DNA of 32,845 bases from an uncultured bacterium (GTDB lineage Bacteria > Nitrospirota > Thermodesulfovibrionia > Thermodesulfovibrionales > CALJEL01): assembly GCA_938074335.1 (NCBI GenBank), contig CALJEL010000037.1, positions 1 to 32,845 of the forward strand, read 5' to 3'. The notes below the pieces were generated by a model. That model was not told where the DNA came from. It saw only the letters and a list, made by a program, of their open reading frames with translations, and did no database searches. Shown here in pieces: positions 1 through 32,845 of this stretch. The translations under genes and the position numbers were made by a program. Each line of letters starts with the position of its first letter. Positions within the stretch are counted from its first letter, which is position 1.

Positions 1-390
1 CTTCTCTTCTCTCTCCTCAAGCTCTTTCTGCTTTCTTACTGCAGGTGCAAGGGCTGTGCGCCTATCCCAGATAACAAAGCCTATAACTCCAACTGTCTGT
101 GCAAAGATAGCACCTATGAGGACATAGATCAGGTTCTGTAGTGCATCAATCCTCTGGTTTACTGCCTTTAAACCATCTTCAAGCCTCTGATTTACTGCCT
201 TAAGGCCCTCTTCAAGCCTTTGATTTACTGCCTTAAGACCATCTTCAAGCCTCTGATTCAGTGCCTTTTGCCCCTCTTCAAGCCTTATAAGCCTATCTCT
301 GTCTTCCTGGGTAAACGGCACTTCCCTTGCAAAGGAAAGACTCATACTAACTAAGAGAATAACACCTGAAAGTAGTATTAGCCTTCTCAT
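1..390 (-). CDS. Secreted/membrane coiled-coil protein with 11-residue repeats, partial (runs off left edge)
   Basis: Manual minus-strand translation MRRLILLSGVILLVSMSLSFAREVPFTQEDRDRLIRLEEGQKALNQRLEDGLKAVNQRLEEGLKAVNQRLEDGLKAVNQRIDALQNLIYVLIGAIFAQTVGVIGFVIWDRR...; N-terminal signal-like segment, repeated AVNQRLEDGLK, C-terminal hydrophobic segment. Not in the ORF track, presumably because it has no stop in the window. Confidence 0.75.
   Translation of the reverse strand, partial: MRRLILLSGVILLVSMSLSFAREVPFTQEDRDRLIRLEEGQKALNQRLEDGLKAVNQRLEEGLKAVNQRLEDGLKAVNQRIDALQNLIYVLIGAIFAQTVGVIGFVIWDRRTALAPAVRKQKELEEREEK
151..282. repeat. Four tandem 33-bp repeats inside the coding region (11-aa period)
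   Basis: Units at 151-183, 184-216, 217-249, 250-282, consensus cctctgatttactgccttaagaccatcttcaag; in frame. Confidence 0.9.
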
Positions 391-874
391 GTTTTCTCCT
401 TTCTCTGTTTTTATAGTATAACACATGTTTTTATAGTTTTATCACACACAACACACATAACACAGGTGTGTGGGGACTTTCCCCCTTGCCCCCCTATTTG
501 ACGTCCCCCACCAGACCCAGAGGGGTATCTCCTCTGCCAGACCCAGAGGAGATCCTCTCCTTCTGGGTTAGCCTTTTAAACCTTTTATCACCCCCTGTGT
601 AGTGTGAAAACCCCCCTTAAAAAACCCCTATTTTGCTAACACACCTAAAAGGGGTGGCTACCTTACCCCTTGTTTGTGGACTTTGCCTTTCAACCCCCAC
701 CAGATTGATGGGTTGAGCCCAAAAATGGGGTTGTTTTTAGCCAGTCTTGGAAGTCTATACCCCTGTGTTGTGTCTCCTTTGAGTCCTGTGTTCATTCCAA
801 AAACCCATGTGTGTGTTTTCACAAAATGCATTAACTATATAGGACATCTAAAACCAGAAAGGGGGTGAAATAGT

Positions 875-1126
875 ATGTTTGAACCGAAAGGCATGTTTAG
901 GGACTTTACCAGCGACAAGCCAAGAACCCGCTTCTGCAATCACCCATACCGCTATGAGTCTGGCGAATACTAGTCTATACCAAGGGCGGCATATATAAGT
1001 ATATTCTCTGCAAGTTCTGCTCAGAGGATCTCGACCGTGCAATCAGGCTAATTGAAGCCAAGACTCAAAAAAGAATGGGAGCAAGCCATGCAGGAAGAGG
1101 AAAAGAGACTTGGTCTCAGAGACTAA
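875..1126 (+). pseudogene. Small Cys-rich (zinc-finger-like) protein remnant with compensating frameshifts
   Basis: ATG 875 with upstream GGGGGTGA. Frame 1 gives MFEPKGMFRDFTSDKPRTRFCNHPYRYESGEY*; frame +2 continues LVYTKGGIYKYILCKFCSEDLDRAIRLIEAKTQK; then QEEEKRLGLRD* after an A-run. Consistent with about -1 nt near 970 and +1 nt in the A6 run near 1066-1071. Confidence 0.5.
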
Positions 1127-1278
1127 CCAAAACCCGGGGTTTTTGCCCCGGTAAACCTTAAAAGGAGAGAATATAGAACTTTTACTTGATCTTTGTTTGG
1201 TGTTTGTGATTTACGCTGTAAAAAACATTTTCACATAGTCTAAGAGGGTGGATTCCATACTTCAGAAAGGAGTATACC

Positions 1279-1455
1279 ATGAAGACAGCCAAAATCTGTA
1301 GAAACTGTGGCAAAGAGGCATCCAGTGAATACGGTCTCAGGCTCTTTTGCTCATAGGAGTGCAAAAGACATTACAGACAGCGCTACATGGCAAACCTGAT
1401 GGCCTCAAAACGCTCTAAAAACCCCAAACACCTTGTTAGCAGTAGGGGTGGCTAA
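1279..1455 (+). pseudogene. Small zinc-ribbon-like protein interrupted by in-frame TAG
   Basis: MKTAKICRNCGKEASSEYGLRLFCS*ECKRHYRQRYMANLMASKRSKNPKHLVSSRGG*; TAG at 1354-1356 sits between the Cys pairs of a CxxC...FCSxxC pattern; RBS-like AAAGGAG upstream. Confidence 0.55.
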
Positions 1456-1741
1456 TACCTACCGACCCCCCACTGTTAGCAATATAAACCAGCTCCAGAA
1501 GCCAGTTTGCGAAGACCAAAATGGCAGTTTGAGACCTCTAAAGGTTGATTATGAGACCTTTGGCGGTTTTGAGTGGTATAAGCTTATCAGGGAGCACTAC
1601 TGCAACTTTGAATACAAGCTCACCTATGGCAAGTGTCCTAACCTTGGGTAACCCCTGGGCTGGATCACTGCCAAATGCAGCGAATGCGAACTTGGCAAGG
1701 CCCTCAGGGATAAGCAGCTTGTGAGGTGTAAGGGTGTATAA
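1433..1741 (+). pseudogene. Small Cys-containing accessory protein interrupted by in-frame TAA
   Basis: ...GGFEWYKLIREHYCNFEYKLTYGKCPNLG*PLGWITAKCSECELGKALRDKQLVRCKGV*; TAA at 1649-1651, reading frame stays protein-like on both sides. Confidence 0.45.
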
Positions 1742-1797
1742 TATATCACTGCTCTTTGACAACGGCTGGTTGGGTCCCGGTGCACTGGATGTGCAAA

Positions 1798-2844
1798 ATG
1801 GGACTGTTTAGACGTAAAGACTCCAAAGTCTGGCGGATGAGTTTTACTGTAAATGGAAGGCAGTTTAAGAGATCCACAAACACCATATACAGAAAGCTTG
1901 CTGAGAAGATCTATGCAAAGACCCTTACCCTTATCGTGGAGGGCAAGTTCTTTGATATTGATGAGGCAAGCAGACACACATTTGATGAGCTTATGGAGCG
2001 TTACACAGAGTATTGCCACATCCACAAGGCAAAAAGCACATGTAAGAACATCCCTGCATACCGTAGAAGACTTCTTGAGACCTTTGGTGGCAAGCTCTTA
2101 AGCCAGCTTACACCTGAGCTCATAGCTGCCTACAGGGACAAAAGGCTCAAGGAAGGTGCTGCACCACAGACTGTAAAGCTTGAGATCAGTTTTCTTAGCC
2201 ACGCAATCAACATCGCAATACAGGAATGGGGATGGATGAAGCATAACCCCTGTGCAATGGTTAAAAAGCCCAAGACGGACAATAAGATCCTATGATACCT
2301 AACACCAGAAGAGGAGCTCAAACTCCTTGAGGCCTGTAAAGGGCTTCTTAAAGGTCAACTAAGGGATATTGTGATTGTGGCCATTGACACAGGTATAAGG
2401 CTTGGTGAGCTGGTCAACCTTAAATGGAGCGATATAGACTTCAGGGAGAGGACTATCACTATCAAGCAGAGCAAAACCCATGAACACAAGACTATCCCTA
2501 TGACTGAGAGGGTCTTTAGTGTGCTTGTAGAGAGACACAGGACACCGAGTATCACAGGGTATGTCTTTACAGTCAAAGGTGCCAAGGTTGTGGATGCCAG
2601 CCTCCAGGGTGCCTTCAAGGATGCAGTGCGAAAAGCTGGAATCACTAACTTTAGGTTCCATGACCTAAGACACACCTTTGCATCCAGGCTGATGCAGTCA
2701 GGGGTGGATATCTACACAGTAGCCAAGCTTTTGGGTCACAAGAACATCACTACCACGCAGAGGTATGCCCATTTAAGTACAAAACATATCAGACTTGCAG
2801 TGGATGTCTTGAACAAAATATCTGGCAGTAAATCAACAGGTTAG
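1798..2844 (+). pseudogene. Tyrosine recombinase/integrase (phage/ICE type), interrupted by in-frame TGA at 2293-2295
   Basis: ORFs 1756..2295 and 2371..2844 are in the same frame, split only by TGA (KPKTDNKIL*YLTPEEELKLLEACKG). Catalytic motifs present: DTGIRLGEL, HDLRHTFASRL, LLGHKNITTTQRYAHLS. MGLFRRKDSKVWRMSF at 1798 is the likely start. Confidence 0.85.
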
Positions 2845-2991
2845 CCCAAAAATTATCCCGATTTTAGGACAGTGACAACCTTAAAGGCTTGTAACTCCTT
2901 GAGTTATAAGGGTAAATTTAAATTAAACTATCAATACTTACTACTGAAAGGGAAGTAAAGCCAGGCTCAAGAGTAAAATAAATATACTTTT

Positions 2992-3600
2992 TTAAATGCC
3001 ACCTGCTCTTATAGAAAAGACCATATCCTGGGGTTCTATATTTTTATTATGTGCTGAAAATCTCAGCCTTATCCTGACAGCAGATGGTATATAATCCTTT
3101 TCGCTACTCCATTCTTCAACCCATGTGTTTTCCTCAGGATCAAGGTATTCAATATTAATGGATTTAACAGAATTTTCCAGTATAATAGCATCTTCATGAG
3201 ACCCATCAAGATTTTCTTCAAGAAAATATATACTGTCCTTTTCTTTAAGACCCTCAGTATCAACAAATAGATAAACCCATTTGAGTCCTGATAGGTCCTG
3301 AAGTCTTTCGGTTTCCGGTAATACCGAGGTAGTTACAAATCCGATACCATCTGACCTACCGATAAAAAAGAGTCTTTCTTTACCCTCTTTGTCCATAATC
3401 TTATAGGCATAGATACCTCTTATCAACCATCCAATCCTTTCATTAAGTACCCTTATTCGCTGCGATATCTCATCCTGCTCAAGAATTTTTTCATATGATC
3501 GAGAGCTCAATCTGAAGCCAGAGAATATTAATAATATTAAAAGTAATGATATGGTGAAGGCTATGACGACCTCAACAAGGGTAAAGCCCCTATTCCTCAT
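2992..3600 (-). CDS. gspJ: Type II secretion pseudopilin GspJ-like
   Basis: Prepilin N-methylation motif RGFTLVEVVIAFTISLLL; position after gspI in G-H-I-J order. Confidence 0.75.
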   Translation of the reverse strand: MRNRGFTLVEVVIAFTISLLLILLIFSGFRLSSRSYEKILEQDEISQRIRVLNERIGWLIRGIYAYKIMDKEGKERLFFIGRSDGIGFVTTSVLPETERLQDLSGLKWVYLFVDTEGLKEKDSIYFLEENLDGSHEDAIILENSVKSINIEYLDPEENTWVEEWSSEKDYIPSAVRIRLRFSAHNKNIEPQDMVFSIRAGGI

Positions 3601-3958
3601 TTTTTTCTACCTCTGTCTGAAGTTTAAAGCTCATGAGTTCATACCTGTTGTTGTCCCATAATACAGTTATCCTTATCTCATAGGTCTTTAACTGTTCTGA
3701 GATCTCCTCAAGGGGCTTTATGTCCCTTATTACGGTATATCTGCCAGAGGATTCTTTTTCAGAACCAGGTTCAATATTGTTAGAGTAGAGCTTTTCCATC
3801 TCAGACTGAGCAAGAATAATAGCCTGCGTGTATTCACTGGTCTTTCTGGAGCTTCTCAGGTTTGCAGAAAATAATTCCATCAGTGTAGCAATAACAAGTC
3901 CCAGAAGAGCAACTGCCACAAGGACCTCTATAAGGGTAAAACCTTTATGATCTTTCAA
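3590..3958 (-). CDS. gspI: Type II secretion pseudopilin GspI-like (start uncertain; ORF open to 4018)
   Basis: LKDHKGFTLIEVLVAVALLGLVIATLMELFSANLRSSRKTSEYTQAIILAQSEMEKLY; TTG at 3958 just before the prepilin motif is a plausible start. Confidence 0.7.
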   Translation of the reverse strand: MKDHKGFTLIEVLVAVALLGLVIATLMELFSANLRSSRKTSEYTQAIILAQSEMEKLYSNNIEPGSEKESSGRYTVIRDIKPLEEISEQLKTYEIRITVLWDNNRYELMSFKLQTEVEKNEE

Positions 3959-4391
3959 CTGTGATCTTTGATGTAAACTTATCAATAGCAATTGTAAATA
4001 ACCTTCCTCTACTGTCAATAACCTTTATGATGCCTCCTGTATTGTCTCCAAGGGGTTGGAAGATAATTCCCTCAGTTGTACTTTCTAATTTGAAGTTATT
4101 TTTAATAAATGTTTTTTGAATACCCTTCAGGTTTTCAGGTTCAATCCAGTAGGAACCTGTTGAACTGTCAATCTTTAATATTACTGGTTTTCGCTCTGAT
4201 ATGGCTATGATCCTCGCCCTGTTCAGGGTCCTCACAATTCCAAGTGCTGTCTCCTTTAAAAGAAATCCCTCGTAGAGATTGCCTATGTTTATAATTACTA
4301 TAGAAAGAAAAATGACTATCAGGGATGAGGCTATCAGAAGTTCAATTAAGGTAAATCCCCTATTCCCAGCTTGTAATGTCTTTATTTTCAC
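3945..4391 (-). CDS. gspH: Type II secretion pseudopilin GspH-like (GTG start proposed; ORF open to 4520)
   Basis: AGNRGFTLIELLIASSLIVIFLSIVIINIGNLYEGFLLKETALGIVRTLNRARIIAISERKPV; the upstream extension overlaps gspG and is likely not coding. Confidence 0.7.
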   Translation of the reverse strand: MKIKTLQAGNRGFTLIELLIASSLIVIFLSIVIINIGNLYEGFLLKETALGIVRTLNRARIIAISERKPVILKIDSSTGSYWIEPENLKGIQKTFIKNNFKLESTTEGIIFQPLGDNTGGIIKVIDSRGRLFTIAIDKFTSKITVERS

Positions 4392-4776
4392 CCTCACCAC
4401 CTGGTGCACCATCAGCACCATAGGATACAAGATCATAATCTCCATGATTACCAGGGCTCTGGTAAATATAAGGTCTTCCCCAGGGATCAAGTGGTACTCC
4501 TTTTTTAAGATAGGGGCCATCCCATCCAGGGATACCAGGGTTGTTTATAAGGGCATTCAGGCCTTCTGATGTTGTAGGGTATCTACCTGTATCAAGCCTG
4601 AACTGATCAAGGGCCTGGCCAAGCAGTTCAATCTGAACCCTTGCTGCCTGGTATCTACCTTTTTTTTCCTTGGCTATATACCTTGGCACTACAAGGGCAG
4701 CAAGAAGTCCGAGTATAACCATTACAACAAGGAGCTCCACGAGTGTAAATCCACTATTATTTTTTTTCATATTCAC
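4360..4776 (-). CDS. gspG: Type II secretion major pseudopilin GspG
   Basis: SGFTLVELLVVMVILGLLAALVVPRYIAKEKKGR...LDTGRYPTTSEGLNALI...WDGPYLKKGVPLDPWGRPYIYQSPG...YDLVSYGADGAPGGEGENKDITSW is classic GspG. Confidence 0.95.
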   Translation of the reverse strand: MNMKKNNSGFTLVELLVVMVILGLLAALVVPRYIAKEKKGRYQAARVQIELLGQALDQFRLDTGRYPTTSEGLNALINNPGIPGWDGPYLKKGVPLDPWGRPYIYQSPGNHGDYDLVSYGADGAPGGEGENKDITSWE

Positions 4777-4808
4777 CTCCTGAAACAGATGTCAGACATC
4801 TGACTTTA

Positions 4809-5999
4809 TTATATTGGCATCTCATTTATGCTGAATATTGCAAGAAGCATAGATATTACTATTACTGCCACTATTGTTCCCATCACTATTATCATGATAG
4901 GTTCAAATAGACCTATGAGCCTTTTTATATGGATTGTAACCTCCTTTTCATATCTTTCGGCTATGGATAGAAAAGTCTCCTCCAGTCTTCCCGCTTCCTC
5001 GCCAACTGATACCATCTGACTCAATAGTGGCGGGAAAGCACCTGATTCCTTTAATGGCAAGGCAACTCCCCTTCCTTTTCTTACTCCCTCCTCAAGAGGT
5101 TTAAGCCTTTCAGATATTATCCTGTTACCTGCTACCTCTCTTGCAAGCCTGATGGAATCAAGTAGCGGCACACCTCCCTCAAGAAGGCTTCCGAGTGTCC
5201 TTGAGAATCTCGCAATAATCAGTCTCATGAAGATATCCCTGAGTACAGGTATCTTTAATTTTAAGTTATCAATAAACTCCTCTCCCCTCGGGAGCTGAAT
5301 ATAATATCTTAAAATCCCATAGGTCATGATAACCACACCTCCGAGAACCCACCAGTAGGATGAAAGAAAGGAGCTTACCGAAAATACAATTTGAGTACTG
5401 AGGGGTATAACCGAACCAAGCTCCTCAAACATCTTCTGGAATCTCGGTATAACATAAAAAACAATTACACTCAGGGCAACAATACCCACACCTGTTAAAA
5501 GCCCTGGATATATGAGGGCTCCTTTAATCTCATCTTTTGTGGATATGTTTATCTCAAGGAATTGCTCAAGTCTTTTTAAAGAGGCCTCAAGACCTCCGCT
5601 TATCTCACCAGCCCTCACCATATTTATATATACTGATGAAAATCCCCTGTGTTTTGAGAGGGCCTGAGAAAGGGAGAGCCCTTTTTCTATATCTAAATAT
5701 ATACTGGATATAACCTCTCTCATTGCAGGTTTTGCAGAATGTTCTGAAAGTAACCTGAGTGCCCTGTCAAGGCCAAGGCCTGATTCAAGCAGGCTATGTA
5801 ATTCCTGTGTGAAAGAGAGGATATCCTTTTCTGTTATTCTATGAAAAAGGAGTTTCTTTTTTGAAACCTCTTTTATCTCAACTGGAATAAGACCTCTTTC
5901 CCTGAGGACTTCTTTTATAGCATTAAGGTCAGGAGCCTCAAGGACCTCCTTAAATCTTGCACCTGAACTATTAACTGCCTTTATGTTGAATAAAGGCAT
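4809..5999 (-). CDS. gspF: Type II secretion inner-membrane protein GspF
   Basis: MPLFNIKAVNSSGARFKEVLEA...; duplicated T2SSF domain (FTQELHSLLESGLGLDRAL; FSRTLGSLLEGGVPLLDSI); RBS GGAGGGTGAT before ATG at 5999. Confidence 0.93.
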   Translation of the reverse strand: MPLFNIKAVNSSGARFKEVLEAPDLNAIKEVLRERGLIPVEIKEVSKKKLLFHRITEKDILSFTQELHSLLESGLGLDRALRLLSEHSAKPAMREVISSIYLDIEKGLSLSQALSKHRGFSSVYINMVRAGEISGGLEASLKRLEQFLEINISTKDEIKGALIYPGLLTGVGIVALSVIVFYVIPRFQKMFEELGSVIPLSTQIVFSVSSFLSSYWWVLGGVVIMTYGILRYYIQLPRGEEFIDNLKLKIPVLRDIFMRLIIARFSRTLGSLLEGGVPLLDSIRLAREVAGNRIISERLKPLEEGVRKGRGVALPLKESGAFPPLLSQMVSVGEEAGRLEETFLSIAERYEKEVTIHIKRLIGLFEPIMIIVMGTIVAVIVISMLLAIFSINEMPI

Positions 6000-6000
6000 A

Positions 6001-7296
6001 TCACCCTCCAAAGACTCTCTTATATATGTAATCTATATTTCTGAGATAATAACCGAGATCAAAGGCCCTTTCTATTTCCTCTATGGTGAGATATCTGAGT
6101 ATATCCTTATCAGAAAGTAATAGTTCCTTAAAATCCCTTCTCTGTCTCCAGCTTTCCATGGCATTTCTCTGAACATATTTATAAGCCTCCTCTCTTGTAA
6201 GTCCCTTTTCTGTAAGCATTAGCAGAATCCTCTGGGAATTGTAAAGGTTATAGCTACGGGAGATATTTTCAAGCATCTTTTCTGGATATATCTGAAGGTC
6301 CTTTATTATGCCTGTAAGCCTTGCAAGCATATAATCAATAAGTATTGTGCTATCCGGTATGATAATCCTTTCTACAGAGGAATGGGATATGTCCCTCTCA
6401 TGCCATAGGGCAATATTATCAAGGCTAGCCATGAGATTTGCCTTTACAACCCTTGCCAGACCAGATAGATTCTCGCATCCAACAGGGTTCCTTTTATGAG
6501 GCATGGCAGAAGAACCCTTCTGCCCTTCTGTGAAGGGTTCTTCTGCTTCAAGCACCTCTGTCCTTTGAAGATGCCTGATTTCAACGGCTATCTTCTCAAT
6601 GGATGCTGCTGTTATAGCAAGGGCTGATAGATACTCAGCATGCCTGTCCCGCTGCACCACCTGAGTTGCTACTGGTTCTGGTCTCAGGCCAAGTTTTTTA
6701 CAGACCTTTTCTTCTATCTCAACAGGGATATTTGAAAAGGTGCCTACAGCCCCAGAGAGCTTTCCTATGCTGATTACCTCTCTTGCTCTCTTCAGCCTTT
6801 CAAGATTTCTTTGCATATCAGAATACCAAAGACAGAACTTCAGACCAAATGATAGAGGCTCTGCATGGACACCATGGGTTCTACCCATGCATAGAATATT
6901 TTTATATTTCAAGGCATTATCCTTTAATATTGAAAGTAAATTATTAATATCATCAATTATGATATCTGCTGCCTCTCTCATAAGGAGACTCAGTGCAGTA
7001 TCAACAACATCAGAGGATGTAAGGCCCTTATGGACATACCTTGACTCAGGCCCTATGGTCTCTGATACTGACTGGAGAAAGGCTATCACATCATGCTTTA
7101 CAGAAAGCTCTATCTCATCAATCCTTTTAATATCAAAGGAGGCCTTTTCTTTAATGATCTTAAGGGCATGCTCTGGTATCTCGCCAAGTTCATACCAGGC
7201 CTCACATACTGCTAATTCAACCTCAAGCCATTTTTTAAACTTGTTCTCAGCAGACCATAATTTTGCCATTACAGGCCTTGTATATCGTTCTATCAT
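6001..7296 (-). CDS. purB: Adenylosuccinate lyase
   Basis: MIERYTRPVMAKLWSAENKFKKWLEVE...; signature GSSAMPHKRNPVGCENLSGLAR. Confidence 0.96.
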   Translation of the reverse strand: MIERYTRPVMAKLWSAENKFKKWLEVELAVCEAWYELGEIPEHALKIIKEKASFDIKRIDEIELSVKHDVIAFLQSVSETIGPESRYVHKGLTSSDVVDTALSLLMREAADIIIDDINNLLSILKDNALKYKNILCMGRTHGVHAEPLSFGLKFCLWYSDMQRNLERLKRAREVISIGKLSGAVGTFSNIPVEIEEKVCKKLGLRPEPVATQVVQRDRHAEYLSALAITAASIEKIAVEIRHLQRTEVLEAEEPFTEGQKGSSAMPHKRNPVGCENLSGLARVVKANLMASLDNIALWHERDISHSSVERIIIPDSTILIDYMLARLTGIIKDLQIYPEKMLENISRSYNLYNSQRILLMLTEKGLTREEAYKYVQRNAMESWRQRRDFKELLLSDKDILRYLTIEEIERAFDLGYYLRNIDYIYKRVFGG

Positions 7297-7298
7297 AA

Positions 7299-8033
7299 TT
7301 AAACCCCTTTCTCCAGCCGTTCTATAAGTGGTGCAGGTAGTCCTGCCTCTTTCATCTTTTTTTGTGTCTTTTTAAGATCATATTGCAGTCTTATAAACTC
7401 AATCTCTCTGCCATTAAAGATAACATAACAGGCCCTCGGGTCTCCATCCCTTGGCTGGCCTACACTTCCAGCATTTATGATATATCTGCAATTGTCTTTT
7501 AAGATAAAGGGATTATCTGTCCTGACTGTTAGTTCTCCTGAATCTGCTCTTTCTACAACAAAGGGATAATGGCTATGGCCTATAAAACATATCTTTTCAT
7601 TGAAATAATAAAAATTTATCTGGGCATCCCTTAATGTCAGGATGTAATGCCACTTCTCTGGTTCCCGAGGTGATGCATGTACTGAAAGTATATCGATCTC
7701 ATTGTGTTTATATCTTGAAACAAAAGGCAGATTTTTAAAAAATCTTTTTACCCTCTCACTTAAGACAGACCTTGTCCATACTATGGCCAGTCTTGCTATT
7801 TCATTGAAATACTCATCAAGCTCAGGCTCTATCACTGCCCTGTCGTGATTGCCTGCAATCATGGATATACATTCAGATTTAAGAATTTCAACAACAACTT
7901 CAGGATCAGGACCATAACCCACTGCATCTCCGAGAAAAATTATATTTTTAATCCCCCTCTTTTTAGTATCAGAAATTACAGCGCTTAAGGCCTCCAGATT
8001 GGCATGGATGTCTGAGAGCACGGCCATCATCAT
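7299..8033 (-). CDS. Calcineurin-like metallophosphoesterase
   Basis: AVLSDIHANLEAL...FLGDAVGYGPDP...MIAGNHDRA...VHASPREP...GHSHYPF motifs. Confidence 0.92.
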   Translation of the reverse strand: MMMAVLSDIHANLEALSAVISDTKKRGIKNIIFLGDAVGYGPDPEVVVEILKSECISMIAGNHDRAVIEPELDEYFNEIARLAIVWTRSVLSERVKRFFKNLPFVSRYKHNEIDILSVHASPREPEKWHYILTLRDAQINFYYFNEKICFIGHSHYPFVVERADSGELTVRTDNPFILKDNCRYIINAGSVGQPRDGDPRACYVIFNGREIEFIRLQYDLKKTQKKMKEAGLPAPLIERLEKGV

Positions 8034-8455
8034 GTCTTCTTAATGAGCTCAATCCTGACAGCCTTTGCAATCCTGTCAAGGATACCATTTATAAAAGAAG
8101 GAGAGTCCTGAGAGGCGTATCTCTTTGCTATCTCTATTGCCTCATTTATACTCACTGGAGCAGGTATATCAGGTCTGTAGAGGAGCTCATAGGTGGCAAG
8201 CCTCAGGATATTTCTATCAACTGCTGCCATCCTTTCCATGGACCAGTTTTCAGCCACTGAACTTATTGTCCTGTCAATTTCATTCAGGTGTTCAAGTGTC
8301 CCGTAAAAGATCTCTTCAGCAAAGGAACGGATATCATCAGGTTCCATCCTGATTGACCAGAAGTCCTGAAGGTCTTTTTTGTCAGGGACTCTTTGAGTAA
8401 AATCATATTGAAAGAGGAGCTGCAATGCGCATTCTCTTGCAGTTCTCCTCTTCAT
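8030..8455 (-). CDS. nusB: Transcription antitermination protein NusB
   Basis: RRTARECALQLLFQYDFT...AAVDRNILRLATYELLYRPDIPAPVSINEAIEIAKRYASQDSPSFINGILDRI. Confidence 0.95.
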   Translation of the reverse strand: MKRRTARECALQLLFQYDFTQRVPDKKDLQDFWSIRMEPDDIRSFAEEIFYGTLEHLNEIDRTISSVAENWSMERMAAVDRNILRLATYELLYRPDIPAPVSINEAIEIAKRYASQDSPSFINGILDRIAKAVRIELIKKT

Positions 8456-8458
8456 AAC

Positions 8459-8920
8459 CTAAATCTTTTTAAGGACCTGTGCCATCTCAATGGCTGCAAG
8501 TGCTGCATCCCATCCCTTGTTGCCTGCCTTTGAGCCTGCCCTCTCAATTGCCTGCTCTATGGTATCTGCTGTGATAACTCCAAAGGTAACAGGGATACCT
8601 GTTTCAAGACCTACCTGCGCAATACCCTTTGAGACCTCTGCTGCTACATATTCAAAATGGGGTGTAGCACCCCTTATTACTGTTCCAAGACATATAATGG
8701 CATTATAAGCATTTTTCTTAGCCATAATCCTTGCTATTAAAGGAATCTCAAAGGCGCCCGGAACCCTCACAACATCTATGTCCTTTTCATCTGCACCATG
8801 TCTTAAAAGACAATCCCTGGCACCCTCCAGAAGCCTTTCTGTAATAAAGTCATTGAACCTGCTAACCACCATACAAAATCTTAAGCCCTTTGCCTGAAGC
8901 TCACCCTCAATTATCTTCAT
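8459..8920 (-). CDS. ribH: 6,7-dimethyl-8-ribityllumazine synthase
   Basis: [25 protein letters not shown]...[11 protein letters not shown]...[27 protein letters not shown]...[13 protein letters not shown]. Confidence 0.96.
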
Positions 8921-8934
8921 AAGAAACTCCTCCT

Positions 8935-10143
8935 TTATACATTTTCAAGAAGATGGCCCAGCTTCTTTTTCTTTGTTTTAAGATAAATAAGGTTCTTTTC
9001 ATGGGGCTTGATCTCTATTGGCACCCTTTCGACCACCTTCAAACCATAACCCTCAAGCCCTACTATTTTCTTGGGATTGTTTGTCATCAGCTTCATATTC
9101 CTTACACCAAGGTCAACGAGTATCTGGGCACCTATGCCATAGTCCCTGAGGTCAGGTTTGAAGCCAAGCTGTATGTTTGCCTCTACCGTATCAAGTCCTT
9201 TATCCTGAAGCTCATAGGCCTTGAGTTTATTTTCAAGCCCTATGCCTCTTCCTTCCTGCCTCATGTAAAGGATAACGCCCTTACCTTCTTTTTCAACCAT
9301 CTCCATTGCCCTGTGAAGCTGTTCTCCGCAGTCACATCTTTTTGAATGAAAGACATCACCCGTAAGACATTCAGAATGAACCCTCACAAGCACAGGCTCA
9401 TCAGACCTGATCTGGCCTTTAACAAGGGCTATATGAAGGTTGGAATCCACATAGTTTGTATAACCGATCGCCACAAATTCACCGTGCTCAGTGGGAAGCT
9501 TTGTTACAGCTACCCTCTTTATCAGTCTTTCTGTCCTCATCCTGTATTTAATGAGGTCTTTAATGGTAACTATCTTTAGATTATGTCTCTTTGCGAATTC
9601 CATTAATTCTGGGACCCTCGCCATTGTCCCATCATCATTCATTATTTCACAGATAATACCAGCTGGATAGAGTCCTGCAAGCCTTGCGAGGTCAACAGAG
9701 CCTTCTGTATGACCCACCCTCTGGAGGACACCACCTGGTCTTGCCTTTAATGGAAAGACATGTCCTGGTCTTGCAAGGTCTTCAGGTTTTGTCCTCGGGT
9801 CTATGGCAGTAAGTATAGTCTTTGCCCTGTCATGAGCAGAGATCCCTGTAGTGACGCCCTTTTTTGCCTCTATGGATATGGTAAAGGCTGTTCCATAAGG
9901 TGAGGAGTTTTCATCAGTCATCATTGGAAGTTTGAGCTCCTCCACTCTTTCTGGCGTTAGACTCAGGCATATCAAACCCCTGCCATACTTTGCCATAAAG
10001 TTTATTGCCTCAGGGGTGACCTTTTCTGCGGCCATACAGAGATCACCCTCATTTTCTCTATCCTCATCATCAACAAGGATAATCATCCTTCCTTTTTGAA
10101 GCTCTTCTATTGCCTCATCAATTGTGTTGAATTTATACTCCAT
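8935..10143 (-). CDS. ribBA: Bifunctional DHBP synthase / GTP cyclohydrolase II
   Basis: [14 protein letters not shown]...HDRAKTI...RPGHVFPL...[14 protein letters not shown] and [24 protein letters not shown]...[11 protein letters not shown]. Confidence 0.97.
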
Positions 10144-10153
10144 AATTTACCTC

Positions 10154-10777
10154 CTAATCAGCAAGACTCGAACCTGCCTTTTTTGTAGCCGATAAACCTT
10201 CAAGATATTGAATAACATACTTTCCTATTATATCAGCTTCAAGATTAACACTGTCACCAGGGCCCTTAAAACCCAGTGTTGTAATCTTGGCAGTGTGGGG
10301 GATAATAAGAAGGCTGAAGCGGTCTTTAAAGACCTCCACCACTGTAAGGCTTATACCATCAACAGCCACAGAGCCTTTTGGTACAAGGTATTTCATAAAA
10401 TCACCTGGTGCCAGGACCTCAAAGTATATAAAATCTTTCCTTTCCTGCCTTGTTTTGATTATGCCTGTGCAGTCCACATGACCTGTTACCAGATGACCAC
10501 CAAAAGAACTACCTGCCTTAAGTGCAGGTTCAATATTGACCCTCGCTCCTGGTGTAAGGTCTTTAAGGTTGGTTGCCCTCATCGTCTCCTCTGAAAGATC
10601 AAAACCCAGGACCCCATTTTTCTTATCCACTACTGTAAGGCAGACCCCATTTATTGCAATACTATCACCCATAGAGGCATCCTCTGAAACAGAGGTCTTA
10701 ACATAAAGGCTGCCCACCTTTCCTTTTTTTATGAAAGATATAACTGTTCCAAGCTCAATGACTATGCCTGTAAACAT
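10154..10777 (-). CDS. ribE: Riboflavin synthase alpha chain
   Basis: MFTGIVIELGTV...SIAINGVCLTVV...LVTGHVDCTG...VAVDGISLTVV duplicated lumazine-binding domains. Confidence 0.95.
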   Translation of the reverse strand: MFTGIVIELGTVISFIKKGKVGSLYVKTSVSEDASMGDSIAINGVCLTVVDKKNGVLGFDLSEETMRATNLKDLTPGARVNIEPALKAGSSFGGHLVTGHVDCTGIIKTRQERKDFIYFEVLAPGDFMKYLVPKGSVAVDGISLTVVEVFKDRFSLLIIPHTAKITTLGFKGPGDSVNLEADIIGKYVIQYLEGLSATKKAGSSLAD

Positions 10778-11100
10778 TATCTACCAACTGTTATCTGAAA
10801 ATTATATGTTTGCTCATAGATGTCAAATAGATTTACTGTCTCTGTCCAGGATGTCTCAATCTCATATCTTCCCCTTGACCCGCCTATTGATACATCTGTT
10901 TCTGTAATTGGTATGCCAATCTCCTGAGCGTATTTCATAACCTCTGGAAGTATCTTTTCCTGCTGCACCTCAAACTTTGCCACCTCTTCCACTTTTGCCT
11001 TAAAACTGTAATACCTGTAATAGGGTTCTCCAAGCCTTACACCTGAATAGACAAGAAGTCCAAAAATAGCAAGGCATACAAGTACCTTGAATACCTTCAC
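10777..11100 (-). CDS. Small membrane-anchored protein of unknown function
   Basis: Single N-terminal TM segment; overlaps lepB stop by 4 nt (translational coupling). Confidence 0.7.
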   Translation of the reverse strand: MKVFKVLVCLAIFGLLVYSGVRLGEPYYRYYSFKAKVEEVAKFEVQQEKILPEVMKYAQEIGIPITETDVSIGGSRGRYEIETSWTETVNLFDIYEQTYNFQITVGR

Positions 11101-11702
11101 TTTATAAGCCTCCCTATCCTTTTAAATCTTACCATATTCTTTTCACTATCCCACGACCAGTATATTATTAAGGCCTTACCCTTAACATCTTTAAGGTCCA
11201 CATATCCCCAGTAGCGGCTGTCATAACTCTGATCCCTGTTATCGCCCATAACAAAGAGTTTATTTTTAGGCACAATATAAGGACCAAAATTATCCCTCGG
11301 CTCAAAGGGATTTCTGTTCCTGTCTGTATGCTGTATATAAGGCTCACTGAGAGGCTGACCATTAACATAGACGACCTTATTTTTCTCCTCAACCACATCT
11401 CCCTCAACTGCGATAACCCTTTTTATGAAGTCCCTGCTCGGGTCTTCAGGATATTTGAATACTATAATATCACCCCTCTGGGGCTTTCTGATAACAAGGA
11501 TCCTCTTATCTGTAAAGGGTAATTTTATTCCATAGATAAATTTATTAACAAGGAGGTGGTCTCCCACAAGGAGGGTTGGTATCATTGAACCAGAAGGAAT
11601 CTTAAAGGCCTGAACAACATAAGCCCTTATTACAAGGGCAATCAATAGTGCTGTTATTATAGCCTCAAGATATTCCCTGAGGATCTGTTTCTTTGTCTTC
11701 AT
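11097..11702 (-). CDS. lepB: Signal peptidase I
   Basis: AFKIPSGSMIPTLLVGDHLLVNKFIYG...RGDIIVFKYPEDPSRDFIKRVIAVEGD...MGDNRDQSYDSRYWGYV. Confidence 0.96.
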   Translation of the reverse strand: MKTKKQILREYLEAIITALLIALVIRAYVVQAFKIPSGSMIPTLLVGDHLLVNKFIYGIKLPFTDKRILVIRKPQRGDIIVFKYPEDPSRDFIKRVIAVEGDVVEEKNKVVYVNGQPLSEPYIQHTDRNRNPFEPRDNFGPYIVPKNKLFVMGDNRDQSYDSRYWGYVDLKDVKGKALIIYWSWDSEKNMVRFKRIGRLIK

Positions 11703-11703
11703 T

Positions 11704-13500
11704 TTATCCCTCCACCTTCAGAACTGATAAAAAGGCTTCCTGCGGGACCTCTACCCTTCCAACCTGCTTCATCCTCTTTTTACCCTCCTTCTGTTTTTCA
11801 AGGAGCTTCTTCTTCCTTGTAACATCCCCGCCGTAACACTTTGCAAGGACATTCTTTCTCAAAGGTTTTATGGATTCTCTTGCTATAATTCTGCTTCCAA
11901 TGGCAGCCTGAATAATAACTTCAAAGAGCTGCCTTGGAATAGCCTGCCTTAATCTTTCCACTATCTGGCGTCCTCTATAATAAGCCCTGTCCTTATGGAT
12001 AATCAAGGATAAGGCATCAACCATTTCTCCATTAAGTAATATATCTAACTTCACAAGTTCTGATGGTCTGTATCCTATAAACTCATAATCCATGGAGGCA
12101 TATCCCCTTGAAAGGGATTTGAGCTTATCATAGAAATCCCAGAGTATCTCATTTAAGGGCATCTCGTAGACAACCATTATCCTGTCTTTTCCAATATAAT
12201 GGAATTCCTTCTGCTCACCTCTCTTTTCCTTACAAAGTTCCAATATGGGTCCTATAAACTCCTGAGGCATAAAGATTGTGACCTTCACAAAGGGTTCTTC
12301 AATCATATTATACCTCTGAGGGAGTTTTGAAGGATTATCTATATAGAAGACCCTTGTCTGCTCGTCCGTTACCCTGTAAATAACAGTAGGTGCTGTACTT
12401 ATAAGAGAGAGACTGAATTCCCTTTCAAGTCTCTCTTTTATTATCTCCATATGAAGTAAGCCAAGAAATCCACACCTGAAACCAAAACCAAGGGCACTTG
12501 ATGACTCAGGTTCAAAGACAAAGGATGAGTCATTCAGTCTCATCTTAAGAAGGGCATCCTTTAGAATTTCATACTGCTCTGAGTCAGTGGGATATAGTCC
12601 GCAGAAGACCATTGGCTTTATTTCTTTAAAGCCAGGAAGAGGGCTTTCAGCTGGCCTTAATGCCTCTGTAATGGTGTCACCTATCCTTGTGTCAGAGACA
12701 TTCTTTATACCAGCAATTACATAACCGACCTCTCCTGCCACAAGCTCATCTGTTTCTTTCATCTTTGGAGTAAGGATACCAAGAGATGAGACCTCAAAGT
12801 CCTTATTGTTTGACATGAGCCTGATCTTCATCCCCTTTCTTAAAGAGCCCTCAAAGACCCTTACTATTACTATCACGCCCTGATAATTGTCATACCATGA
12901 ATCAAAGATAAGGGCCCTTAAGGGTAAACTTTTATCACCTCTGGGAGGTGGTATCCTTTTAACTATTGCCTCTAATATCTCCTCTGTACCGATTCCCTCT
13001 TTTGCAGAGGCAAGTATTGCCTCTGTACAATCAATGGCAAGTGTGTCCTCTATCTCCCTTTTTACCTTTTCAGGTTCTGCTGATGGAAGGTCTATCTTAT
13101 TTATAACAGGTATTATCTCAAGATTATTTTCCATGGCAAGATAGGCATTTGCAATTGTCTGTGCCTCTACACCCTGAGTTGCATCAACAACAAGAAGGCA
13201 TCCCTCGCAGGCAGCGAGACTCCTTGAGACCTCATAGGAGAAATCCACATGCCCTGGTGTATCAATCAGATTCAGTATATAATCCTTGCCATCCCTTGCC
13301 TTATAATTAAGTGTTGCTGTATGGGCCTTTATTGTAATGCCCCTTTCCCTCTCGAGGTCCATGGAATCAAGGACCTGCTCAACCATTGACCTCTTGGGAA
13401 TAGCCCCTGTGAACTCAAGAAGCCTGTCAGCAAGGGTTGATTTACCGTGGTCTATATGGGCAATTATGGAAAAATTTCTAATTAATTCTCTCTTATCCAT
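11704..13500 (-). CDS. lepA: Elongation factor 4 (LepA)
   Basis: [27 protein letters not shown]...[23 protein letters not shown]...full length to [21 protein letters not shown]. Confidence 0.98.
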
Positions 13501-14458
13501 TTATCAAAGCTAATCTCGCTGCTCCAATAAGCCCTCCGTCATCACCAAGTTGAGAAGGAATAATCTTAACACTATCAAAGAGCTCCTTAAAGGCCCTCTT
13601 CTGGGCTTCCTTTATAGCCTCCTGCACATAGATATTCCACATACCTGTAAGACCACCTGCCAGGATTATTGCCTGAGGGCTGAAGATATTTATTATATTG
13701 GCTATGCCAATACCCAGATACCTTCCTGCATCCTTTAAAAGTTCCCTGGAAAAGGCATCACCATCAAGGGCCATTTCATAAATAATCTCAGGGCTGACCT
13801 TGTAGGCATTTCCTTCACAGCAAGACCTGAGTCTTGTATCCGTGCCGGCCATAATTCCCTGAATTGCCCTGTCCACAATAGCCCTTCCAGAGGCATAGAG
13901 TTCAAGACAGCCAACATTTCCACACAGGCAGGCATCACCATTTGCAACAATAGTCATATGCCCTATCTCAGCAGCAATAGGTGCAAGCATGCTATTACAG
14001 ACGACTCCACCCCCTATTCCTGTGCCAAGGGTCATAAGAACAAAATGTTTATATTCCCTTCCAGCACCAAGCCAGGCCTCACCAAGGGCAGCAGCATTTG
14101 CATCATTTTCAATAACCACCTTTGAAATGCCAGTTTCTTTTCTGACAAACTCCCTCAGATCAATACCCTCAATGGATGAAATATTTGGAGATTTAAACAC
14201 GCCTGTTTTTGCATTATTCAATACACCTGCAACGGCTATACCGATGGCATTAATATCAGGCCTGTGAAAATTATCAATTAAATCCTTTAATATTTTAAGA
14301 GGAGCACTCCCTGTGGATTCTTTTACCTTTTCCTTAATAACACCATCTTCTCCAACAATTGCCACCCTTATATTTGTACCTCCAAGATCAACAGCAAGGA
14401 CAGATGTGTGACGCATATCTGATGTTTGAACCTCCCTTTGAACTTTTTTAACTGGCAT
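13493..14458 (-). CDS. ROK-family sugar kinase (glucokinase-like)
   Basis: [15 protein letters not shown]...[17 protein letters not shown]...[12 protein letters not shown]...[29 protein letters not shown]. Confidence 0.93.
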
Positions 14459-14583
14459 CTTCTCTCCTTAATAAATAGATTTAAATTGTAGCAGAGAAAT
14501 TGTGGCATAATCTGAAAAGATCTCTGCAGCAATTAATTTTATCATACCGGAATGATAGGAGTAAATATTTTTGAATAATGTTT

Positions 14584-14754
14584 GAACTGCTGATGAAGTA
14601 GTGCGGTATGAATGCCTTTATAGCCACACCTTTGTAGTTGCGACAGTGCGACCGACTCATCCCTTAACCACTTCACCTATAAAATTCCTTCACCTACGAG
14701 GTGACTGGTGTGAGGCATACCGCATTATTTAAAATATATTTCTATCGGCAGGTT
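14584..14754. repeat. Dispersed hairpin-forming intergenic repeat, copy A
   Basis: GAACTGCTGATGAAGTAGTGCGGTATGAATGCCTTTATAG...CATACCGCATT...CTATCGGCAGGTT; inner stem TGCGGTATG (14602-14610)/CATACCGCA (14716-14724); outer ends AACTGCTGAT versus ATCGGCAGGTT; shares motifs with 28397-28445. Confidence 0.6.
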
Positions 14755-14817
14755 TTATCTCTAATTCTCAGACAGGAGTAGCATGGTATGCTAGTATAGT
14801 GGAGGTGATTATTTTCA

Positions 14818-14845
14818 GCGGCTCTTCCACCTCAGGAAGAGCCGC
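14818..14845 (+). terminator. Strong hairpin with plus-strand T-tract (intrinsic-terminator-like)
   Basis: GCGGCTCTTCC-ACCTCA-GGAAGAGCCGC followed by TCTTTTTGTT: 11-bp perfect stem, 6-nt loop. Confidence 0.7.
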
Positions 14846-14860
14846 TCTTTTTGTTAATCT

Positions 14861-16036
14861 TTAATGATGTGCTGATTCTCCAACCTCTTGCTTTACTGTG
14901 GTGGCAATCTTGTATAAAATTGTCAGTATCAGAAATCCTGTTGCCCATACGCCTATAGTGATTATTGTTTCAGGGGCTGTTGGCCAGTATTCAAATACCT
15001 TTTCGAAGGGATTCGGAACAAAACCACCTATTATAAGACCAAAGCCCTTTTCTATCCATAGTGAGATGAAGACTGCAGCAGATGCAACTGCAAGTGTCCT
15101 CTCATTCTTCCTTGTGGCAGGATTAAGTAGAAGTATCAGAGAGAATATAGCAAGTATGGCAGATGTCCACATGAGAGGAACAAGCCTTCCATGACCTTCC
15201 AGGCCTGTAAATAGATATTTGAATGGATGCTGATGACCCGGGATACCGCTGTAGAATGCGGTGAAAAGTTCAAGGCACATGAAGAATACATTTGTAAGCA
15301 TGAAATATGTGACTATCTTTCCAAGGGCCTGAATTGCCTCTTTGCCAGGGTCAAACTTTGTGTATCTCCTGATTATCATTGCAAGGATTATTAATAAGGC
15401 TGGTCCAGATGAGAAGGCTGATGCCAGGAATCGGGCAGCCATTATAGCAGTGAGCCAGAAATGTCTTCCGGGAAGCCCTGCGTAAATAAATGCCGTGACT
15501 GTATGTATTGAGGGTGCCCAGATGATGGATAGATAGATAAAAGGTTTTATCCATTTTGGCGGCGCTATCTCTTTCTTTTCGGCATGAAGGACTGTCCATC
15601 CAACAAGGAGGTTAAGAAACAAGTAGCCACCAAGGACCACAGAATCCCAGAAGAGAACAGATCTTGGTGTTGGATGAAGAAGGACATTCAGTATTCTCGT
15701 GGGCTGGCCCATATCAACAAAGATAAAGAGCATGCACATTATAACTGATGGTATGGCGAGAAATTCACCGAGTATGGTTATCCTTCCAAAGACCTTGTAG
15801 TTATGAAGATAATAGGGAAGCACCACCATAACAGCAGAAGCAGCAACTCCAACAAGGAAGGTAAACTGCCCTATGTACAGACCCCAGGATACATCCCTGC
15901 TTAAACCAGTGAGTCCTAATCCAAACTGAAACTGTTTGAGGTAATAAAGGGTACCTATCCCTGATATAGCAGCAAGTATAATAAGCCATGTCCAGTATCT
16001 TTTGCTTCCTTCAAGGGCCTTTTCAAACATTTTCAC
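14861..16036 (-). CDS. dsrP: DsrP, NrfD/PsrC-family membrane subunit of DsrMKJOP
   Basis: 391-aa polytopic NrfD-like protein directly downstream of dsrO in dsrMKJOP order. Confidence 0.93.
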   Translation of the reverse strand: MKMFEKALEGSKRYWTWLIILAAISGIGTLYYLKQFQFGLGLTGLSRDVSWGLYIGQFTFLVGVAASAVMVVLPYYLHNYKVFGRITILGEFLAIPSVIMCMLFIFVDMGQPTRILNVLLHPTPRSVLFWDSVVLGGYLFLNLLVGWTVLHAEKKEIAPPKWIKPFIYLSIIWAPSIHTVTAFIYAGLPGRHFWLTAIMAARFLASAFSSGPALLIILAMIIRRYTKFDPGKEAIQALGKIVTYFMLTNVFFMCLELFTAFYSGIPGHQHPFKYLFTGLEGHGRLVPLMWTSAILAIFSLILLLNPATRKNERTLAVASAAVFISLWIEKGFGLIIGGFVPNPFEKVFEYWPTAPETIITIGVWATGFLILTILYKIATTVKQEVGESAHH

Positions 16037-16817
16037 TACCTCCTATTATGTAGAAGACACTGGGCTGTGTTCCCAGTTCTGCCTTCCTCCTTATAGTGAA
16101 ATCCTTTCTTAATACCTGCCTTACCTCTGAATCAGGATCCATAAGATCTCCAAATATCAAGGCACCATTTGACTCCTCCACGCAGGCAGGTTTCAAACCC
16201 TTTGCAAGCCGTTCGGTGCAGAAATTGCATTTTTCCACAACGCCCTTTGTCCTCGTAGGAAATTCATTGTTTGTTTTTTTGATAAATGGTCTTGGGTCTC
16301 TCCAGTTAAAACTCCTTGCTCCATATGGGCAGGCTGCCATGCAGAACCTGCAACCAATGCACCTGTGATAGTCCTGCTGGGTGATACCATCTGGGCTCTT
16401 AAATGTGGCCTTCACAGGACAGACCCTCACGCAGGGAGGATTTGCACAATGATTACACAAGAGTGGAATGGGCTTTTTCTCAAGCCATTCTGGCATAAAT
16501 TCATGTTCCTGACCAGGAAAGCTATGCTCATAAGTATCTGTCCAGAGCCATTTTATCTCATCCTTTGGGTTACCAAAATCAGGGACATTATGCACACTGT
16601 GACAGGCATTTATTATCCTTCTGTAATCCTCTTCTGTCTTGAATTTTCTTAAATCCACAATCATTGCCCATCTCTTGGCATTAAGGGCCTTTGCGTCTTT
16701 TGAAAATTGGGCTGCAATAGCCTCCTCAGTAACCCTCTCAAAAAGACCGAGGCCAGCGAGTCCGAGGATAGTTCCTGTACCTGTAAGCTTAAGAAAATCT
16801 CTTCTGTTCATTTTCAT
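16023..16817 (-). CDS. dsrO: DsrO, periplasmic ferredoxin-like Fe-S subunit
   Basis: TAT-like signal MKMNRRDFLKLTGTGTILGLAGLGLF; CNHCANPPCVRVCPVKATF, CIGCRFCMAACPYGARSF, CNFCTERL clusters. Start at 16817 preceded by GGAGGGCCAGAT; the track start at 16862 overlaps dsrJ. Confidence 0.94.
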   Translation of the reverse strand: MKMNRRDFLKLTGTGTILGLAGLGLFERVTEEAIAAQFSKDAKALNAKRWAMIVDLRKFKTEEDYRRIINACHSVHNVPDFGNPKDEIKWLWTDTYEHSFPGQEHEFMPEWLEKKPIPLLCNHCANPPCVRVCPVKATFKSPDGITQQDYHRCIGCRFCMAACPYGARSFNWRDPRPFIKKTNNEFPTRTKGVVEKCNFCTERLAKGLKPACVEESNGALIFGDLMDPDSEVRQVLRKDFTIRRKAELGTQPSVFYIIGGSENV

Positions 16818-17206
16818 ATCTGGCCCTCCTCTTCTTTTGGTGCGATATGACAATCCCAGCAATAAGGCTTCACACCTGCATAATTATGACACTCATCACA
16901 GAACTTCTTTTTATTAGAATGGCACTTCATGCATGTGTTCTGAAGGCTGACTGTGAATTCCTTACCCTCACTATTTACATAAACCCTTGTTCCATCTCTT
17001 AAGGCAGCGTCCCTCCACTGATTTAAGAGCTTCATATGCTCTCGCTTCATGAATTCCTTTGGCTCAACGCACTTTTTTTCCACAAGCTTCTGTATTTCAG
17101 GGGTATCAAGTTTTGGCTCGGGTTTTTTTGCCTTTCCAGCGCTCCAGAATGGATAGGTTACTATCACGATAAAAGCCACTATCCCTATGTAAACATATCT
17201 CTTCAT
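16814..17206 (-). CDS. dsrJ: DsrJ, periplasmic triheme cytochrome c
   Basis: Three CxxCH motifs: CMKCH, CDECH, CWDCH; N-terminal membrane anchor; between dsrK and dsrO. Confidence 0.95.
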   Translation of the reverse strand: MKRYVYIGIVAFIVIVTYPFWSAGKAKKPEPKLDTPEIQKLVEKKCVEPKEFMKREHMKLLNQWRDAALRDGTRVYVNSEGKEFTVSLQNTCMKCHSNKKKFCDECHNYAGVKPYCWDCHIAPKEEEGQI

Positions 17207-18819
17207 TCTTCTTTTGCCTCCTTTCCTGGAAGAGGCTCACCACGCATATCCAGGGTCCTCTCTTTCTCGCCCTTCATCACAAGGGCATTCCCCACAAGTT
17301 CATGAACTCCCATTACTGTAACTCCAGGAACCCAGTAATCCATGAGGGGCTGAAGTGCTGCCCTGTCAATGGCACACATATTGGCAAGGACATTCACTCC
17401 ATATTTCTCATTCACATGTTTTACTGCCATTGCCCTTGGAAAACCTCCGCGCATCCTGAGTTCCATGTTCTCCGAGGCATTCAATCCTGAGCCACTTCCA
17501 CAGCAGAATGTCCTTTCCCTTATTGTATTGTCAGGCATTTCATAAAAGTTTTTAACTACATTTTTTATGACAAATCTTGGTTCTTCAAATATGCCCATTC
17601 CCCTTGAGGTATTACAGGAGTCATGCCAGGTAACAACAAGGTGGTCAGTTCTACTTGTGTCAAGATTCAGTTTTCCATGTTTTATCAGGTCTGCAGTAAA
17701 CTCCACAACATGGACAAGTTTTGAATATCTTGCATGTTCAAACCTTGTACCTGTTATGGGTGATACCGGAACCTGAAGATTATCTGGAGGCTCCCAGAAT
17801 GTGGGAAGGTACTGATTCCATATCCTCCACATATGACCGCATTCGCCGCCAAGAATCCATTTAACACCAAGCCTCTTTGCCTCTGAATAAATCTTGTAGG
17901 TTAGTCTTTTTGCCATTTCCATGGATGTGAAAAATCCAAAGTTACCTCCCTCAGAGGCATAGGTACTCCAGGTATAGTCAAGCCCGATCTCATGAAAGAG
18001 CATGAGATAACCCATACAGGTATAAACACCAGGAACACCGAAGAGGTCGCCTGAGGGTGTTATAAACAATATCTCAGCACCCTTTCTGTTGAAGGATGGC
18101 TCTATCCTTATGCCCGTGATATTTTCTATATCATCAAGCATAAACTCTATGTTGCTCTTTATTGTATGAGGTTCAAGGCCAAGGTGATTTCCCTTCCAGT
18201 AGCAATTGGCAACAGGTCCTGCGATCCATCCAAGCTGAAGACCAAGAAGATTAAGTATCTCTCTGGCTATGATGGTCACCTCTGCTGTGTCTATTCCATA
18301 GGGACAGTAGAGAGAGCACCTTCTACATTCTGTGCACTGATAGAAATAATACCACCATTCTTTTATGATCTCAGGTGTAAGCTCCCTTGCACCTGCTATG
18401 CTTCCAAGGATCTTGCCTGATGGAGTGAAGTATCTTCTGTAAATTGAACGCATGAGCTCTGCCCTCAGGACAGGCATGTTATTTGGATCACCTGAGCCAA
18501 GGAAGAAATGGCACTTATCTGCACAGGCACCGCATCTCACACATATGTCCATAAAGACATGGAATGAACGAAATCTTATAAGCCTCTCTCTTATAGCCTC
18601 AAGCACCTGTTCCTTCCAGTCAGCCGGGAGTTTCCAGTCCTCATCCTTAGGTGACCATTCCCTTATGTAGGGATAGTCAACTGCCTCAAGGTCTTTCTTC
18701 TTTGCTGGATGGCAGTACATACCTTCCCTTAATTCAACCTTGAGGTTCCTCCAGTCTGTCTTTGGAGGTCTGAAGTCTATTGTCTGCATTAATTCCTGTG
18801 GTTTTGGTAGTTTTGCCAT
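17203..18819 (-). CDS. dsrK: DsrK, HdrD-like cytoplasmic Fe-S subunit
   Basis: CVRCGACADKCHFF, CTECRRCSLYCPYGID and CCG-domain-type motif TFCCGSGSGLNA. Confidence 0.95.
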   Translation of the reverse strand: MAKLPKPQELMQTIDFRPPKTDWRNLKVELREGMYCHPAKKKDLEAVDYPYIREWSPKDEDWKLPADWKEQVLEAIRERLIRFRSFHVFMDICVRCGACADKCHFFLGSGDPNNMPVLRAELMRSIYRRYFTPSGKILGSIAGARELTPEIIKEWWYYFYQCTECRRCSLYCPYGIDTAEVTIIAREILNLLGLQLGWIAGPVANCYWKGNHLGLEPHTIKSNIEFMLDDIENITGIRIEPSFNRKGAEILFITPSGDLFGVPGVYTCMGYLMLFHEIGLDYTWSTYASEGGNFGFFTSMEMAKRLTYKIYSEAKRLGVKWILGGECGHMWRIWNQYLPTFWEPPDNLQVPVSPITGTRFEHARYSKLVHVVEFTADLIKHGKLNLDTSRTDHLVVTWHDSCNTSRGMGIFEEPRFVIKNVVKNFYEMPDNTIRERTFCCGSGSGLNASENMELRMRGGFPRAMAVKHVNEKYGVNVLANMCAIDRAALQPLMDYWVPGVTVMGVHELVGNALVMKGEKERTLDMRGEPLPGKEAKEE

Positions 18820-18823
18820 GGCC

Positions 18824-19819
18824 TCACTCCTTTTCTACAGGGATTCCAGATGCCTTCATCTTGTCCCTGAATTCATTTTCATATTCTTCATAATGATGGA
18901 CCTTTACAGGATAATCCCAGGGATTTACATGTCTCTTTACCCTGAGATTGTTTGCCATATTCCTTGTAGGACTCATAAAGATACCGCCGAGGTGCATGAG
19001 CTTACTGAAGGGGAAGTAAGCAAGTAATGCGCTTACAAGGAATAAATGAATATAAAATATCGTATCAATCTTTTCCTTCTCAGGTATCTGAGGGCTAAAT
19101 GTCATAAGACTCAAGAGTAAGGTCTTTACAGCCACAATATCAGTCTTTGTGAAATATCTCATTATCACGCCTGTGGTGGCAATGGCTATTATGAGAAAAA
19201 GGGGGAAATAGTCAGCAGGAAGGGATATATAACGAACCTGTGGTATATACCATCTCCTGAGGAAAAGATATACTCCAGCGCCAATCAGTACCACACCGGT
19301 CATCATCAAGCGGGGATGACCAATCTGGAAAAATCCGTCAAGGCTTTCAAGAAAATGTACATAACCGGGAACAGGTTCTATAAAGAGCCTCATATGCCTG
19401 ATAAGAACTATAAAGAATGCCCAGTGAAATGCCATCGCCCCTATCCAGAGCCACTTTGAGGAGCCATGAACCAGCTTTGTACCAACTATCTCACTCCTTG
19501 TGTTTCTGAAAAGTGAACGCATAAGAAATATCTCAAGGACCATCCTTCCAATTACACCTGTACCTGTTGCAGGATTGTCAAGCCTGCTCCATTTGATCCA
19601 TGGAAAAGACCTCTGCTGGCCTCCTGTAGTCGGTATCCTGAATGGCACATAGGAACGAGCCCATTTAAGAAGTTTCCAGAGAAAACCAAGAATAAAGATA
19701 CCGATAGCAATATAGGGAATAACTATTCCAAACAGAGGAGTTAAACCAGCAGGACCTGAACCTGCATAGGCAATCAAAAGAAGAACTATTACCAGCAAAA
19801 GAGAGCCTATTATCCTCAT
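18824..19819 (-). CDS. dsrM: DsrM, NarI-like membrane cytochrome b subunit
   Basis: 331-aa polytopic protein with NarI-like C-terminal part (HWAFFIVLIRHMRLF; IHLFLVSALLAYFPFSKLMHLGGIFMSPTRN); upstream of dsrK. Confidence 0.93.
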   Translation of the reverse strand: MRIIGSLLLVIVLLLIAYAGSGPAGLTPLFGIVIPYIAIGIFILGFLWKLLKWARSYVPFRIPTTGGQQRSFPWIKWSRLDNPATGTGVIGRMVLEIFLMRSLFRNTRSEIVGTKLVHGSSKWLWIGAMAFHWAFFIVLIRHMRLFIEPVPGYVHFLESLDGFFQIGHPRLMMTGVVLIGAGVYLFLRRWYIPQVRYISLPADYFPLFLIIAIATTGVIMRYFTKTDIVAVKTLLLSLMTFSPQIPEKEKIDTIFYIHLFLVSALLAYFPFSKLMHLGGIFMSPTRNMANNLRVKRHVNPWDYPVKVHHYEEYENEFRDKMKASGIPVEKE

Positions 19820-19858
19820 CTTTACCTACCTCTTTTAAAGATTTTTTATTAATTTATT

Positions 19859-20362
19859 TTATTCAGGATATTCCTTTAATATGTTTACCTTCTTGAGAAT
19901 CCAGGCTGTCATGTTCCTGAGCTCATTAACCTTCACCTCATTCAACCTCTCCCGTGATTCCATGTAGATATCAAAGAGTCTTAAGGCAAGAAGATCAATC
20001 TCTGAAGAGAAGACCAGAAACTCCTCCATAAGACCTTTATCATGATGTGCGCACAATTCTTTATGGATTATATTTTTCAAGGCAAAGATGAAACCAACTG
20101 CCTGAGAGGGTTTAAATTCCTGAATTGCCCTTAATTTTATAAAGGTATCAAGGGAACCATTCAGGTCTTTTTTATGGAGGAGATGGTCAAAGAGACCCTC
20201 CAAACCCTCAAAGAGCGTAAAGCCAAGTGGATTATCAAATCTATCCTTCTTTATATCACTTATAAATTCTCTTCCCTCGAAAGGATATTCCTCCAGCAAT
20301 CTCTGGAACCAACTCTCAAGAATCAGGGGTCTCTTCTCTTCAAGAAATCTCTTTAATTCCAT
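19859..20362 (-). CDS. RsbRD N-terminal-domain-like protein
   Basis: LEEKRPLILESWFQRLLEEYP...RFDNPLGFTLFEGLEGLFDHLL; helical sensor-type domain frequently encoded beside dsrM. Confidence 0.75.
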   Translation of the reverse strand: MELKRFLEEKRPLILESWFQRLLEEYPFEGREFISDIKKDRFDNPLGFTLFEGLEGLFDHLLHKKDLNGSLDTFIKLRAIQEFKPSQAVGFIFALKNIIHKELCAHHDKGLMEEFLVFSSEIDLLALRLFDIYMESRERLNEVKVNELRNMTAWILKKVNILKEYPE

Positions 20363-20396
20363 TAACAGCCACTCTGTATAGAGGCTTTACCTTTCC

Positions 20397-20738
20397 TTAT
20401 ACGCAACCAGTAGGTTTTGGAAGTCCAGCATATCTACAGGCTTGTTTTGCCGGTCCATCTGGAAAGAGCTGATAGAGATACTTTGTATTTCCCTTATCAG
20501 GACCCATGACCTTACCAACTTCCTTAACGAGTATCTTGATCATAGGTGCGATCTGGTATTTCTGATAATAGTCTCTCAGAAAATTGATGATCTCCCAGTG
20601 GGCATCTGTAAGTGTTATACCATCCTTTCCAGCCATATACTCCGCAAGTTCTTTTGACCAGTCATTAAGGTTAACAAGATAACCATCCTCATCAACCTCA
20701 ATCTGTTTACCCTGAAATTCTATTGAGGGCATATCCAT
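20397..20738 (-). CDS. dsrC: DsrC, canonical sulfur-carrier/redox protein
   Basis: Ends in QACRYAGLPKPTGCV with both conserved C-terminal cysteines; EFQGKQIEVDEDGYLVNLNDWSKELAEYMA. Confidence 0.97.
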   Translation of the reverse strand: MDMPSIEFQGKQIEVDEDGYLVNLNDWSKELAEYMAGKDGITLTDAHWEIINFLRDYYQKYQIAPMIKILVKEVGKVMGPDKGNTKYLYQLFPDGPAKQACRYAGLPKPTGCV

Positions 20739-20758
20739 ACCTCCTTTTTAATTTTTTT

Positions 20759-20775
20759 TGACAGTAATACTGTCA
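20759..20775. promoter_or_regulatory. Perfect palindrome TGACAGTA-A-TACTGTCA in dsrC leader
   Basis: 17-nt perfect inverted repeat, 20 nt from the dsrC start codon. Confidence 0.6.
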
Positions 20776-20787
20776 TTCCTGAAAATC

Positions 20788-20803
20788 TAAAGTTATAACT
20801 TTA
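20788..20803. promoter_or_regulatory. Perfect palindrome TAAAGTTA-TAACTTTA near putative dsrC transcription start
   Basis: 16-nt perfect inverted repeat just downstream of a putative minus-strand -10. Confidence 0.6.
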
Positions 20804-20812
20804 AGTTTCTTT

Positions 20813-20842
20813 ACTATAGAAGTTAAAATGATTTTGTGTCAT
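20813..20842 (-). promoter_or_regulatory. Putative sigma70-type promoter of the dsrC-MKJOP operon
   Basis: Minus strand ATGACA (20837-20842), 18-nt spacer, TATAGT (20813-20818). Confidence 0.45.
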
Positions 20843-20927
20843 AGTATATACAATATAAATTCTTTTCTGGTCAAATAAAAAAAATTAATTCATATATGAT
20901 TATCATTTATTCCATTTATTATATTTA

Positions 20928-21917
20928 TTATATTAAAATCTTCACAAAAATCATACGCCTCGCTGTTACCGAACCACTTATACTGGAAAGACGGTTCATA
21001 TAGGGCTCGTATATCAAAAATTTAATAAGATAATCCTTTCCTTCCTCAAGACTGATGGCTTTATTATAATCACCTTTACATAAAATGGCAAGACTATCCA
21101 TCAATACCTCACCAAGTGCCCTACCAGAGGGGTCATAGGCATAAAGGGCTCCACATCTACATCTACCACCAAGGACATCGGCAAGACCATTCTTAAGCTC
21201 ACCTGGCCTATCAACAGGAGAATCACAAAAGGGACATCTCATGGTTTGTCTGTCAGTATACGGAATATCTTCATGAGAAAATAGGCCTTCCCTTTCTTCA
21301 ATAATCCTGCCTGTCCTTTTGCAGATTATAAGTTCAGAAAAAGACATACCCTTTAGTTTGCCATTCTCATATATAATAACTTTAATATCACCGGGCTCAT
21401 TACTTTTAAATTCTTCACCCATCTTACATAAAGCCCATTTCGCATAAAATCTCAACACTATATCAGTATCATTCCCTGCAATCAACCTGAGATAAGGAGA
21501 GGTAAACTCAACAAGCTCAGGTGCAACCTCACCTATCCTTCCCATCGCCCAAATAATTCCCTTTCTTAAGAACTCCTCATCCATAAAAGACCAGAGTATC
21601 CTCGGGATATCATGATACCTTGATGGATCATTCCTCACAATCTCACCAATAATCTCAGGAGAGCTCCAGCCAATGCCACCAGCTTCATCCCTTATACTCC
21701 AGAGGAGTCTTCTTATAATCTCTTTACCAAAATCAGGCTTTTCCTCTGATGCGAGATATACAATCCTGCCTATGGCCTCTATACTCCTCCAGGCGATCTC
21801 CTGAGTCTTGTCATAAGACAGGGATATAAGGGTCCTTACAATCCTGCCTGGCTCGCCAAGCTCAGCAATCCTGTCAAACTCTCCTTTAAGAAGATATTCT
21901 TTTATCTTTTCTTTCAA
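20928..21917 (-). CDS. HEAT-like repeat protein with C-terminal zinc-ribbon-like domain
   Basis: Repeats such as IAWRSIEAIGRIVYLASEE, GIGWSSPEIIGEIVRNDP, GIIWAMGRIGEVAPELVE; CPFC...GRCRCGALYAYDPSGRALGE. Confidence 0.75.
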   Translation of the reverse strand: MKEKIKEYLLKGEFDRIAELGEPGRIVRTLISLSYDKTQEIAWRSIEAIGRIVYLASEEKPDFGKEIIRRLLWSIRDEAGGIGWSSPEIIGEIVRNDPSRYHDIPRILWSFMDEEFLRKGIIWAMGRIGEVAPELVEFTSPYLRLIAGNDTDIVLRFYAKWALCKMGEEFKSNEPGDIKVIIYENGKLKGMSFSELIICKRTGRIIEEREGLFSHEDIPYTDRQTMRCPFCDSPVDRPGELKNGLADVLGGRCRCGALYAYDPSGRALGEVLMDSLAILCKGDYNKAISLEEGKDYLIKFLIYEPYMNRLSSISGSVTARRMIFVKILI

Positions 21918-21925
21918 GGTATCAC

Positions 21926-22297
21926 CTATGGCTTGATATAGGCATATCCCTCAGCCTGTCTCTTTACGAGTTCCGTCATCCCAGCAGGTATCACCTCTAC
22001 GAAGGAAGGAAGTTCTTTTTCATCAATATTATTTGCTCTGAGGGCATTCCTGCATGCAAGGAATCTTACACCTCTTTTTGAAAGCTCCTCCATTTTTTTT
22101 AAAACATCCATAACTCCCGGAAGACATGCACCAGAACCCTGCTCAGGACAGGAGATATAACCCTTCACGCCAGCTCCATTACTGACAACAATAACATTAA
22201 TATTTGAATCACCAACATCATTTAAAAGATTAATGATATTGCCTATTGCCACAGACCACCTTTCTACCTCATTTACATGTATGAGACATTTAAGCAT
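21926..22297 (-). CDS. DsrE-family sulfur-relay-like protein
   Basis: LIHVNEVERWSVAIGNIINLLNDVG...INVIVVSNGAGVKGYI...RGVRFLACRNALRANNI...VEVIPAGMTELVKRQAEGYAYIKP. Confidence 0.85.
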   Translation of the reverse strand: MLKCLIHVNEVERWSVAIGNIINLLNDVGDSNINVIVVSNGAGVKGYISCPEQGSGACLPGVMDVLKKMEELSKRGVRFLACRNALRANNIDEKELPSFVEVIPAGMTELVKRQAEGYAYIKP

Positions 22298-23684
22298 TTA
22301 TCTTCCTCCTGCTTTTATATTCAATGGCTTTTTTTATCAAACCCGCTGCCCATTCAGGTGTTCCATAGACATGTACATGCGTATAGGTAGCAAGGACATT
22401 CTTATAGCTGATTCCATCCTTTTTATTAATTATACCATCACCCCTTTTCATGGTAAAAGAGAGATTGAGCTCGCCATGCACAGCAGGTCTTGAATAATGA
22501 AACTCATGACCTTTTAAAATAAGACCTGAGGGGTAAAAAGGATTTGTACCGCTTACCTCAAGCAGTGTGTAACCGTGAGATTGGGGTCTCTCATTCATGA
22601 TAAAACTTAGAGGAATCACACCTGCCATTGGATAGCTCCTGCCTTTATAAATAATCTCCTTCCCCAGATACATCATGCCTCCGCATTCAGCATAAACAGG
22701 AAGACCATCCTCAATGAGATCCTTAAGGCTTCCTATAAATTCTTTATTCTCAGAAAGCTGAACAGCATTTGTCTCAGGAAAACCACCACCAATGTAAAGG
22801 GCATCTATTTCAGGAAGTATTCTGTCCTCAAGTGCGTTTATCTCCACAATCTCTGCACCATAATCCCTGAGTACCTCGAGATTTTCTTCGTAATAAAACT
22901 GAAAGGCAGGGTCTTTCATAACACCAATCTTTATACCTTCTACATGCCCTGATGGTTCAATGACTGGAGAAAGTCTTCTTTTATCAGACTGTAGTGCCTC
23001 CTCTTTTGCGATACCCAATATCTCTTCCATATTGAGGTATTGCTCAGCTATCTTCAATACCATTTCTATCACCTTTTTCTTCTCGGTATGTTCCTGATGG
23101 GGAAGTAGACCCATATGTCTTTCAGGAAGCTCATCCTCTGAGAGTCTTGGTATTGCCCCAAGGACAGGGATAGAGCAATATCTCTCAATAGACTGTCTGA
23201 TAATGGATTCATGCCTTTTCCCTGAAACCTGATTAAGAACAACGCCCTTTATCTTTATATCCTTGTCGAGATTCATTGCTCCAAGGACAAGGGCAGCAGC
23301 GGTACGGGTAATCTTTATACAGTCAATTATAAGTATCACTGGAAGATTCAGAAGCCTTGAAAGCCTTGCGGTGCTGTGAGTTCCTTCCACATCCATCCCA
23401 TCATAAAGTCCCCTGTTACCCTCAATTATGGATATATCTCCACCTGAATGATAGATAAAGGAATGGATAAGTCTTTCCTCTGGAATTAAATAGGAGTCAA
23501 GATTATAGCAGGGATTCTCTGCTGCCACTGAGAGCCAGCCTGCATCTATATAATCCGGTCCTTTCTTAAAAGGTATTACCTTCATACCTTTTTTATAATG
23601 AAGGTAAGAAATAATAGCAAGGGAAAGTATGGTCTTTCCACTTCCACCTCGTAAACCAGATATTACCAGTCCATGAATATCCAT
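22290..23684 (-). CDS. CobB/CbiA-type glutamine amidotransferase; DsrN (siroheme amidase) candidate by context
   Basis: ISGLRGGSGKTILSLAII...FKKGPDYIDAGWL...EGNRGLYDGMD...PVYAECGGMMYLGKEI...SHGYTLLEV...HEFHYS; overlaps the dsrE-like gene by 8 nt, next to dsrC-MKJOP. Confidence 0.9.
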   Translation of the reverse strand: MDIHGLVISGLRGGSGKTILSLAIISYLHYKKGMKVIPFKKGPDYIDAGWLSVAAENPCYNLDSYLIPEERLIHSFIYHSGGDISIIEGNRGLYDGMDVEGTHSTARLSRLLNLPVILIIDCIKITRTAAALVLGAMNLDKDIKIKGVVLNQVSGKRHESIIRQSIERYCSIPVLGAIPRLSEDELPERHMGLLPHQEHTEKKKVIEMVLKIAEQYLNMEEILGIAKEEALQSDKRRLSPVIEPSGHVEGIKIGVMKDPAFQFYYEENLEVLRDYGAEIVEINALEDRILPEIDALYIGGGFPETNAVQLSENKEFIGSLKDLIEDGLPVYAECGGMMYLGKEIIYKGRSYPMAGVIPLSFIMNERPQSHGYTLLEVSGTNPFYPSGLILKGHEFHYSRPAVHGELNLSFTMKRGDGIINKKDGISYKNVLATYTHVHVYGTPEWAAGLIKKAIEYKSRRKINA

Positions 23685-23719
23685 TCTTTACCTCTCTAAT
23701 TTATGAATAGAAAATGGGC

Positions 23720-23910
23720 AAGCAGCCTCAAGTGCTTTATAAAGCGACAATTTTTATTTGTTCTGTAACAGAGAGTGTTCACCCAGAAGGTGAGCTTAAT
23801 AAGGTATAGTAAGCTTATTAATAGCATTACATTAAGGTGTCGCTGATAAACCCCTTTCGGCAGCCTGCCATTTTTATTTAAGGTTTGTTTTAACTCTTCT
23901 ATCGGCACTT
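23720..23910. repeat. Dispersed hairpin-forming intergenic repeat, copy B (divergent)
   Basis: Contains ATTAAGGTGTCGC (23831-23843), identical to 28629-28641; CTTCTATCGGCA near 23896-23907; GCAAGCAGCCTCAAGTGCTT similar to GGGGGCTGCCTCAAAGCCTT in copy C. Confidence 0.45.
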
Positions 23911-23948
23911 TCGAGTTACCTCTAAGTGAAACTAGTCTTCAGAAAATT

Positions 23949-24644
23949 TCAGGTCCTTAATAATTCTAATTTAAGATTCTTCATGGCAGTATTTATAAGG
24001 GTCTCAGCATCAAAGGACTTAAGATAGGGCACTGTACCAATAACAGGAACATCTGTAAGTCTTGAGATAACAGATGGATTTGTTTCCTCAGCAAGGGAGC
24101 CCTCTGGTGGAGCAGAGTAATTAAATATTATACCTCTTATGGTTATATCCCTTCGAAGGAGTTCATTTATTGTAAGAATAGTGTGATTAATGGTTCCAAG
24201 ACCAGGCCTTGATACAACAATCACAGGATGTCCAAGCTCCTTTATTAAATCTACAACAAGATAATCCCTTTTTATTGGAACCATTATACCACCAATGCCC
24301 TCAACAACTATGGCCTCATATCTCTTTTTTAAATATTCATAGGTCTTCTGTATTAAGGTTACATCAATCTCCACACCATCCATCTCAGCAGCAACCATTG
24401 GTGCAAGGGGTTTTTCAAGGCACAGGGGTGTCACATAATTAACAGGTTCCTCCATCTGTGCCATGTCCTTCAGGAACATACCATCTGATGGGATAAGGAC
24501 ATCACCTTCCCTGAGGGCACCTGTCTCAACTGGCTTCATGGCACAGGTCTTCAGCCCCTGCATCCTCAGGACATTTATAACAATGGCAGAGACAATTGTC
24601 TTACCTACACCTGTATCAGTACCTGTTATAAAAAAACCCTTCAT
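23949..24644 (-). CDS. bioD: Dethiobiotin synthetase
   Basis: GFFITGTDTGVGKTIVSAIV...MKPVETGA...VVEGIGGIMVPI...VSRPGLGTINHTILTI. Confidence 0.94.
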   Translation of the reverse strand: MKGFFITGTDTGVGKTIVSAIVINVLRMQGLKTCAMKPVETGALREGDVLIPSDGMFLKDMAQMEEPVNYVTPLCLEKPLAPMVAAEMDGVEIDVTLIQKTYEYLKKRYEAIVVEGIGGIMVPIKRDYLVVDLIKELGHPVIVVSRPGLGTINHTILTINELLRRDITIRGIIFNYSAPPEGSLAEETNPSVISRLTDVPVIGTVPYLKSFDAETLINTAMKNLKLELLRT

Positions 24645-25333
24645 GATCTTTCCTCAAAAAGCCTGCCGTCGATCATCCTTAAGATTCTTGTGCATCTCTG
24701 AGCAAGGGATATGTTATGGGTAACTATAACGAAGGTGGTACCTTTATTTCTATTTATATTTACAAGAAGCTTAAAGAGCTCCTCTCCTGTTACAGTGTCA
24801 AGATTACCTGTTGGCTCATCCGCAAGAACAATCTTTGGCTCAAGGATCAATGCCCTTGCAACAGCAACCCTCTGCTGCTCTCCTCCAGAAAGCTCTCCAG
24901 GTCTATGATCCTTTCTTTCGTATATATCGAGTTCCTTCATAAGGGATATGGCTCTATTATATAAAGTTTCAATTTCGGAACCTTGATTTCTGTAAATGAT
25001 AACAGGCATAAGGATATTTTCAAGGGCAGTGAATTCTGGAAGGAGATAATGAAACTGAAAGACGAATCCTATATGACGATTTCTCACTTTGGAGAGTTCT
25101 CTTTCTGGAAGGCTGAAGAGATCAATATCATCAAGCAGGACATTGCCCTCTGTGGGTCTGTCAAGGGTTCCAAGAATATGAAGAAAGGTGCTCTTACCAA
25201 CTCCAGAGGCACCTACAATGGCAATCATCTCTCCAGACTGAACTGAAAGATCAATTCCTTTAAGTACCCTGAGCTCGCCTGCCTGAGTAAAAAAAGATTT
25301 TTTAAGATTATTTACCTTTATCAGTGTCTTCAT
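24641..25333 (-). CDS. lolD: Lipoprotein-releasing ABC transporter ATP-binding protein LolD
   Basis: Walker [10 protein letters not shown], signature [15 protein letters not shown], Walker [13 protein letters not shown]; adjacent to lolC/E. Confidence 0.93.
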
Positions 25334-25571
25334 CTTTTTTAAATATCCCTGTTGCCCTTTTCTTTATCTTAATACAAAATCTCTCAAATCCCTTCCTGCA
25401 ATTATAGATACTATCAGAGGCCTTTGCTGCTTCCTCAGAGGCCCTGCATATAATGGTGCCTGCAGATCTTATCCAGTCTCCTCCTCTCCAGAGTGATATA
25501 CCTGTAAAGATCACTGCAATTATTAGAAAGTATATTATTACCCTCAGGATGAATTTAAGGATCTCACTCAT
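25308..25571 (-). CDS. Small membrane protein of unknown function between lolC/E and lolD
   Basis: 87 aa, N-terminal TM (FILRVIIYFLIIAVIFTGISLW), basic C-terminus; overlaps both neighbours. Confidence 0.65.
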   Translation of the reverse strand: MSEILKFILRVIIYFLIIAVIFTGISLWRGGDWIRSAGTIICRASEEAAKASDSIYNCRKGFERFCIKIKKRATGIFKKDEDTDKGK

Positions 25572-26796
25572 ATCTCAAGGGCTCCACAGGATTAAGTCTT
25601 GCCGCCTGATAGGCTGGATAAACTGTAGAAAGAAGACTTATGAGGATAGAGCAAAGGGGTACAATAATATAGTCAAAGAGTTTTAGCTTGACACTGAGAT
25701 GGCTCAGGTAATAAACATCAGGAGGCAGCTTGATTATCTCATAATTATTTATAATGTAGCCAAGGATTAGAGAACCTATAACCCCGAGCACTGTCCCTAT
25801 AACTCCAATAATGAGTCCCTGAAGCATGAATATGGCCATGATACCGGTGCTGGGAGCACCCATTGCCTTAAGTATAGCTATCTCCCTCTCCTTTTCTATA
25901 ACACTCATCATAAGTGTGCTTATTATGTTAAAGGAGGCTACAAGGACTATCAGTATGAGGATAATGAACATGGCAAATTTTTCAAGCTTGAGGGCAGAAA
26001 AGAGGGTTCTGTTCATCTTCATCCAGTCCATACCATAATAGGGATAACCCAGTCTCTTCTGAATATCTTCAACAATCCTGTCTGCCTTGTATATATCACT
26101 CACCTTTACCTCTATGCCGGTTACAGAGCTATCAAATTTGAGAAAATCCTGGGCATCCTGAAGGGAGATAAGGGCAAGGTTTGAATCATATTCAAACATG
26201 CCAACCTCAAATATCCCTGTAATCTTAAACTGCCTGATCCTTGGAATCATACCAAGTGGACCTATCTCACCCACTGGAGAAATAAGATTAATCCTGTCAC
26301 CTATATAAACACCAAGATATCTTGCAAGCTCCTTTCCGATAATTATCCCGGGGGTTTTTGAGCCTGTTTCAAGGTCCTCAAGAGAACCCTCCCTCATGTA
26401 TTTTCTGAGCTCTGAGACCTTCATCTCAGTCTCAGGGATTATTCCTTTTAGTGCGACCCCCCTTGCCCTGTCTCCAGAAGAAAGCATGACCTGGCCAAGG
26501 ACAAAGGGTGATGATGAGACCACGCCTTCAGTGCTATCAATCTGGTCCTTTATTGATTCATAATTGCTTATTAAACCTGAATAGTGAAGGACAACTGCAT
26601 GGGCATTCACGCCAAGAATTTTGTTCTGAAGGTCTTCATGAAATCCGCTCATTACAGAAAGAACTGTAAGGAGTGCCATTACACCAAGGCAAACACCGCC
26701 TATGGAAATAAGGGTATTAAGAGATATAGACTTATGCTTTTTTTTTGACTTGAGGTATCTAAGAGAGATAAATAATGGATACGGTAAAAATCTCAT
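25564..26796 (-). CDS. lolC: Lipoprotein-releasing system permease LolC/LolE
   Basis: [55 protein letters not shown]-terminal FtsX-type TM domain. Confidence 0.93.
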
Positions 26797-28271
26797 GACT
26801 CTGGTTTCATCTGAGGAAACAATATCACATCTCTTATGGATTGGGAATTTGTAAGAAGCATCACGAGTCTGTCTATGCCTATTCCTTCACCTGCTGCTGG
26901 TGGCATACCGTATTCAAGTGCCCTCAGGAAATCCTCATCCATTGGATGAGCCTCTTCATCCCCCCTTTTCTTTGCCTCAACCTGTTTAAGGAATCTCTCC
27001 CTCTGGTCAAAAGGGTCATTCAACTCAGAAAAGGCATTTGCCATCTCCCTGCCAACGATAAAGAGCTCAAACCTCTCTACAAAATCAGGCTCGTCCTTCT
27101 TCCTCTTTGCAAGGGGTGACAGCTCCACTGGATAATCTATTATAAATGTTGGTTGTATGAGATGGGGCTCCACTATCTCCTTGAAGATCTCATCAAGAAC
27201 CTTTCCATAGGAAAGTCCTTCTTTGAGCTCTATACCCTTTGAGATAGCCCACTTCCTTGCAGATACTTCATCCCTGAAGATATCCTCCGGGACTCCTCTT
27301 TCAATTAATGCCTCCCTCCATGAAAGTCTCCTCCATGGCGGGGTAAGGTCAATCTCGAATTCTCCATAGGGAATCTTTAGGGTGCCACAGACCTTCAGGC
27401 AGACCTCTGTTATGAGCCTTTCTGTAAATTCCATGAGATATCTGTAGTCTTTATAGGCAATGTAGAACTCAAGCATGGTAAATTCAGGATTGTGCTTTGT
27501 GGAAATACCCTCATTTCTGAAATTCTTATTTAGCTCAAAGACCTTCTCATAACCACCCACAAGGAGTCTTTTGAGATAAAGCTCGGGTGCGATCCTTAAA
27601 TAAAGATCCATCCCAAGGGCAATGTGATGGGTTCTAAAAGGTTTTGCTGCTGCTCCACCTGGGATAGGATGCATCATCGGAGTTTCAACCTCTATAAAAC
27701 CCTCTTTTTCAAGAAAATCTCTTATTGATTTGATAATCGCGCTCCTTTTCTGAAAGACATCCTTCACCTGAGGATTAACAATGAGGTCAAGATAACGTTG
27801 CCTGTATCTTAATTCAATATCCCTCAGGCCATGCCATTTCTCTGGCAGGGGTCTTAAGGATTTTGTGAGAAGTACAAAATCCTTTACCTCCACCGTTAAT
27901 TCATTGGTCTTTGTCCTGAAAAGCCTTCCCTTTATGCCAAGGATATCACCTATATCAATCTTTTTAAAAAGGATGAATTTATCCTGAAGCACATCTTTCC
28001 TGAAATAAACCTGTATCCTGCCACTGGAATCCTGAAGATGGGCAAAAGAGGCCTTTCCAAAATCCCTGAGCATGATGATCCTGCCAGCAATAGATACCTC
28101 GGTATGATTATTTTCAAGGAACTCCTTATCCTTATCCTGATAAAACCTGTGTATCTCAGAGGCAAGGTGAGTTACCTCATAGGGACTCCCGTAAGGATCA
28201 ACGCCAAGGGACCTCAGTTCAGTCAATTTCCTTATTCTCTGCTCTATAAGTTCATTTATATCTTCAATCAT
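26793..28271 (-). CDS. lysS: Lysyl-tRNA synthetase (class II)
   Basis: [54 protein letters not shown]...[20 protein letters not shown]...[27 protein letters not shown]. Confidence 0.97.
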
Positions 28272-28396
28272 AGAAATTGATTATAAAAATACTGAGAGGT
28301 TTGAGTCAAGGAAAGGAATGCCTCTCTTTTGCCAGTAGAAACCTGGCAGACTGCTCAAAGTCTTGTCAGAGCAGCAGACAAACAATAGTTTAAATT

Positions 28397-28770
28397 ATGG
28401 TGCCCTATAAAGGCATTTCAGCACCATTCTATCAGCAGTTCAGGGAATGGAAATGATTATCTCATTTAACCTCAATTGCTGATAGAAATGCATTTTTAAT
28501 GGCGGGGGCTGCCTCAAAGCCTTCTTAGACCAGCAGAGCAGTAGTGCAGTAGAGCAGTAGTTTTTATTAAGGAATTTTTTAAATTATTATTTGACTGCTG
28601 CGCTGCTGCTCTGTTGCTCTGCTGCTCTATTAAGGTGTCGCAGGCGGGGTCCCCAGAAAATCGTCAGATTTTCTGGGGTGCTATATTGCCTTTAAAGCAC
28701 GGGGTGAAGACAAGCTTCACCCCGTGAACCCCAAAATATCGGCATCCCCCGCCATTCCTATCGGCAGTTT
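28397..28770. repeat. Composite hairpin-rich intergenic repeat, copy C (nested inverted repeats)
   Basis: CTATCAGCAGTT (28429-28440)/AATTGCTGATAG (28474-28485); AATGGCGGGGG (28498-28508)/CCCCCGCCATT (28746-28756); CCCCAGAAAATC (28651-28662)/GATTTTCTGGGG (28667-28678); CACGGGGTGAAG (28698-28709)/CTTCACCCCGTG (28715-28726); terminal CTATCGGCAGTTT (28758-28770). Confidence 0.75.
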
Positions 28771-28809
28771 AGGGTTTAAGGTTCTATCTGGAGATAATAG
28801 TCAGCATTC

Positions 28810-29949
28810 ATGTTATCCTATTATATGCCCTTTTATCTATCAAAATATGCCTGTCTTAAATGGCTTGAAAAGCCCTGTGTATATCATATTAAAAGAGATG
28901 AGCTCTATGAACTTGATATAAAGGCCTTTGAATTTTTGGAAAAATGTCATAAGGGCTGTGAAGGCGATAATGAGGAGTTTATAAACTATTGCATTGAAGA
29001 AGGGATTCTCAGTCATGTAAAAGATGCCTCCCAAAGACCTCCTGTTATTAAATCTCCAGAACCTTCTTTGAGGTACCTTGAGCTGCAGATAACAGAGAGA
29101 TGTAATCTGCGATGCAGGCACTGCTATATAAAGGAAAACAGACCCATAGAGCTGACCTTAAAAGATATTGAAAAGGTCTTAAAGGAGTTTGAGATGCTTC
29201 AGGGTCTGAGGGTCTTGATAAGTGGTGGTGAACCACTTCTTCATTCTGAGTTTGAAAAATTTAATGAAATACTGCCAGAGTTTTTCCTTAGAAAGGTCTT
29301 ATTCACCAATGGTATACTTCTTAACAGAGAGATTTTAAAAAAACTCAATGTTGATGAGATACAGATAAGCATAGATGGGCTCCAGAGAGGTCATGAGGCA
29401 CTGAGGGGGAAGGGGACATTTAAGAGGGTGATGAATGCCCTTGAGCTTACCATAAAAGAGGGATTTGATGTATCAGTGGCAACCATGGTTCACAGGGATA
29501 ATCTTGATGAATTTGACCAGATGGAAAACCTCTTTAAAGACCTCGGAATAAGGGAATGGAATGTGGATGTACCCTGTGCCACCGGAAGATTGAAATTGCA
29601 TCCCGGTTTTCAGTTAAAACCTGAGGAGGCAGGAAGATATCTGAGATATGGTTTTGGAGGCGGTATCCATTCATCCCTTGAGGGCTTTGCCTGTGGACTG
29701 CATCTTATGGCAGTGATGGCAGATGGAGGGATTGCAAAATGCTCCTTCTATGGAGAAAATCCTGTTGGCACCATAAAAGATGGTTTAATGGAATGCTGGA
29801 CCAGGATAAGGCCGGTCAGGCTTGAAGAGCTCAAATGCGACTGTGAATACATAGATTCATGTAGAGGTGGTTGCAGATACAGGGCAAGGCTTTCAGGAGA
29901 TGAATACGGTAAGGACCCTTATAGATGTGAGGTGTATAAAGAGGGCTGA
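28810..29949 (+). CDS. Radical SAM/SPASM enzyme, candidate peptide (RiPP) maturase
   Basis: CNLRCRHCY 4Fe-4S motif, ISGGEPLLH; SPASM-type C-terminal cysteines ACGLH...KCSFYGENPVGTI...KCDCEYIDSCRGGCRYRARL...RCEVYKEG; N-terminal extension of about 90 aa. Start may be 28810 or 28825. Confidence 0.93.
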   Translation: MLSYYMPFYLSKYACLKWLEKPCVYHIKRDELYELDIKAFEFLEKCHKGCEGDNEEFINYCIEEGILSHVKDASQRPPVIKSPEPSLRYLELQITERCNLRCRHCYIKENRPIELTLKDIEKVLKEFEMLQGLRVLISGGEPLLHSEFEKFNEILPEFFLRKVLFTNGILLNREILKKLNVDEIQISIDGLQRGHEALRGKGTFKRVMNALELTIKEGFDVSVATMVHRDNLDEFDQMENLFKDLGIREWNVDVPCATGRLKLHPGFQLKPEEAGRYLRYGFGGGIHSSLEGFACGLHLMAVMADGGIAKCSFYGENPVGTIKDGLMECWTRIRPVRLEELKCDCEYIDSCRGGCRYRARLSGDEYGKDPYRCEVYKEG

Positions 29950-29995
29950 AATACTCTTATTTATGGTATAATACTTTCGAAAGGAGGTGTTAAAA

Positions 29996-30058
29996 ATGAC
30001 AATCAAGAAATTAACAAAGAAGACAGCAACTACCTGTAAATGTAAAAGCTCATGTTAA
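29996..30058 (+). CDS. Putative 20-aa Cys-rich precursor peptide MTIKKLTKKTATTCKCKSSC
   Basis: ATG at 29996 preceded by AAGGAGGTG (29981-29989) with about 8-nt spacing; TAA at 30056-30058; starts 47 nt after the rSAM stop; followed by a hairpin. Below the ORF-track length cutoff. Confidence 0.7.
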   Translation: MTIKKLTKKTATTCKCKSSC

Positions 30059-30065
30059 ATATTTT

Positions 30066-30093
30066 AGAAGGGTAGGATTACCCCTACCCTTCT
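30066..30093 (+). terminator. Hairpin terminator after precursor peptide ORF
   Basis: AGAAGGGTAGG-ATTACC-CCTACCCTTCT: 11-bp perfect stem, 6-nt loop; weak T-tail (TTAT), so efficiency uncertain. Confidence 0.6.
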
Positions 30094-30119
30094 TTATCCC
30101 AATTCTGTCCAGTTTCCTG

Positions 30120-30620
30120 TTATGCCCAGGGTGTACCTCCATCGACAATACTGTGCTCCTCCCACATGAACCAGTTTCCTGTATTTGAGAGGAAAAAATA
30201 GGTATTTGCAAAGACTGCATAATGTTGTTCTTCTTCTTTTACCAATCTCTCAAATAGTTTTCTCTCTTTATCTGTCTTTGCCTCTGATGCAGCCTTTTTG
30301 TAAAATTCTATGCCTTCATTTTCCATATCCTTGGCTATTCTGAAAGCCTCGAGCTCATCATCTGTTGCCTCTACCCTCTGAAGCATCTGGTCTTTCAATT
30401 CCTCAAAGACGGTCTTGATCCTTTTCATAGGACTGACATCTTCAGGTTTGATGTCCATACCCTTTATAAGCTCCTCAATCATCTGAAGATGTCTCTTTTC
30501 ATCCTCTGCAATACTGAGAAACATCTTCTTACCAGCTGGATGCCTCGCCTTTCCTGCAGCCTCCTTATAAAATTTAATGGCATCAGTCTCCATCTTCCTT
30601 GCTATCTCCAGTGCATTCAT
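30120..30620 (-). CDS. Ferritin-like/rubrerythrin-type di-iron protein
   Basis: MNALEIARKMETDAIKFYKEAAGKA...EDEKRHLQMIEEL...MENEGIEFYKKAASEAK...KEEEQHYAVF; start at 30620 preceded by GGAGGG; the track extension to 30677 overlaps the upstream gene. Confidence 0.85.
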   Translation of the reverse strand: MNALEIARKMETDAIKFYKEAAGKARHPAGKKMFLSIAEDEKRHLQMIEELIKGMDIKPEDVSPMKRIKTVFEELKDQMLQRVEATDDELEAFRIAKDMENEGIEFYKKAASEAKTDKERKLFERLVKEEEQHYAVFANTYFFLSNTGNWFMWEEHSIVDGGTPWA

Positions 30621-30631
30621 ACTTTGCCCTC

Positions 30632-31042
30632 CTATTCTGTAAAATATCCGAGTTTTTCCATCTCCTTTATCACCCACTCATCCTGAGCAAGTTCTTCATC
30701 AAGTCTTGTCCTTATGTATTCCTTCAAAAAACAATAAACAAGCCTCTTCTTTATGCTATTCAGTGTATCTGCTGGATTGTTCACATTGTCCTTAAGAGAC
30801 CACCTTACAAAAAGACCATTAATTATACCATTTAGTATCTCATCTTTTATATCAGACTGAATTACCATAATAAGTGAGCCGTCCTCTGATATGAGCTTCA
30901 GGAACTGTCCCGGCTCTGAAAGCTCGAACTTTCTGTCTTTTGCCCATTCTTTTATATCAGGCACATAATCTATCCTGAAGATGAAATATTCTTTACCAAG
31001 TGCTTTCAATATATCATCGTAGTCCTTCTGTATAAATATCAC
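30632..31042 (-). CDS. Conserved-looking protein of unknown function (136 aa)
   Basis: Intact ORF between SOD and the ferritin-like gene; no motif recognised. Confidence 0.65.
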   Translation of the reverse strand: MIFIQKDYDDILKALGKEYFIFRIDYVPDIKEWAKDRKFELSEPGQFLKLISEDGSLIMVIQSDIKDEILNGIINGLFVRWSLKDNVNNPADTLNSIKKRLVYCFLKEYIRTRLDEELAQDEWVIKEMEKLGYFTE

Positions 31043-31051
31043 CCTTCCCTC

Positions 31052-31630
31052 CTATTTAAGTCTTGCCTCCACAGTTTGCCAGTCAATATTTTTAAAAAAT
31101 GCCTCAATGTAGTCAGCCCTTTTGAGGCCATAGTCAATCATGAAGGCATGTTCAAAGACATCCATTATTAAAAGTGGATTACATCCTGAGGGATGTCCGG
31201 TATCGTGTTCATTTATCCAGAAATTGATAAGCCTACCATTTGTTAAATCCTGATACAATACTGCCCAGCCAATTCCCCTCATTGTGCCTGTTGTCTTAAA
31301 ATCCTTCTCCCAGTTTTCATAGCTTCCGAAGGACTCTATAATTTTCTTTGCCAGCCTGCCCTCTTTGTTGAACTGACCTCCACCTCCAAGATTTTCAAAA
31401 TAATATTCATGAAGCCTCATGCCATTGAATTCCCAGCCAAGCCTTCTCTTGATCTCTGCATATTCAGGTGTTCCAGCCCTGCCATCTTTAAGCATTGTAT
31501 CAAGTGTATCAAGGAGTTTATTTGTATTTGTTACATATCCCTGATACAGGGTAAAATGATTTTTTAGGAGAGTTTCGCTGAATCCATTCATACCTATAAG
31601 TTTTGAATAATCCTTTGCGGTATATGTCAT
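31052..31630 (-). CDS. Superoxide dismutase (Fe/Mn family)
   Basis: KNHFTLYQGYVTNTNKL...MRLHEYYFENLGGGG...INEHDTGHPSGCNPLLIMDVFEHAFMIDYGLKRADYIEAFFKNIDW. Confidence 0.93.
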   Translation of the reverse strand: MTYTAKDYSKLIGMNGFSETLLKNHFTLYQGYVTNTNKLLDTLDTMLKDGRAGTPEYAEIKRRLGWEFNGMRLHEYYFENLGGGGQFNKEGRLAKKIIESFGSYENWEKDFKTTGTMRGIGWAVLYQDLTNGRLINFWINEHDTGHPSGCNPLLIMDVFEHAFMIDYGLKRADYIEAFFKNIDWQTVEARLK

Positions 31631-31640
31631 AAGGCCCTCC

Positions 31641-32249
31641 TTATTTACTGAGTTTGATGGTTATATCTGCAAGCCTCTTACCAAAGGCCCTGCAGATATT
31701 TGCCTCATTCTCATCTATATCTCTCATGTTATCAGCACCAGCTACATGCCCCGGGCCATAGGGTGCACCGCCACCCTTTGTGAGATAAAGATCAGGCACC
31801 GAATAAGGAACACCAACAATCACACACCCCAAGTGAAGAAGTACTGTCATTAATGAAAGTATAGTTGATTCCTGACCTCCATGAAGTGTACCTGTTGAGA
31901 CAAATACGCCAGCAGGCTTTCCCTCAAAGACCCTGTTCATCCAGAGTGGTCCAAGCTGGTCTATAACATTCTTTAACTGGGAACAGACATTTCCAAATCT
32001 TGTTGGTGTTCCGAAGGCATAGGCTGATGCATCTTTGAAATCATCAAGGGTAACGATTGAAATATCCCTTTGCATCTCAGCACCAGCCTTCATATCAGGC
32101 CTTGACTGAATAACAGACTCTGGAATTAGCTCAGGTGCCCTTCTTATAACAGGCTCTATACCCTTAACCTGGCTCACACCCTCTGCAACAAATTTGGCCA
32201 TCTTATAGACATTGCCAAAGGTGCTGTAATAGACAATTAAAAGTTTCAT
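31641..32249 (-). CDS. WrbA-like flavodoxin-fold NAD(P)H:quinone oxidoreductase
   Basis: LLIVYYSTFGNVYKMAKFVAEGV...FGTPTRFGNVCSQLKNVIDQLGPLW...KPAGVFVSTGTLHGGQESTILS. Confidence 0.92.
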   Translation of the reverse strand: MKLLIVYYSTFGNVYKMAKFVAEGVSQVKGIEPVIRRAPELIPESVIQSRPDMKAGAEMQRDISIVTLDDFKDASAYAFGTPTRFGNVCSQLKNVIDQLGPLWMNRVFEGKPAGVFVSTGTLHGGQESTILSLMTVLLHLGCVIVGVPYSVPDLYLTKGGGAPYGPGHVAGADNMRDIDENEANICRAFGKRLADITIKLSK

Positions 32250-32283
32250 TAAACCTCCTAAGATTGAGTAGAGTTAATAGAAT

Positions 32284-32625
32284 CTATCCAGGAGTCTGAC
32301 CCTCAAGGACATTTCTGACCTCATTATCAGGTCTGGGAAGGCCAGCAAGCTTCCATGCCTGAAGGGGACTTACAAAGTGCTCAGCCATACAGTTCCTCGG
32401 CTGATGGACATTGAGACAGATAGCATGGAGAATGGGAAAATAATTGTACTTCTTATAATACTCTCTGATAAACTTCAGGATATCAATCTTTTCTTTGGTC
32501 AGCTCCTCAATTCCTTCTCTTTCAGCAAGGGCACAAGCAACCTTTTCATTCCAGTCATCAAAATTTACAAGAAACCCATCATCATCCAAATTAATCTTCA
32601 ATCCTCCATATTCTATTACTGGCAT
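32284..32625 (-). CDS. DsrC/TusE-family paralogue lacking C-terminal cysteines
   Basis: YGGLKINLDDDGFLVNFDDWNEKVACALAEREGI...ILKFIREYYKKYNYFPILHAI...QAWKLAGLPRPDNEVRNVLEGQTPG. Confidence 0.9.
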   Translation of the reverse strand: MPVIEYGGLKINLDDDGFLVNFDDWNEKVACALAEREGIEELTKEKIDILKFIREYYKKYNYFPILHAICLNVHQPRNCMAEHFVSPLQAWKLAGLPRPDNEVRNVLEGQTPG

Positions 32626-32697
32626 AAAAACCTCCTATAGGGATTTTTCTTTATATTAGAGTTATATCAAATAAGAGATGAATTGTCAAGTTTTTAT

Positions 32698-32845
32698 GGA
32701 CACCAGGTAGTGTAAAATTTTCTGTGTAAATTGAAAAATTAAGACAAAAGGGTGTATCCTCCATTGATTTAATTTAATTAAACTTTTTAAAGAAAGGAGG
32801 ACACACCCATGTCAGTGAAAGAAATCACTGAACTAAGTTTAACAG
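32698..32845 (+). mobile_element. Probable left end of an insertion sequence (IS256-like features), truncated by window
   Basis: Terminal-like GTGTAAAATTTTCTGTGTAAA; inverted repeat GGGTGTATCCTCC (32750-32762)/GGAGGACACACCC (32796-32808); ORF start MSVKEITELSLT at 32809. Confidence 0.45.
32809..32845 (+). CDS. N-terminus of possible transposase (partial)
   Basis: ATG at 32809 preceded by GGAGG; only 12 codons visible. Confidence 0.4.
   Translation, partial: MSVKEITELSLT

Follow-up and report, generated by a model that had tools for sequence, protein, structure and literature searches.

A radical SAM/SPASM enzyme and a co-inherited 20-residue cysteine-tailed peptide gene in Nitrospirota genomes

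Enzymes that join an RRE to a radical SAM core and a SPASM region are a main source of new peptide chemistry; to our knowledge, very few peptide-derived cofactors have been described. In the PqqA/PqqD/PqqE system, the precursor is about 23 amino acids in length and sometimes unlinked, and the product is the redox cofactor PQQ. The SCIFF peptides, by comparison, are about 45 amino acids in length and contain six cysteines. Mycofactocin (MftA/B/C), also a redox cofactor, involves a short precursor, an RRE and a SPASM maturase (PMC3023750).

Here we analysed a stretch of 32,845 nucleotides (the window), which is a single contig (C37; CALJEL010000037.1) of a 2.2 Mb genome of an uncultured Nitrospirota bacterium. 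A preliminary description had paired a 379-residue radical SAM protein (rSAM1), carrying CNLRCRHCY and a C-terminal SPASM-type cysteine array, with a cysteine-rich open reading frame of 20 codons that follows it, with a strong Shine–Dalgarno sequence and a hairpin 3′ of the stop, and had proposed a RiPP system. These features are confirmed, and the RiPP reading is supported by rSAM1 orthologues that have the small reading frame, by purifying selection, by an RRE fold and by the absence of any NCBIfam family at its cut-off. Taken as a whole, we consider it probable that the locus represents an undescribed RRE/SPASM RiPP family with a near-invariant core that is cross-linked, stays in the cell, resembles a cofactor or metal ligand and acts in oxygen defence; the parts of this reading carry different weights, given below. 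Searches of NCBIfam and of the open-access literature revealed no such system, and the literature searches also gave nothing on the tail string or on radical SAM RiPPs of Thermodesulfovibrio. The features of the locus are collected in Table 1.

Table 1 Features of the locus and its neighbours, with positions in the window
Feature	Position	Strand	Evidence
rSAM1, RRE + radical SAM + SPASM peptide maturase, 379 aa	28810..29949	+	PF04055, E 8e-25; 85 orthologues; model; Foldseek
RRE domain, about residues 1–68, predicted leader binder	28810..29013	+	Model and PDB fold matches, weak E-values
CNLRCRHC, SAM [4Fe-4S] cluster motif, C98/C102/C105	29101..29124	+	Cys invariant in 85 orthologues
SPASM seven-Cys array, C295/C311/C343/C345/C351/C355/C373	29692..29928	+	Conserved in a profile alignment (85 orthologues)
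Extended −10 promoter TGGTATAAT of the peptide gene	29964..29972	+	Sequence; TGNTATAAT upstream of homologues
Small predicted hairpin overlapping the Shine–Dalgarno sequence, degenerate counterpart of relatives' tandem hairpins	29973..29988	+	−4.6 kcal/mol
Strong Shine–Dalgarno sequence AAAGGAGGTG	29980..29989	+	Sequence
Precursor peptide gene, 20 aa, MTIKKLTKKTATTCKCKSSC	29996..30058	+	Homologues and coding constraint
Tail T-C-K-C-K-x-S-C, near-invariant, putative core	30032..30055	+	Conservation; CKCKxxC-stop pattern in 93/98 rSAM1 genomes
Terminator-like hairpin 3′ of the stop, 11-bp stem	30066..30093	+	−19.1 kcal/mol, z −5.2
Rubrerythrin-family protein, convergent neighbour (context, outside the pathway itself)	30120..30677	−	PF02915, E 1.5e-20
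Superoxide dismutase (context)	31052..31630	−	NF041312, E 1e-32
WrbA-type NAD(P)H:quinone oxidoreductase (context)	31641..32249	−	NCBIfam, above cut-off

Anatomy and fold of the enzyme

rSAM1 has the CX3CX2C radical SAM motif within CNLRCRHCY. Its C-terminal cysteines (C295-x10-G-x4-C311 ... C343-x-C345-x5-C351-x3-C355 ... C373) follow the SPASM arrangement CX9-15GX4C-CX2CX5CX3C-C with one spacing off, CX1C for CX2C, and a CXC is likewise marked in SkfB and PqqE (PMC6231123). The first six cysteines of the array do not vary among the 85 orthologues, and conservation of C373 is 90% or more. The SPASM Pfam model gave no match to rSAM1 at E ≤ 1. The in-frame stops (TAA/TGA) indicated for some orthologues are, in those inspected, terminal artefacts with no recoding.

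The AlphaFold2 model of rSAM1 (pLDDT 93.6) was matched over its whole length by RiPP maturase folds in Foldseek, with SkfB, CteB, SuiB, TigE and ChlB among the best and EpeE also matched, and a PDB profile search ranked SkfB first. Residues 1–85, modelled alone at pLDDT 87.7, adopt a PqqD-like RRE fold, which the preliminary description had named as a check; their best PDB match is TbiB1 with leader peptide (TM 0.63, probability 1.00, E 0.06), and the other leading matches (including 6jx3, SuiB and LynD/TruD) are mostly RREs. The weak E-values are expected, owing to the small size of the domain. That the enzyme might fall in an already-modelled radical SAM family is not borne out: the listed NCBIfam scores of the rSAM1 of the window are far below every cut-off of the radical SAM equivalogs, and none of the 85 orthologues brought a family close (best member E-value, 1.7e-33).

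The same matches bear on the chemistry. SuiB, which makes a Lys–Trp link, and the epimerase EpeE are among the Foldseek matches, as would suit an epimerase or a C–C or other non-thioether maturase acting on the same peptide. However, the best match in both fold and sequence is the sactisynthase SkfB, and the tail has no Trp, Tyr or Phe while its three invariant cysteines point to sulfur chemistry; a non-thioether maturase therefore seems unlikely to us, and we favour thioether formation with modest confidence. The likeness of fold to SkfB suggests that the bond may be of the sactipeptide type, from Cys sulfur to an alpha-carbon.

A constrained, co-inherited peptide gene

The peptide reading frame begins 46 nt past the rSAM1 stop (ATG, 29996–29998; TAA, 30056–30058), and co-occurrence and coding constraint across Nitrospirota genomes identify it as a real gene. 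Its putative leader half in the window is MTIKKLTKKTATT. The family consensus is M-x-I-K/R-K-V-x-K-x4-T-CKCK-x-SC, with a length of 19–21 amino acids in all real members. Pooling of all loci gave 124 distinct coding sequences and 108 distinct peptides; one pooled sequence (L165) is a chance match to the tail pattern and no real member, and matches in unrelated genomes, which come without leader and Shine–Dalgarno sequence, are also due to chance.

Invariance of CKCK and SC is in part the search criterion itself. Residues outside the pattern are also conserved in the 113 aligned coding sequences (I3 in 111, K5 in 110 and K/R8 in 112), and T13, which was in the pattern of one search only, is kept in 111. 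Third codon positions are free to vary, and dN/dS is about 0.27 in the leader half, which was not used for finding members, and 0.05 in the tail, a value partly due to the selection of the set. The 20 codons are thus under the purifying selection that the preliminary description had named as a check.

Among 61 genomes of the order Thermodesulfovibrionales, rSAM1 is present in 43, always as a single copy, the tail pattern in 42, both in 41 and neither in 17. In the 296 genomes sampled from the phylum, 93 have both, 5 have rSAM1 only, 2 have the pattern only and 196 have neither (Fisher p ~6e-68, not a literal value because the genomes are related); gains and losses occur inside several families. 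The pattern CKCKxxC-stop was thus detected in 95 of the 296, almost only in rSAM1 carriers, and the reversed pattern, used as a control, in 0 of the 61 and 1 of the 296. A short precursor with a leader and a conserved core is therefore co-inherited with the enzyme, and the predicted cysteine-tailed partner accompanies 41 of 43 rSAM1 orthologues in the order and 93 of 98 in the phylum. Linked peptide genes always lie downstream of rSAM1 and are co-directional; often, the peptide gene is on another contig or hundreds of kb away, and co-occurrence even when unlinked argues against mere neighbourhood. We infer with high confidence that rSAM1 modifies the peptide.

Two sister genomes with rSAM1 (G039, locus L101, and G297) yielded no recognisable peptide, including in one-mismatch and leader-codon searches, and two others (G014, L326, and G287, L327) have the peptide without rSAM1. 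Beyond Nitrospirota, the peptide with an adjacent rSAM1 (47–49% identity) is present in deltaproteobacterial metagenome-assembled genomes (L173 and L211) and in an ‘uncultured bacterium’ (L238); nothing was found in the viral contigs searched. One ‘Proteobacteria’ genome (L166) has two peptide copies, and at L247 the rSAM1/peptide unit is duplicated in tandem.

A further SPASM protein, rSAM2 (about 325 amino acids, without an RRE), is encoded near some of the loci. With its profile (A4), true members score at E<1e-58 (61 genomes) and so stand apart from other radical SAM proteins, at E ~1e-33. rSAM2 is present in 59 of 98 genomes with rSAM1 versus 2 of 198 without it (p 5e-33, phylum sample), and one of these two is G287, which has the peptide; the genome of the window encodes it elsewhere, on contig C24. 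An enzyme that tracks rSAM1 in about 60% of genomes means that the pathway first envisaged as minimal is not strictly one of two genes. rSAM2 may also have a substrate of its own. No other conserved partner gene was found in the neighbourhoods; the TPR-ispE-prs-rplY-pth and HD/HEAT neighbourhoods, considered as partners, look like lineage synteny.

Expression signals and genomic context

The motif TGNTATAAT lies upstream of 64 of 120 homologous peptide genes, versus 0.65 expected in shuffles, which indicates that the peptide gene is its own transcription unit, even beside rSAM1. In the 80 nt 5′ of the start, hairpins with an A-N-G/T-A-A/G pentaloop number at least one in 65 of 121 peptide genes and at least two in 39 of 121 (shuffles, 5%), and the second hairpin overlaps the Shine–Dalgarno sequence. 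In 31 two-hairpin leaders, compensatory changes occur at every one of the six pairs of the first stem, and the covariation score of 0.65 falls to 0.19 or less when the partners are slid; as these leaders were chosen for their pairing, they overstate the share of paired cells, and it is the diversity of compensating pairs that is informative. The leader is not represented by any Rfam family. The lineage of the window keeps the element only as a weak counterpart (12 of 200 shuffles are as good), and the hairpin 3′ of the stop was not picked up by a strict T-tail terminator scan. Leaders in Thermodesulfovibrio (for example, L059–L063, L178, L201 and L231) carry a series of three hairpins, all with the loop AUGAA, ahead of the Shine–Dalgarno sequence.

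In genomes that carry the element, a covariance model matched strongly ahead of the peptide gene. Its sole other convincing site lies upstream of a TonB-dependent receptor gene in G011 (C76, L318:1001-1044), and a weaker homologous tandem-hairpin site at a gene of the same type was found in G023 (C5, L320:1001-1043); these sites hint at what the leader senses.

An own promoter, a structured leader and a terminator-like hairpin would also suit a regulatory leader reading frame or small RNA that is no substrate at all and that co-occurs with rSAM1 through regulation of it. We regard this as very improbable, as conservation is frame-specific, with free third positions, and the gene is so often remote from rSAM1.

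In the window, the peptide gene is followed on the opposite strand by rubrerythrin-family, superoxide dismutase and WrbA genes (Table 1), an oxygen-defence context; the 136-residue protein between the rubrerythrin-family gene and the superoxide dismutase gene (30632-31042, − strand) has no Pfam or NCBIfam match. In at least 19 of 43 rSAM1-carrying genomes, spread over 8 families, some component has a rubrerythrin-family gene at a distance of no more than 10 kb, versus 1.8 expected from the same listed matches. The association is weaker than these raw numbers suggest, because 24 of the 43 have no such neighbour among the matches listed and the genomes are related. In Thermodesulfovibrio, rSAM2 lies in a cluster of Fur-family, ferritin, flavodiiron, rubrerythrin, FMN-reductase, rSAM2, ABC-ATPase (SufC-like) and SufB genes.

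Such iron-protein surroundings (rubrerythrin, ferritin and SufB), and a CxCx3C motif with lysines that is a plausible metal ligand, would suit a metal-binding or thiol peptide, like a small metallochaperone or metallothionein, that relies mainly on its free cysteines, with rSAM1 modifying it little or acting elsewhere. We judge this improbable: the peptide co-occurs tightly with a SPASM maturase predicted to bind leaders, and its two tail lysines, although part of the search pattern, never vary, whereas metal binding alone would tolerate arginine or other residues.

No gene for transport, immunity or proteolysis is conserved in the rSAM1/peptide neighbourhoods examined, in line with the initial observation of neither a transporter nor a dedicated protease in the window. 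Many sactipeptides from RRE/SPASM maturases are antimicrobial, for example the SkfB product (PMC6231123), and a secreted antimicrobial or signalling peptide would have such precedent. Against it stand these gene-poor neighbourhoods and a core that is near-invariant across the phylum and encoded by a single-copy, chromosomal and frequently unlinked gene; we consider secretion quite improbable. The invariant tail together with the missing export, immunity and protease genes argues for an intracellular product and not a bacteriocin.

About 20 loci (for example, L203:6222-6575, − strand) have a conserved 118-residue protein without a Pfam match, divergent beside rSAM1. The intergenic region ahead of rSAM1 (28272-28809) is rich in repeats, with 42-nt arms (28520-28561/28594-28635), direct repeats of 8-nt period and several further inverted repeats.

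Proposed pathway and comparison with known systems

We propose that the peptide gene would be transcribed on its own, from the promoter described above, into a short mRNA with leader hairpins over the Shine–Dalgarno sequence that would set the level of the peptide apart from that of the enzyme. The RRE of rSAM1 would bind the basic N-terminal half (x-I-K/R-K-V-x-K). Next, the radical SAM core, together with the auxiliary clusters, would act on the T-C-K-C-K-x-S-C tail; most likely, the sulfur of at least one of its cysteines would be bonded to carbon in a neighbouring residue, as a thioether. Where present, rSAM2 would probably catalyse an additional step. The near-invariant product would most likely remain intracellular and act like a cofactor or bind metal. 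We put forward its intracellular, cofactor- or metal-ligand-like nature tentatively, and its role in defence against oxygen and oxidative stress with similar reserve.

A bolder and rather doubtful extension is that the TCKCKxSC peptide, once modified, serves anaerobes as a new cofactor of peptide origin against oxygen; two SPASM enzymes would produce it from a mini-gene that stands alone, and the tandem-hairpin leader of this gene would be a new cis-regulatory RNA. Such a cofactor, comparable to PQQ or mycofactocin, could be a redox carrier or a metal or Fe–S ligand. A short, invariant and often unlinked precursor, spread across much of an anaerobic phylum and some deltaproteobacterial lineages, looks like housekeeping and not like a weapon. 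With 20 residues and one or two enzymes, the chemistry is directly testable by co-expression, and the oxygen-defence context offers a phenotype to look for.

Among described families, the GeoRSP and WgkB-type SPASM enzymes are among the best NCBIfam matches of rSAM1, but its scores of 67–95 bits compare with cut-offs of 400–650. SkfB, the sactisynthase of the sporulation killing factor SkfA, shares the RRE, the radical SAM core with SPASM/Twitch and the CXC; in contrast, rSAM1 conserves a complete seven-cysteine array and has a putative 20-residue substrate with three tail cysteines, its loci show no export or immunity genes, and SkfB is not among its best NCBIfam families. CteB/CteA and the SCIFF maturases, which form thioethers in six-cysteine peptides, are similar in their RRE and SPASM regions, cysteine-rich peptide and housekeeping-like distribution; the peptide here is less than half as long, with three cysteines, and the SCIFF model TIGR03974 (cut-off 425 bits) lies outside the 25 best NCBIfam matches of rSAM1, the 25th of which scored 57.8 bits. 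The PQQ and mycofactocin models also score low (TIGR02109, 61.6 versus 381 bits; TIGR03962, 75 versus 265 bits); the peptide has no Tyr, and so no Glu-Tyr or Val-Tyr core, the RRE is fused to rSAM1, and no known client dehydrogenases were identified. What the locus shares with these two cofactor pathways is a very short precursor, an RRE, a SPASM maturase, a conserved core and a precursor gene that is sometimes unlinked.
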